From the NCBI GenBank assembly GCA_026545225.1, contig CM048845.1:30941001-31005000 (forward strand): a stretch of 64,000 bases of DNA. Direction: 5' to 3'. Each line of letters opens with the position of its first letter. The stretch's first letter is position 1. Source of the DNA: Cornus controversa. Its lineage: Eukaryota > Streptophyta > Magnoliopsida > Cornales > Cornaceae. The position numbers and the translations under genes were made by a program. Below, one piece after another: positions 1 to 64,000 of the stretch. The notes under the pieces are model-generated. The model ran no database searches and was not told the DNA's origin. It saw only the letters and a list, made by a program, of their open reading frames with translations.

Positions 1-285
1 GACGGTCAAAACCGTCCCTAATAGTCCCCGTTATTAGTGATGGTCAAAACCGTCGCTAATAGTACCCGTTATTAGTGACGGTCAAAACCGTCCCTAATAG
101 TCCCCGTTATTAGTGACGGTCAAAACCGTCGCTAATAGTCCAATTATTAGTGATGGTCAAACTTGACCGTCACTAATGCCCTTTTGCGACACCAATTTTA
201 GTGACGGTCCGATTTGAGCATTAGCGACGGTTTTTTGACTTTGTGACGGATTTGACCGTCACTAAAACCCTGATTTCTTGTAGTG
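1..285 (-). mobile_element. Terminal region of a CACTA (En/Spm-type) DNA transposon
   Basis: The segment ends at 285 with the CACTA signature: read on the minus strand it begins CACTACAAGAAATCAGGG. Inside are near-identical 38-bp units starting at 1, 39, 77 and 115, each with an inverted GACGGT...ACCGTC core, followed by looser copies to about 265. Dense subterminal repeats behind a CACTA terminus are where the transposase of this superfamily binds. Only this end is in the window and no transposase frame is visible, so I cannot tell whether the element is autonomous. Confidence 0.85.
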
Positions 286-356
286 TAATTTAATGAGACA
301 ATTTTGATAAAAAAAAATTATTTTGCTTGATTTAACGGTTAGCTTGATTAAGCTAA

Positions 357-540
357 GAGCATTTATTATGGGTTGGCCAAACCATGATCTGGCCAAGCAA
401 AACCTACTATTCATTTACAACAGCTTGGCTAAATAAACGGGCCCCACTCTTGTTGGCTAATTCCTTGACTTAATTTATCCAAGCAACTAGCCAAGCATTT
501 GTACTTTTTTAATTTTTTTTTTGTCCTCACATGGAATAAC

Positions 541-588
<48 letters not shown>

Positions 589-893
589 TGTGTGTTTTTT
601 TTTCACTTAAATATTTATAAGTTTTACTACACATTAAATTTTTTAATGAAACCATTTCTGTTAGAAAGATAATTCTAAGAGCTTCAATTTGAGTACCACT
701 TATTCTATGTTTCGATATAATTTAAAAAATATTAAAATATTATTATTATTGGCTAGTGAAAATCTGGAGAAACTATTGTGGAGCCAAATTTTAGAGATCC
801 TGACATGTTGATATGGCTGGCTAAAATGCTGACATGGCTAGCCAGAATTTGAATCTGGAGAAGCAAACATAGAGAAGTCATTCTAAAATGCCC
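357..893. mobile_element. Probable short inverted-repeat element (MITE-like), decayed
   Basis: The ends GAGCATTTATTATGG and, read inward on the minus strand, GGGCATTTTAGAATG look like degraded terminal inverted repeats. They are flanked by TAA at 354-356 and 894-896. The inner part (about 570-890) is related to 33060-33385, so this is a dispersed repeat. GGCTTGGCCA-rich sequence near 14160-14280 resembles one end. The TAA flank would suit a PIF/Harbinger-type MITE, but the inverted repeat is weak. Confidence 0.4.
541..594. repeat. Microsatellite (TA)n followed by (TG)n
   Basis: A run of TA repeats passes directly into TG repeats. It lies inside the dispersed repeat at 357-893. Confidence 0.9.
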
Positions 894-1017
894 TAACCAA
901 ATAGTTAAGTTACATGTGGGACTTAATTTTTGGCCATGTTAATTTAGTTAGCTAAAAAAAACTTTTAGCCAAGTAGGAGATACTCTCACACTTCCCTTAG
1001 AAGTACTGATAAGAACA

Positions 1018-1095
1018 TTAAAATGCAATCTCTAAGGCAGCTATATCAAATCAACCTTAAAATGCAATCTCTAAGGCAACTATATCAAATCAACC
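1018..1095. repeat. Tandem duplication, two 39-bp units
   Basis: Units 1018-1056 and 1057-1095 differ at one base. No gene can be assigned here. Confidence 0.9.
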
Positions 1096-1383
1096 TGTCA
1101 ATAATACATATGTTCAGGCATATACAAGGTAACCCAAAGTCACCAAATTATTATAATATATTAGACCAAAAAAATTAGTTGATTACCTTCTTCAAGCATT
1201 TAAATGGGTTGGAATCTATTTGATTACCTTCAAGCATTCAGGCATAGGTAACCCAAAGTCCCTACTAACTGTTTTGAGGATTCTCATTTTCGGAGAGGCT
1301 TTTTCCAAATTTTGAACCCAATTTCGAACCGGAGATATACTACTTTGGGCGAAAGACACTTGCCATCGCACCAAACATGCAAA

Positions 1384-1485
1384 CATTTTGTTAAACATGT
1401 TAAGTGCAAACTGGTTCTTTCCCGCATATAACAACATTCTGTCAAACATGTTAAGTGCAAACTGGTTCTTTCCCGCATATAACAA
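1384..1485 (-). repeat. Tandem duplication, two 51-bp units (17 codons)
   Basis: Units 1384-1434 and 1435-1485 are nearly identical. Because 51 is a multiple of three, a minus-strand open frame (1485 down to 1216) reads the unit twice, with the motif AGKNQFALNMF in both. I do not recognise the protein. The frame has no visible promoter, splice sites or relatives in this window, so it may be a fragment of a gene or chance. Confidence 0.6.
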
Positions 1486-2301
1486 TATTATATTCTTAGA
1501 TTAATCAAATAACAAATTAAACTCACCCAACCACTATTCCATAATTTTGAAGAGAAGACATAGATGAATCAAATAATAAAGTAGTGATTGAAAATACAAA
1601 CAACCAACCTTTACTATATATATATATAGACTTGAAAGATTCATTACACACCTCTATACAATATATACATTTAGATATTCTAATTAGAAAAACAACACAT
1701 TGTTTCTTATCTTCTAGTTTTTCATTGTGTTTTCCGAATGAATATGGACTTCTCCACGATTAGCTAAACTATTTCTATGGACTTATTTGTATCTATATAA
1801 TACATATAGAGAGAACCTGGAGAGAGGGGATGATGATGGAGTAGAACAGTGACGCTGATGATGGAGTTCTCTAAACTAGGTCATCTGTGAATTCTCTGAG
1901 CTCGGTGAAGATGGATTCTGACGATAGAGTGGAGAGAGTGATCGGTGCTAGTGACGATGGAGTTTGGAAAGTTATCTGTGTTCGGTGATGATGGAGTCGA
2001 GAGTTCGATTGAATTTTAAGTTGGAATTAAAATTATGGCTTTGAGCTTTGGAATTATAATTGAGGAATTGCAAATTGGGCCATTTTGAATTCAAACTGAA
2101 TTCCAAATCCATATTTGTGTGGTGAAACCAAACAAAACATTTGGAATTGGCCCCACCAATTCCAATTCCAAGGGCCCAATTCCAAACATCCGAACAAACC
2201 CTTTATTCATTTTCTTCCCCACTTTGCCAATATCCATGTTTAGAAACAAACTTGTACATTTTATTTTCAAATTAACTAACCAAGTCATTCCTCATTTTCA
2301 A
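1486..2301. other. Region downstream of the receptor-kinase gene; no gene seen
   Basis: AT-rich sequence. At 1825-2000 there are loose repeats around GATGATGGAGT. At 2005-2215 there is a patch of GGAATT-rich sequence ending CCGAACAAACCC, which resembles one end of the MITE at 2856-2989 and may be a decayed relative. No supported reading frame. Confidence 0.5.
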
Positions 2302-2663
2302 CTATAAAACACATGTTTCATGATTCATGAGCTCCCACATTGTGATAGCATGCTTGGGCAGTGGTGGCTTGCGAACTAGGAATTGTCGGCAAACCTGTTC
2401 CATTGTTGGTCGAGATTTTGGATTGGGATGTACACATGCTAGTGCGAGTCTTGTTACAAGAACCACATCCTGAGCAACCGATTGATTTGCAGGAAGGAGA
2501 GGACGTGGATCCATAACATCCTTCAACATTATATGTTGAGCTGATGCCGATGATAGTGAGGACAGAAGTTCTCCTGGATGTCTTCCCATTATTGTTTCGA
2601 GGGCCACAACTCCGAAACTATAAACATCACATTTTTCAGTCACCACCATGGTGAAGGCAAGTT
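2302..2663 (-). CDS. Kinase C-lobe of the receptor kinase (exon 2)
   Basis: The acceptor AG is at 2665-2664, and the first two bases of the exon complete the APE glutamate codon. The exon reads [22 protein letters not shown] (subdomain IX aspartate and glycine), then [27 protein letters not shown] (subdomain XI arginine), and ends HETCVL-stop at 2302-2304. Length and content match the single short second exon of MIK2-like genes. The open frame upstream of 2663 is intron. Confidence 0.85.
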
Positions 2664-2855
2664 CTGCATCAACAAAAAATAAAAAAGTATGCAAGTGATG
2701 CATCAACAAGAAATATACATGTAAGAGGAAACCAACTTTTACTTTATCCTTTGCAATAAGAAAGAAAAACATTACAATGTTGCAAATAAATATTATGGAA
2801 TTTATTCATCTATTTGTCTCCTATATTCATAGTGAAGCAATTACAAATACATTTA

Positions 2856-2989
2856 GGGTGTGTTCGGTTTCGTGGAATTAGAGCTTTGGAATTTGAATTG
2901 GAAATTTTTTTGTTAATGATTAACATAATTTTATTAACAAAATTTTATTCAATTCCACCAATTCCAATTCCGCGCAGCCGAACACAGTC
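2856..2989. mobile_element. Small MITE in the kinase-gene intron (134 bp)
   Basis: The ends GGGTGTGTTCGG and, on the other strand, GACTGTGTTCGG are inverted repeats, flanked by TTA at 2853-2855 and 2990-2992. A 3-bp TTA duplication is the mark of PIF/Harbinger-type (Tourist) elements. The middle is AT-rich with GGAATT motifs. Confidence 0.7.
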
Positions 2990-3314
2990 TTAGTTATTTT
3001 TCCTTGTGATTTTTTTACAGATAGTGAGAAGTGATTTTTTTTATTAAAAAAAAAAACTAAAAGACAGCCTCTGACTAGACAGACAGAATTAATTCCAACA
3101 ACACTAGTAAATTTAGTATAGTGTTAGAGAGCTCAAGCTTGTATGACAAGAGAGAAGTACTAATGTACCATGAAGTGTTAATATATGAGGAAAGAAAATT
3201 ATACCGAGTACAGACCTGTTGTCCATGGACAAGATTATTTTGAGTACATGACTAGTCAAGCTATAAAACTGTTCCACTGGTGTGATATATCTAAGTTTAA
3301 GAAGCTGTGATATA

Positions 3315-3640
3315 TATACTTGGAGCAACATATTCGTAAGTGGCTACCATCAAGGTTTTATTGGACGATCAGGATCTAAGTAATCAAGCAGGGCCAAAGT
3401 CAGAGAAAAGCATCTAGTTTTGAATTCAAAAGAATGTTGTTGCTTGACAATCACAATGCATGTAAGCTAAAGCATGGGCAATGCCTTTCACCACATTCAC
3501 CCTCTTTATCCAATCCAATTCCACAGTTTCAACTTCTTTTATCAAGATTGAAGATAGGCTTCCCCTCTCCCTTGTATTCAGAAACCAGAAACATGCATAG
3601 CTTATTAGCTTGTGTAGACAGAATTTTCATTAACTTTCAA
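3315..3640 (-). pseudogene. Decayed partial copy of the kinase exon, inside the intron
   Basis: This segment parallels 3825-4150 in the same orientation and order: GGAGCAACATAT (the YGYVAP region), the DFG region, the segment around GAATGTTGTTGCTTGA, then AATGCCTTTCACCACATTCACCC, and finally CTTGTGTAGACAGAA. It has many substitutions and indels and no open frame. It looks like the remains of a tandem duplication of the exon-1 kinase segment that now lies wholly within the intron. Confidence 0.8.
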
Positions 3641-3830
3641 ACTAGTATGGAAAACAGAAGTATTTTTATGTATTATATGTATGTAGGTGTTCATATTATA
3701 CTTGTATAATATGCAATTTTGTTAATTATGTTTAGTAGAAAAATAGAAGTTATTATACTAATCAAGCCATAACATCACTCCCTTTCACAGAATGAATGGT
3801 AGATACAAGTAAAGAATAGCAGTGCTATAC

Positions 3831-4863
3831 CTGGAGCAACATATCCATAAGTGCCTACTATCACGGTATGATTAGACGAATCAGGATCCAACAATCTAGC
3901 AGTGCCGAAATCAGCGACACAAGCGTTCGATTCTGAATTTAAAAGAATGTTGTTGCTTGAAATGTCACGGTGAAGAATGGGTGGGGTGCAATCATGATGC
4001 ATGTAAGACAAAGCATTGGCAATGCCTTTCACCACATTCACCCTTATAGTCCAATTCATTTCCACAGCTTCAAGTTCATTTCTCAAGACCAAAAACAGGC
4101 TTCCCATTTCCATGTACTCATAAACCAAAAACATGCATTGCTTGTGTAGACAGAACCCATAAAGCTTGACAATGTTCCGATGCCGTATTTGTGATAAAAA
4201 GTGTGCCTCGTTCCTGAAACTTTTATCGTAAGCCGGATCTTCGCCTTCCAAACGATGAAGTTTCTTCAATGCAACTATTTTCCCACTAGGCAGCTGTGCT
4301 TTATAAACACTCCCATAACCTCCGGTCCCAATACAATATCTAATGTCAAAGTCCTCTGTAGCGTTGATGATATCTTCGTATGCCATTGTCCCGTCATAGT
4401 TCCATATTGAGAACAAATCTCCATGCTTTGTCACTCTTGACTGAGATTGGGTTTTCTTAACCTTACATTTAGAGTAGTACAAATAACCTAGAACTACGAA
4501 GACAATGAAAAATGGAATTGGAAGAAAAATTGCAATTCTTTTATTGGTAGATTGATCGCAAGAAACATAATCAGATTGATGGCAAGAAACAGAATCAGTG
4601 CTGGAGGGCCATGAGTATCCATTCTCAAAATCATTGTGCGACAAGTCCAAGGATTTTATGCATATAAGAGATGGGGGAATGATGCCAGTGAGGTTATTGT
4701 GAGAGAGATCTAGGGATGTTATGGGGGAGTACCCCAGTCGGCAAGGTATCTCTCCGCTAAATAGATTATGACTAATGTCAATAGTTGATAGCGAAGGAAG
4801 GTTAGCTATCTGAAGCGGGATGCTGCCATTCAAGGAGTTGTTGCTCAATATCAAATATTGCAA
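3831..4863 (-). CDS. Last LRRs, transmembrane segment and kinase N-lobe to activation segment of the receptor kinase (exon 1, 3' part)
   Basis: The frame resumes with QYLILSNNSLNGSIP (LRR) and has two more LRRs. A hydrophobic transmembrane segment follows (IAIFLPIPFFIVFVVLGYLY). The kinase domain has the glycine loop GTGGYGSVYKA, the ATP-binding lysine in VALKKLH, the catalytic loop HRDISSNNILL, the metal-binding DFGTARLL, and GTYGYVAP leading into the splice donor at 3830. The HRD arginine and DFG are intact, so it is an RD-type kinase on sequence. The open frame runs on into the intron to 3775 and that tail (GIALLFF...) is not protein. Translation of this part would need a start inside the LRRs, because the upstream frame is broken. 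Confidence 0.85.
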
Positions 4864-6254
4864 ATTCCTGGAATCAGTTGGTTTGAGGAAATGTCAAGAT
4901 CAGTGAGTTCAGTTAATTTGGTAAGGTCTTGAGGTAGGGAACCCTGTATCTCGTTATGGGAAAGGTGTAGATTTTTCAAGGATTTCATATTCCCGATTTC
5001 TTGAGGTAGAGAACCATTGATTTGATTTGAAGCAAGGTACAAGGCCATCAGTTTGGACAATCGACCCAGACTGGAAGGAATTGGGCCTGTGATTCGATTG
5101 CCACTAAAGCTTAGATTAACCAAATTCTTCAAGTTCCCTATTTCTGGAGGGATGGAACCATTGATTGAATTTGAAGCAAGGGAGAGAAAAACCAAATCCG
5201 TTAAATGACCTAGAGTAGAAGGAATTGGACCTACGAGTTGGTTGTAACCCAGATTTAGCTCAATCAGATTCTTCAGATTTCCTACTTGTAGAGGAATGGA
5301 ACCATTGATTGAATTGGAATTCACCCAGAGTCGGGTGAGATTTGTCAAAAACCCAAAAGCAGATGGAATTGGTCCATAGAGATCGTTCTCACTAAGGTCC
5401 AGTGAGATCAGATTGGATAAGTTGCCAAGAGCAGGAGGGATTGGACCGTCAAGGTAGTTGTTGCGACTAAGGTCCAGTGAGATCAGATTGGATAAGTTGC
5501 CAAGAGCAGGAGGGATTGGACCGTAAAGGTCGTAGTTGCCACCAAGGTCCAGGGAGATCAGATTGGATAAGTTGCCAAAAGCAGATGGAATTGGTCCATA
5601 GAGATCGTTCTCACTAAGGTCCAGTGAGATCAGATTGGATAAGTTGCTAAGAGCAGGAGGGATTGGACTGTAAAGGTAGTAGTTGCGACTAAGATTTAGA
5701 GAAACCAAATTCTTTAGATTCCCTATTTTTGAAGAAATGGAACCATAAATTGCAGTATCAGAAATGTCAAGCTCTACCAATTCGGTCAGGTTTGTCAGAG
5801 AAAGAGGGAGCTCACTGGAAAGAAGGTAATTGGAGGACAAATTGAGATAGGTAAGTTTTGAAAGCATACCTATTTCATCTGGGATATTCCCATCGAGTCC
5901 ATTACCACTAAGATCAAGACGGACAACGTTTGGGAAGGAAGAGAAGTTAAATTTCCCCAACTTACCTCCCGACTTAAAGCGATAAGGGAGACAAATCTCC
6001 GTGACACTTCCAGCATCGTTGCAAACTATGCCAGCCCATTTGCAATGATCATCATCTGAGGTGTTGTGTGTATGCATATCCCACCAGCCACTACTACGCA
6101 GAGCTTGTGCTTCCAATTCATTCGACGGTGGTGATGATAATTTGGACGCTGCCACCACATAAGCAGTCGAGATAGTAAAATTAGATGCATAGTGAAAGAG
6201 TAATGTGGTAGAGCATATTACTAGTATTACAGAAATGGAATTGGAGGATGACAT
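4851..6254 (-). CDS. LRR ectodomain part of the receptor kinase (467 codons, ends at the frameshift)
   Basis: The frame starts MSSSNSISVILVICSTTLLF, a hydrophobic signal peptide that favours this start. The N-terminal LRR cap follows (residues about 45-85) with a tryptophan pair (SGWW) and C-x-W-x-GIVC, the usual cap of plant LRR-RLKs. From about residue 110 to the end there are repeated 24-residue LRRs of the plant extracellular type (LxxLxLSxNxLxGxIP). Four modules encoded between about 5370 and 5690 are almost identical in DNA (NLSNLISLDLS...PIPPALG), so they arose by recent internal duplication. The frame ends SSNQLIPGICNI-stop in the middle of an LRR. Such ectodomains bind peptides or co-receptors outside the cell; the ligand cannot be inferred. 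Confidence 0.85.
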   Translation of the reverse strand: MSSSNSISVILVICSTTLLFHYASNFTISTAYVVAASKLSSPPSNELEAQALRSSGWWDMHTHNTSDDDHCKWAGIVCNDAGSVTEICLPYRFKSGGKLGKFNFSSFPNVVRLDLSGNGLDGNIPDEIGMLSKLTYLNLSSNYLLSSELPLSLTNLTELVELDISDTAIYGSISSKIGNLKNLVSLNLSRNYYLYSPIPPALSNLSNLISLDLSENDLYGPIPSAFGNLSNLISLDLGGNYDLYGPIPPALGNLSNLISLDLSRNNYLDGPIPPALGNLSNLISLDLSENDLYGPIPSAFGFLTNLTRLWVNSNSINGSIPLQVGNLKNLIELNLGYNQLVGPIPSTLGHLTDLVFLSLASNSINGSIPPEIGNLKNLVNLSFSGNRITGPIPSSLGRLSKLMALYLASNQINGSLPQEIGNMKSLKNLHLSHNEIQGSLPQDLTKLTELTDLDISSNQLIPGICNI

Positions 6255-6800
6255 TATTAAAGTTCAAACTGATGGATTCAATTTGAAAGCAGCAGTTTGG
6301 TTCCGAGCCTCATCATACCAAATGAGACTTTAAAGAGTTGCGTCTTCTTGACTTGGGCACCGGCAGGGGGCGAAGAACAATTTTATTTTTCAAATTCTTA
6401 TTTTACAGGGTCCTAAAATAGTTCAAATTAAAATTACTACAAAAATTAATCTCAATCTGAAATATTTAATTTATATATATATATATATATATATATAGGG
6501 AAATATAATCTATATTTTTCTTCTCTTTGTTTTACTATTTTTGAATTTTAGATTTTTTTTATTCCACTTATATTATATATATGTATTTTATATATGTCAA
6601 AATTAGATATAATTTTATATGCATGGAATGTTAAATGTATTTTTGTTTATACATGATTTTATTTTAATTTTTTGTTCATATTTAAAAGAAACATTTCTAT
6701 GTATAAAGAATAATAAAATATTATTTAATTATATATATATTTAAAAATATTAATTTGGCCCCCCAATTATCACTCTCTGGATCTGTCCCAAGCACTGGAA
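6255..6800 (-). promoter_or_regulatory. Upstream region of the receptor kinase gene
   Basis: This region runs from the ATG at 6254 into AT-rich sequence with a (TA)n run at 6472-6497. It is of interest because the same sequence, including the first codons, is repeated at 26028-26600. I cannot place a TATA box or start site with confidence. Confidence 0.5.
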
Positions 6801-6857
6801 GTCAAGGTCTTATTATTGTTGGCCAATTGGGGGCACCGTCAAGTCAAGCTATTTGAA

Positions 6858-8535
6858 GAGCAGGAGGGATTGGACCATCAAGATAGTTGTGACCAATTGA
6901 TGCAAAAGATGGGTTGCAAGCATCATCATGTTCAAGAAGAGACTTTAAAAAGTTCCGTGTTGACTTGGACACCGGAGTTAAGGTTTTCCTATCAGGAAAG
7001 AAAATTTATTTATTTTTTCTCTCTCTCACTTTTTTCCCTTCCTTTTTAGGTTGCAAGTAATATACATTTCTTTTTTTCCCTACAAAAATAACTCTTTTTC
7101 TTTATTTTTTTCTTTTAAAATTTTTAGAAATAGGACACATGCAAATTTGCACTATTACTTATTTTAGCTTGGAAAACTACGCGTTCGAATTCACATGCAG
7201 CTGAAAGAAAGAGTAATATCAGATGGGAGAAGTTCAAACTGTTCTAGTCCATTTATCCGAAAATAATCTTAAGAATTCTAAAAACCAACAGTAATTAATT
7301 TCAAAAAACCAAAATATTTTATGAAATTGGGTTCTTCTCTTAATTGTGTTTTCATATATCAGTTTCTACACAAGTGTCAATTAAATAAATTTTCAGACTA
7401 ATTTCAAGTTTTTAAATACAAATGGAAAACTGAATCAAATAGGCAATTACATTTTAATTTAGTTTAGAAGCTGAAATTTTGGGCATGGCCACTTGATGGC
7501 CATGGGGTCTTCATGAGCTTGTTAGCCTTCAATATTTGTCAATTAACTAAGAAAATAAATATAATTAGTATTTGAAGGTGGTGGATATTGTCTTCAAATT
7601 CTGTTTCTATTGGACTGTTTCTTAGAGTTAACTTGTGAGAAAAAAGAATTTTACTGAAATTAGTTTTGAAAATCTCAACGGATGTGAACCAAGGCCAATA
7701 GTTTAGATTCATGTGAAAGATAGGTTTTTTGATAGTCTTTTCTCTGCTTAATGAATTGAGCTGAATATAAACATCTCGGTTTTTGTTCTTAAAAAATTCA
7801 TTCACACACATTCAGTAATCATGTATCAATCTAACGGGTTGAATTCATAAGCATTATATATACCTGGGCAAGTCAAAATGATGTCTGTCACATGATCCTA
7901 AAGATCGTTCAAATTACATTTGTTTTGTTACCTTTATTATGCAAGATAAAAATGAGATCATTCAAAGCCAATATGATCACTAATTCGTTGTGATGAAATT
8001 TTTTCCACCGCGTACTAGACTGGGTCTTTTCGTCAAGTCAATCTGATTGATGCATTAAGGTAACTGAGAAGGGAATGATTTTTCCTTGTATAAATGCCAC
8101 AAAGTCTGTCCTTGGACCCATAAGCAACACCTTGGAAGTCTACTATAGAAAGGGACTCAGCTAGACAATTGATACAGATGACCCGTCATGCACGGAGTCA
8201 AAACAATAATACTTGGTCTCCCTCGCTATTAATTCCGGCCTACCCTCTTCGTGATTATTGTCAACACGGCCAAGTGATGAAGACAGCTTGTCTTTTCCAC
8301 AAGTCGTTTTGGTGCTTTAACATATATATCATATTGGAACCACTCTAAATATCACATAATTTTTTCTCTTTAAGATCTCACCCAAGGATTAAAATGGCGC
8401 TAGAGAAAATCCAAAATAATATGATCCTAACAATACTTTTTCTCAACCGAGTAGAATTAGAAGATGGGTGGGGGCAGTCTTGATATATTGCAGGACTTTG
8501 GTATTCTGTTTGTATGGAATTGGTATTATGATATT
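6858..8535. repeat. Segmental duplication, copy A (paired with 16171-18510 and in part 25408-25870)
   Basis: It begins with a piece of LRR coding sequence on the minus strand (6858-6895; the GPIPPAL module), showing that an LRR-RLK gene lay here before rearrangement. It then runs colinear with copy B for about 1.65 kb with a few percent differences. It contains the uninterrupted site GTTGCAAG at 7050-7057, where copy B carries a 648-bp insertion. No functional gene is seen; the short open frames are chance. Confidence 0.85.
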
Positions 8536-8805
8536 AAATTAGGGTATACATGGAAAAAATAATCAATACCCCAGAAATAGTCCATTACTTTTTCATAAGA
8601 GACATAAAATCAAAACAAAAAAATTCCAATTTGTTAGGCTTGAATCCAATATAGGCAGACCGTGGGATTTACATCCGAAGGCCGAAAATAAAGCCTGAAG
8701 TGCAAAGACTAAAAACAGCAGTCCAATCATCAAACAGGATGAACCGAACGATACATTTTGATTCATATTTTATATTTTGATCACGCATAGATCACACACA
8801 CACAA

Positions 8806-8812
<7 letters not shown>

Positions 8813-8846
<34 letters not shown>
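8813..8846. repeat. (TA)n microsatellite
   Basis: A pure TA run near the start of the 8.9-10.6 kb duplicated block. Confidence 0.9.
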
Positions 8847-8847
<1 letters not shown>

Positions 8848-8883
8848 ATACAAGTAGTCAAAGAGTACTTTAATCCATATTAT

Positions 8884-10560
8884 AGGGAAATATAATAGGG
8901 AAATATTTTTCTTCTCTTTGTTTTACTATTTTTGAATTTTAGATTTTTTTTGTTCCACTTATATTATATATATGTATTTTAGGTATGTCAAAATTAGATA
9001 TAATTCTATATGCATGGAATATTAAATATATTTTTGTTTATACATGATTTTTATTTTAATTTTTTGTTCATATTTAAAGCACAATAAGGAATATAAAGGG
9101 ATACCGCAAAATTGTCCACTCAAAAAAACATTCAAATTAATATATGCTTTGTGGTTAGATGGTATGATATCACACGGTTTTATTCTTAGATTTTACTCCA
9201 AAAGGTCTCATATCATTTGAAGATAATACACTACATATAAGCACATTCCCTCATTCACACACAGGCGATGTGAGATTGAGCACCCTGTAGTCTCCCAATG
9301 TAATTAAAATATTTAAAATTAGTTCACATTATTTAGACCATTAAAATTTCACATTATTTGATCACAATAATTTGATTTATAAAGAACAGTCACGTTGAAC
9401 AAAATTCGAATAGATGACAGCTACCCCACTGGTATAGTTGTTATTAATGAAAAAAATTAGATTTAAGTGATCAAAATTAAAGATAATTGTTCTATAGTGA
9501 TGATAAAATTACGAAAAGACGAATAGTTATTAATTCTAAAACTATATTACTCTTTAGTAATCATTTTATACTCAATTACAAAAATACTCATCCCCCATCT
9601 CTTTCTTCCCAACCGTAAATATTGCCTATACACACCCTTGCGTATACTCAAATACTAATAATATAAATATGGTGAATCTAGATTTTATACACTCCAAATC
9701 ATTCATTTTTGTAACTTTCCATCATATAGTAGTTATCCATTATTATATTTTTTTTAACTTTCCTTCATATGATACTTATTCATTATTAACTCTCTCGTTC
9801 AATTGAACCTTTAAATATTAGGATTTCTACAATTTTGAACCAGTAAATCTATAAAAAATACAATCAAAATCCTAACTATATATGTATATATTTATAATTC
9901 TATATTTTTAGAATGCAAAATTGGATTTAATTATGACTACACTTTCTAATCCTATATTAATTAATTATTTTTATTAACTAAATAAAATACTTTGACAAAT
10001 AGTTACTAAAGAGCAATTTAATTTTAAGATTGTATTTTTAGAGTCACTTTAAAATAATTACTTTTTAATTTTGATAACTTTTCCCTTATTAATAACGGAT
10101 AGAACAAACAAATTGATCAAATAATAGAAGTCAAATTGATACCAAACAAGAATCAAATGACCCGTCATGCACGGCCACCGTCTTGCACGGAGTTGATTTT
10201 AGAACCCAAAGATATAAAGTTGATGACGACGCTTGCTGTTTAACAAGTCAAGTCGTTTTCAAGCTTTAACATATATCAGATTGGAACCACTCTAAAGAAT
10301 AACCTAACTTATTCTGTCAACATCTCATCCAAAGGATAAAACTGGCGTGAGGGAATATTCAAACAATATGATCCTAATATATATTTTATTGAGTAGAATT
10401 AGAAGGGCCGTGGGGGCAGCCTTGATCTATTTGGACGGGATTTATATTATGATATGTTTCACCGTGTCAGTATGACTTCTCCCAAGGCAATATTCTCGAA
10501 ATCAAGTGAATTAAATTTCTTCAATCTTTTAGGGTATCCAAAACAGCTTGGTTATATTTG
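8884..10560. repeat. Segmental duplication, second block, copy A (paired with 26300-28665 and in part 24650-25370)
   Basis: About 1.7 kb of AT-rich non-coding sequence, colinear with 26300-28665. Its first part (8884-9080) also matches the receptor-kinase upstream region (6490-6680). It holds the uninterrupted site GCTTGCTG at 10231-10238, where the other copy carries a 538-bp insertion. No gene seen. Confidence 0.8.
9158..9290 (-). mobile_element. Remnant of a TRIM long terminal repeat
   Basis: The stretch from CTCATATCATTTGAAGA through TATAAGCACAT to GTGAGATTGAGCACC matches, on the minus strand, the LTR of the complete TRIM at 30434-31003. The ends are lost. The related block at 26740-26880 carries the same remnant, so this insertion preceded the segmental duplication. 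Confidence 0.65.
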
Positions 10561-10731
10561 TTTCTTTATATTCAAATTCTGCAGCCACGTTAGTAAAATA
10601 ATAATATTTTAATAAATTTTAAATTAAGTCAGAATATAACCTCAAATTGAAACTCTCGAAAATTATTATAGAAATAGTTTGATCAAAAAATTCAAATTCT
10701 AACAAAAATTATAGAAGTTTAAGGGAAGAAA

Positions 10732-10775
<44 letters not shown>

Positions 10776-10954
10776 TAGGGTATTGCCCGTGCCTACGGTA
10801 CTATAAAATAAAAAATTATTGGATTGTATATATAAACTTGTACATGTCCTATTACATTTGACAGTACTTACGTACACTTAATACACAACTTCTATATAAG
10901 TGTACAATACATCTTACAAACTCATAACGTACCCAAACGGTATTGAGTGTTGAT

Positions 10955-11071
10955 CACCATTGTCAAGTGGTCGATTCCACTGTTCCTCGTTCCGCGTCCG
11001 ACTCCGAGTCTGCTGTCACTGTTTTTAGTGCAAGAGCCGCCTTAAACAACTCCCTCGATAACAAAACCTTT
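10955..11071 (+). pseudogene. Possible captured exon fragment, unrecognised
   Basis: A short open stretch with less AT-rich, codon-like composition reads VDSTVPRSASDSESAVTV and on to NNSLDNKTF-stop on the plus strand. I do not recognise it. It lies inside the candidate Helitron, where host fragments are expected. Confidence 0.25.
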
Positions 11072-12010
11072 TAATCTTATACACCGCCACCGTCTCTTCG
11101 TCAATTAATGTTCCCATTATCGTGTATTAAGCCTTATTAAAAAAACAAAAAACAAATGATAATTCTGTAACAATAATAGCTTCTTAGAAATGATAGTTCT
11201 TTCAGCACATTGACCATACACAAAGCAAAAGATAGAGGAAAATCAGTAAGTTCAAGTTTAATTAAAGAACATCAATAAAGAATTGTGCTTGAATTGGGAA
11301 TTGGTAAAACAATTTAGAGAGAGAAAGATAGTACCTTCACAGAGTTGAGTGTTGTAAAAGATAAATTTTTGCCGAAGACCAACAAAAATCATGAAGAGTT
11401 ATATATTATGTAATATTATTTTGTATATATTATGTATGAGGGTGAGGAACCAAGTCAAAAGCTGAAGCCAAAAAAAGGTGAGAAAGGAGATAAAGTTGAA
11501 GTAAAAAAAAAAAAAAGACCAATGCTGAGGAGCCAAACAACCATTATCTCCATTTCGGCCGAAAGTGAAAAGAAGAGAAAAGAATATAACAATCCAAATT
11601 AACAATCACAAATTCACTACTAATAAATCAATCATTTCTAATAAACCACAAATCTACAACAAAACATATTCAAGAAATTACATAACTAAAAAGACTAAAA
11701 TCAAGCACTTGGAAGAGAGAAAAAATAACTAAATAAGAGAGAGACCTGAGAAAGAAGCATGGAACTGAAGATGGTCCCCTACTTAAAATAAAAATAAAAA
11801 TAAAATTTACCCAAAAATAAAACGATTTACCCAGTTGAAGGTCTAAATAGATTATTAAATCAAAGGATATGGTAAAACTGAAGTTATACATTTCTAAGAA
11901 AAAATTACCCCAATTTAATCTATAAGATATGTAAATAAATGAAATAACTTGCAGGAATCATTTGACTTCTTCGTAATCGCATTGGCAGCTAGCAAACTTC
12001 TTGATAACCG

Positions 12011-12206
12011 AAATTTCTTCCCAAGGTTTTATTAATTTATTTAAAATGTGGTTCATACATGATTATTTCGGGAAGAGCATATGCATTGTTAGATAGTGCA
12101 ACACATTTGCGAAGAGAATAAATCAGGGAGTAGAACACAGGCAATCAAATTCCAACCTATCAGGTAAAGTTTTGCTATTAAAATTTCAATTATCATCAAT
12201 TCATCA
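12011..12206. repeat. Direct repeat, left copy, flanking the LRK10-type fragment
   Basis: About 195 bp, nearly identical to 13002-13196 and in the same orientation. The two copies bracket a segment of about 800 bp. The right copy sits directly at the splice donor of the CIP7-like exon, so the repeat is probably intron sequence of that gene. Confidence 0.85.
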
Positions 12207-12495
12207 AGAAGAAGAGGTAGGGATGCACATTGAAGAAGAGGAACATGTCAAGATAGTAAAGAAACTAACTATAGTAAGGTTGTGGTGCATTCAATGGTAC
12301 CCAGTGGATCGCCCTGCCATGAACATTGTAGTTCAAATGCTGGAAGGGGAAGGAGATACTTTGTCTGTGCCCCCAAGTCCTTTTGCTTCATCAGTTCAAA
12401 TGAATAGCTCAGTCGTTCAAATGAATAGTTGTATCTTGACCATGACTGCAAGTACTTTTGATACAGAGTTGGAAGTTATTTTTGAATCAGAGTAA
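12207..12495 (+). pseudogene. 3' fragment of an LRK10/PR5K-type receptor kinase
   Basis: The plus-strand frame reads EEEHVKIVKKLTIVRLWCIQ, WYPVDRPAMNIVVQMLEGE and PPSPFAS, then stops at 12493-12495. This is the kinase subdomain XI and tail typical of rust-resistance (LRK10-like/PR5K-like) receptor kinases, with the invariant arginine in DRPAM. Everything upstream (ectodomain, transmembrane segment, catalytic core) is absent; sequence before 12207 belongs to the flanking direct repeat. The frame opens at 12172 only because the repeat happens to be open. A dead fragment carried by the candidate Helitron. The tail contains a duplicated VQMNS motif. Confidence 0.8.
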
Positions 12496-13001
12496 CAACG
12501 TAAATTTGATGTTTTTGGTGTTATTAGTATTTGTCCAAACCATGTCTTCATTCATCCATACCAAGTACAATTGTCAACCCTATTGGGGGGATTTGGAAAT
12601 ATATATCAGTGCAAGTATTGCTTGTTTCTATGTAGAATTTTATCATTATTTTTTTTCGTTCTTCAAATAGTAATAGAGAAGAACTTTATTGCATTATTAG
12701 AGGAAAAAGCAAAACACATATATACACCTTTGATTTAACTAAAATATGGTAGCAAAGTATATAAGAAGAGTCAGTGGTGGAATTATTATATAATTGGGAT
12801 AGTAGTATAGTTAGCGAATACTCTTAGTATATATATAAACGTAGATTCTTATAAATGAAAAAAGATTTTTTGTACACCATACATCAACAGAAAAGGACTT
12901 TCTTTTTTCAATTGAACCTCATAACATACAAATAAACATTTTATGCATTATATTCCAAGAAAATAATAAAATGCAAGAAGCAAAAATTTTGAAAGTGGTA
13001 A

Positions 13002-13196
13002 AAATATCTTCCCAAAGTTTTATTAATTTATTTAAAATGTGGTTCATACATGATCTTTCAGGAAGAGCATATGCATTGTTAGATAGTGCAACACATTTGC
13101 AAAGAGAATATATCAGGGAGTAGAACACATGCAATCAAATTCCAACCTATCAGGTAAAGTTTTGGTATTAAAATTTTAGTTATCATCGATTCATCA
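13002..13196. repeat. Direct repeat, right copy, flanking the LRK10-type fragment
   Basis: Partner of 12011-12206. It ends four bases short of the CIP7-like exon. Confidence 0.85.
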
Positions 13197-13199
13197 TAC

Positions 13200-13326
13200 C
13201 TTTGTCGGCCAGGCCTGCCCTGCTATATTTGCATTAGATTGAACAGAACTCTCAATCTGTAAAATTTCTTCTTGGATTCGCACAAAACTCTCGAGAATTT
13301 CAGGTTTGCTTATGAAGCGTACAAAT
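13200..13326 (-). pseudogene. Captured exon of a CIP7-like (COP1-interacting protein 7 family) gene
   Basis: A 127-base stretch on the minus strand has an acceptor (TGGCAG before 13326) and a donor (AAAG then GTATGA after 13200). It is open throughout and reads FVRFISKPEILESFVRIQEE then ILQIESSVQSN. This matches the conserved N-terminal region of the plant CIP7 family (FVRFVSTPEVLE-type motif followed by an EI-QIE helix). Flanking exons of that gene are not found, so it is one captured exon with its splice sites, in the same orientation as the candidate Helitron. The assignment is from memory of the family motif. Confidence 0.65.
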
Positions 13327-13474
13327 CTGCCACAGAAATAAGATATGTCAAAAATTAGTTACATGAACTTGAGTCTGCCATCAGAATTAAAGGATATGGT
13401 AAAACTAAAGTTATACATTTCTAAAAAACACACTCCTTAGATTGTTAAAGGCAAAATAAAAAATAAAAAAAACC

Positions 13475-13784
13475 TTGAACAGTCAAAGCATAAGGTCAAG
13501 AACAGTGCCAGATCGGTCGGCTTCTCCTTCCAAATCGAGCCGGCTCCGGACCGGGATTGAGCAACGGCTCCAGTGGCAGTTGCAGGTGCGTCGAGAGCCA
13601 CGCTGGACCAGAGTGGAGCCAGTTGGGTTCTTGAGACCCGGATCTAGCTGTTCAAGTCTGGAATGGAGCTGGATCTAGCTTGAGTGGAGCACCAACAGAT
13701 CATCGTCGGATCGGAGTGTAGCAAGTTGGGTTCTCAAAGGTTTCGCAGTTGATGGTGGTTGAATGAGGTCATGGAGAGAGAGAA

Positions 13785-13815
<31 letters not shown>

Positions 13816-13880
13816 AAACGGTGGCTCTGTTTTGGTCTGAGGGAGAGAGAGAGATAAAACAGGAGACAGAAACAAAATAA
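13475..13880. other. GC-richer stretch with AG/CT microsatellite, possible captured 5' UTR
   Basis: The composition is unlike the surrounding AT-rich DNA. A GAGA-rich tract (13770-13860) reads as CT-rich on the minus strand, as is common in plant 5' leaders. Short open frames occur on both strands but none is recognisable. Confidence 0.35.
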
Positions 13881-14139
13881 AATTAATAAAGAGTGGTGGA
13901 GTGTAATGGGGGTGGGTTAATGATAGCCGTCGATTGAAGATTGGAAGGGTAAATTTAAACCGTAGATAGGCATATATATTTTTAACCGTTAGATTAGGTT
14001 TTTAAGAAATTTTGACCGTTAGATGATGAATTATTTTGAGCGGGAAATTCAAACTCAAAGCTCAAATGTTATATAGATATATATGTATATATGTATATAT
14101 GTATATGCGCATACAAAACAAGAAAGAATTGTAGATAAA

Positions 14140-14290
14140 AACAATCATTTTTAAATTATTTGCTTGGCTAAACAGTTTTAGCCAAGCAATGGCCTGGCCC
14201 ACAATTTTGGCCAAGCCATTGCAGTCCTACAGTGTCTTTTGCTTGGCTTGATCCAGATCTGGCCAAGCCATTGTGGATGCTATTATAGAG
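14140..14290. repeat. Decayed MITE-like repeat rich in TTGGCCAAGC
   Basis: Several inverted copies of GCTTGGC/GCCAAGC lie together and it ends CCATTGTGGATGCT. It resembles the repeat at 357-893. Confidence 0.4.
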
Positions 14291-14924
14291 CCTCTACGCT
14301 ACCCTACTCTGTAAATACTACCATTTCTGTCATACCAGTGAAAAACTGTGACTAGTCATAAATTATCATCTATTTTTTATTGAGAAAATATTTAATTTGT
14401 ATGTTTACAGCACACCTACGTTCTATCATTTCATACTTTTTATTGACTTCGCCAAATTTAATTGTTCAATTGAACGGGTAAACATCTTGATTTATTAGTT
14501 GTTGTAATACAAATGGTTCAAGTTATTTAACTAATGGAGTTCCATCAAGCAAGAAATTAGCCCTATCATTTTGTATTTTGTATTTACTGATACAAAGATT
14601 ATTGGATTAATTAATCAAATATGTATCTTGATTCATTAGATGCGACAATGAAGTTTTCTGCCAAGGTTTAGCTAGTGAGTTCTTGCAAGCAAGAAACTCA
14701 TGAGAGACGCATAGCATTGTTAGTTAAGACTTTGGTTAGAATGTAAGCAAGCGAATACCAATATATAATATATGCTGCTATCTTAAGATAATATTAGTTG
14801 TTATCCATACTACTGTAACTCCACAATATTTGAAAGAAGCCATGTTTATTTTAACAATGCATGGATGCATTTGGTTGTTGTAGATGATGAGTGTAAAATA
14901 GTGGAAGCTAGGATGTCGTTGTTT

Positions 14925-16250
14925 CTCTAAGGTTAATAGTTGATAGCGAAGGAAGGTTAGCTATCTGTGGTGGAATGCTACCATTCAAGGAGTTGTGACT
15001 CAATATCAAATATTATAAATTAGTCCAATTCTCGATATCAGATGGAAATGGTATTGAGCCAGTGAGTTGGTTTAAGGAAAGGTCCAGTCCAGTCAAGCCT
15101 TTCACATTCCTCATTTCATGAGGTATTGAACCATTGATTTGATTTGAAGCAAGGGACAAGTACATCAATTTGGACAATATATTGACCCAGACTTGGGCCT
15201 ATGATATTGTTATAACCGAGCCTTAGATTGACCAGATTCCTCAAATTCCCTATTTCTTGAGGGATGAGACTATCAACTTCATTTTTGTCAAGGAACAAAG
15301 TTTTCAAAGAAGTCAGATGACCTATAAGTTGAGGGATGGAACCATTGATTGCATTCGTAGCAAGGGAGAGAGATACCAAATCTATTAAATGACCTAGAGT
15401 AGAAGGAATTGGACTTTTGAGCTTATTGTGACTAAAGTCTAGATCAACCAGATTAGGAATGGCAATGGGGCGAGAATGGGGCGGGGGGTGCCCTTCCCCA
15501 TCCCCCTTCCTTGTCCCTGTTTAAAAAAGCTCCTCCATCCCCACCTCACCCCATTTAATAAATGAGGCAGGGCGAGGTGGGGCGGGCGGAGACGTAAACG
15601 GGGCGAGGTGGGTTTTTTTGTTTATTTTAAGAACTTTTTTTAGGGGATTACTTTTGTAATTGTACTCTTTTTAGTCTTTACACTCTTATGTGATAAGGTC
15701 CTTGGTAATTTACACGTGCACCACTAATAAGATTTGAACTAGTAAATCTTATATATATAACTATGTAAGTGTAATTTTGTATTTGTATTATATAAGGGTA
15801 ATATAGTAAATATAAAACATAAACGAGGCGGGTGGGGCGTGGCGAGGTGGGGGTGCCTATCCCTATTCCAGCCCCACAACTTTGCGAGTTTTTTTCTCTC
15901 ACCCCAGTAACCGTCCCAAAACCATTTAGCCTCCTCCATAACCGATTTAAAAGGGGTGGGATGAAGTGGTTCTCCACCGGAATAGGTTAAATTGCCATCT
16001 CTAAATAGGATTCTTCAATTTCCCCATGTTTGGAGGGATGGAACCTTGTATTGAATTTGACTTCACTGATAGTTGGGTGAGATCTGTCAAAAAACCAAAA
16101 GCTGATGGGATTGGCCCATTGAGCTGGTTGCTACTAAGGTCTAGCGAGGCCAATTTAGATAAGTAGCCAAGAGCAGGAGGGATTGGACCATCAAGATAGT
16201 TGTGACTAAGATTTAGATAAACCAATTGCATGCAAAATATGGGTTGCACG
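14925..16250 (-). pseudogene. Fragmentary second LRR receptor gene (ectodomain only)
   Basis: Minus-strand LRR coding sequence, closest to the gene at 4851-6254. The right part reads LVYLNLSHNYLDGPIPPALG and LDLSSNQLNGPIPSAFGFL (16249-16010). The left part reads LSLATNAINGSIPQLIGHL and PQEIGNLRNLVNLRLGYNN (15379-15116) and continues with frameshifts to about 14925. A 554-bp insertion (15455-16008) splits it. There is no signal peptide, transmembrane segment or kinase. It keeps the bases missing from the main gene near 4870, so it shows the ancestral LRR there. Confidence 0.85.
15455..16008. mobile_element. Unclassified insertion in the LRR pseudogene (554 bp)
   Basis: Its left end contains ATGGCAATGGGGCG and its right end, on the other strand, contains ATGGCAATTTAACC, a short inverted repeat (ATGGCAAT). 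GATT occurs on both sides (15451-15454 and 16009-16012). The undisturbed paralogue (about 5270) reads straight through (CAGATTCTTCA), so the boundaries are well placed. The interior is unusually rich in GGGGCGAGG-type motifs at both ends. I cannot assign a superfamily. Confidence 0.7.
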
Positions 16251-18510
16251 CATCATCATGTTCAAGAAGAGACTTTAAAGAGTTTCATGTTGACTTGGAC
16301 ACGGGAGTCAAGGTTTTTCCTATCAGGACAGAAAATTTATTTATTTTTCTCTCTCTCTCTCTCTCTCTTTTCCTTTCTTTTTGGGTTGTAAGTAGGGGTG
16401 CACACGATACGGTTCCTTATGGTTCTTGGTTGAACCAGAACCGAAATCGTTCCTAACGATTCCTTAATTTTGGAACCGAAACCGAAATCGTTGACTTCGG
16501 TTTGGTTCCGATTCTTTGCGGTTCTGGTTCCGATTACTTAACGGTTCTTTGTCATTTTTTTTTTCTTTTAAAACATTGGCAAGATACACACTCATACTTG
16601 TGCACCCCTAGTTATAACAATAGATTAGAAGTTATTAGTATTTATTTATATATCTTATATTATATAAATATATAAAATATTAGAACTTGGAAGTTAAATG
16701 TATTTATCTATATATTATATATTTTATATTTTGTATATAAATAGAACAATAGAATTTTGAAGGTGTTAGTATTTATTTATATATTATATATTTATATAAA
16801 ATACTAGAACTTAGAAGCTATTATTATTCATTTGTATATTATATATTACATTTTTTTTTCTAACGGTTTCGGTTCCGGTACCTTGACTTGGAATCGGAAT
16901 CGGAACCGTAGTGAACGGTTCCTCAAATTTGGAATTGGAACCGGAACCGTAGTGAACGGTTCAGTTCGGTTCAGGTACGATTCCTTATGGTTTCGGTTCC
17001 GGTTCCGTTTCCGTTTCCACCGGTTCTTTGTGCACCCCTAGTTGCAAGTAATATGCATTCCTTTTTTTCCCTACAAAAATAACTCTTTTTCTTTCTTTTC
17101 TTTTAAAATTTTAAGAAATAGGACGCATGCAAATTTGCACTATTACTTATTTTAGCTTGAAAAACTATGCGTTCGAATTCAATGCAGCTGAAAGAAAGAG
17201 TAATATCAGATGGGAGAAGTTGAGACTGTTCTAGTCCATTTATTAGTAAATAATCTTAAGAATTCTAAAAACCAACAGTAATTAATTTCAAAAAACCAAA
17301 ATATTTTATGAAATTGGGTTCTTCTCTTAATTGTGTTTTCATATATCAGTTTCTACACAAGTGTCAATTAAATAAATTTTCAAACTAATTTCAAGTTTTC
17401 TAATACAAATGGAAAACTGAATCAAATAGGCAATTACATTTTAATTTAGTTTAGAAGCTGAAATTTTGGGCATGGCCACTTGATGGCCATGGGGTCTTCA
17501 TGAGCTTGTTAGCCTTCAATATTTGTCAATTAACTAAGAATATAAATATAATTAGTATTTGAAGGTGGTGGATATTGTCTTCAAATTCTGTTTCTATTGG
17601 ACTGTTTCTTAGAGTTAACTTGTGAGAAAAAAGAATTTTACTGAAATTAGTTTTGAAAATCTCAATGGATGTGAACCAAGGCAAAAGTTTAGATTCATGT
17701 GAAAGATAGGTTTTTTTTTATAGTCTTTTCTCTTCTTAACGAATTGAGCTGCTTATAAACATCTCGGTTTTTGTTGTTAAAAAATTCATTCACACATTTA
17801 GTAATCATGTATCAATCTAACGGGTTGAATTCATAAGGATTATATATACCTGGGCAAGTCAAAATGATGTATGTCACATGATCAAATTACATTTGTTTTG
17901 TTACCTTTATTATGCAAGATAAAAATGAGATCATTCAAAGCCAATATGATCACTAATTCGTTGTGATGAAATTTTTTCTACCGCATACTAGACTGGGTCT
18001 TTTCGTCAAGTCAATCTGATTGATGCATTAAGGTAACTGAGAAGGGAATGATTTTTCCTTGTATAAATGCCACAAAGTCTGTTCTTGGACCCATAAGCTA
18101 ACACCTTGGAAGTCTATTATAGAAAGGGACTCAGCTAGACAATTGATACAGATGACCCATCATGCACGGAGTCAAAACAATAACACTTGGTCTTCCTCGC
18201 TATTAATTCCAGCCAACGCTCTTCGTGATTATTGTCAACACGGCCAAGTGATGAAGACAGCTTGTCTTTTCCACAAGTCGTTTTGGTGCTTTAACATATA
18301 TATCATATTGGAACCACTCTAAATATCACATAATTTTTTCTCTTAACATCTCATCCGAGGATTAAAATGGCATTAGGGAAAATCCAAAATAATATGATCC
18401 TAACAATTTTTTTTTTCAATCGAGTAGAATTAGAAGATGGGTGGGGGCAGTCTTGATATATTGCAGGACTATGGTATTCTGTTTGGATGGAATTGATACT
18501 ATGATATTTT
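16171..18510. repeat. Segmental duplication, copy B (paired with 6858-8535)
   Basis: Colinear with copy A apart from the 648-bp insertion at 16393-17040. No functional gene; open frames such as 18059-18322 are chance. Confidence 0.85.
16393..17040. mobile_element. hAT-like non-autonomous element (648 bp) with 8-bp target duplication
   Basis: It begins TAGGGGTGCAC and ends GTGCACCCCTA, an 11-bp perfect inverted repeat of the hAT type. It is flanked by GTTGTAAG (16385-16392) and GTTGCAAG (17041-17048), and the empty site GTTGCAAG is in copy A at 7050-7057. The outer parts are filled with GGTTCCGGTTC-type repeats in both orientations and the middle has AT-rich 70-bp repeats. A further internal copy of the right terminus lies at 16601-16610, so a smaller element may be nested or may have lost its partner. 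Confidence 0.85.
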
Positions 18511-18683
18511 TCACCAGATCAGTGTGACTAATCCTAGAGGCAATGTTCTCGCGGTCAGATGAATCAAATTTCTTACTCTCTCTCTCTCTGACTAGTCATC
18601 AAAGATTTTATATATAAAATGAGTATGTCTTCACTCGGGAGATACTGGTCTCCTTGTATTTAAATTATTATCCTTTTTTAATA

Positions 18684-19852
18684 GGTAAATTATAATATAC
18701 ACTGACCTCTCCTCTTATTTGTCATATTACACTAATCTTCGTTGAGATTTAAATACGAGATAACACAAACTTCTCTTTCGTTAGTGGTCAACAGTCAATG
18801 ACAAAAATTATAATGTTAGTAATTTGTATTTTTTAAATTCTAGTTCTACTCTTGAAAAACATGTAAAAATGTAATTATCCCTATGAAATCACATGAAATA
18901 CTTAGATACCTCTTTTAACATAATAGTTATGCGAGTTACTTAACTCTTCTCTTGCAATTGGGTTGCCTGTGATAATTTCGGGTGACAAGAGAAAAAGTGA
19001 TAAAATATTTTTTTTCTCTTCTTTTTTCTTTTCATCATCACCCTCTCCCTACTCTCTGTAGCTCTTTTCACTTAATTCAATTAAGAGTAAGGATCTTGAA
19101 ATTAGAGAGTTTAATTGTGGCTTCAATGGAACATATATGTGGTTTCGGAATTGGGGTTTGAAGAATTAGTGTTAAATTATTTGAATCGGAGATTTTGGGT
19201 TCAATTTACGTAATAAATTTTTTTTTTCTTTTTGATTCTTTTTTTACGTTTTTAAAAGTCATAGTACAAAAGTTCATTATTTTGATTACATACATAAATA
19301 TATATACACACACAGACTAGTATACAAAATTACATAGCCAAGTAGCCAACCAATATATAAAAGCTATTTGCTAGCCAACCCATTTATTCTTTTCAATTTA
19401 TTGCCACATCTCTAAAAAATTAGGGTTACATACATAAATATAAACTCATTTCAATTTATTATTTGTTTGTTAAATTTGTGAATAGCAGACTCTTCACTTA
19501 TTTATTTAAACTACAAATGGGTTTATGTTGTCAAAAATATTTTATTTTTCATCAATTTTAGATTTTGATTTCTAAATGACTGTTGAGCTCACTGGTGTCA
19601 TTAATGTCTGTGAAGTGAAAGGAAAAGGGTGAGTAGATGTTGGAATACAATTGAAAATTTTTGTCTTTTCATTTTGCTTTGTTTATGAATTAAAATAATA
19701 TTAAAAAAGTGAAGACAAAAAGGTAATTTTGTTACTTCTGTTAACGACATCTACCTAATAATTCTAACAAGGGAGGTCAGTGTAATTTGACAAATAAGAG
19801 GGGAGGTCAGTGTATATTGACTAAACCTCAGGAAGGTCAGTGTAATTTACCC
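18684..19852. mobile_element. Mutator-like non-autonomous element (about 1.17 kb)
   Basis: Long imperfect inverted ends: GGTAAATTATAATATACACTG on the left, and GGGTAAATTACACTGACC on the right when read inward. Both continue into AGGTCAGTG and CTCCTCTTATTTGTC motifs. Flanks read TTTTTAATA (18675-18683) and TTTTTAATT (19854-19862), close to the 9-bp duplication expected of Mutator-like elements. The uninterrupted relative is at 14360-14395. No transposase frame. A related terminus occurs near 48700. Confidence 0.75.
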
Positions 19853-21164
19853 ATTTTTAATTGAGAAAATATTTAATTTGTATGTTTACAACACACCTAC
19901 ACTCTATCATTTCATACTTTTTACTGACTCTCACTAAGTTTAATCGAACATATTGTCTCATTTGTAGTGATCAATTCTCCCTCCTTCCAAACAGATAGAA
20001 TCAAACGACACCGCTGCCCTTATCAAACTGTGTATCTTGATGTAAACTCTGAAGATCCTGTTGATCAGACTAAGAAAAACATCACTGTACACACAAATTT
20101 CGTGTCCGAAAATCTAGGAACAAAAGTTAGTATCAAATAATCAAATTTATTAATTTTAGAAAAATGGATACAATTCTCTGTGGATCTTTACAAAAGAAAG
20201 ATAAATTCCTCCGATTCGATCTCCTTAGTGATCCGGCTTCAAAGGCTGCTAGAGCTTGATCTTGAATTGGATTGAAACTTTGGTGAAGAATGATACATGT
20301 ATGATGTGCTTATTGTTCTCCTTTAGGGTTTAGATGCTTTGGAGCTTTGTATTTTGAGTGAAGAATGTTGCAGAGTTTCAACTTTCTCTTAAATTCTTCT
20401 TCTTGGTGATTCAGATTCAACGGCTACTGGAGCTTGATCTTAAATCGGGTTGTTAAGAGTTCTCTTCAAGTGTTTGTTGTTGAAGAAAGCCGGAGAGAAT
20501 TTATGATCGAAGGCTAAAGAAGCTTGATCTCAAATAGTCTTGTTGATGATTCTTTGATTTTGTTGAATCGTGGAAAAAGAGCGACACGAGTTTGAATGTG
20601 CTTGTTGTTCTTCTTCTTTAAAAATTTGAAGGTTGGATGAATGTATGTCTTTAGAGCTTCAAGTGTTGATTGAGGAGAGAGTTTGGTAGAGCTTCAGTAT
20701 TCTGTCAGAGTCTTATTCCCTCTTCTCTTTACCATCAACCTCTATTTACAGACTTCTTGGAGGGGTAGATTTGTAACTTTCTTTTCTTCTGATAATTATC
20801 CTATAATTATCCTTTGTGATAATTATCTAATATATACATACATGTATATATATATATAGATGTATATAATTATCCATTTGACCCATTTTCAAGTAGGCTG
20901 TGACGATTTTAGACAATTTGTATCAGCCCATGACCTATTTATTTGTGGTAGATCTGGTCTTCAAATTATCTGACTCATTGGGCCACATTCCAAAGTGGGC
21001 TAAACTGAAGATAAGCCCAAATTATATTTTGGGTCCATCATGTAATTTTTTAATGTCTACAAATCGCCCTCACTTTAAGTCTCGCGCTATATCGAGTTTG
21101 TCACATATCTAAAGCGGGACTTGAAGTATTTAATTTTCGCAAAGTTTTTTTTCTCTTGCGAAAA

Positions 21165-21535
21165 TCCAATTGGAAAGAGGATGTCTTCTTTGTCAAGTTG
21201 AATTGGAGTCTTGAAAACCTTATTGCAAATATGACTTTGTCCTTGTTCAAGCGAAATTGAAGACTTGAGGATCCTATCGCAAATAGGATATTTTTTCTTT
21301 GTCCAAGCAGAATTAAAGACTTGAGAATCCTATTCAAATAGGAATTTTGAATTGAAGACTTAGGGATTCTATTACAAAAAGGATTTTTTTTCCTTCTCCA
21401 AGCGGAATTGAAGACTTGAGGATCCTATTACAAATAGGATTTTTTTCCTTGTCCAATCTGAAATAAGATTTGGTGGTTTTTCATGTTCAAACAGAATTGA
21501 AGTCTTGAGTCTTGAAAATCCAATGGTAAATAGGA
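21165..21535. repeat. Minisatellite, units of about 70 bp, around five degenerate copies
   Basis: Each unit contains GAATTGAAGACTTGAGGATCC and AAATAGGAT. The copies differ by substitutions and small indels. Confidence 0.75.
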
Positions 21536-22209
21536 TTAATCTACATCTATATATATCGAACATACACTTCAGACTCTTCACATCAGAAATAATTGAGAGA
21601 AACCCCCCGAACTCTAGTAATATTAAGCTATGACTGATTGCTTTCCTACTGCTGCCACTTTCTCTCTCTCCCTTTTTTTCTTTCACTTTTTTTTCTCTTC
21701 TTCTTTCTTTCCACGTGCACTTCTTCTCTCTTTTTTTTTTCACGCGCCATCTTTTTTTTTTTTTTTTTGCTGATGCTCCAAGAAGTGACGTGGCAGTTGA
21801 CTAGGCACTGAATGTTGATTGGATGATGACATGACAGGCGACTGGATGTGTAAAAATAATATAAAGATTTTCATACTACTTGCTAGTTTTGATCCTGAGA
21901 CCTCATGAAAAGTTATTACAACACCAAACCATCTCTCTTGACTACTTCATGTATTGCAAATCCTTGCAACCAAGTATACATCCGGCTAAATTTCGAAAAG
22001 AACTATTTTTTTTTCCAGATTAGCTTATACTTGTAGGCTCTGGTCAAGCTTTGTGTTGCCTCCAAAAATATACAGATCCATTGAACTTATCGAGGAAGAC
22101 AACTTTACGTGAGTCACTCAACTCTTCTCTTGCAAGCTTCAAATTTTGTTTTTTTTGGTCAATTCTTGTAGGTCAAATCACTTCTCTCAATCTATGGAGT
22201 TCCAGATGC

Positions 22210-22370
22210 CATTCATTAGTCCCCTCGGTGTCCCTTAATGCCCTTCGGGCTCACTTTATTATCCCTTTGGGGCCCCTTAGTGCCCTTCAGGGTCACTTTA
22301 TTGTCCCTTCGGGGTCTCTTAGTGCCCTTTGGGGTCACTTTACCGTCCCTTTGGAACACTTTTGTTAGCC
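22210..22370. repeat. Minisatellite, units of about 50 bp, three copies
   Basis: Each unit contains CCCTTCGGGGTC followed by TTAGTGCCCTT and CACTTTATT. Confidence 0.75.
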
Positions 22371-22594
22371 CATTTCGGACACTTTGTTTTTTTGTTGGTT
22401 AAATTCTTCTCATACTTTATTTTCTTGTCAAGTAAACAACCTTTGACTTTTACCAATCATGATTTTCTTCAAAACCTTTAAGGCAAACACCGTAACAATT
22501 TTAGAATGAGAGAATGATGCTACAGAGAAAGGAACTATACTTGATGTAGGAACCCCACTGGTTGGTCGTTTTGCTCCACGTGCCACATTAACAT

Positions 22595-22830
22595 GGCGTG
22601 ACAGGTGCTTTCAACATCTTCGCGGCAAATCAAGTCACCATAGTGTGACAAACATATGGTAACATATTTTAGCGGTGGGTCAGGTCATCACCATGATGTG
22701 ACAGACAACGTCAACATCTTGGTGGCCAAGTCACCACGGTGCGGCAGACATCGTCAATGTTTTGGCGGCAGGCCAAGTCACCATGGTACGACAAACATCG
22801 TAAACATTTGAATTGGTGGCATGCCAAATT
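22595..22830. repeat. Minisatellite, units of about 55-60 bp, about four degenerate copies
   Basis: The recurring core is CAAGTCACCATGGTGTGACA followed by CATCGTCAACAT. It is GC-richer than its neighbours. Confidence 0.7.
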
Positions 22831-23842
22831 TTTTATTTTTTTTTGGGTTGACTGAACTTGGAACAATCCTCCAAGATGCCGACATACCCTGAATAAGGAT
22901 CAAGTCATCACGTAGTTCAAAAATTTTTTTGGTAGATAGTTTATACTCGTGTCAAGGAGTATCATTGACAGTTTAGGCTCATATTGGGGAGCACCTTAGC
23001 TTTAATTATTCTTAAACTTTACAAGATTGAGAAGACAGTCCAAGCTTGTGTTGAAAGGTGTGAACCAACTCAGTGTCAATTTAGAGATTTCCTTCTTGCT
23101 TTGTTTCTTCATTTTACTCTTCTTGTACTTGAAAAGAAACATCTCATTCGAACTCGTCTTCATACAGGATAATTAAACCTCACCCAATATGCTTTCATTC
23201 CACTACGAGATTCGATCCAGACAGCATCTTCGAGCTTTGGTCCCCACACTTTTCCTTCCTTCAATCGTTTGATTTTCAGAGCTTCTTATTCTATTTGGGA
23301 GTGGAGATGACTTTGTTTTTGTTCCTCGCTTTCTTGTTTGAGACCTTCGTTTTGCTGGTTATTAGAGACAATTCCAGAATATGACTTTTGAGACATCACT
23401 TGTGTATTTCTGGGCAATGATTATTGCGAAATCGTTATAAGACTATTCCCATCTTGAACTTTCTCTTTTGGCCTCAATGTGAGAACAATTTTCTGATCCT
23501 TTCTACTTGAAGTGGTTTGAGGAGAACTTGAAAAATTACCTTTATAATTTTTCTTTGATACAAACTCTTGCAATTTGTCACTTTGGTTATGCCTTGGTTT
23601 TTCTTATTCCTTTCTTGAGACTTCTTTTTTATTTTGAGGTCTGAGAAAATTTGTAGGCCTTTTTAAAGGATATACATGAATCTTGCCCCCTTGCCAATGG
23701 TATTTCATATGAGAGAGTTGAAAATGAGCTTTGTATGGAGGGTTTGCCCTTTATTTGTCCAGTCTTCTACCAAGGTTTCTTGACTCAATGCCTAATGTAA
23801 CTGAGAACCACTAGATAAAGTCACTGAAGTAACATGATGTGT

Positions 23843-24600
23843 TTATTGATATATGTCTTTATAGATGATGTTTGTAACATAAGATGTATTTATTTCATCA
23901 TCCGAGTTAGGGAGTATTTCATCTTCCTCTTCAGACTCAACCCCTTTATCGTTAAGACAGTTGTTAGACATATTGGGAAGGGAAAAAACCTTTGCACCCC
24001 GACTTGTTATGAGGAGCTCCATATCATAGGCACGAGTAACCAATTATTCAAATGTACGAGGCTTGATTCCTTGTAGACTGTAAGGAAGCTCCCAGTGTAC
24101 GCCTTGTATACACATTTCGACTGTTGAGACTTCAAAAAGAAAATCTTTGGAATCAAAACTTAGAGCTCGCCAGCGGTCGATATAGTCGACCACAAGCTCT
24201 TCTTTTATTTGTTTAGTGTTAGTGAGTTCTAGCATGCTTACTATTCTGCGAGTACTATAGAAGTGGTTGAGAAACTTTCGCTCCATTTGCTCCCAACAGT
24301 CAATACTCCTAACTTTGAGAAATCAAATGCATTCCCTTTGAGGGAATGAACAAATTGCTTGACTAAGAGGTCCCGTTCGGTGCCAACGTTATTGCAGGTC
24401 TCCACAAAGTGTGCAATATGTTGTTCGGGATTTCCTCTTCCATCAAATTATTGGAACTTTGGCGATTGATATCCCACTGGTGCTTTTAAGTTGTCAGTTC
24501 TTTCGATGTAGGGTTTTGAGTACATGAAAGTGCTTTAAGGGGCGTCGCCATACTGTGCTTGGATTGTGTTCGTTATTATATCTTGCAATTGTTGGACAGA
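23843..24600 (-). pseudogene. Ty3/gypsy gag relic
   Basis: Read on the minus strand from about 24540 down: SMYSKPYIERTDNLKAPVGY, then GNPEQHIAHFVETCNNVG, LLVKQFVHSLKGNAFD, FYSTRRIVSMLELTNTKQ, DYIDRWRALS and LQGIKPRTFE, ending in the acidic stretch ESEEEDEILPNSDDE. This is the retrotransposon gag (capsid) domain common to plant gypsy elements. Frameshifts and stops break it into two or three frames, and the zinc knuckle and protease are missing. Confidence 0.8.
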
Positions 24601-24634
24601 TAGCAAAGTGACTGACGAAGTAGGGTTATGATAT

Positions 24635-25900
24635 GTTTTGCAGGACTATGGTATTTTATTTGGACGGAATTGATATTATGATATGTTTCACCGTGTCAGT
24701 ATGACTTCTCCCAAGGCAATGTTCTCGAAATCAAGTGAATTGAATTTCTTCAATCTTTTAGGGTATCCAAAACAGCTTGGTTATATTTGTTTGAACAATG
24801 CTTGGGTCCTGCCCCAGCATAACTAACTTCATCCTCTCTACTTATGTGGCTCAATAGAAGTTAAACAACTGTCCAAAATTAATTTTTTTTAACTTTCCCT
24901 CATATGATACTTATTTATTATTAACTCTCTCGTTCAATTGAACTTTTAAATAATAGGCTTTCTACAATTTTGAACTATCGTGTCCACGGTATATCTCCAT
25001 AAAAAACAATCAAAATCCTAACTATATATGTATATATATATATTTCTATATTTTTAGAATACAAAATTGGATTTAATTATGACTACACTTTCTAATCCTA
25101 TATTAATTAATTATTTTTAGTAACTAAATAAAATGCTTTGACAAATAGTTACTAAAGAGCAATTTAATTTTAAGATTGTATTTTTAGAGTCACTTTAAAG
25201 TAATTTTTTTTAAAATTTTTATCACTTTTCGGTTATTAATAAGGGATAGAACAACCAAATTGATCAAATAATAGAAGTCAAATTGACCCCAAACAAGATT
25301 CAAATGACCCGTCATGCATGGCCACCGTATTGCACGGAGTTGATTTTAGAGCATCACTCTGCATGATTATCTTCGGCCACCGTCTTGTATAAATGCCACT
25401 ATGATAACCGAGAAGGGAATGATTTTTCCTTGTATAAATGCCACAAAGTCTGTCCTTGGACCCATAAGCTAACACCTTGGAAGTCTATTATAGAAAGGGA
25501 CTCGGCTAGACAATTGATACTTGGTCTTCCTCGCTATTAATTCCAGCCAACGCTCTTCCTGATTATTGTCAACACGGCCAAGTGATGAAGACAGCTTGTC
25601 TTTTCCACAAGTCGTTTTGGTGCTTTAACATATATATCATATTGGAACCACTCTAAATATCACATAATTTTTTCTCTTAACATCTCATCCAAGGATTAAA
25701 ATGGCGTTAGGGAAAATCCAAAATAATATGATCCTAACAATTTTTTTTTTCAATCGAGTAGAATTAGAAGATGGGTGGGGGCAGTCTTGATATATTGCAG
25801 GAATATGGTATTTTGTTTGGATGGAATTGGTATTATGATATTTTCACTATATCAGTGTGACTAATCCTAGAGGCAATGTTCTCGCCTTCAGATGAATCAA
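24635..25900. repeat. Rearranged copies of the duplicated blocks
   Basis: 24650-24790 matches 10420-10560, 24885-25330 matches 9740-10200, and 25408-25870 matches 8062-8535 and 18040-18510. The order differs from copy A, so this copy was rearranged after or during duplication. No gene. Confidence 0.75.
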
Positions 25901-26027
25901 ATATCTTCAATCTTTTACGCAGTCTAAGCTACCCTGATATGTAAATCCTATTATTACTGCTAGTCCCAATGCGTAACTCTCTCTCTCTCTCTCTCTGACT
26001 AGCCATCAAAGATTTTATATATAAAAT

Positions 26028-26600
26028 GGAATTGGAGGATGACATTATTAAAGTTCAAACTGATGGATTCAAATTGAAAGCAGTAGTTTGGTTCCGAGCC
26101 TCATCATACCAAATGAGACTTTAAAGAGTTGCGTCTTCTTGACTTGGGCACTGGCAGGGGCGAAGAACAATTTTATTTTTCAAATTCTTATTTTACAGGG
26201 TCCTAAAATAGTTGAAATTAAAATTACTACAAAAAATAATCTCAATCTAAAATATTTAAAACTTCAGTTTGGAAATCTAGATTTATATATATATATATAT
26301 ATATATTTCTTCTCTTTGTTAGATTTTTTTTTTATTCCACTTATATTATATATATGTATTTTATGTATGTCAAAATTAGATATAATTCTATATGCATGGA
26401 ATGTTAAATGTATTTTTGTTTATACATGATTTTATTTTAATTTTTTGTTCATATTTAAAAGAAATATTTCTACGTATAAAGAATAATAAAATATTATTTA
26501 ATTATATATATATTTAAAAATATTAATTTGGCCCCCCAATTTCACTCTCTGGAATTGTCCCAAGCGCTGGAAGTCAGGCTATTTGATGCTTAAATGCATG
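26028..26600 (-). repeat. Duplicate of the receptor-kinase promoter and first codons
   Basis: The sequence from the gene's start region through its upstream sequence (6235-6780) is repeated here with few differences, including the (TA)n run (26283-26307). The coding part breaks off after about seven codons, at the junction with the (TA)-rich ATAAAATGG. A promoter without its gene. Confidence 0.85.
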
Positions 26601-26739
26601 TCTGAATGGAATTTTTTGCATAAATGCATTGATGTATCTGTAGGTGGACCATAAGCATCATGTTTGGCCAAACCACAATAAGGAATATAAAGGGATACGG
26701 CAAAATTGTCCACTCAAAAAAACATTTAAATTAATATAT

Positions 26740-26880
26740 GTTTTGTGGTTAGATGGTTTTATACTTAGATTTTACTTCAAAATATCTTATATCATTCGAA
26801 GAGAACACATTACATATAACCACATTCTCTCCTGCACAACCAGGCGTGTGGGATTGAATACCCTTTAGCCTACCAATATA
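26740..26880 (-). mobile_element. Remnant of a TRIM long terminal repeat
   Basis: Same remnant as at 9158-9290: the GAAGAGAACACATTACATATAA stretch followed by GGGATTGAATACCC. Confidence 0.65.
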
Positions 26881-27924
26881 ATAACTCGCCCAGTGTCTTT
26901 TGCACCCGTCCACAAGGCTCACTACAGCTTTCTTAAAATTAGTTCACATTATTTAGACCATTAAAATTTCACATCATTGGATCACAAGAATTTGGTTGAT
27001 GAAGAATAGTCAGGTTGAACAAAATTCGAATAGATGACCGATATCCCACTGGTATCGTTGTTATTAATGAGAAAAGTTAGATTTAAGTGATCAAAATTAA
27101 AGATAATTGTTCTATAGTCACTATAAAATTACAAAAAGACGAAAATTTATTAATTCAAAAACTATATTACTCTTTAGTGATCATTTTAGACTCAATTACA
27201 AAAATACTCATCCCCCATCTCTTTCTCCCCAACCGTAAATATTGCCTATACACACCCTTGCATATACTCAAATACTAATAATATAAATATGGTAAATCTA
27301 GATTTTATACACTCCAAATCATTCTTTTTTTTTAAACTTTCCATCATATCGTAGTTATCCATTATTATATTTTTTTTAACTTTCCCTCACATGATACTTA
27401 TTTATTATTAACTCTTTCGTTAAATTGAACTTTTAAATAATAGGCTTTCTACAATTTTGAACTATCGTGTCAACTGTATATCTCCATAAAAAAACAATCA
27501 AAATCCTAACTATATATGTATATATATATATATATTTCTATATTTTTAGAATGCAAAATTGGATTTAATTATGACTACACTTTCTAATCCTATATTAATT
27601 ACTTATTTTTAGTAAATAAATAAAATGCTTTGACAAATAGTTACTAAAGAGAAATTTAATTTTAAAATTATATTTTTAGAGTCGCTTTAAAGTAATTACT
27701 TTTTAATTTTGATCACTTTTCCCTTATTAATAAGGGATAGAACAACCAAATTGATCAAATAATAGAAGTCAAGTTGATACCAAATAAGATTCAAATGACC
27801 CGTCATGCACGGAGTTGATTATTGATCAGCCCAAAGATATAAAGTTGGTCTTCCTCTGTACTAGTTGCTGCCAACGCTCTCCATGATTATCGTCAACACG
27901 GAAAAGTGATGAAGATGCTTGCTG

Positions 27925-28462
27925 TCTAGGAAACATGGACACGGGTACGACACGACACGGACGATACGAAAAATTTTAAAAAAATAGGACACGGACACGG
28001 CGAGGATACGGCTATAAAATAATAATATAATATATTACTATATATTAATTATTTAATAAAAAAATACTACATTACGTAAATACTTCAATTCATCATCAAA
28101 CAATTAAAAACCAAATAAACTTATAAACAAAAATAGACAAATAGATTAAAATAAATTAAAGAACCAGACTTATTTAGTCTTCTATAAATATTTAGCTTAA
28201 ATTTTAATCATAACTTAGTATCATATAATTTTCATCCGAAATATTTGAATATACATCACTGCTATAAAGTGTCCGACACGTCTTCGAGGAGTGTCTAAGA
28301 AGTGTCCGAAAAGTGTCCAAGGAGTGTCCGAGAAGTGTCCTAAAAGGAAAAATGTCAGGACACGGGTACGAAGTGTCCGACACGTGTCCGCGGAGTGTCC
28401 TGCTCGGTGTCCGAGTGTCCGACACGAGTATGACACCCTCGGTGAAGTGTCCGTACTTTCTA
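27925..28462. mobile_element. hAT-like non-autonomous element (538 bp) with 8-bp target duplication
   Basis: It is flanked by GCTTGCTG (27917-27924) and GCTTGCCG (28463-28470). The uninterrupted site GCTTGCTG is at 10231-10238 in the paralogous copy. The ends (TCTAGGAAACATGGACACG, and on the other strand TAGAAAGTACGGACAC) form a weak inverted repeat. The interior has dense GTGTCCGACACG-type motifs at both ends and an AT-rich middle. The open frames within it are products of the repeats. Confidence 0.8.
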
Positions 28463-28664
28463 GCTTGCCGTTTAACAAGTCAAGTCATTTTGAGTCATTT
28501 TGAATCTTTAACACATATCAGATTGGGACCACTCTAAAGAATCACCTAACTTATTCTGTCAACATCTCATCCAAAGGATAAAATTCAAAACAATATGATA
28601 TATATATATCACCTAACTTATATTTATTGAGTAGAATTAGAAGGTCCGTGGGGGCAGCCTTGAT

Positions 28665-29159
28665 GTTCTCCAAAGATCAAGACAGAAGACCGACAGAAGG
28701 TACAACTCAATCAATAAGTTTTGACATTCAAATTTGTCCATTACTGTTGCTTCTAGTTAACCAAGCAAAGAAATCGTGGGCTTTTTAGAAGAAAAAAGCT
28801 CTAATTTTTTATTAGGTAATTTTCATTTCCTAATTGTGGATTAATTTTAAAAAACTAGCTAGCTAGCAATTTCATATATTTCCAGTTATATATTAGAAAA
28901 TAGTTCATAATCAATCATGTCACGAAGTTAATATGGAGAACTGTGATGAATCATACCATGACCACCGTACATTTGCCTTTCTAAATCTCTCTCTATATTT
29001 CTTGGTTAAATCTCTGGAAATTGTGAATAAAGTGTTTGTAAAATCTCCCTCTCTAATTTCTCGGTTGAAATTCTGAAAATTGCAAAATCTCTCTTTCTCT
29101 TTTTAATATCAATTGAAATAATTTCGATTGAAATTAAAATTCTTAAAATCAAATCTATA
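28665..29159. other. Intergenic, no gene seen
   Basis: AT-rich sequence after the duplicated block ends. It includes a possible 3' flank of the GATA-like fragment. Nothing recognisable. Confidence 0.4.
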
Positions 29160-29413
29160 TCACTGAATGGGCAAATCAGATTCGTCATCGTCATAGATGG
29201 CGTCGGAAGATGCGACATCGACGACATCTATTCCACCAATTTCGTCGTCTCTTCTGCCAACGCCATCATCTTCGAGATCGTGAGCTTCATATGGAACATA
29301 AGGGTTGTCGATGGAGTCCTTGAGGCAATGGCCTTATCTTCCTCGGCGGTGAATTGGTTGTGCATGTTCAACGGATGAGAATATCCGTACATTGATGGTT
29401 TTTCAATGTCCAT
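29160..29413 (-). pseudogene. Probable N-terminal fragment of a GATA/TIFY (ZML-type) transcription factor
   Basis: The minus strand reads MDIEKPSMYGYSHPLNMHNQ and AEEDKAIAS. After a one-base frame slip it reads DSIDNPYVPYEAHDLEDDG and, further on, VVDVASSDAIYDDDESDLP, then a stop at 29160-29162. The MYGH-QPLNM-NQ start, SIDNP-V-YE and acidic SSDAIY stretch resemble the N-terminus of plant GATA factors that also carry TIFY and CCT domains. Those domains are absent. The match is from memory of the family and is not certain. Confidence 0.45.
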
Positions 29414-29479
29414 ACTTATTACCTAATATAGTAAAATGTAACAGAAGTACGAATTTTACAACTTGAAAATGTAGATCAT

Positions 29480-29760
29480 TTTGGCAGAAATTTACCACAA
29501 TTGTATCGCAAATTAGCTACCTTCGACTGTCAAGTATATCATTCCATCTAACATATTGATGCGGAGCATGTGTCCATGTTAGGATCCCTAGTTACCTCAG
29601 TTGCTCACTCTTTCCCGAAACCATCTACTGGCTTCATCAAATCTAACCTGAAAATTATCTCTATAGGTTCGTTCTTGTTATATTCCAAAAGCTTCTCAAG
29701 TGCATCATTCACCGATTCACCATGACCTTTCCATTTAGAACCTACTAAAAGATTTCATTT
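29480..29760 (-). pseudogene. Unrecognised coding relic
   Basis: The minus strand reads WKGHGESVNDALEKLLEYNK and RLDLMKPVDGFGKE-stop, then ATEVTRDPNMDTCSAS. This looks like once-coding sequence (balanced composition, charged helix) with an internal stop. I do not recognise the family. Confidence 0.35.
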
Positions 29761-30433
29761 CAATAAATTTCAACTAAAAAAATGTAGTCTTGCATAGATA
29801 GAACATGACATACAACCACCATTGGTTCATGTTAAGGACAACTTCAGATAATGAGAATAGGTAAAAATACAGTTGATCAACTTGATCAGCTATATCTCAC
29901 CTCGATTGGTCGTTGGCCCAACATCAGTAGATATAGCACTAGTACCACCACGCACCATAGTCAATCAAGTGATGATCAAACCACAAAATTGGAACAGCCA
30001 GAGATCCAAAAATTCTCTAACAGTAGCTATAAATATTCAATAAATGAAACCTGAAATATTTAAATAAGATCCACATGTTAGTTAAGTAGCTTATATTGTG
30101 TTGTTGCATAAGCATACTTGTAAATATAGTAAGTATTTAAGTTAATCAGTCTAGTTGCTTTGTCTAACGAGGTACCAATTTAAGTAAGCTTCTAAATATT
30201 CCACCGCAAGAAAAGATTAATTCAATGAATACTCATTAGATTGAACTCCCAGTAGTAGTTTTCTTTTTTCCTTCGTCTTAACATGAGAAGGTGAAAATAT
30301 ATTAAGTTAAGGGTCGTTTAGAAGCCTTAGGTTTTGAAAAAGCATACTACATGTCTTTGTAGTGGAAACTCAAACTTCGGGCATATTTGAAGACTAATCG
30401 AGTTAGAATGCCTCTAATAATATGCATCCAGAT

Positions 30434-30683
30434 TGTAGTAACCCTTGTGGACGGGTGTGAGTGGGCGGGTGCGAAGACAGACACTGGGCTGAGCTACTAC
30501 ACTGACAGGGTACGAGGTGCTCAATCCCACATCTCCTGTGTGTGGAAAAGGGGATGTGCTTATATGTAGTATGTTCTCTTCAAATGGTATGAGGCATTTT
30601 GGGGTAAAATCCAAGAGCAAAATCGTGCGGGCTCAGGCCCAAAGCGGACAATATCATACCATGTGTTAGAGCGGGGTATTACA
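30434..30683 (+). repeat. TRIM 5' LTR
   Basis: It starts TG and ends CA. It differs from the 3' LTR at a modest number of positions, so the insertion is not very recent. Confidence 0.9.
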
Positions 30684-30753
30684 GTTGGTATCAAACCCTG
30701 AACCTAGCCGGAAGTGTACCGACGAGGACGTCGGGCCTCGTAGGGGGGTGGAT

Positions 30754-31003
30754 TGTAGTAACCCTTGTGGACGGGTGTGAGTGGCCGGGTGCGAAGACAG
30801 ACATTGGGCTGAGCTACTACACTGATAGGGTACGAGGTGCTCAATCCCACATCGCCTGGGTGTGGAAAAAGGGATGTGCTTATATGTAGTATGTTCTCTT
30901 CAAATGGTATGAGGCCTTTTGGGGTAAAACCCAAGAGCAAAACCGTGCGGGCTCAAGCCCAAAGCGAACAATATCATACTATGTGTTGGAGCGGGGTATT
31001 ACA
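30754..31003 (+). repeat. TRIM 3' LTR
   Basis: Partner of 30434-30683, preceded by the polypurine tract. Confidence 0.9.
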
Positions 31004-31008
31004 CAGAT

Positions 31009-31930
31009 TGTCCTTTTAGATAGTCATTTTGAATTGTTGTAAACACCACCAAACAACACATTCTGAATTATAGTCTCCGATAGAACAGTATTAACATTAA
31101 GATCTCTTATTCTTTGTTTTAGGTCATTAACATATCAAGGAGGTCTGATTAAAACCACACAGATATTTTTGCTAATCAAAGTTTGCACAAAAAATATTCA
31201 ATTAAATACATCTTTTCTTCCAATCAGAACACACTAGTTTCATAAATGGCCACTAGGTTTAACGGTAATGTTAGCTTATAAATTTGAAAGTGTAGGCTTC
31301 TTTGAAACGTAAAATTAATCAATACAAATTTAAGCTATAGATCTGAAATAAATCCAAGCCTATATTTGATCATAATTGATTAAAACATTCAAATTGATAC
31401 AATAAGGACACTTGGATTATATGAGAATTGTGAAATTTGACCAACTTGAATGTATGATTAGATATTCAGATTGAAGCGAATCAAATTGACACTAGATCTA
31501 ATATATTGAAATGTGGAAGCATTTGAAAGACAGGAGGTCGAAAACAATTCATAAACTCACCTTTTTAGAGATGAAATTTGAGAATGAAGATTCAGGAACC
31601 CTAGGTGAGATCACAGTGAATGAACCGAAGACAGTTTACAAGCCCAACAACCTTCATTCGAATATCTCGCCAATACCTTAAGAACTTAGAGATCGGAGAT
31701 GATGATGGAAGAGGCTGGAGAAGATAAGAGGTGATTAGATGCTGAAAAATTTGTGGAGATTCGTTAGAGAAATCATATGCCTCTAGAGCAATTTTGGCAC
31801 ACAGTGGAGAGAGGAGAGAGAGAGAGGGGGACAAGTGGGGAGGAGAGGGAAAATGAGAGACTCACAGAATGAGTGAGCTCAAACGTATGAGAGTGAGTGA
31901 GCGAGTAGTAATGGTTCAAAATGACACAAC
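31009..31930. other. Intergenic, no gene seen
   Basis: AT-rich to 31560. The stretch 31600-31890 is GC-richer with a GAGAGA tract and resembles a gene leader on the minus strand, but no coding frame follows. Confidence 0.4.
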
Positions 31931-32316
31931 GAAAATTAAATCGGCCACTATTGTAAAAATGTGTGACGAAATTCATTTCGTCACAAAATTATTTGTAATA
32001 GATAAATAATAAATGTAACAAATAATTAATTATTTGTAATGGATGATTAAAATATGTCACTATTATAAATATCTGTGATGGAATAAATTTTCGTCACAAA
32101 ATTATTTGTAACATATGAATAATAAATGTAACAAATAATTAGTTATTTGTAACGGACGAGTAAAACATGTTACAAATAATTAGCCAATGGTGACAGATAG
32201 TGATAAATGTTACAAATAATTAAACAATTGTTACATTTTTATAAACTGTAACTCAAAAATCATTTTTTTTGACAATTTTTTTCTTCCTGTCACAAATACT
32301 CCTATTTGTTGTAGTG
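31930..32316 (-). mobile_element. Terminal region of a second CACTA transposon family
   Basis: On the minus strand it starts CACTACAACAAATAGGAG at 32316. Behind this terminus are multiple copies of ATGTAACAAATAATTA and of the TTCGTCACAAAATTATTTGT type, in both orientations, forming subterminal repeats. The family differs from the one at 1-285. The other end was not found. Confidence 0.75.
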
Positions 32317-32605
32317 ATGCATGCACTGATTTGCGGATAACATTATATTGCCGGGTGTCTTTAATGAAGAAAAATAGATATATTTCAGTCATTATTAATG
32401 CACCTCCCACTTTTGCAGCTGGATGAACAACTTTTGCATGCAATAATTTGCATGATAACATATGATGTGATTGAATCAAAAATTTTTAAGTATGAAAAAT
32501 GGATCTATAAGAATTTAATAGGATATTACAATATAACCGAGCATAAATTTTGATTAAGTTGAACCACCAGAATTTCTTGATTGTTTAAGATATGATCAAC
32601 CTATA

Positions 32606-32608
32606 TGT

Positions 32609-32649
<41 letters not shown>
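32606..32649. repeat. (TA)n microsatellite
   Basis: A pure TA run of about 44 bases. Confidence 0.9.
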
Positions 32650-32651
<2 letters not shown>

Positions 32652-32669
32652 GTAATAATAGTGAAATGG

Positions 32670-32790
32670 TTGTGGTTGTGGTGGTTAGAGGAGGAGATGA
32701 GAGAGAGAGAAACGGTGGTGGTGGCAGCGGCGACTGTGGTGGTGGTGGTGGTGGTTTAGTGGTGGTGGTGGTTGGTGTTAGGGTTTCTAA
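32670..32790. repeat. (GGT)n-rich low-complexity tract
   Basis: Interrupted GGT trinucleotide repeats with a short GAGA run. No frame of interest. Confidence 0.8.
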
Positions 32791-33039
32791 TTGTGGTTGA
32801 AGAAGGTAGAGAGTGAAATGGTGGGCATATAATCATGAGGGAAGTTTGGTCATTTTCTAATTCTAATATTTTTATATTAAAATTCATTTAAATAATTAGG
32901 GGCAATTAGGATATTTCACTTATTGAAAAATTAAAAATTCTGACAGGGGGTGTTGGTGACAAAATTGCACAAAATTGTAACCGCTTGATTATATCTTAAA
33001 CCTCAAGGGGTGTCAATGAAGTTTACCCAAAAAATTTTA

Positions 33040-33385
33040 TCAAAATTGTCTCGTTTTTGGTGCGCCATATATTTTTGTGTTTTTTTCACTTAAACTTCTA
33101 TAAATTTTACTTCAACTTCAATTTTTTTATGAAACCATTTTTGTTAGAAAGAGAATTTCAAGCATTTCAATTTGAGTCAGAACATGTACTATGTTCTGAA
33201 TTAATTTTTAAGAAGTAAAAATAAAATGAAAATTATTATTTTTGGCTAGCAAAAATCTAAAGAAATTGTCGTAGACTTAAATTTTGGAGATTCAGTAGTA
33301 ACGTGGTTAGCTAAAATGATGAAGTGACTGCACATAATTTAAATCTAGAGAACCAAATTTAGAGAAGCACGAGAGTTGCTAATTT
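33040..33385. repeat. Dispersed repeat related to 570-893
   Basis: It shares TTTTTTCACTTAAA, ATGAAACCATTT, TTGTTAGAAAGA, TTGGCTAGC and AATCTGGAGAA-type segments in the same order as 570-893. Ends are not clear. From here to 34540 I see only non-coding, AT-rich sequence with a (CATA)/(GT) microsatellite near 34225-34262. Confidence 0.6.
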
Positions 33386-34547
33386 TCATGTATATATCTC
33401 ATTGGACTTGTTTAGATTCTGCATTCTTATCTTGCATTTGACTGTTAGAAAGTGAACATATAGTTTGCTCTTTATAACAAAGCAGCACTCACATTGAGAT
33501 TGTTTTTTTCGAAAAAAAAAGGTGCCAATAAGTTTTAGTTTTTCTTAAGGCCTCTGTTTTGGTGCACTTTGTGACCGAACCTAAACCTTGGCCGATGCAG
33601 TTTCAGCCATGTAACTTGGTACTGCAGCAGCCCCATTATTCCTACTAGTTTTAGCTAGCATAGGTGTGTTGGGTGAGTGGTGAGAAAAATTGTGATGTGC
33701 TCTGTGGAGGGGAATTGGGTGAATTTGGGGGTTTTTTTTTTTTTTTCTCTTTCACGCCAGTTGATGATTCATGGCTTCTATTTGCATTTCATCCAAATGA
33801 GATGTGTGAAGAAAAGTGAAAAATGTAGCTATAAGGAAAACTTAATAATGCAAATCTACATTCAGGTTGCTGGAAGTGGTAAAGATCTCTTATTTTGCTT
33901 TAGGCTTCATCTTTAGTGAACATTCAGGTAATCAGGTTTGAGAACCACACTGGGTGAAATTGAGATGACTATAGAAACCATCAGATTTTTTTTTTGGCAA
34001 ATAAATCATACACCCATATACTTTGCCCATATGACAACTTGACCATGTGTGGTTTTGCGGGTTGTATATTGCATGGGTTTAAATTGAAATCTCAACCAAA
34101 TCGAACCAAATTGTACACCGACTATTTTGTAATTGGTAAACACTGAAGTGCCAATTTTATATCAGTAGCCATACCATATTTTTAGGACCAACTCTAGTGT
34201 TAGATTAGTGTAGGATGAATTGATATACATACATACATACATATATGTGTTTGTGTGTGTGGGAGAAAATCCTAAAGCAGAGTAGGTGCTGTGGAAAAAC
34301 AGTAGCATGCATGCATAACCTCACAGTTTGGCAGAGGTAAAAAGTCCTCTTGCCATTCTCAATGGCAGGGACATGATATAAATCTTCTCTGAGACATTGC
34401 GTAAATGCTTTTCTTACTGTCATTTCTCTAAATTGTTTGTGAAATTGTTCTAGAAATGGAATCAAGTAGTAAGAAAGGGAAATCAACTAGATATTTTGTA
34501 TAGAATATCACGATCGATCATGTATTGTCCACTACAATTGATGACTT

Positions 34548-35625
34548 GGGATAAAAATTATGGAATTATAAGTGAGATGCTCCATAAGTCAGGTTTTTCA
34601 TGGGATTACACGAGAGGCACGATACTTGTTAGTGAAGAGGTAGTTTGGAATGCTTATGCGAAGGTGAAATATATTTTGCTTTCATATTTATATACATATG
34701 TAAATCATAATTTTTTCGATGCATTGTAACACATGGTATGATATTGTCTGCTTTGGGCCTAAGCCCGCACGTTTTCGATTTTATTTTTTGATTTTGTTCT
34801 TCGATTTTACCTTTTGAAGAGAACACACTACATATAAGCATGGCAATCCACCCCGCAGGTGATTACAATCCATTCCGATTGGGTTCAGGATATGATACTA
34901 ACTGTAATACCCCACTCCAACACATGGTCCATATAAGCATGACAATCCACCCCGCGGGTGATTATAATCCATTCCGGCTCGGTTCAGGATATGATACCAA
35001 CTATAATACCCCACTCTAACACATGGTATGATATTATCCGCTTTGGGCCTAAGCCCGCATGATTTTGTTATTGAATTTTACCCCAAAAGGCCTCATACCA
35101 TTTGAAGAGAACACATTACATATAAGCACATCCCCTTCTCCACACCCAGGGGACGTGGGATTGAGCAATCCTGACATGCCCCGACAATCCACCTCGCGGG
35201 TGATTACATGCATTCTAATTGTTTTATCGTAGGAACATCCCGAATCAATACCATATTGGAGAAAGATTTCATTGAAAAATTGGGATGATATATGTTCATT
35301 TTGAAGCTCTCAGGCAAATGGAAACCAAGGAAGAGTTTAATAACTTGGAAGAGACTTCGACGACGATTGGTTCCCATAATGGGGTAAATGATGATGCCAC
35401 TAATGTTTTGGAATACTAACGTGGAAGATCCAATACCTCATCTTCGTGGGGTTTGCACTCTCGGAAAAGAAAACAACAAAGTTCAGATGCATTAGGATCG
35501 GCTTTGAGGCCTGTGGTTGAGTCACTTGATAAATTTTTATATTTTGAACCCCCAAAGGTGACTGCCAAGATGGTGTTAAGGTCCAAGGCTTGGACCAAAC
35601 ACAACTCTTCAGGCTCGTTGATTTA
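34548..35625 (+). pseudogene. Remnant of a MYB/SANT-like domain gene with an intron
   Basis: The plus-strand frame reads TWDKNYGIISEMLHKSGFSW and VSEEVVWNAYAK. This is the second half of the plant MYB/SANT-like DNA-binding domain (Myb_DNA-bind_3 type; SEML-SGFGWD then EEVWN-Y-K). The exon ends at GCGAAG followed by GTGAAA (about 34672). The next exon starts after TTTTATCGTAG at about 35232 and reads EHPESIPYWRKISLKNWDDI, as expected to follow AK. It then breaks down, with KEEFNNLEETSTTIGSHNG and RKRKQQSSDALGSALRPVVE in other frames. The N-terminal half of the domain is missing, so it is a pseudogene. Such genes include host regulators and the partner protein of Harbinger transposons. Confidence 0.7.
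34735..35210 (-). mobile_element. Decayed, partly tandem TRIM copies in the MYB/SANT-like intron
   Basis: On the minus strand this holds pieces of the same TRIM family: LTR segments (CATTTGAAGAGAACACA, TATGATATTATCCGCTTTGG), primer-site regions read inversely (GGTTCAGGATATGATACC) near 34985, and LTR termini (TGTAATACCCCAC on the plus strand) near 34905 and 35003. The order LTR piece - internal - short LTR piece - internal - LTR indicates recombination or nested insertion. Confidence 0.75.
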
Positions 35626-35629
35626 ATGA

Positions 35630-36723
35630 TCTATGATCCAAAAGAGTTTGAAGGCCTTCTCCACCTTTCCAGATGATATGAAGAAACCTTATATTTTGAT
35701 GTATTTGAACCAATGAGTAGTTTACATGTTTTTTTTCTTAGGCTCTAATTTTTCAAATGAAATATTTCTAGTTGAATTTCATTTTTCAAATGAAATCTTT
35801 GCTAGGCTCTAATAGTCAGTTGAATTCCCAGTCTTTGCAGCTACTTGGAACTGAAAGGTCAGTACCTCAAATTTTGGCTTGTGAGAAGTTCTATTCTGTT
35901 CTACTCTTGCTTTCAGGGGTGGGAAGACAGTTGCTTAGAGAAAAACCATCTTGGTTATTTCTTGTTTTCTCTAATAGGGACTCAAGGGTCTTCTCTTTTT
36001 GTGTTTATTTTCTTTATGGAAATCATGATGGTCCAACATGCTTGCAGTGGAGGAAAGAACTAGAAGGGTTTTTTCTTTTTTAGAAAGATTATAATGTTAA
36101 GAAGATGCACATATATATGGTTCTTTATTCAACTAGGGTCTTTTGAGATTTTCAATTAATTTATTTGTTCAATTTTTTTAAATGAGTTCCAATTAAGCTT
36201 AGCTCTGTTTATGGCATGCATTTCGGGCGGAATGTGATTTTTTTTATGTCAGATATGTGTGGTGACTGTTCTAGAGTTTGTTCTACCATAATTTATATAA
36301 TATATATATACACACACATGTACATATATACATTTATATGTGATTTATTTATTCAAGATGTGAGACCAAGAGAACAGAAAAAGTGAGAACAGATACTTTC
36401 ATATTGCTAGGAATGTGAATAAGTACGGGCAAAAGTCAAGAAACTCCTTCGTTAGCACCAACCTAAACCTTTAACTTTCCTTCCAAGTATTTAACTTTTT
36501 TTTTCTTTTCTTGTCTGGAAATCTCAAAATGCCCTTTAAGATGTTTGAAATGACTGAAATACCCTTCTTTGACATAATTTTTATGAACAATTTTACCCTT
36601 TCCTCAATCCCTGCCATTAAGAGTGGCAAAATTGTAAATTGATACGTTTGGTAAACGGGTCGACACAAACACGACACGTGAAAATTGCAATATTCAAATA
36701 TTATAATTTTATTCAAGCTTATA
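35630..36723. other. Intergenic, no assigned gene
   Basis: Open frames around 35772-36083 overlap each other on the same strand and have no recognisable domain. TA/CA repeats at 36298-36335. The last 90 bases contain AAACGGGTCGACACAAACACG, a dispersed plant repeat that continues beyond the Athila element (46945-47190). Confidence 0.4.
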
Positions 36724-38156
36724 TGATAAGTGTTCAATTCTATGCATTTGAACCCTCTTTATTGCATATGTTAGTTCCGTTTTTATGATTACCGAGATAT
36801 GTTTACGGTATTTTTGTGTTTTTGAGGTATTGCAGGTCTTGTAGTGAAAGGAGCAAATTTTGAGGCTATTTGCAGCTAAAGAACAAAAATTAGAAATGTA
36901 GCCAAAGGCATCTCGATCAATCGAGATGTTGATCTCGATCAATCGAGATCTCGATTGATCGAGATCTTATTTCGATTGATTGAAATCTCAATCAATCGAG
37001 ATCTAATCTCAATTGATCGAGATTCTGCAGAAGCCACTTGTCCACTTGCTCACCTGCTCTCCCACTTGCAACAAAATCTCCCTTTTTGCACGACTTAGGG
37101 GGATTATCTGACTTGAACAAGCCCCTTGGGGACCTTCTTCATACAATGGATATATATATTGATATATATATATATATATATATATATATGGTGGGCCCTA
37201 AGGTTAAAAAAGGAAGCCTTAAAGCACCAAAAAGTCACATATCTCATATATCTCTCAACACACATCAGATTATCCAAGGAGAGACTTTCGGGAGAGGAAG
37301 AGGAGAAGCTGAACCAGACCAAGAAGCTTCATCTTCTTCATCAATGGAAGAGTGCAAGGCAACCATGAGCAACTAATTTCTATACTAGGGTGTTGTTGAA
37401 GCCCCTAGCCATGTAAACATGTTCATTTTTGTAGCACTTGGGATTTGTAATTAAATGTTGATTATTTAGCCTAGTGATCATGTACACTAATACATTTTTT
37501 TTATATATTCATATGATTTTGGTTTTATTCTTGTCTTAGAGTATAATCTTCATGTGAGTGCACAACATTTGCATATTCCACAAGAAGTGCAAATGATGGA
37601 TAGATAATGGTGTTTAAATGAATGTGTTGTGTTTGTTTGTATAAACCATGCCAAGATAAGGTAGTTTGGATGCATGTAGGTTCACTTAGAGAGTAGGGTA
37701 ATTAGATAGTTAGTTAGGTTGAAGAGTTATGCTTATTGAAGATGGATTATGATAGGTGGACAAACACATTGATCTTTTGATATGTCATTGAGGTCACAAG
37801 CCTAATGACATTGTTAGGCATTTAATTAATGAATCCCATGCTTGCTACACTTATGAACATGTGAATGGCTAGTGGTGGAAACCAACCCTAGTTCTCTCTC
37901 CCATCCTTTACCCTTTAATTTTATTGTCATTTCATTCATGCAATAGTTTTTTTAAAACAAAAACTCAAAACCCTATTTTTAGGATTAAAGTGGAATTAAT
38001 CTTTCTTTAAGACAATTGCGACTAGTCCTCGTGGGATCGATACCCTCTATATAGAACCGTATCTACAAAGATTCGTGCTCTTGCGAGTGGTTAAATTATA
38101 TTTTGATAAAAAGGGCAAAATTAAGCTTACAATATAATCCGAGTTTAGCCACATCA
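36724..38156 (+). repeat. Athila 5' LTR
   Basis: It starts TGATAAGTG and ends CACATCA. 36905-37025 holds a cluster of palindromes (ATCTCGAT, 2 bases, ATCGAGAT), followed about 120 bases later by a long (TA) tract (37150-37190) that may act as the TATA region of U3. Short frames over the LTR are not genes. Confidence 0.93.
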
Positions 38157-38162
38157 AAATTT

Positions 38163-38180
38163 TGGCGCCGCTGCCGGGGA
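38163..38180 (+). promoter_or_regulatory. Primer-binding site
   Basis: TGGCGCCGCTGCCGGGGA lies six bases after the LTR end. It is the type found in Athila/Calypso-group elements, where it pairs with a cellular tRNA (reported as aspartate tRNA). The older element has the matching site at 59218-59235 on the minus strand. Confidence 0.85.
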
Positions 38181-38448
38181 CTACGGTTTTAATTGTCGCC
38201 ATTGAAAGATTAAATCTGGTTTAATTCTTTGGCTAGAAATTCTTTCATTCTTTTTGTATATATCTTGTTCTTATTGCTCAAATTTCTTGATTTTAGGTAT
38301 ACCACATAGCAGGCATCTAAAAGAGTTAAAGTTGGAACCCTTTGTGAGTATAAAGTCTGAAATTGGTGGTTTAAGTGCATTCATTTTTTTTTTTTTGTAT
38401 ATATTATTGTTTATTTTTCGTATTGAGGTGTTGTTCTACTATTAATGC

Positions 38449-41289
38449 ATGCTAGGTAGACGGTCATTGTCACTTCCTTTGCTTCCTTGTAATATTGAAC
38501 TTGAAAGAACACTTAGACAACGTAGAGGAACCTCTAGGGACCCTATATTGCCTAGGACTGAAAACATGAACCCAAATGAGAGACAACCTCCCGGACTACC
38601 TCCTTTTAATCATGAACAACCACCTCCACCTCCACCTCCTCAAGGAGAGTTGCTTATGGACTTTTACCTTCCGACTTCATTTGAAGTACCTTCATGTATT
38701 CAATTTCCGGATGTAGCGGCAAATCAATTCGAAATAAAGTCCTCCACCATCAATCTTCTTAATAGCTTCCATGGTCTCCCTAATGAGGATCCATACCGGC
38801 ACTTAGATTACTTCCTTTCTGTGTGTTCCACCATTCGTGTACCACACTTTACGGAGGATGATCTAAAGCTGCGTATGTTCCCATTCTCCTTAAAAGATAA
38901 AGCTAGAAGTTGGTTCAATTCCTTAGAACCTAACTCAATCCATTCTTGGGCGGAGATGCAAATAGAGTTCTTAAAAAAATACTTCCCAATGGGAAAGACG
39001 AGTGATATTCGGAGAGCCATCACCGGATTCACCCAAATTGACCAAGAACAATTTCATGAGACGTGGGAGAGGTTAAAAGATCTTCTTAAATCTTGTCCGC
39101 ATCATGCTGTCCCAAAATGGCAGCTAGTGCAAAGTTTTTATGATGGGGTGAGTGAGCAACATAGACAAATGATAGACTCCGCGTGTGGAGGTGGATACCT
39201 TTTGAAAAGCCCCGATGAGGCATGGAAACTTTTTCAAACCCTAAGCAATAATTCAGCTCAACGCTCCTCCACTAGGAAAGGGAAGGCCACCCAACCTTGT
39301 AGAGGAGTGCATGAAATTTCACGGGTAGATGAGGTTGCCATGCAAGTAGAAGCCTTGTCCCGAAAAATGGACCTAATCATGAAAAATGGGCTGCCTACTC
39401 CAAGCCAACCTGTTCAAAATCAGGAAGGATGTTCGTTTTTCTATAGTACCTCACATTTTGTGCGAGATTGTCCTATTATCGGGCAATCTCCCGATTATGC
39501 TCAAGAGCAAGCGAATGCCTTGTACTCTAAACAAATGAATGATCCATATTCAAACACGTACAATCCTGGTTACAAGAACCATCCTGCTTTTTCATGGAAA
39601 CCTCAAGAATCAAGTCCCTCTTTTCAAGGGTAGAATTCTTTCAATTCCCAATCTCAACAGCCTCATTATAGGCCAAATCCTCAGCCTTACCATCAAAGAT
39701 CTAATTACCAACAACCACCACCTCCTCCGAGAAGCCAAGGCTTTGAAGAAAGAGTGATAAGAAATCTTGAGGCTAATACCCGCTTATTGCAAACTCACTC
39801 TCAATCAATCTCTAAGCTTGAAGCGAATGCTCAATCTATGGCTAGGTTAGAAGCTCAAATCAGGCAACTAGCCAATGCCCTAAATAGAAGGGAGGAAGGT
39901 AAGTTGCCGAGTCAACTGGTGGCTAATCCTAAGGGTGTTCATATGATTGAAGATCCATCATCTTCATCTTATAATGCTCCTCCGGAGCAAGTTCAATCAA
40001 TCACCACCTTAAGGAGTGGTAAAGTCATCAATTCCAAGGTAGGGGAGGAAGACAGAAAGGAATCCCAAGAGCAACCCAAAAATCCAAAAGAATCCCAATT
40101 AAATCCAAAATTGTTTCCGTTAAATCCAAATGTGCATAACATCCCATTAAATCCAAAAGGAAAGGAAAGTGAAGTTGTGTTGTCATTAACTCCAAATCTT
40201 GACACTTCTTTTGAACCTCCGGTTCCTTTTCCTCAAAGATTGAAGGAACCTTCTCATTTTGGGAAGCAAGGAGAGAAAATCCAAGACATGATGGAGATCT
40301 TCAAACAAGTAAAAATCAATCTCCCTCTCCTTGATGCTATTCGACAAATTCCCTCCTATGCTAAATTCTTGAAGGACTTGTGCACTCAAAAGCCCAAATC
40401 TAGGAATAATGTTCCTAAGAAAGTCCTCTTAACTGAGCACATAAGCTCCATTTTCCAACACCAAGCCCCTCCTAAATTCAAAGATCTGGGTGCTCCGACC
40501 ATTTCGTGCACCATCGAAAATCAATCTTTTAAAAAGGCACTTCTTGATTTAGGGGCTAGTGTCAATTTGCTTCCATTCTCAGTTTACAAACAACTAGGTT
40601 TGGGGGAGCTTAAGCATACCACGGTTGTGTTGCAACTTGCCGACCGCTCGGTGAAGTAACCACGTGGCATCATTGAGGATGTAATCATTCAAGTGGACAA
40701 ATTCTACTTTCTGGTGGACTTCATAGTCCTTGACACGGAACTGGTCCAAAATCTGAATCGACATATTCCTATCATTCTAGGTCGTCCATTCTTGGCCACG
40801 GTAAACGCTTGCGTTAATTGCCGTACCGGAGTGATGGACATCTCTTTCGGGAATATGAAAGTCCGCTTGAACATCTTCAATGCTTCCCACCACACATCCG
40901 AAGACGAAAGTGAGTGCTTTTGTGTCGATGTAGTGGAAGACCTTGTTCAAGAAGCACTTCCTTCTATTCTTTCCAAGGATCCTTTAGAGGCATGCTTAAA
41001 TCACTTCAACTGTGACGATTTTGACATTGAGCAATCCATTTGTGAAGTCAACTCAATGCTCGATGTCAATACTGTCATGGATGTGCCTGATTGGAGAACT
41101 CCTAGAGAACCCTTTCCTTCGTTGATTAATTTCGTCGCTCCCCACGAAGTGGTGGAATTGAAGGACTTGAAAGACGGATCGTTGTTCAAAGTAAACGGGC
41201 AACGCTTAAAAGTGTGTGTGGATGACCAAGTCACCACCGAATATGTGGATGTCGTCACTTTGACGGATCCCGTATATTTTAACTCGTGA
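38449..41289 (+). pseudogene. Athila gag-protease with in-frame deletion of most of pol
   Basis: One reading frame is interrupted by two in-frame stops, TAG at 39631-39633 and TAA at 40657-40659. Gag (capsid) occupies roughly codons 70-270, with LRMFPFSLKDKARSWFNSLE. The zinc knuckle CSFFYSTSHFVRDC lacks its second cysteine. A glutamine/proline-rich linker and coiled-coil-like SISKLEANAQSMARLEAQIR follow. The aspartic protease has LLDLGASVNLLPFSVYKQLG then LGRPFLATVNACVNCRTGVM. After VPDWRTPREPFPS the frame passes directly into VVELKDLKDGSLFKVNGQRL, the C-terminal tail of integrase, and stops at 41287-41289. The polymerase and integrase core are missing cleanly in frame. ATG 38449 is the first in frame; a start at 38566 (MNPNERQ) is equally possible. 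Confidence 0.88.
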
Positions 41290-41454
41290 GCCGATTCGAA
41301 CGTCATGCCATAGACGTGTAAGGTGGTGTAGCCATGGTAGCTATCATGCTTCCATGATGTCCATTTTTTAATCCAAAGTAGGTTTTGTATCTAAGCAATT
41401 TTGTATCTAAGTCCCAAAAATCCAAGTCCATGAAGCATAACTTAAGCTGGCTAT

Positions 41455-41860
41455 TTTTGAGCATCTCGATTGATCGAAACCAAGATCTCGATCAATCGAG
41501 ATTTCACTCTCGATTGATCGAAATATTGCAGAGAATTCATTGAACCCAAAGTCCCGAGAGGTAGTATTCTTCGATAGCACTTCGATAGGTCCTCGATCGA
41601 TCGAAATTTTGATTGATCGAAATGGGATTTCGATTGATCGAAGTAAATTCTTGATTAATCGAAGTAAAGTCTCGATCGATCGAAATAAAATCTCGATTCA
41701 TTGAATAAATCTCGATTGATCGAAGGAAAATCTCAATTGATCGAAGCAAATCTCGATTGAGCGAAACTGATCTCGATTGATCGAAGTGGGATTTCGATCA
41801 ATCGAAATCTCGATTGATTGAGATGCACATCTCGATCAATCGAGATGCACGCGATGCCTG
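41455..41860 (+). repeat. Array of TCGATTGATCGA-type palindromic units
   Basis: About 20 copies of (A)TCTCGATTGATCGAAAT and variants in both orientations fill this 400-bp stretch between the protease frame and the last frame. The same motif is clustered in both LTRs (36905-37025 and 45705-45825). Each full unit has two 8-base arms (ATCTCGAT/ATCGAGAT) around two central bases, so it can form a short hairpin or be a dimeric protein site. A role as enhancer or promoter element is inference. Confidence 0.85.
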
Positions 41861-42107
41861 CACGTGAGGCGAATTAGTATTTAAACCGTTGGGCTTCCCT
41901 CTCATTTCAAAAGACCATCCAACTTCTCCCTTTCTTCGAGCGATCCAAGGCTTTCCCCGAGCACTGTCGCGCACTTGATCTACCATTCCTGACCATCCAC
42001 CGCCGTTCGACATAGTTCGAGATCGCCGCGAGCACACCCACGCTCTTCTCTTCGCGGCTGCGAGTGGGTCTTCTTCTGTTTGTGCCGAGCATCATCTTCA
42101 CCTTGAG

Positions 42108-42480
42108 GTAAGTGATGCATGGCTACATTTTGCGTACTTTCTCGCTATTTTTGATAGTTTTACGGCGTAATAAACATAGACAAATGATGTCGGGTTGGAT
42201 TGGTGCATTTGCGATATTCATAATGGGATTTTGCAAGTTTCGGGGGGGGGGGGGGTAGGAATGCATGTATGGGTGAGATATTACACTTTTTTTGCTTCGA
42301 ATGCTTATTGTACGGTTTGCAACCACGACCCATCGTTTCGGTTGCATCCGCTCAAGCTGTCTTGTTGAGATCGAATTCTTTTGAATACTTGTGTCAGCAC
42401 CATGGACTAGGGCCTCATTTTCAGTTTAGAATTCCTCTTATTTTATCTTGTATTTACGTAATTTTTGGAATAAAGTGTAG
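42108..42480 (+). promoter_or_regulatory. Candidate 5'-UTR intron ahead of the envelope-position frame
   Basis: A consensus donor (GAG then GTAAGT at 42108) and an acceptor (AAAGTGTAG ending at 42480) bracket 373 AT-rich bases with a G14 run (42242-42255). The intron ends 14 bases before the ATG at 42495. Splicing from here or from an LTR leader would deliver the late frame as a subgenomic message. A TATTTAAA at about 41877-41884, downstream of the palindrome array, could be a TATA box for an internal promoter. No direct evidence. Confidence 0.5.
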
Positions 42481-42494
42481 ACTGCTCCGAGATC

Positions 42495-43718
42495 ATGGCG
42501 AGGGTGAAGAATGCCCCCGGTTCTGTTCGAGACGTGCCTGGGCGAGCCTTCCGGTCTCGGAAGTTTCACCCAGAGCAGATTTTTGACTTGAGAGAGTTCG
42601 AGACACGTCCCGACAACGCATGGACCGTCACCAAGCTTAGGAGGCGTCGCCTCGACCGATTGTGTATGCCTCCCACTGACGTGGCACACGAGCGCTTAGT
42701 GCAGGTTTTCTACGAGCGCATGACCTACTCCTGCACAGCGCCGGACACATTAGAAATGGTCGTGGGCCCCACGACGATTACGATTACACCGAGCCGGATT
42801 ACGCAGATGCTCGGCATCCCTCACCAGCAGCCGCCAGACATGGTTGATCAGGACGGTCGACCGCTTTACAGGGCCGCCCTTCCAGCAGACTCGACACTGT
42901 TCTCCATCGTGATGGACATGTGTCGCAGGGTGTTTACCACGCCCAGTCACAATTGCACGTCCAAATTGATGTGCCCGAGCAGATTATGGTTCCTGGACAC
43001 CGTTCTCATCAAGAACGCGTGTCCCCTGCAGCATGTGGTAGAGCGCAGAGGCGACCTCCTCCGTTGCCTCTATGCTTTCCACATGGGCACGTGGTTTTCT
43101 GTCCTGTCATTGGTATGGGGGCAGATGTTCAAGGTCTGGGACGGCCTCATCAACAAGAGGATGCGGCGAGCAGCGAGTTGGCGGCTTCCCTTTCCTTTCC
43201 TTGTCGCCGCTTTTCTGAGCTGTGCCAGTATACCAGTTAGTGATACTGACGTTCAGTTGGCACCGCCCGCCTGCTTCACATGTACTCAGTGGGAACGGGT
43301 GAGGCGACACTTAGAGCGACAGGACCACCAGGGTGATCCACCAGACGATGTAGATATGGATGCCCCGGTGGAGATGGATGAGGGAGAGCCTGCAGGGGAT
43401 GAGTCGGATGATGAGGAGATGGAGGAGGAGGAGATGGATATTGCTGCAGAGCGGCATGACATCCTAGCGATAGGCTACTTCTACCTGGCGGCTGACGTAG
43501 AGCGGCTCCAGCAGGGTTTTGACGAGCATGTCCAGGTGACGCAGAGTCAGCTGGCAGGCATTCGGATGGACATTTCATCTCTGGCACAGGGTCAGAGGGC
43601 TATTTTAGACGAGTTCCGTGCCTTCCGGCAGGACCTGCAGTTCCTGCTTGCCGGACGAGCTTCCACCTCCACCTCTACTCCCACCGAGCCACCACCACCA
43701 CCACCCGCCCTCGAGTAG
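42495..43718 (+). CDS. Athila-type last reading frame (envelope position; plant transposon protein), 407 aa
   Basis: An intact frame between the integrase tail and the 3' LTR. Residues about 20-60 are basic (RSRKFHPEQIFDLREFE, RRRRLDRL), followed by the domain usual for this position in Athila elements (ERLVQVFYERM..., ITPSRITQMLGIP). The C-terminal third has a strongly acidic stretch (DDVDMDAPVEMDEGE to MEEEEMDIAAE), a probable coiled coil (AADVERLQQGFDEHVQVTQS) and a proline-rich end. I see no signal peptide and no clear membrane anchor, so an envelope function cannot be read from it. Codon use is GC-rich compared with the AT-rich surroundings. The function of this protein is not established. 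Confidence 0.75.
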   Translation: MARVKNAPGSVRDVPGRAFRSRKFHPEQIFDLREFETRPDNAWTVTKLRRRRLDRLCMPPTDVAHERLVQVFYERMTYSCTAPDTLEMVVGPTTITITPSRITQMLGIPHQQPPDMVDQDGRPLYRAALPADSTLFSIVMDMCRRVFTTPSHNCTSKLMCPSRLWFLDTVLIKNACPLQHVVERRGDLLRCLYAFHMGTWFSVLSLVWGQMFKVWDGLINKRMRRAASWRLPFPFLVAAFLSCASIPVSDTDVQLAPPACFTCTQWERVRRHLERQDHQGDPPDDVDMDAPVEMDEGEPAGDESDDEEMEEEEMDIAAERHDILAIGYFYLAADVERLQQGFDEHVQVTQSQLAGIRMDISSLAQGQRAILDEFRAFRQDLQFLLAGRASTSTSTPTEPPPPPPALE

Positions 43719-45510
43719 CTGCTTTTATTTGTCCTTTATGCTTTACTTTCTGTATTTTTCTTTCTTTATGTTTGATAGGCCATGTTGGCCATGTTTTCTT
43801 TCATTTTTAGTTTTTTTTTAGTATTCCAGATGCATGTACACTTTGTACTAAACTCATTTTCATATTTATGGAATACATTTATCTTTTCTGTTATACCATG
43901 TGTTATCTTTCCTGTCTTTATTTTTGCTTTCTGTCAATATATCTGTTCTCTATACTTTGACTATGTATGTAGTACCACTTGCCTAATTGTTATATGCGAT
44001 TCAGTTGATGATTTCCGTTTATTACCGCCTGGTTTAAATTCCCAATACTGTTGAGATTGCTTCAACGCAGTATGGCGGTAATAAAGAAAGGCAGCCCCTT
44101 TGCATGCTATACGTTAGCGTGCCTGGATAGTTAATATCTTATCGCATAGACCTCTTAGACAATTGGGAAACACCAGTTCAGACCCTTAGATATGCAGTGA
44201 TCTTGACATTGTCCATTTGTGCATAATTCTTTTATTATGCTCTTTTCATATACTTTTTGTTCCTTTTAATGCTCGTGGTATCCAGTTGGTGTTCTGTGCA
44301 GGTTTTTCTTATTTGCAGGATGACCGCTATTGTGGAATACCATTTTTGTCGCATTCTGCAATCCCGGTAACTTCTTTCCTTGTTCTTCTTGTCCAAACAT
44401 TGAGGACAATGTTGCATATAAGTTTGGGGGTGTGGTATGTTATACCACTTGCATATGCATGCAATGTTCAGTCTTAGTATTGAGTGTCATTGTAGAGCAG
44501 TTTTCTTGATATTTTTGCATGCTTGCTATGATGTCTTGCTTTTTAAAGGAAGTTCATTCGAATAAATGTCCGAGGTAAATGCAGCAGGTAGTTAAGAACT
44601 TTAACATTGTAAATACCCGCACTTTTGTAAGCTATATAGTAGGCTAGAATGGTCTACATTTTTGTCCAAATATGAGCACGTATAGTTCTTGCCCTAAATT
44701 TGTCCTTAACTGCACAAATTCGCACACATGCATTTTAAATTGTGGGGTATAAGTCTGATGGAGAATTTTGTAAATTTCTGTTTTTATCTGAACAACTTAG
44801 AGAATAAGTTCTTCCGGTTGTTGTAAAAAAAAAAAAACAAAACATTATAAAATAAATGAAATAAGCCTTCTCACTCAATAAACCGGATTTCTATGCCTCA
44901 AAGCAGGGAGTATTCACGTATAAGTGTGCAAGGTTGAGCAATAATAAGCGGGTGGCTTGCTTAAGTTCATCGCCTTGTAAGCTCGGTTATTAAGTCCGAG
45001 GGGTGCTTCTTCACCTAATGCCCTAAAGCCAATTGGTTTGGGAGTCATTGGCCCAATGCCGCTACATGGGCTTACAAGAAAGCCAAAAGAGCTAAGCATT
45101 GCACGGTCATCCGCACATGAGCAATCATGAAATTTTGTGATAATGAACGGCAATGGCGAGCTTTTTCAATGAGTTTTTCTCTTAAAAATAGATTTGTTCT
45201 TTTTCTTCTCCAAATATGACAAAAGCCACGCGTTAGAATGCATGTTCACTTTTCAAAGAGGATATTGGGGTCGGAATTGGTATGTTTACTCGGGTTGGCC
45301 ATTATGTGGGGACCGTCGTTTATTTGTAGCTTGTGAAAGTCCATTTTTGCTAATGACCACATAGTTCTGTAATACTTGTTGCATTTGCCAAATGTGAAAT
45401 GAACGGATGATCGCCCTTTATCTAGTTGATGACTGAGCATGATTAAACTTTTGTATAAGATAGTTAATTTTATTTTTATAATATCGCATTGCTAAGGACT
45501 AGCAATATGT
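43719..45510 (+). other. Athila 3' untranslated region with an internal polypurine tract
   Basis: Non-coding. TAAGTTTGGGGGTGTGG at about 44419 duplicates the true polypurine tract at 45511 (AAGTTTGGGGGTG). It follows TTGAGGACAATG, a motif common upstream of Athila 3' tracts. 44935-45110 and 45250-45510 have recognisable relatives in the older element (60170-60903, inverted). Confidence 0.75.
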
Positions 45511-45523
45511 AAGTTTGGGGGTG
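45511..45523 (+). promoter_or_regulatory. Polypurine tract
   Basis: AAGTTTGGGGGTG abuts the 3' LTR, the primer for second-strand synthesis. Confidence 0.85.
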
Positions 45524-46944
45524 TGATAAGTGTTCAATTCTATGCATTTGAACCCTCTTTATTGCATATGTTAGTTCCGTTTTTATGATTACCGAGATAT
45601 GTTTACGGTATTTTTGTGTTTTTGAGGTATTGCAGGTCTTGTAGTGAAAGGAGCAAAGTTTGAGGCTATTTGCAGCTGAAGAACAAAAATCAGAAATGCA
45701 GCCAAAGGCATCTCGATCAATCGAGATGTTGATCTCGATCAATCGAGATCTCGATTGATCGAGATCTTATTTCGATTGATCGAAATCTCAATCAATCGAG
45801 ATCTAATCTCGATTGATCGAGATTCTGCAGAAGCCACTTGTCCACTTGCTCACCTGCTCTCCCACTTGCAACAAAATCTCCTTTTTTGCACGACTTAGGG
45901 GGATTGTCTGACTTGAACAAGACCCTTGGGGACCTTCTTCATACAATGGATATATATATTGATATATATATATATATGGTGGGCCCTAAGGTTAAAAAAG
46001 GAAGCCTTAAAGCACCAAAAAGTCACATATCTCATATATCTCTCAACACACATCAGATTATCCAAGGAGAGACTTTCGGGAGAGGAAGAGGAGAAGCTGA
46101 ACCAGACCAAGAAGCTTCATCTTCTTCATCAATGGAAGAGTGCAAGGCAACCATGAGCAACTAATTTCTATACTAGGGTGTTGTTGAAGCCCCTAGCCAT
46201 GTAAACATGTTCATTTTTGTAGCACTTGGGATTTGTAATTAAATGTTGATTATTTAGCCTAGTGATCATGTACACTAATACATTTTTTTTATATATTCAT
46301 ATGATTTTGGTTTTATTCTTGTCTTAGAGTATAATCTTCATGTGAGTGCACAACATTTGCATATTCCACAAGAAGTGCAAATGATGGATAGATAATGGTG
46401 TTTAAATGAATGTGTTGTGTTTGTTTGTATAAACCATGCCAAGATAAGGTAGTTTGGATGCATGTAGGTTCACTTAGAGAGTAGGGTAATTAGATAGTTA
46501 GTTAGGTTGAAGAGTTATGCTTATTGAAGATGGATTATGATAGGTGGACAAACACATTGATCTTTTGATATGTCATTGAGGTCACAAGCCTAATGACATT
46601 GTTAGGCATTTAATTAATGAATCCCATGCTTGCTACACTTATGAACATGTGAATGGCTAGTGGTGGAAACCAACCCTAGTTCTCTCTCCCATCCTTTACC
46701 CTTTAATTTTATTGTCATTTCATTCATGCAATAGTTTTTTTAAAACAAAAACTCAAAACCCTGTTTTTAGGATTAAAGTGGAATTAATCTTTCTTTAAGA
46801 CAATTGCGACTAGTCCTCGTGGGATCGATACCCTCTATATAGAACCGTATCTACAAAGATTCGTGCTCTTGCGAGTGGTTAAATTATATTTTGATAAAAA
46901 GGGCAAAATTAAGCTTACAATATAATCCGAGTTTAGCCACATCA
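45524..46944 (+). repeat. Athila 3' LTR
   Basis: Nearly identical to 36724-38156. It has a shorter TA tract and keeps more CG in the palindrome region, whereas the 5' LTR shows several TG/CA changes there. Confidence 0.93.
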
Positions 46945-46949
46945 TTATA

Positions 46950-49214
46950 TATGTTGCAATTGTTTATAATCTATGTAATGATGAGATTGTTATAATGTCT
47001 TCTCAGTTGTTGAATCACATTAGTATGTTTTAGGTTTATATATAGATATAGAAAAAAATTTAGGGGTAGAGAAACTCGTATCATATAAGTAAAGCGGGTT
47101 AAAAAATTTATTAAACGAGTTGTGTCATTATAAGATATATTTATTAAACGGATTACACGGATAAACACGTAACACATTTAATAAACGGGATGGATTATTA
47201 TTGAGAATTTCTAACAAATTATTAAACTACCTGACATCTCATTTTGATCCTCATTCACACAAAACCTTTCTCCCACAATTCTCTCTCTCTCTCACTCACT
47301 ACAAACAAAGTAGAACCTCCCACTTTCAAAGTGTTTCACTTGTATTGTTTTCCTAGTGTATTTACTGTTATTGAAGCCAATTAATACAATAATCTCACTC
47401 TACTCCAGTTTGATAACTAGCTAATCAAGAAATTGAGCACGTGTTTATTGTTTTTCCTTTTTCTTTTCCTTATTTTTTTTATTGGGGGATGCATGAACAA
47501 AATTGCATATATTTCATACTATTTTCCCCTTTCCACGTCAAGCATGGGAGCATATGTGAGTTCTGAACCCATATGTTTAAGAACAAGATCAAGTTTTCAA
47601 CGCTCAAAAATCAAACATCGTCATACAAACCTCCTGCATCAAGCATGAAATAGTTTCTAGAACAATAAAACAAAGATAAATGGAAAACAACTAAATCAAT
47701 TATCCCTTTGATTTATTCTGATCAATTATAAACAATTGTGAGTTAAACTTAAAAAGCAGAATTTCAATTATACCATTCATGCGCGTAAAAATGAAAAATT
47801 TTCTCCCAAATACTTTTACAAAGACCATCCATGTTTGAAGCATAGTTAACTTACAGAAACTGGCAATTGAAAGGCCAAATTTATACAAAACAAGAAATTG
47901 TATAAATAGGTATGGCATAAAATCTATATACCCAATTTGAGTAAAAAGGTTAACAATACCAAAACAATAAGGAAGAAGACAACCGCAAAAAGGAAAAAAT
48001 TGAAACCGACCTTTTATGAACCTAAAATAAGGAGACCAATGAAGTAATGCAAGAAGCAAATAAATTTCTATAGAGAAGCCAAGATTCCTCTTGGAGGCTC
48101 CATAAGTCCACCACCCAAACCCAAATCTACCAAAATCAGTACAAACCCATCTCAGAACCACATCAAATCTTTGCAATCCAATCTAAGAACTCGAACAAAA
48201 TCTGAACTTTTCTCTCTCTCAACCTTCTTCTGGTACCAAAAAGCATAAAAAATAGAGGAACAGTAGTGGGCCTTTTTCGTTGTGCAAAAAGAAAATTTTG
48301 TTAATAATTTTTGCATATTGTCTAGCTAAGAGATCTGAGAGTGGTGAGTTGTGGAGTGCTCTCTGTTTCTTCACCACGGCCGTCGTGATTGCTTCATCAA
48401 CTATACATTTTCATACACATATATTTTATTTATTTCAAATTCAGATGTTGTTTGTATTTTTTTTCTTAATTTTTTTTCATAATTTTTCTTTTTGCATAAA
48501 GACAAAAATCATGTGTTGTTTTGGATAAAGGTGAGAAGGGTAATTTTGTTCATAATCATATTTTTTCAATTAAAAAATAAGAAATTATACATTGATATAA
48601 TTGTCGTTTCACCAATTTGAATTTGGGTATCTGACAATACTGACTAGTGTTATTTTTAAAAACATAGAAGAAATCTCTGTTATTTAACATTTTTACAAAA
48701 AGATCAGTGTAATTTACTCAATTATATATATATATTCCATTAACCATGATTACATATGAGCTACGACTCAACGAGCCATACATATACCATAATTGACAAT
48801 ATTAATCACTGACCGTGAATCCATTCAAAAGTAATATTTTCAAACTAGTGGTCCACCACAAGCAGTAAACCTTGCCAAAGAGCTAAAGCCTCCCGCCATA
48901 GAGATAAAGTTACAAATTACAACTAAATTCTAAATTTGATAATAACAATATATATATATATATATAAACATACTCACATACATATTTATTTATATAAAAT
49001 TTAATTAATTTTTAATTTAAATTCCAAATGAATAATTTATCGGAACTAAAAAATTGGAATTGTAATTCAATTTCATATTAATTCCAAAGTCAGTCCAAAC
49101 AGTGAATTTAGAATTGAATTCGTAGAATTTCAATTCAATTCTAATTTCGTGTAACCAAACGTGTCTAAAATCTATTTTTAGAAATGGAATTAAGGATCCT
49201 GTTATTCATGCTAT
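46950..49214. other. Intergenic; no recognised gene
   Basis: The first 240 bases continue the repeat into which the Athila element inserted (ATTAAACGGGATGG). CT-rich tract near 47281-47300. A 158-codon open frame on the minus strand (48176-47700) is rich in Phe, Leu, Ile and Tyr, matches no family I know, and lies in AT-rich intron-like sequence with CT tracts; I treat it as chance. A degenerate Mutator-like terminus (GATCAGTGTAATTTAC) lies near 48703. A GGAATT-rich MITE-like patch lies at 49020-49170. Confidence 0.4.
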
Positions 49215-50092
49215 TATGCTTTTCATTGTTTAAAAAAACTCCGTGATATATAGAAAATGTGCAAAAAAAACACCTCTATTATGTGTTATGTGCATATAAA
49301 TCACTGTAATTTCAAATTTTGGAGCAAATTGTTCCTGTTACATATGATGATGTCAGAATTTTTTGAAAAATCCAAAAGTACTATTTTTGTTATTTCACTT
49401 TTTTACCTTTTTTAAAGGGCAAAGTGCAAAAAACACACTCATTGTGTACCAAATGTGCAACCCCCCCCCCCCTGCGTTGCAAAAAAAACCCGTCACTGTT
49501 TGCAAAATGTGCAAATAAGAACATTTTGTCAGTTTAACAATTAAATTGTCTAAAATACCCTTACACTCTAATGTCATGTTTGGATTTCAAAAAATGGCTC
49601 ATCTAAATATTAATTTTTTATTTATTTAAAAAATGTGTGAATACTCCCTTATTTTCACTCGTCAAGCCCATCTGAAATAATAAAATAATTAAAATATATT
49701 TTTAGTTAACATAAAAATAAAACATGCATCCAAACATTGCACAACAGTTTTAGAGGCTGTGAAGGGTATTTTGGTCATTTAAAATTTTGATGGAGGGGGC
49801 AAATTGTAAAAATGTAAAGGGGTTATATGCACATAAATAAACTGTAAGGCAGTTTTCTGCACATTTTGCATATAACGGAGTGTTTTTTTGCACTTTACCC
49901 TTTTTTAAGTAAAAAAAAGTCATAAAGTAAGGGTACTTCAGTCATTTCATTGTTCAATTTCTCTCATATTGAAAATTTGTCCCTATTTGCACAAACTGAA
50001 AAATGTAAGGGGGGTTTTGCGCACAACAGGGGGTATTTGTACATTTTTCATAAAGCGGAGTTTTTTTCTTGCACTTTACCCTTAATTTAATT
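49215..50092. mobile_element. Older Mutator-like MITE, host of a nested copy
   Basis: The right end (on the other strand) reads GGGTAAAGTGCAAGAAAAAA then ACTCCGCTTTATG. The left side has the matching AAAAAAACTCCGTGATATAT and AAATGTGCAAA, with the very tip decayed. It contains the complete relative 49417-49900. Confidence 0.6.
49417..49900. mobile_element. Nested Mutator-like MITE (484 bp) with 9-bp target duplication
   Basis: The ends GGGCAAAGTGCAAAAAACAC and, inverted, GGGTAAAGTGCAAAAAAACAC form inverted repeats of about 40 bp. Flanks are TTTTTTAAA (49408-49416) and TTTTTTAAG (49901-49909). The interior has a C12 run at 49461-49472. Confidence 0.75.
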
Positions 50093-50652
50093 ATGTCTAT
50101 AAGGATTAATGTTACTAAAATTCAAACACCCAACACGCTACTAATTACTCTCTTTCTCTTCCTTATATTTCTGTAAACATCAAACCTCTTTTAATTCTCT
50201 TGCGCCTCTAATGTCATTTTTATCTCTCTTCTCTGACTCATTCCTCTTGAAGGTGAGGTGAGGAGAGGTGAGGCGAGGCTGGTCTAGGGCAGGCTGAAGG
50301 CCAAGGGGTCAGCCTGCGCAAAACCCAAACTCCTCATAAACCCATTGCTTCTCAACCCATATAGTACCATACGGTGAGAGTTGCTTGGTTGTTCAAAATT
50401 TTAAAACTTTACCAAGAAATAGAAAGTTACAAAAAAAATACTAAAGTAAATGAAGAACTAATAAAATAAAGAAAGATATGTGTATACAATGAATGGCAGA
50501 GAGACACTTGGCATAGTTTGGATTGAAGGATTTGGAAGGATAAGGAGATAAAAGAAATGAGAGGATAGTGTATTTTGTGTTTGAATACTTTAAATGAAGA
50601 AAAATGAGAGAATTGAGAGGGGTTTGGAGAGATAGTTATCCCTCCTAATCCC
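50093..50652. other. Intergenic, no gene seen
   Basis: Short GAGGTGAGGTGAGG repeats at about 50250-50280. The minus-strand open frame near 50427-50804 runs into the adjacent MITE and is not supported. Confidence 0.4.
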
Positions 50653-50655
50653 TTA

Positions 50656-51281
50656 GGGCTAGTTTGGTACGCAGGAATGAAATGGAATGGGAATGGAATG
50701 AAGCTATGAATGGAATGACCATTCTCATTCCAATGATTGACTGGGGATAGAGAATGATGTAGAAATGAAATGGTAATACCTTCCAACATGTTATACTTTT
50801 CCATAAAACATAATCAATTTTTAAAATGGGACATTTGGCCAACTTTAATTTAATTATCATGTAAAAAAAAATTTAATTACCCATTCAATTAAAACTTTCT
50901 AAATCAAGATATAATTCATCACATGTATATATATATATAGGCGTGTGGCAAGCATATAACATACATATTATATATAGAGAGAGAAATTAACGCTAACTAC
51001 CTATTATATATATATATATATATATATATATTCTGGAGTGAGTTGTAAAAGAGGGAGAGAAATTAATGAAGAGAGAGAGAGAATGATTTTAATAAAAAAT
51101 GGGAATGGAATGACCATTCCATAGCTCAAGAAGATGAATAGTTTTGCTGGAATGGGCATTCAAAAGGAATGACTAGGAATGGACATTCCATTTCTAATGT
51201 AGCACAACAAATAACAGAAAGAAAATCAAATGTGGAATGACCATTCCATTCCACCTCTATTCATGTGTACCAAACTAGCCT
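50656..51281. mobile_element. PIF/Harbinger-like MITE (626 bp) with TTA duplication
   Basis: Inverted ends GGGCTAGTTTGGTAC and GTACCAAACTAGCCT, with 14 matching bases, flanked by TTA at 50653-50655 and 51282-51284. The interior carries many GGAATGG motifs in both orientations and a (TA)n run near 51005-51031. Confidence 0.8.
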
Positions 51282-51284
51282 TTA

Positions 51285-52264
51285 TATCATATCCTCCCAA
51301 AAATAAGAAGATTGGGAGGAAAAAGATAGTGAGTTAAGTAGTATTTTCGTAATTCTAAAACTACCCTCAACAATTAAAAAGAGAAAATTGTTATTCCACC
51401 CATGTCTCATTAAATATAAAAGGGTATAATAGTAATTTAATTGTTATCTTTTCTTTTCTTTTCTTTTTCCTATCTTATACAATCAAGGATATTATCATTT
51501 CTTTTCTTCTCTCTCATGTTTATTCAAACATACAAAAAGAAGTCATTGATATAATCTTATTTCATTTCATTTCTTTTCTCTCATAACTAAATTATCATTT
51601 TGTTTCTTTTCTCTGTCCAAACGAGCCTAACTTCCATAGTACCAGGCAAAATCCATGACCTTCAAAATATTATATATTTTGCAACGAGATGCCGCTACTA
51701 AAATGGAAGTATGCAAGTGCCATAACATCAGCATCCACCAAGATGAAGCAAACACACTATCAATAAACTGAATGAATTTTAAGAGGCATGTCCTAGTCAT
51801 GGTGGTATCTCAAAAAATCAAGATAACAATAAACAACTGACTGAATTTTGTGAATTTCCAAAAATTAAGGCCTTGCTTGGTTTGTAACTTGCAAAATTGT
51901 TTTCAAAGAACAAAAACTCAAAAATCTGTTTGGTTGTATCTATTGAAAATAATTTTACTGAACTAAGAAAATAAACAATATTACAGATCACTCTTATATT
52001 TATTTATTTTTAAGATGTTAACTACTAATGCAATAAATTTTATTTTTCCTAAGTCTACTAATGCAATATTTATTAATAGGTGTTACTTGTTGGCTATTAT
52101 TCTTAACTTAATAAATATTGCACAAATACAACATCGCAAGTATAAATAAAACATAAGAAATACATGACTTAGTTTAATTTAAATAGAGTTATTTCAAGTG
52201 TCATACGCACTTTTAGTTCTACAATCATTAAGTTTAGTTATACATACCAAAACAAAATATTAAA
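51285..52264. other. Intergenic, no gene seen
   Basis: AT-rich. TTTTCTTTTCTTTTC runs at 51449-51467. Nothing recognisable. Confidence 0.4.
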
Positions 52265-52510
52265 TAATTAAAGAGACAAAGCTTCATCTATCATTGCCTG
52301 CAAATGATGCCACATGGAATTCGTTATGTGATTTTTATAGGCTGCCATCTATATCGCACCATCATGAGATAAGTTGAGACGATTCAATATACCATATCCA
52401 CTACTATTACCATTCCCCCATCAACGACATTAACATCTTCTTCTCCAAACTGCATAAAAAAACTATCTTCTAATACATTTTGACGAATGAAATTGTGAAT
52501 CGTACAATAA
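52265..52510 (-). pseudogene. C-terminal fragment of a Harbinger-type (HARBI1/ALP1-like) transposase
   Basis: The minus strand reads QRLIVTAYCTIHNFIRQNVL and EDSFFMQFGEED, and after a frame slip AAYKNHITNSMWHHLQAMID. This is the end of plant DDE_Tnp_4 transposases and their domesticated relatives (C-IHNFIR, then a helix ending in MW). The catalytic core is absent. It is fused in frame to the Athila protease frame upstream (junction near 52540). Confidence 0.7.
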
Positions 52511-53761
52511 GCGGTTACTATGAGTCGTTGTCCAATCAACTTATAAGAAGGAGGAAGAGACTCGATTAGAGCCTTCCATTTTGGAAAGTTATTTACAATG
52601 GTGACATCAAGTATTGCATTTACATCTTGAATTGATTGCTCGATGTCAAAATTGTTACAATTGAAGTGACTTAGGCACGCCTTTAAAGGGTCTTTGGCTA
52701 AGATGTGAGGGAGCATTTCTTCAATAAGCTCATCCACAACATCTACCCAAAAGCAATAGCTTTCATCATTAGAAGTGTGGTGGGATGCAATGAAGATGCT
52801 CAACCTTACCTTTATATTCCTAAATGAGATGTCCATCACCCCAGTATGAAAATTAACACAAGCTTTAGTCACAGCCAAGAAGGGATGACCTAGAATGATC
52901 AGAATACATCGAGTAGGGTTTTGCACGGGTTCCGTATCAAGGATTATGAAGTCCATTAGAAAATAGAATGTCAACTTGAATGATTACATCTTCAATGATG
53001 CTACATGGCTGCTTTACCGAGCGATCGGCAAGTTGCAACACTACCATGGTTAGCTTAAGTTCCCCTAGCCCTAATTGCTTGTAAACTGAATAAGGAAGTA
53101 AGTTAACATTAGCTCCCAAATCAAGGAGAGCCCTCTCGAATTCTTTGTCATCGATGATACAAGACATTATCGGGGCACCTAGATCTTTGAATTTAAGAGG
53201 GGTGTTACATTAAAAGATGGAATTCACCTGCTCGGTTTGAAGGAATTTCTTAGGAACTTAATTCCATGATTTACGTTTTTGCGTACATAAGTCCTTTAAA
53301 AATTTAGCACATGGGAGGATTTGCCTTACAGCATCAAGGAGAGGAAGATTAATTTTTACTTGATTGAAAATCTTCATGATATCTGAATGAAGTTCTTAAC
53401 TTGGAGTAGATGATAATTGGACTTCAGTTGCCTTTCCTTTATCTTTTGATGAATTTGGATGTTTGGAAGAAACATTTGGATTTGGAATTGAGTTGTAATT
53501 GATTGAGCTTGTTCTTGATGCATATTCAAGGAAGAAGAAGAAGGCTCATCAACTATGTGTATTCCTTTAGGGTTTACCACCAGTTGGCTCGGTAATCTCC
53601 CATCCTCTCTTCTATTCAATGTATTTGCTAGTTGTCCCATTTGGGATTCTAGATTTGAAATGGATTGAGAGTAGGAATGCAACAATTGAGTATTGGACTC
53701 AAGGTTACCTAAAGCCGCCAAAATCTTGTCCTCAAATTTTAGATTTCGGGGAGGAGGTGGT
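52511..53761 (-). pseudogene. Older Athila: gag C-terminus and protease
   Basis: From 53761 down: ALGNLESNTQLLHSYSQSIS and MGQLANTLNRREDGRLPSQL (gag linker), then the protease ALLDLGANVNLLPYSVYKQL, and after a frameshift LGHPFLAVTKACVNFHTGVM. The last Athila residues are NFPKWKALIESLPPSYK. It is homologous throughout to 39754-41120 of the young element but has several frameshifts. The remainder of pol is replaced by the transposase fragment. Confidence 0.85.
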
Positions 53762-56700
53762 TGTCACGCCCCGGAATCCGGACCGCCGGGACTCCCCTGG
53801 ACCGACCCGAACCCCGAGTCGCGAACCCGTTTACTCAACCTCACGCTATAACCACCACCTGGTCATACAATCTCAATTTCTAATTATTTTTACAAAAATT
53901 GGGCATGACCCATTCTAAATAATCAGCTCCTGGCACGTTACACCTGCTTTACAATTCATATGGACACTTCTGGGCACGTGTCCCCCCAGCATTAATATCT
54001 AACAATAAAAATGGACACTTCTGGGCACGTGTCCCCCCAGCATTTCTACAACATGCATAATATAATCAAAAAATACATGTCTCAGTCCTCGAATGTCCGT
54101 ATTAAATACATACATCACATGAATGAAATACATCTGAAGGGATTGGCTCAACATAATCACTTCATACATTTAATCCAAATGTACAACATTCATCTACTAT
54201 CCTGAACATACATTAGATTCTAAGGAATCTAACTACTACCTCTGCAACTGGTGCTATCAGTTTCCTCAACTGACTCCTTAATCTGCAATACCTGCAAAAC
54301 CTGGGAGGGGGTGAGCTTAAAGGCCCAACAAGGTTTGTAGAACCATACTATCATCGCAGCAGCAGGTCGATCCTCACATATTCTCAAAAATATACATGCA
54401 CTCAAATATATCACGATATTTAAAGTCATGCCCCTCCTAGCATATATGAACCAACAATGCACATGGCAGTTCTAGCACTTATGCACATTTAAATCTAATA
54501 CACATGACTTATGTAAATCATTTACAACGTGTCCAAGAGAAAAACACATCAAACATCAATATGTATAGAAACATATATGAACAGAAAGCATTTACATGAA
54601 CAATGTAAATCAAATACCACATCGCCTACTCAACAAGATCCATAGAGTCATGCATAAATGCACATTAAATCGCTACGTGTCTACATGATATGTATACATG
54701 CTTTTTACCCATAAACAATCACATTTTTCAAATCATGTGTGATGCTTTCCACCTCAATGCATATACATAGATATATGTATATATATATATATATATATAT
54801 GTATATCAACTTGACAGTCACATTTCGTATATATAACTCACGCCACAAATTTCTAGAAATCAATTCAACTGAGGACTTCGCTTGTCACAATCCATAGTAA
54901 GGGTCGCATTGGGACCACATACTCTGCTCATGCTTTTCGGGCTACTAACCCGACGGAAGCGACACCCGCTTGGCCAAGTTTTGGGTCTTGCACCCTAGAG
55001 TTCAATACCCTTATTAATTCTCACACATGTCCCAAAAATCTCGTCACATAGTGCACATAATCACATCAATGCACTTATCCACACCACACCATGCATTTTA
55101 TCAATTCAATGCATTTTCCTTCTCAACTCAAGATTGTCACAGTGTCATCACACTCATATCATGGAAATCATCATGCTTATGCATTTTTTGAGAAAATCAT
55201 ATCTTTCGTGCATAAATTTATAAACACCACATTTTCACGTTTTTCACCAAGGAACACACTTTTCACCGAGATCATTCCTAGTCACATTTGCACATACACA
55301 ACATATATATATATATATATATATGTCACATCCTGCATTTGCTACGAATAACCAACATGCATTCATACAACCATATGCAATCACGCAATATATGTATATG
55401 TACATCATGTCACTCATATAGGTAGTAAAAACATACATAACACTTCACATACTTCATGCTTTTCCAATGTCCTTCTATGTCATAATCAATTTAGCATGCA
55501 TTTCTACTACTGCACCACATATATAAGCACGTATATACTTACATATATTCAACTCATGTATAAAAATCACATACGCATGCAAGGCAACATCTAACTAAAT
55601 ATACATCTGTAATTTAGCATACTTTACACGACTCAATCTGTAAATATGCATATAACGATGCAAATCAGCATCTACATTTAACAATATTCTCATCACCCAA
55701 GCCCACATATATATATATATATATACACACATATATATATATCCTCACATCCCACGTATATATATATATATAAACACCTTTATATATATATATGCACATA
55801 TATATACGCAAGCACCACATATGACTAAATTAAGAACATATGTAAAATTAACCAACATAATTAAAATATACATAGAGATAGAGGCAAGAATCAACTTGCC
55901 TTAGGTCCCGCCTTTACTGTGCCCGCGCCTGCAAAGCGGCCTACTTCCATGCTCGGTCCAGTCCTGTGTCGAAGTCCACACGAACAATTCCATGAACCAC
56001 TTCATCTCCCTTTGTTTCCATGCTTGGTCCAACCCACGTCTTGGTTCCAATCCAGTCCAGCTCCATTTCAAATCTAAAGCCCAATTGATCTCAAGGAAAC
56101 CCAATATGGCAGCCCACTTTAATTTAAAATTTTGAGGCCCAAACTACTCGCCTAGGCCCAACCCACAAACAATTCCCATAGTTGTCTCTCTCAACCAATA
56201 CTCACCATATACCTTCATCATCCATACATATACATATTTGTATATGTATATATACATATCACATTCACTACAAAACCAAGCTGCCAAATTCATGACCCTC
56301 ATCTCCAAAGCCACAACCAAAGACTAGCTAAACGACACAAAACAGGCTGTCCAATAGCGCCATGAGAATGCCACCATTTGCCACCTCAAGCCACTATTAT
56401 CTGAACCAAATGGAACTCATAAACTAGCCACCATCAGCTCTACAAACCCGAGCTAAAACAACCCCCAACTGCGCCATCATCTTGCCGCCAAACAGCCTTT
56501 ACGGTACCACCATGTGCACCCCCAAACAACCACAAAATAGCCGCTACCAAACCCAATAGCGAGCACCCCAAACAGTCCACAAATCAGCCCCAAAACGGCC
56601 ACCAATAAATCCCAAAAATTAGACCCAATCAACTCACCTCAACCACGAAGACTCAACCGAACCCAGTCGCAACTGTCGGCCAAACAGTCCCCAGCCGAGA

Positions 56701-57710
56701 CCCCCTTTCACCACCACCGTGGAACCGGCATCACCACCTACCTAAAACCCCAACTAAGCATAACAAATCAAACCCATTTGAGGGCCAACACCGAACCACC
56801 GAGTGCCGTCGCTGCCATCCACGGCCAAACAAACCCCCAACCAAACCAGCTGAAGCTCCTCCGCGATCAACCCTCTTCGGTCCGACCCTCCATCGAACAC
56901 AACACAACCGTGAAAACCCATCCAAACACAACCCAATCACTTACCGCCGGAACAGTCGCCGTCCTCACCACCAGCCGAAGCTCACCAAGTCGTCGCAACA
57001 CCGAGAAGACCCACCGAAAGCAACCCTCATTCGCGCACAGCCCAGCTGCACTGAGCCACCACGCGACACCGAGCAACTCCACTGCAAGTCACCACCGCTG
57101 CCGACGGCCGGCCGAAGCTCCGCCGTGAGCACCACCTGCCGCCGTCACGGCCTCTCTTTCCTCTTTCCCGATCCCTCTTCTCAGTTCTTCCTTTCTCTCC
57201 CCGACTTCTCCTTCTCTCTCTCTTTCCTTTTTCTTTTCTTTCTTCTTTTTCTTCTTTTCTCTTTTTCTTTTCTTTTCTTTTCTTCTTTTCCTTTTTCGGC
57301 AGATTCCTTCTCCTCCTTTCATTTCTTATCTTCTTTTCTTGCTTCATTATACACCACATACACATATACTTGTAATCATGCATGTGCACCCACCTTTCTT
57401 CATAATTGCATATAAGCCCATACATATACACAATTTTATGTGTATATATAATAATGTAGGTACTTAATAGATATATTTATAATTTAATATAAATATATCT
57501 CCTATATATATATATATATATCCATATATATATATATACACGTATCCTCCGGCATTACTATAATTTCATGTACAAAATCTTCTCCATCTCTTTATAAATA
57601 TATAATTCCATGTATATACATCCACCTTTGTCCCGAATTTAACTTATTCAAAAAAATTAAATTCGGTCAAAATTTACCCAAAATCAGTCAAAATAATTTC
57701 GGTCCTTACA
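53762..57710. mobile_element. Solo LTR (3.95 kb) inserted in the older Athila gag
   Basis: It begins TGTCACGCCCCGGAATCC and ends TTTCGGTCCTTACA, with GTGGT on both sides (53757-53761 and 57711-57715). The gag frame resumes on the far side, proving an insertion. There is no primer site, coding domain or second LTR. Its length and TGTCACGCCCCG start suit the long LTRs of Tekay/Del-type chromoviruses, though I classify it from memory. It has a 50-bp tandem duplication (53959-54045; GGGCACGTGTCCCCCCAGCA twice), TA tracts (54776-54800, 55303-55324, 55703-55800) and a GC-richer part (56280-57200). The open frames in it are not genes. Confidence 0.85.
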
Positions 57711-57715
57711 GTGGT

Positions 57716-58848
57716 GGAGTGGTGTAGAAACTTGAATTTGGTTGATATGGTCTAGGTTGGAATTGAGATGGACCTTGTTGTCCTTGAGGTGCCTGAGGTC
57801 TTTGATTTTGATAATGACCTTGGTTTCTATATTGAAAATTGGTTTGATCTCTCCAACCTGGATTATAAGAGTTTTGATAAGAATTTTGGCCCAGCCTAGA
57901 ATAGAGTGCATTTACATGCTCTTGAGTAAATTCGGGGTATTTTGCTACCTGAGGACAATCCCTAATATAATGAGAGGGACTAGAGCAGAAGGAACACACA
58001 TCATGTGTAGGAGTAGGAATGGAACTCGGAGGAGTAGGAGAAGGAGAAGAAGTCCCCGCTAATATAACTTGGTCTAGTTTCTTAGATAGAGCATCTATTT
58101 TCATTTCGATTGCGTGTTCCTTACACAATTCAAAGATACTCTCAGTTTTGGCATTGAAGGGAGCAAGATTCTTACCCTTCCTTTCAATTGAAGAACGTTG
58201 AGATGAATTTTCACTCAAGTTCTCGAAAAGAGTCCACACCTCATCGGGACTTTTAAGAAAGAACGTACCCCCACAACTAGCATCTACCATTTATTTATGG
58301 GCTAACCTAGACCGTCATAGAAACCTTGTACCAATTGTCTTTTAAGAATAGCATAGTGTGGGAATGATTGCAAAAGGTCTTTCATTATCTCCCACATTTC
58401 ATGGAAGACTTCTACATCGCATTGAGAAAAACAAATGATGGCTTTCCGCACATCACTAGTCTTTCCCATTGAAAAGTATTTCTTTAGAAACTCCCGTTGC
58501 ATTTCTACCTAAGAGTTAATAGAATGAGGTTTTAAGGAATTGAACCATTGTTTGGCTTTATCCTTAATTGAGAAGGAAAAGAGATGAAACCTTAGGTCAT
58601 CTTCCATGAAGTATGTTGGTTGAACATACTTCCAAGGGTCTTCATTAGGTAGCCCATGGAAACAATTAAGAAGACTAATGGTGGAGGATTTGATTCAAAG
58701 TGATTTGTTGCCACATTTGGGAAATGAATACACGATGGTGATGCATAGGTAGTTGGAACATAGAAATCCCTAAGAACCTCCACACCCAGTGGGGTGGTGG
58801 TCAAAGTATTGGATTTTGCTGTGCATGTATATTATTATTATGTGCCAT
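57716..58848 (-). pseudogene. Older Athila: gag N-terminal and central part
   Basis: The minus strand from ATG at about 58848: DFYVPTTYASPSCIHFPNVA, then FLKKYFSMGKTSDVRKAI and RQLVQGFYDGLG, and from 58290 DASCGGTFFLKSPDEVWTLF. The zinc knuckle CSFCSSPSHYIRDC is complete here, unlike in the young element. A glutamine-rich stretch follows, up to the solo-LTR junction. Stops and frameshifts occur near 58300, 58505 and 58600. Confidence 0.85.
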
Positions 58849-59240
58849 GTTTTCTCTCCTAGTTTCTCTAAACAATATAAGGTCCCTAGGAATGTCGTTA
58901 TGTTGTCTAAGAGTTCGTTCAAGTTCAAGATCACAAGGTAATAATGGTAATGATATGGATCTCCTACCTTGCATATAAAAGTTACAAACCTAAATTATAT
59001 GCAAAAATAGAATTTAAATAATTAAGTGCAAAAATTGGATACTATACTCGCAAAAAATCTAAGCTCAAGTCTCGAAGCCTTAAATGAGTGATAAATACCT
59101 AAAATTTAGCACTAAATAAGTAAGAACAAAAATACTTACAATTAAAGGATTTAAAGAATGAGTTAGGTTAAAAATAAAACTAGACTCAAGCTTATGATTT
59201 TAGTAATTAAACCATAGTCCCCGGCAATGGCGCCAAAAAT

Positions 59241-60163
59241 TGATGTGAAGACTTTTTGTGTTTTGGCAATCAAAGTAAACTTTACCACTCACAATAGAAC
59301 GAATCCTTGGTACGATAGGGCTCTGTGTAGAGGGTGTCGATCCTACAGAGACTACGTTAGTTTAAAAGTTATAATCAAAAATTGGTTCTGGATCAATTAG
59401 GAAATGATGATTGTTTGTTTGCTTAAGCTACTTGAATACACATAAATACATAAAACTCCCCCAATTCATTACAAAATTGACATAGTTACATGGCTAGGGT
59501 TTTGCCCAATCCTAGAGAAGGAGTTAGTTGATTATGATAGTGAGTAGGCACTCCATAGACAGAGATGATTCTAGCTCTATATGGTCTTCAAGGCTTTGTC
59601 AAGACCTTCTTTGAAGCTTTCCCTCTCTAGAACTTCTCTCTCTAGAACTACAAAAATCCTCTCTATTACAAAAATATGTTCTATATCTAACTATGAGACT
59701 AAAATTATGTTTTTATCTGATTTCAAACCCAAAATACCCCAAAACTCACGTGAAAAGGCTTCTTGGAAATGATTGGTGACAAGTGGCCAAGTAGCTAAAA
59801 TATCTTTGTTGACAGCTGTCTACTGCAGGCATTGGTGATGCATCGTAAATAGCATTACGATGCATCTTAATTACAATTACGAAACATCGTAATTCCTTGT
59901 CTTTGAAACGTGATTTCTTATAGAATTGTAGCTTCGGCTTTCACAGGTACTCTACTAAACCTCATTGTAAGCCTTCAATTAAATGGTCATGAGCTTGGAA
60001 TGCATTCTTGAGATGATAGCAGAGTCGGATTAAGCCAGTTTTCATAATAGAACCTGAAATCATAAAGAACACGAAAACACATAAAAACTATACAATATGT
60101 GCAACTATGGGATCAAAATACATAAGTAAATGTGCGAGAATTCATAACATTCAACGCTTATTA
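59241..60163 (-). repeat. Older Athila LTR (923 bp)
   Basis: On the minus strand it runs from TAATAAGCG (its TG start has become TA) to CACATCA. It is followed by the primer site TGGCGCCATTGCCGGGGA (59235-59218) and preceded by the polypurine tract ACTTTGGGGGTG (60176-60165). Having a primer site on one side and a polypurine tract on the other shows that internal sequence lies on both sides. Around 59838-59900 it has a cluster of GCATCGTAA/TTACGATGC palindromes, in the same relative place as those in the young family. Confidence 0.8.
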
Positions 60164-60903
60164 CACCCCCAAAGTTAGATATTGCTAGTCCCATAGCAAT
60201 ACAAGAGGATTTAATTTAAAACAACTATCTTACTTCTGTTTTTATGGGAAATGAGGTTGCATTTAGAGAATGCAACAAGCCTGTTAAACCCCTAGACATG
60301 TTTAGTGGATGAGTGAATTCTTATTGGGTTTAACTTGCTTGTTAAACTCACAAAAATATGGAAAAAATGGTTGATTAGCTCAGTCATCAACTAGTAAGGG
60401 ACGATCGTCCTAATTTTCATCAAGGCGACGAATACAATAAGTATTAGGGAACTAAATGGACATCAAAATCAAAATTCTTTTGAAATCACGAATTATACAA
60501 CAGTCCCCACATAATGCTCAACTCGATACAAATACAAGTGCTAACCCTAAAATCGTCTTTGAAAAAGTGAATGTACATCATAATGCGTGATTTATTGTTG
60601 TAATTTGAGAATAAATACAACGCTCATCTTTAAAAGAACATCTTCTTGAAAAAGATTGCAGAAGCATACCATTGAAACATAAAAAAATTTCAAAAGCTTA
60701 TTTATAGGTAGTCTTGCAATGTCTAAATCCCTTAAGCTTTCTAGCAAACTCATATAGCGAGCTTTAGGTCAATGACTCCCAAACCGAACAGTTTTAGGGC
60801 ATTAGGTGAAGAAACACCCAAAAGGACTTAATGACTCGAGCTTACTAGGCTACGAACTCAAATGGGCCATTTGCCTTATTATTGCTTAATATTGCACATT
60901 TTT
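60164..60903 (-). mobile_element. 3' internal end of an Athila element upstream of the shared LTR
   Basis: Non-coding, homologous on the minus strand to the 3' region of the young element: GCTCAGTCATCAACTAGTAA, CAGTCCCCACATAATG, GACTCCCAAACCGAAC and TTATTATTGCTTAATATTGC have counterparts at 44935-45520. Homology stops at about 60903. Confidence 0.7.
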
Positions 60904-63100
60904 TTATGTAACTAGAGGGGGGGGGGCTGAATAGGTTCTTCAATTTTTCTTTTTAATAATCCAAGGTTGGCTATAAAAGCCAATCACACATTCTAACACA
61001 ATAGTTTATAGAGGAAAACCCCAGGGTGGGGTAAAAAACCACTTGGCCCTCAGGTCCGAACTAAGCTCCACTATGTTTGAAAGGGTAGTGCAGTAATTCT
61101 TCAATCACTCTTTCACTCACCCAATTTAGCACATAATCACTCCAGCTCTTAATCTAGTTCACAGCATCTCTAGGCCTGAACCACTCTCACCAATCCTCAC
61201 AATAGCTTTTCAGCTTTCAACCCAGCCTAGGCTTCCCAAAGCTCAAGCTATCTCTCACAATTCTCACCACAATCACTCACACTCCCCCTGTTCAAAGGAT
61301 ACCTATACTTAGACTATACATAATGAATGTAGAGTCAGTTCAATGTAGCAAACAAGAACTTTTCAAGCTTTGATTTGTCGGTCTTTAAGGTCCAGCTTGA
61401 TAATGACACGACCTCTTGAATTCTTGGTACACAATAATGCTTAAATTTCTTTAAAGATAGTCTTCAGTGTGAATCACACAATGACGCTTGAACTTCTTCA
61501 AAGATAGGCTTCAATAAGTACACCCTTGAGTGTACCTATGATGGACTTGTAGTAGAACACTCTTTCAATGAATCTTGTTCGTAGCAACTTGAAAATTCTC
61601 TTTTAACTTGGTATTCATCGTGCGCAACTAAGCAGGTACTAATTAGATTTTGAACCTATTCTTAACCATAGACACAACTGCAACTAGAGTAGAAATTAGT
61701 AGCACGGGAAGTTTAAAATGCAGAGAGTATGATCACAATTAATCAAAACATAATTTAATAAACTATAATTCAGCAAAGTATAGAATCAACAACTCAGCAA
61801 TTAACAAGTTTCAAATCAGCAATATTGAAGTATCAAATCAGCAATATGAGTGTCTCAATTCAGCATTTTAAAATCAGCAAATCAGCAATGTCTAAGGTTT
61901 CAAATCAGCAAGTGAAGTTTCTAGATAACAAATACACAAATTAGCAAGTGTAATTAAAAATTAGTAAGTGTAATTTCTGGACAACAAATGCACAAATTAG
62001 CAAGTGCAATTTCTGGACTGCAAATGCATAAATCAGCAAGTGTAATTTTTAGATAGCAAATGCACAAATTAGCAACATAAATTTTTTAAACCAATTTCAG
62101 CAACATCAAAACTGATTTTAAAACTTAAAAGTTTAGCAATATCAAAACTAATTTTAGGACTTGGAAATTCAGAATTTAAACAGGGCATTAGCAACATGTA
62201 TACAACAACTCTAAAATTAAACATGACATTAGCAACATGTATATAGCCATTCAAGAGCATATAATCAGATAACATGTGCGACTGTGAGAGTGTGTGTCAA
62301 CAACAAAGCCCCAACAAGTGCGTTTGTGCTTGAGAGCATGCATATATAATATTTTATTCATATAACTGTGCACTTGTGTTATGTGAATGAAAGATGATCA
62401 GAGAGATTTTACCATCGATTTGAGCCTTCGGCTTAGGTTCTGACCGAGATTAACGAAGACGAAGAACAGAGGCTAACAGTTGATCGATGAAGACATAGAA
62501 CAGAACCTCAAAGTTTGATCGATGAAGACTCAGATCAAAAACTCATGCGACAGTCCGAAGATTAGATAAGTAGCCATGGACGAACATATGAAGCTTATGT
62601 TATAGTTCGATGTCTAGATCAGTAGCCATGAACGAACCTATGCACCGTTTGAAATCTTGAAGCTGTTGATGGCCATGGAAGAAGACTCGAAGAACTTAGA
62701 TCTGTTCAAAAATTGTCAAGATTGATGCATGAAGAACCATGTCTCTGTTTGGAATCAGCGAAGAACTGAGCGATGAAGCATTCTCTCTCTCTGTTTTCAC
62801 TCTGGTTCTCTCTATCACACACACCTCTCTCTCTCTAAAGCTTCCACTTCATATCTCTCCTTCTCTCTAGAATTTGGAAGGCTTAAGGTGTGATTTGGAG
62901 GTAACTGAAGAAGGAATGTGTGTAGATGGCATCAAGGGCTTAAGTTTGAACTGATCAAAGTTCGTGTTTCATAAACTTGGGACGGTTGGGATTCCTCGAA
63001 ATGGGATTCAAAGATTAATATTTGAGGTAGGGGTGCTAAACTCATCTTTACTTTGATCTTATAGGTCACTTTTATGTGACATGAAAGATAGATTCGATTT
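60904..63100. other. Repeat-derived, non-coding; class not determined
   Basis: It begins with a G10 run (60917-60926) and GAATAGGTTCTTCAATTTTT. The following 1.3 kb (CACTCTTTCACTCACCCAAT and beyond) looks like retroelement untranslated sequence. 62395-62870 has GATCGATGAAGAC-type repeats and a CT-rich tract. No open frame of interest. Confidence 0.4.
61895..62085. repeat. Minisatellite, about 42-bp units, four to five degenerate copies
   Basis: The unit contains TTAGCAAGTGTAATTTCTGGA followed by CAAATGCACAAA. Confidence 0.75.
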
Positions 63101-63114
63101 CTTGAGCCTAGGGT

Positions 63115-63685
63115 TATGTATATGTGTATATATGTATATCAATGTGATTTATGCATATATAAATGTCTAACATATTAGTTATGACTTATATATGTTGTGT
63201 ATGTGCAAATGAGACTATGAACACTTTTGATGAAAAATGTGTTCGTTTGGTGAAAACATGAAAATGTCAGTAATCATAAACTTGTGCATGAAGGATGTGA
63301 TTTTTCTTGTAAAATGCATAAGCATGATGATTTTCATGATGTGAGTGTGATAACATTGTGACAGTATTGAGGTGAGAGTGAAATGCATTGATTTGATAAA
63401 AATGCATTCAATGTTTGGATATGTGCATTGTTATGATTATGTGCACTATGTGACGATCTTGGGGCAGGAGTGTGAATTAAGATAAGGGGATGGTCCCTAG
63501 GGTGAAAGACCCAAAACTTGGCCAAGAGGAGGCGCTCCCTTTAGGTTAGCAACCCGATAAAGCGTAAGTAGAGTTTGGGTGCCCTTGAGACCTTTACTAT
63601 TGGAGTGATTTAATAGCCCCCTCATGAATTGATTTTTGAATTTATGTGGCGTGAGTTATATATATAAATTGTGACTTGCTCAATT

Positions 63686-63721
<36 letters not shown>

Positions 63722-64000
63722 GCATTAATATGTGAAGCATCACACATGATTTGAAAAACGTGTTTGTTTATGGGTAAAGAGCATGTATACTTGTCATGTA
63801 GACATGTAGCGATTTCATATGCACTCATACATGACTGACGGGTCAGAGTAGGGTAGGATGGATGATTTCTACTGAGCTGTGAGGAGATAAAGCTCACCCC
63901 TTATATACAATTTTTTTTCCAGATAAGACACTAATGGAAGATGAGACATGATTGGCTAGGTGGATTCTTGAAGTTCTTTTGAGTTTTGACCTTTTGATAT
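63115..64000 (-). mobile_element. Partial LTR related to the solo LTR, inverted, running off the window
   Basis: Inverted homology to about 54280-55500: GGCGTGAGTTATATATA, CATCACACATGATTTGAAAA, TGTCATGTAGACATGTAGCG, ACTTGGCCAAG and CAACCCG all have counterparts in the solo LTR. It ends near AGATAAAGCTCACCCC (compare 54310, inverted) and continues past 64000. It has a (TA)n run at 63689-63718. Confidence 0.75.

What the first reader, a model, noticed from the sequence alone, without database searches (positions are those of the whole stretch)
36724..46944. Recently mobilised Athila derivative that lost its polymerase by an in-frame deletion
Seen: perfect TTATA duplication, primer site, polypurine tract, and LTRs differing by about 10 substitutions in 1.42 kb by eye. 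The protease frame (VPDWRTPREPFPS) runs without a shift into the integrase tail (VVELKDLKDGSLFKVNGQRL) near 41125-41150, so reverse transcriptase, RNase H and integrase core are gone while gag-protease, the tail and the late frame remain. Known: an LTR element without these enzymes cannot move itself. Inferred: it is a trans-mobilised, internally deleted lineage, and the clean in-frame joint may be a fixed family trait rather than damage to one copy.
Basis: partly seen in the sequence, partly recalled or inferred. Interest (0 to 1): 0.75.

Follow-up and report, generated by a model that had tools for sequence, protein, structure and literature searches.

The report
Polymerase-less retrotransposon family with living helper
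A plant jumping element that lost its copying enzymes through one clean in-frame deletion exists in hundreds of copies of that same shortened form, apparently copied by an enzyme-bearing sister family in the same genome; this kind of dependence was already known, but here the founding deletion can be read almost to the base.

Summary
The element at 36724-46944 has an LTR pair (10 substitutions in 1421 bases), a TTATA duplication, primer site, polypurine tract, gag-protease, a 55-codon integrase tail joined in frame to the protease linker, and a 407-aa late ORF. One correction: this copy's gag-protease frame has two in-frame stops.

The genome decides the interpretation. The joint occurs at 290 places in the window's form plus 77 in a form 3 bases longer, reversed-pattern controls 0. 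A pol-bearing sister family (1009 places with the uncut left boundary) is 93-94% identical in gag-protease, has the same LTR ends, primer site and polypurine tract and carries 2793 bases (931 codons) more, encoding RT, RNase H and integrase. Of 16 dated pol-less copies, 9 show their own 5-bp duplication, so the deleted form was inserted repeatedly, presumably by the sister's enzymes. Variants that arose in gag among pol-less copies are mostly synonymous (N 7: S 26), so Gag was probably functional while the lineage spread.

Pol-less gag+env Athila families under purifying selection were described in Arabidopsis in 2008 (PMC2410132). This is a well-resolved new member of that kind; unlike there, a same-family helper survives.

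The parts
36719..36723 (.). target-site duplication TTATA, left copy
36724..38156 (+). 5' LTR (TG...CA)
   Evidence: 98.3% to 3' LTR by BLAST; 10 substitutions
38163..38180 (+). primer-binding site, probably tRNA-Asp type
   Evidence: TGGCGCCGCTGCCGGGGA six bases after the LTR; tRNA-Asp priming is reported for the relative Diaspora (PMC1142308, passage); the tRNA match itself is recalled, not tested
38449..39630 (+). gag, first part, up to an in-frame stop at 39631-39633
   Evidence: PF03732 E 7.9e-21
39634..40656 (+). gag C-terminal part, linker and start of protease, up to an in-frame stop at 40657-40659
   Evidence: PF13650 E 0.022, below cut-off
40660..41117 (+). rest of protease and post-protease linker
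   Evidence: homologous to plant protease-linker proteins and 94% identical in DNA to the pol-bearing sister over 40241-41117
41111..41122 (+). joint: 2793 bases (931 codons) of RT, RNase H and integrase present in the pol-bearing sister are absent here
   Evidence: the missing block carries PF00078, PF17917, PF17919, PF17921 and PF00665
41122..41289 (+). integrase C-terminal tail in frame with protease, 55 codons and stop
41466..41843 (+). palindromic TCGATTGATCGA-type repeats, as in the LTRs
42495..43718 (+). late (env-like) ORF, 407 aa, open
   Evidence: PF20167 E 0.0018, below cut-off (given three codons more at the 5' end); sister family has the same ORF, region 83% identical
44419..44434 (+). 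second, internal polypurine-like tract, exact 16-base copy of the 3' one
   Evidence: near-copy in 10 of 10 further elements looked at
45510..45523 (+). 3' polypurine tract
45524..46944 (+). 3' LTR
46945..46949 (.). target-site duplication TTATA, right copy

Best explanation
This is one copy of a non-autonomous Athila-like (Ty3/gypsy) family. A pol-bearing ancestor lost RT, RNase H and most of integrase in one in-frame deletion of 2790 bases (930 codons), with CC at both ends; a later 3-base loss gave the window's form. The shortened RNA keeps LTRs, primer site, polypurine tracts, gag, protease and the late ORF. It was reverse-transcribed and inserted by enzymes of a pol-bearing sister family, which shares the ends those enzymes must recognise. 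Shown: fixed joint, copy numbers, partner, deletion length, shared ends, separate insertions, synonymous bias in gag. Inferred: order of the two deletion steps, packaging together, trans supply of pol, and that Gag came at least partly from pol-less copies themselves.
For: Joint at 290 places with up to 3 mismatches, control 0, and 77 in the 3-base-longer form, control 0; 40 of 40 scored matches and 30 of 30 loci read, the window's own included, carry it. Sister family, 12 young copies: gag 93-94%, linker-protease 93-94%, tail and following bases 88-90% identical to the window; late ORF region 83%; RT, RNase H, integrase domains in the copy scanned; 1009 places with the uncut boundary, control 0; many long open gag-pol frames. 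Same LTR end and primer site in 9 of 12 pol-bearing and 14 of 20 pol-less pieces, same polypurine tract where the piece reached it. Of 20 pol-less copies, 16 gave an LTR pair, K 0.0021-0.0707, and 9 of the 16 have a matching 5-bp duplication. Variants shared among pol-less copies, not seen in 13 pol-bearing ones and not of deamination type: gag 38782-40048 N 7: S 26, omega-like 0.07; spacer pseudo-frames, all variants of that type, 0.78-1.02.
Against: No RNA, particle or new insertion was observed. 29 of 30 sampled copies have a stop or frameshift in 38782-41286, so Gag too may come largely from others. In linker-protease, variants unseen in pol-bearing copies, all substitution classes, give 0.80 (95% 0.49-1.36) or, with matched opportunities, 0.60 (0.37-1.02): not clearly different from neutral. 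The LTR tree puts the young pol-bearing LTRs inside the pol-less ones, so exchange between families complicates dating and selection.
Confidence: 0.88

Rival explanations
1. Damage to a single copy, or an assembly error.
For: The copy itself is decayed (two stops).
Against: Same joint at 290 + 77 places, on 11 contigs among the first 100 places listed; 30 of 30 loci read.
Confidence: 0.01
2. The shortened form multiplied mainly as DNA (tandem and segmental duplication), not by retrotransposition.
For: Tandem pairs about 8.7-8.9 kb apart, close to one internal region plus one LTR (places listed); one pair and one trio of copies under 0.8% apart; 4 of 20 copies lacked one LTR in the piece fetched.
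Against: 9 of 16 copies with an LTR pair have their own 5-bp duplication; mean pairwise difference is 7.5% and 5 of 406 pairs are under 2%.
Confidence: 0.06
3. Purely parasitic lineage: the selection bias was acquired in pol-bearing elements and imported by recombination; nothing encoded by pol-less copies matters.
For: Linker-protease variants unseen in pol-bearing copies look near neutral with all classes; LTR exchange is likely; 29 of 30 sampled frames are closed.
Against: In gag, variants unseen in any of 13 pol-bearing copies still give N 7: S 26. But 12 of the 13 are one young clade, so older donors were not sampled; and the bias in the late ORF was not tested against the partner.
Confidence: 0.3
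4. Several independent deletions that look alike.
For: Two forms of the joint.
Against: They share the left and right break and differ by 3 bases; the longer one joins the two parental sequences directly.
Confidence: 0.03

Closest known systems
Pol-less Athila families of Arabidopsis thaliana (Marco and Marin 2008, PMC2410132; parts 1-2 of 6, the Discussion and passages read)
   Same: gag or gag+env between LTRs, no pol, purifying selection on gag and env, explained by enzymes supplied in trans; 7 of 11 families there have no pol
   Different: There pol-less elements were never seen within pol-bearing families, so helpers must be other families; here a pol-bearing sister with the same ends survives and the deletion is readable. 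The paper's text has no hit for 'protease' or 'deletion'.
RLG_Cereba / RLG_Quinta pair of wheat centromeres (PMC11302176, passages)
   Same: autonomous and gag-supplying non-autonomous partners sharing primer site, LTR ends and polypurine tract
   Different: centromere-specific pair; [quoted passage not shown]
TR-GAG elements; AT5TE33540 transposed in ddm1 (PMC8704663, passages)
   Same: gag-coding, pol-less, direct evidence that such elements can move
   Different: Copia element with a single gag ORF; here also protease, integrase tail and late ORF
P0083 and perhaps P0093, unnamed metagenome proteins
   Same: P0083: protease fused to an integrase C-terminal part; P0093: protease followed by what looks by eye like a shortened integrase tail
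   Different: other breakpoints and distant sequence (34% and 43% to the query), so separate events if real; database proteins are open frames by construction, so being in frame says little

Membership tests
Athila lineage (Ty3/gypsy) | gag of retrotransposon type | tested here: met
   PF03732 E 7.9e-21
Athila lineage (Ty3/gypsy) | tRNA-Asp primer site just after the LTR | tested here: inconclusive
   TGGCGCCG-type site 6 bases after the LTR; Asp by analogy with PMC1142308 and recall, tRNA not aligned
Athila lineage (Ty3/gypsy) | env-like ORF downstream of pol | tested here: inconclusive
   407-aa ORF in the right place, PF20167 E 0.0018 below cut-off, no protein hit at E <= 0.001 among 7996 scored
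Athila lineage (Ty3/gypsy) | RT placing it in the Athila clade | not tested
   no RT in this copy; the sister's RT was found but no RT tree was built, and no name shown in the list says Athila; the lineage name rests on recall and on the layout described in PMC1142308 and PMC2410132
Autonomous / non-autonomous LTR pair (criteria as in PMC11302176) | lacks RT and integrase core | tested here: met
   2793 bases absent against the sister
Autonomous / non-autonomous LTR pair (criteria as in PMC11302176) | partner with the same primer site, LTR ends and polypurine tract | tested here: met
   LTR end and primer site in 9 of 12 pol-bearing and 14 of 20 pol-less pieces; polypurine tract in 3 of 12 pol-bearing pieces (the others reach into host flank instead) and 14 of 20 pol-less, 3 of these with a one-base change; the window's own primer site differs by one base
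Autonomous / non-autonomous LTR pair (criteria as in PMC11302176) | actual cross-mobilisation | not testable with these tools
   no transcripts or new insertions available
TR-GAG | single ORF encoding only Gag | tested here: not met
   protease, integrase tail and late ORF also present
LARD / TRIM (definition recalled) | no coding capacity | tested here: not met
   gag domain and open late ORF

The most novel reading that the evidence does not exclude
The shortened family is a selected Gag donor rather than a parasite: it supplies shell protein (and late protein) in bulk while the sister supplies enzymes, and the leftover integrase tail fused behind the protease is itself kept, perhaps to dock with the helper's integrase complex. 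That at least one, perhaps two, distant plant lineages show their own protease-to-integrase-tail fusion (P0083, P0093) would fit a recurrent use of such a fusion.
Probability: 0.15. Interest if true: 0.65.

Novelty: new member of a known kind. Interest (0 to 1): 0.45.

Why it matters
Pol-less Athilas with selected gag and env have been an indirect argument for cooperation between retroelements, because in Arabidopsis no same-family helper was found (PMC2410132). Here dependent and helper live in one genome, share the recognition ends, and are separated by one readable in-frame deletion, in hundreds of copies each. That makes the open question, whether Gag made by pol-less copies matters or they merely ride along, testable by comparing selection and expression in the two families.

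Tried and rejected
Assembly error and single-copy damage: rejected. Protein search restricted to the joint and tail: 17 candidates, none at E <= 0.001. Late ORF protein search: 7996 candidates scored, none at E <= 0.001. Viral contigs: 7 pattern matches, none a relative. NCBIfam for two proteins: none. Pfam on the RT-start piece L077 found nothing; RT was found on the next piece. One search aligned 13 minus-strand loci without turning them; its per-copy table is wrong for those and is replaced. One search's late-ORF and spacer numbers included L007, whose late part is foreign (0.546 different); one search leaves it out. Predicted Cornus proteins (P0008, P0022, P0023, P0029, P0030) seem to lack much of RT too, but gene-model splicing may cause this; not used as evidence. 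A paper search on a second polypurine tract found nothing to the point in its listing, and the Retand paper's passages did not help.
Full report
What is there. The window lies in a 771.7 Mb assembly held without a name; relatives are plant proteins where named. The element has LTRs 36724-38156 and 45524-46944 with 10 substitutions in 1421 aligned bases (K = 0.0071) and a perfect TTATA duplication. At recalled plant rates of 5e-9 to 1.3e-8 this is about 0.27-0.71 million years, uncalibrated. One frame, 38446-41289, holds gag, protease and, without a shift, the integrase tail; it is interrupted by stops at 39631 and 40657. About 10 substitutions and 0.34 stops would be expected in this frame since insertion, and two or more stops have a chance of 0.046. 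Several stop sites recur in copies that are not close to each other, which suggests recurrent mutation, though inheritance or exchange is not excluded. The late ORF (42495-43718) is open.

What relatives look like. Of 1298 relatives of the protease-tail piece 120 are listed. Among the rows whose alignment reached residue 138 many continue from the protease linker into a pre-RT stretch (LELKPLP...) that the window lacks; others end early or diverge. P0083 shows a separate protease-to-integrase-C-terminus fusion and P0093 may show another (the latter by eye). I saw this exact joint in none of the rows printed, and a search restricted to the tail found nothing at E <= 0.001.

The joint is a family trait. 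A 1011-base query from protease to tail gave 40 scored matches of 4587 first-look candidates: the window itself and 39 others at 95-96%, all running through the joint. This sample is biased, being the best matches. A pattern on the joint gave 290 places, reversed control 0, and the form 3 bases longer gave 77, control 0. The 30 loci read, the window's own included and 13 turned to the right strand, all carry the joint; two have the longer form. Twenty-nine of the 30 have at least one stop or frameshift in 38782-41286; for L023 the counts are inflated by misalignment.

The partner. A protein query spanning protease and RT start scored 122 places of 9624 candidates, about 50 of them with open frames of 1850-1880 aa by my hand count of the rows. 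Of four types sampled, one is 94% identical to the window in DNA from 40241 to 41117 and resumes at 41122; the others are 72-83% identical. It carries 2793 bases (931 codons) more, with RVT_1, RNase H, the integrase zinc-binding domain and the integrase core. Its LTRs are of the same family (about 88-90% by BLAST; 5-12% different from the pol-less LTRs), its late ORF region is 83% identical. The uncut left boundary occurs at 1009 places, control 0. The longer joint (CCTCC followed by ATTTTTGG) joins the two parental sequences directly, with CC on both sides, so the original deletion was 2790 bases and the window's form lost 3 more (inference).

Shared ends. LTR end and primer site CCACATCAAAATTTTGGCGCCG were found in 9 of 12 pol-bearing pieces and 14 of 20 pol-less ones; one further pol-less row had the primer site after a different LTR end, and in the remaining rows it was cut off or changed. 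The window's own primer site differs by one base from the usual form. The tract AAGTTTGGGGGTG before TGATAAGTG was seen in 3 of 12 pol-bearing pieces (two of them from one array; most of the others show host flank there) and in 14 of 20 pol-less rows, 3 of those with a one-base change. These are the criteria used for autonomous and non-autonomous pairs in PMC11302176 (passages).

Movement. LTR pairs were sought for 20 pol-less copies chosen from the first 100 listed places; 4 lacked one LTR in the piece fetched, 16 gave K from 0.0021 to 0.0707, three of these on partial LTRs, and 9 of the 16 have a matching 5-bp duplication; in some of the other 7 the ends were not read or differ. The highest value, 0.0707, belongs to a copy whose two LTRs fall in different clades, probably a recombinant, so the usable range is 0.0021-0.0367. 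The joint-bearing form has thus inserted repeatedly and, in some copies, recently.

Trees. In gag-protease the 12 young pol-bearing copies form one clade (99/100) among star-like pol-less copies; one other pol-bearing copy lies among the pol-less (bootstrap not fully settled). In LTRs the young pol-bearing ones sit inside the pol-less set, and the other one with the window's group. The sister is therefore a relative of the ancestor, not the ancestor itself, and LTRs have probably been exchanged.

Selection. Over 29 copies (L023 dropped) the frame gives dN 0.0325, dS 0.0896, ratio 0.36; pseudo-frames of the spacer 0.93-1.09, with L007 included. With 26 copies (L010, L023, L026, L027 dropped), variants in two or more copies that are not C-to-T or G-to-A give 0.14 (0.09-0.20); single-copy ones 0.52 (0.39-0.68). 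Leaving out every variant also seen in 13 pol-bearing copies: gag N 7: S 26 (0.07), linker plus protease N 13: S 9 (0.37). By finer parts: first gag part N 4: S 19 (0.05), gag C-terminal part and linker N 9: S 11 (0.22), protease N 2: S 4 (0.14), post-protease linker N 5: S 1 (1.17), tail N 1: S 1. The same count within the pol-bearing family gives 0.20 for gag and 0.23 for linker plus protease. Results against: with all classes the linker-protease gives 0.80 (0.49-1.36) or 0.60 (0.37-1.02) with matched opportunities, and deamination-type shared variants unseen in the partner give 0.83-1.04. So selection on gag in the pol-less lineage is supported; on protease the evidence is weak, and on the tail inconclusive (all classes, partner not excluded: N 10: S 12, 0.32, 0.11-0.67). 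The first 99 codons or so of the late ORF give N 8: S 14 (0.16) with 25 copies, partner not excluded, against 0.78-1.02 in pseudo-frames; 7 of the 25 copies have a stop there.

What is known. PMC2410132 reported that only 4 of 11 gag-defined Athila families of Arabidopsis contain pol, that many pol-less ones carry gag or gag+env under purifying selection and are probably moved in trans; it also says that pol-less elements were never seen within pol-bearing families. PMC8704663 reports direct transposition of a gag-only element (passages). The phenomenon is therefore known; what this case adds is a same-family living partner and a readable founding deletion. My searches for print on such a joint were made; I saw none in their listings or in the passages read, which is weak evidence of absence.

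Noticed in passing
44419-44434: A second polypurine-like tract inside the element, an exact 16-base copy of the 3' one (3 matches in the window with up to 2 mismatches, 0.05 expected); a near-copy is present in 3 of 3 pol-bearing and 7 of 7 pol-less copies looked at, so it may prime plus-strand synthesis a second time.
   Followed up: partly
36913-37020, 41466-41843, 45713-45820: The same TCGATTGATCGA-type palindromic repeats lie in both LTRs and between the integrase tail and the late ORF; the pol-bearing copy sampled has similar ones there. They could be promoter-like repeats for a late transcript.
   Followed up: no
52384-60901 (minus strand): An older, broken Athila-like element: protease part 76% identical to this one, gag part 66%, and a 3' end plus LTR start in an order that suggests a recombinant.
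   Followed up: no
other contigs, e.g. three places 8794 bases apart on C6: Tandem chains of joint-bearing copies spaced by about one internal region plus one LTR, as from unequal recombination; the pol-bearing copy sampled also has element sequence directly before its 5' LTR.
   Followed up: no
38780-42790 across copies: Mean divergence among pol-less copies rises from about 4-7% in gag-protease-tail to 8-12% in most of the first 550 bases after the tail stop and 12-21% further downstream, partly constraint, partly alignment noise in repeats, perhaps partly mosaic 3' halves.
   Followed up: partly
P0093: A metagenome protein cluster (10 member sequences) that may be another protease-to-integrase-tail fusion with a different breakpoint; read by eye only.
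   Followed up: no
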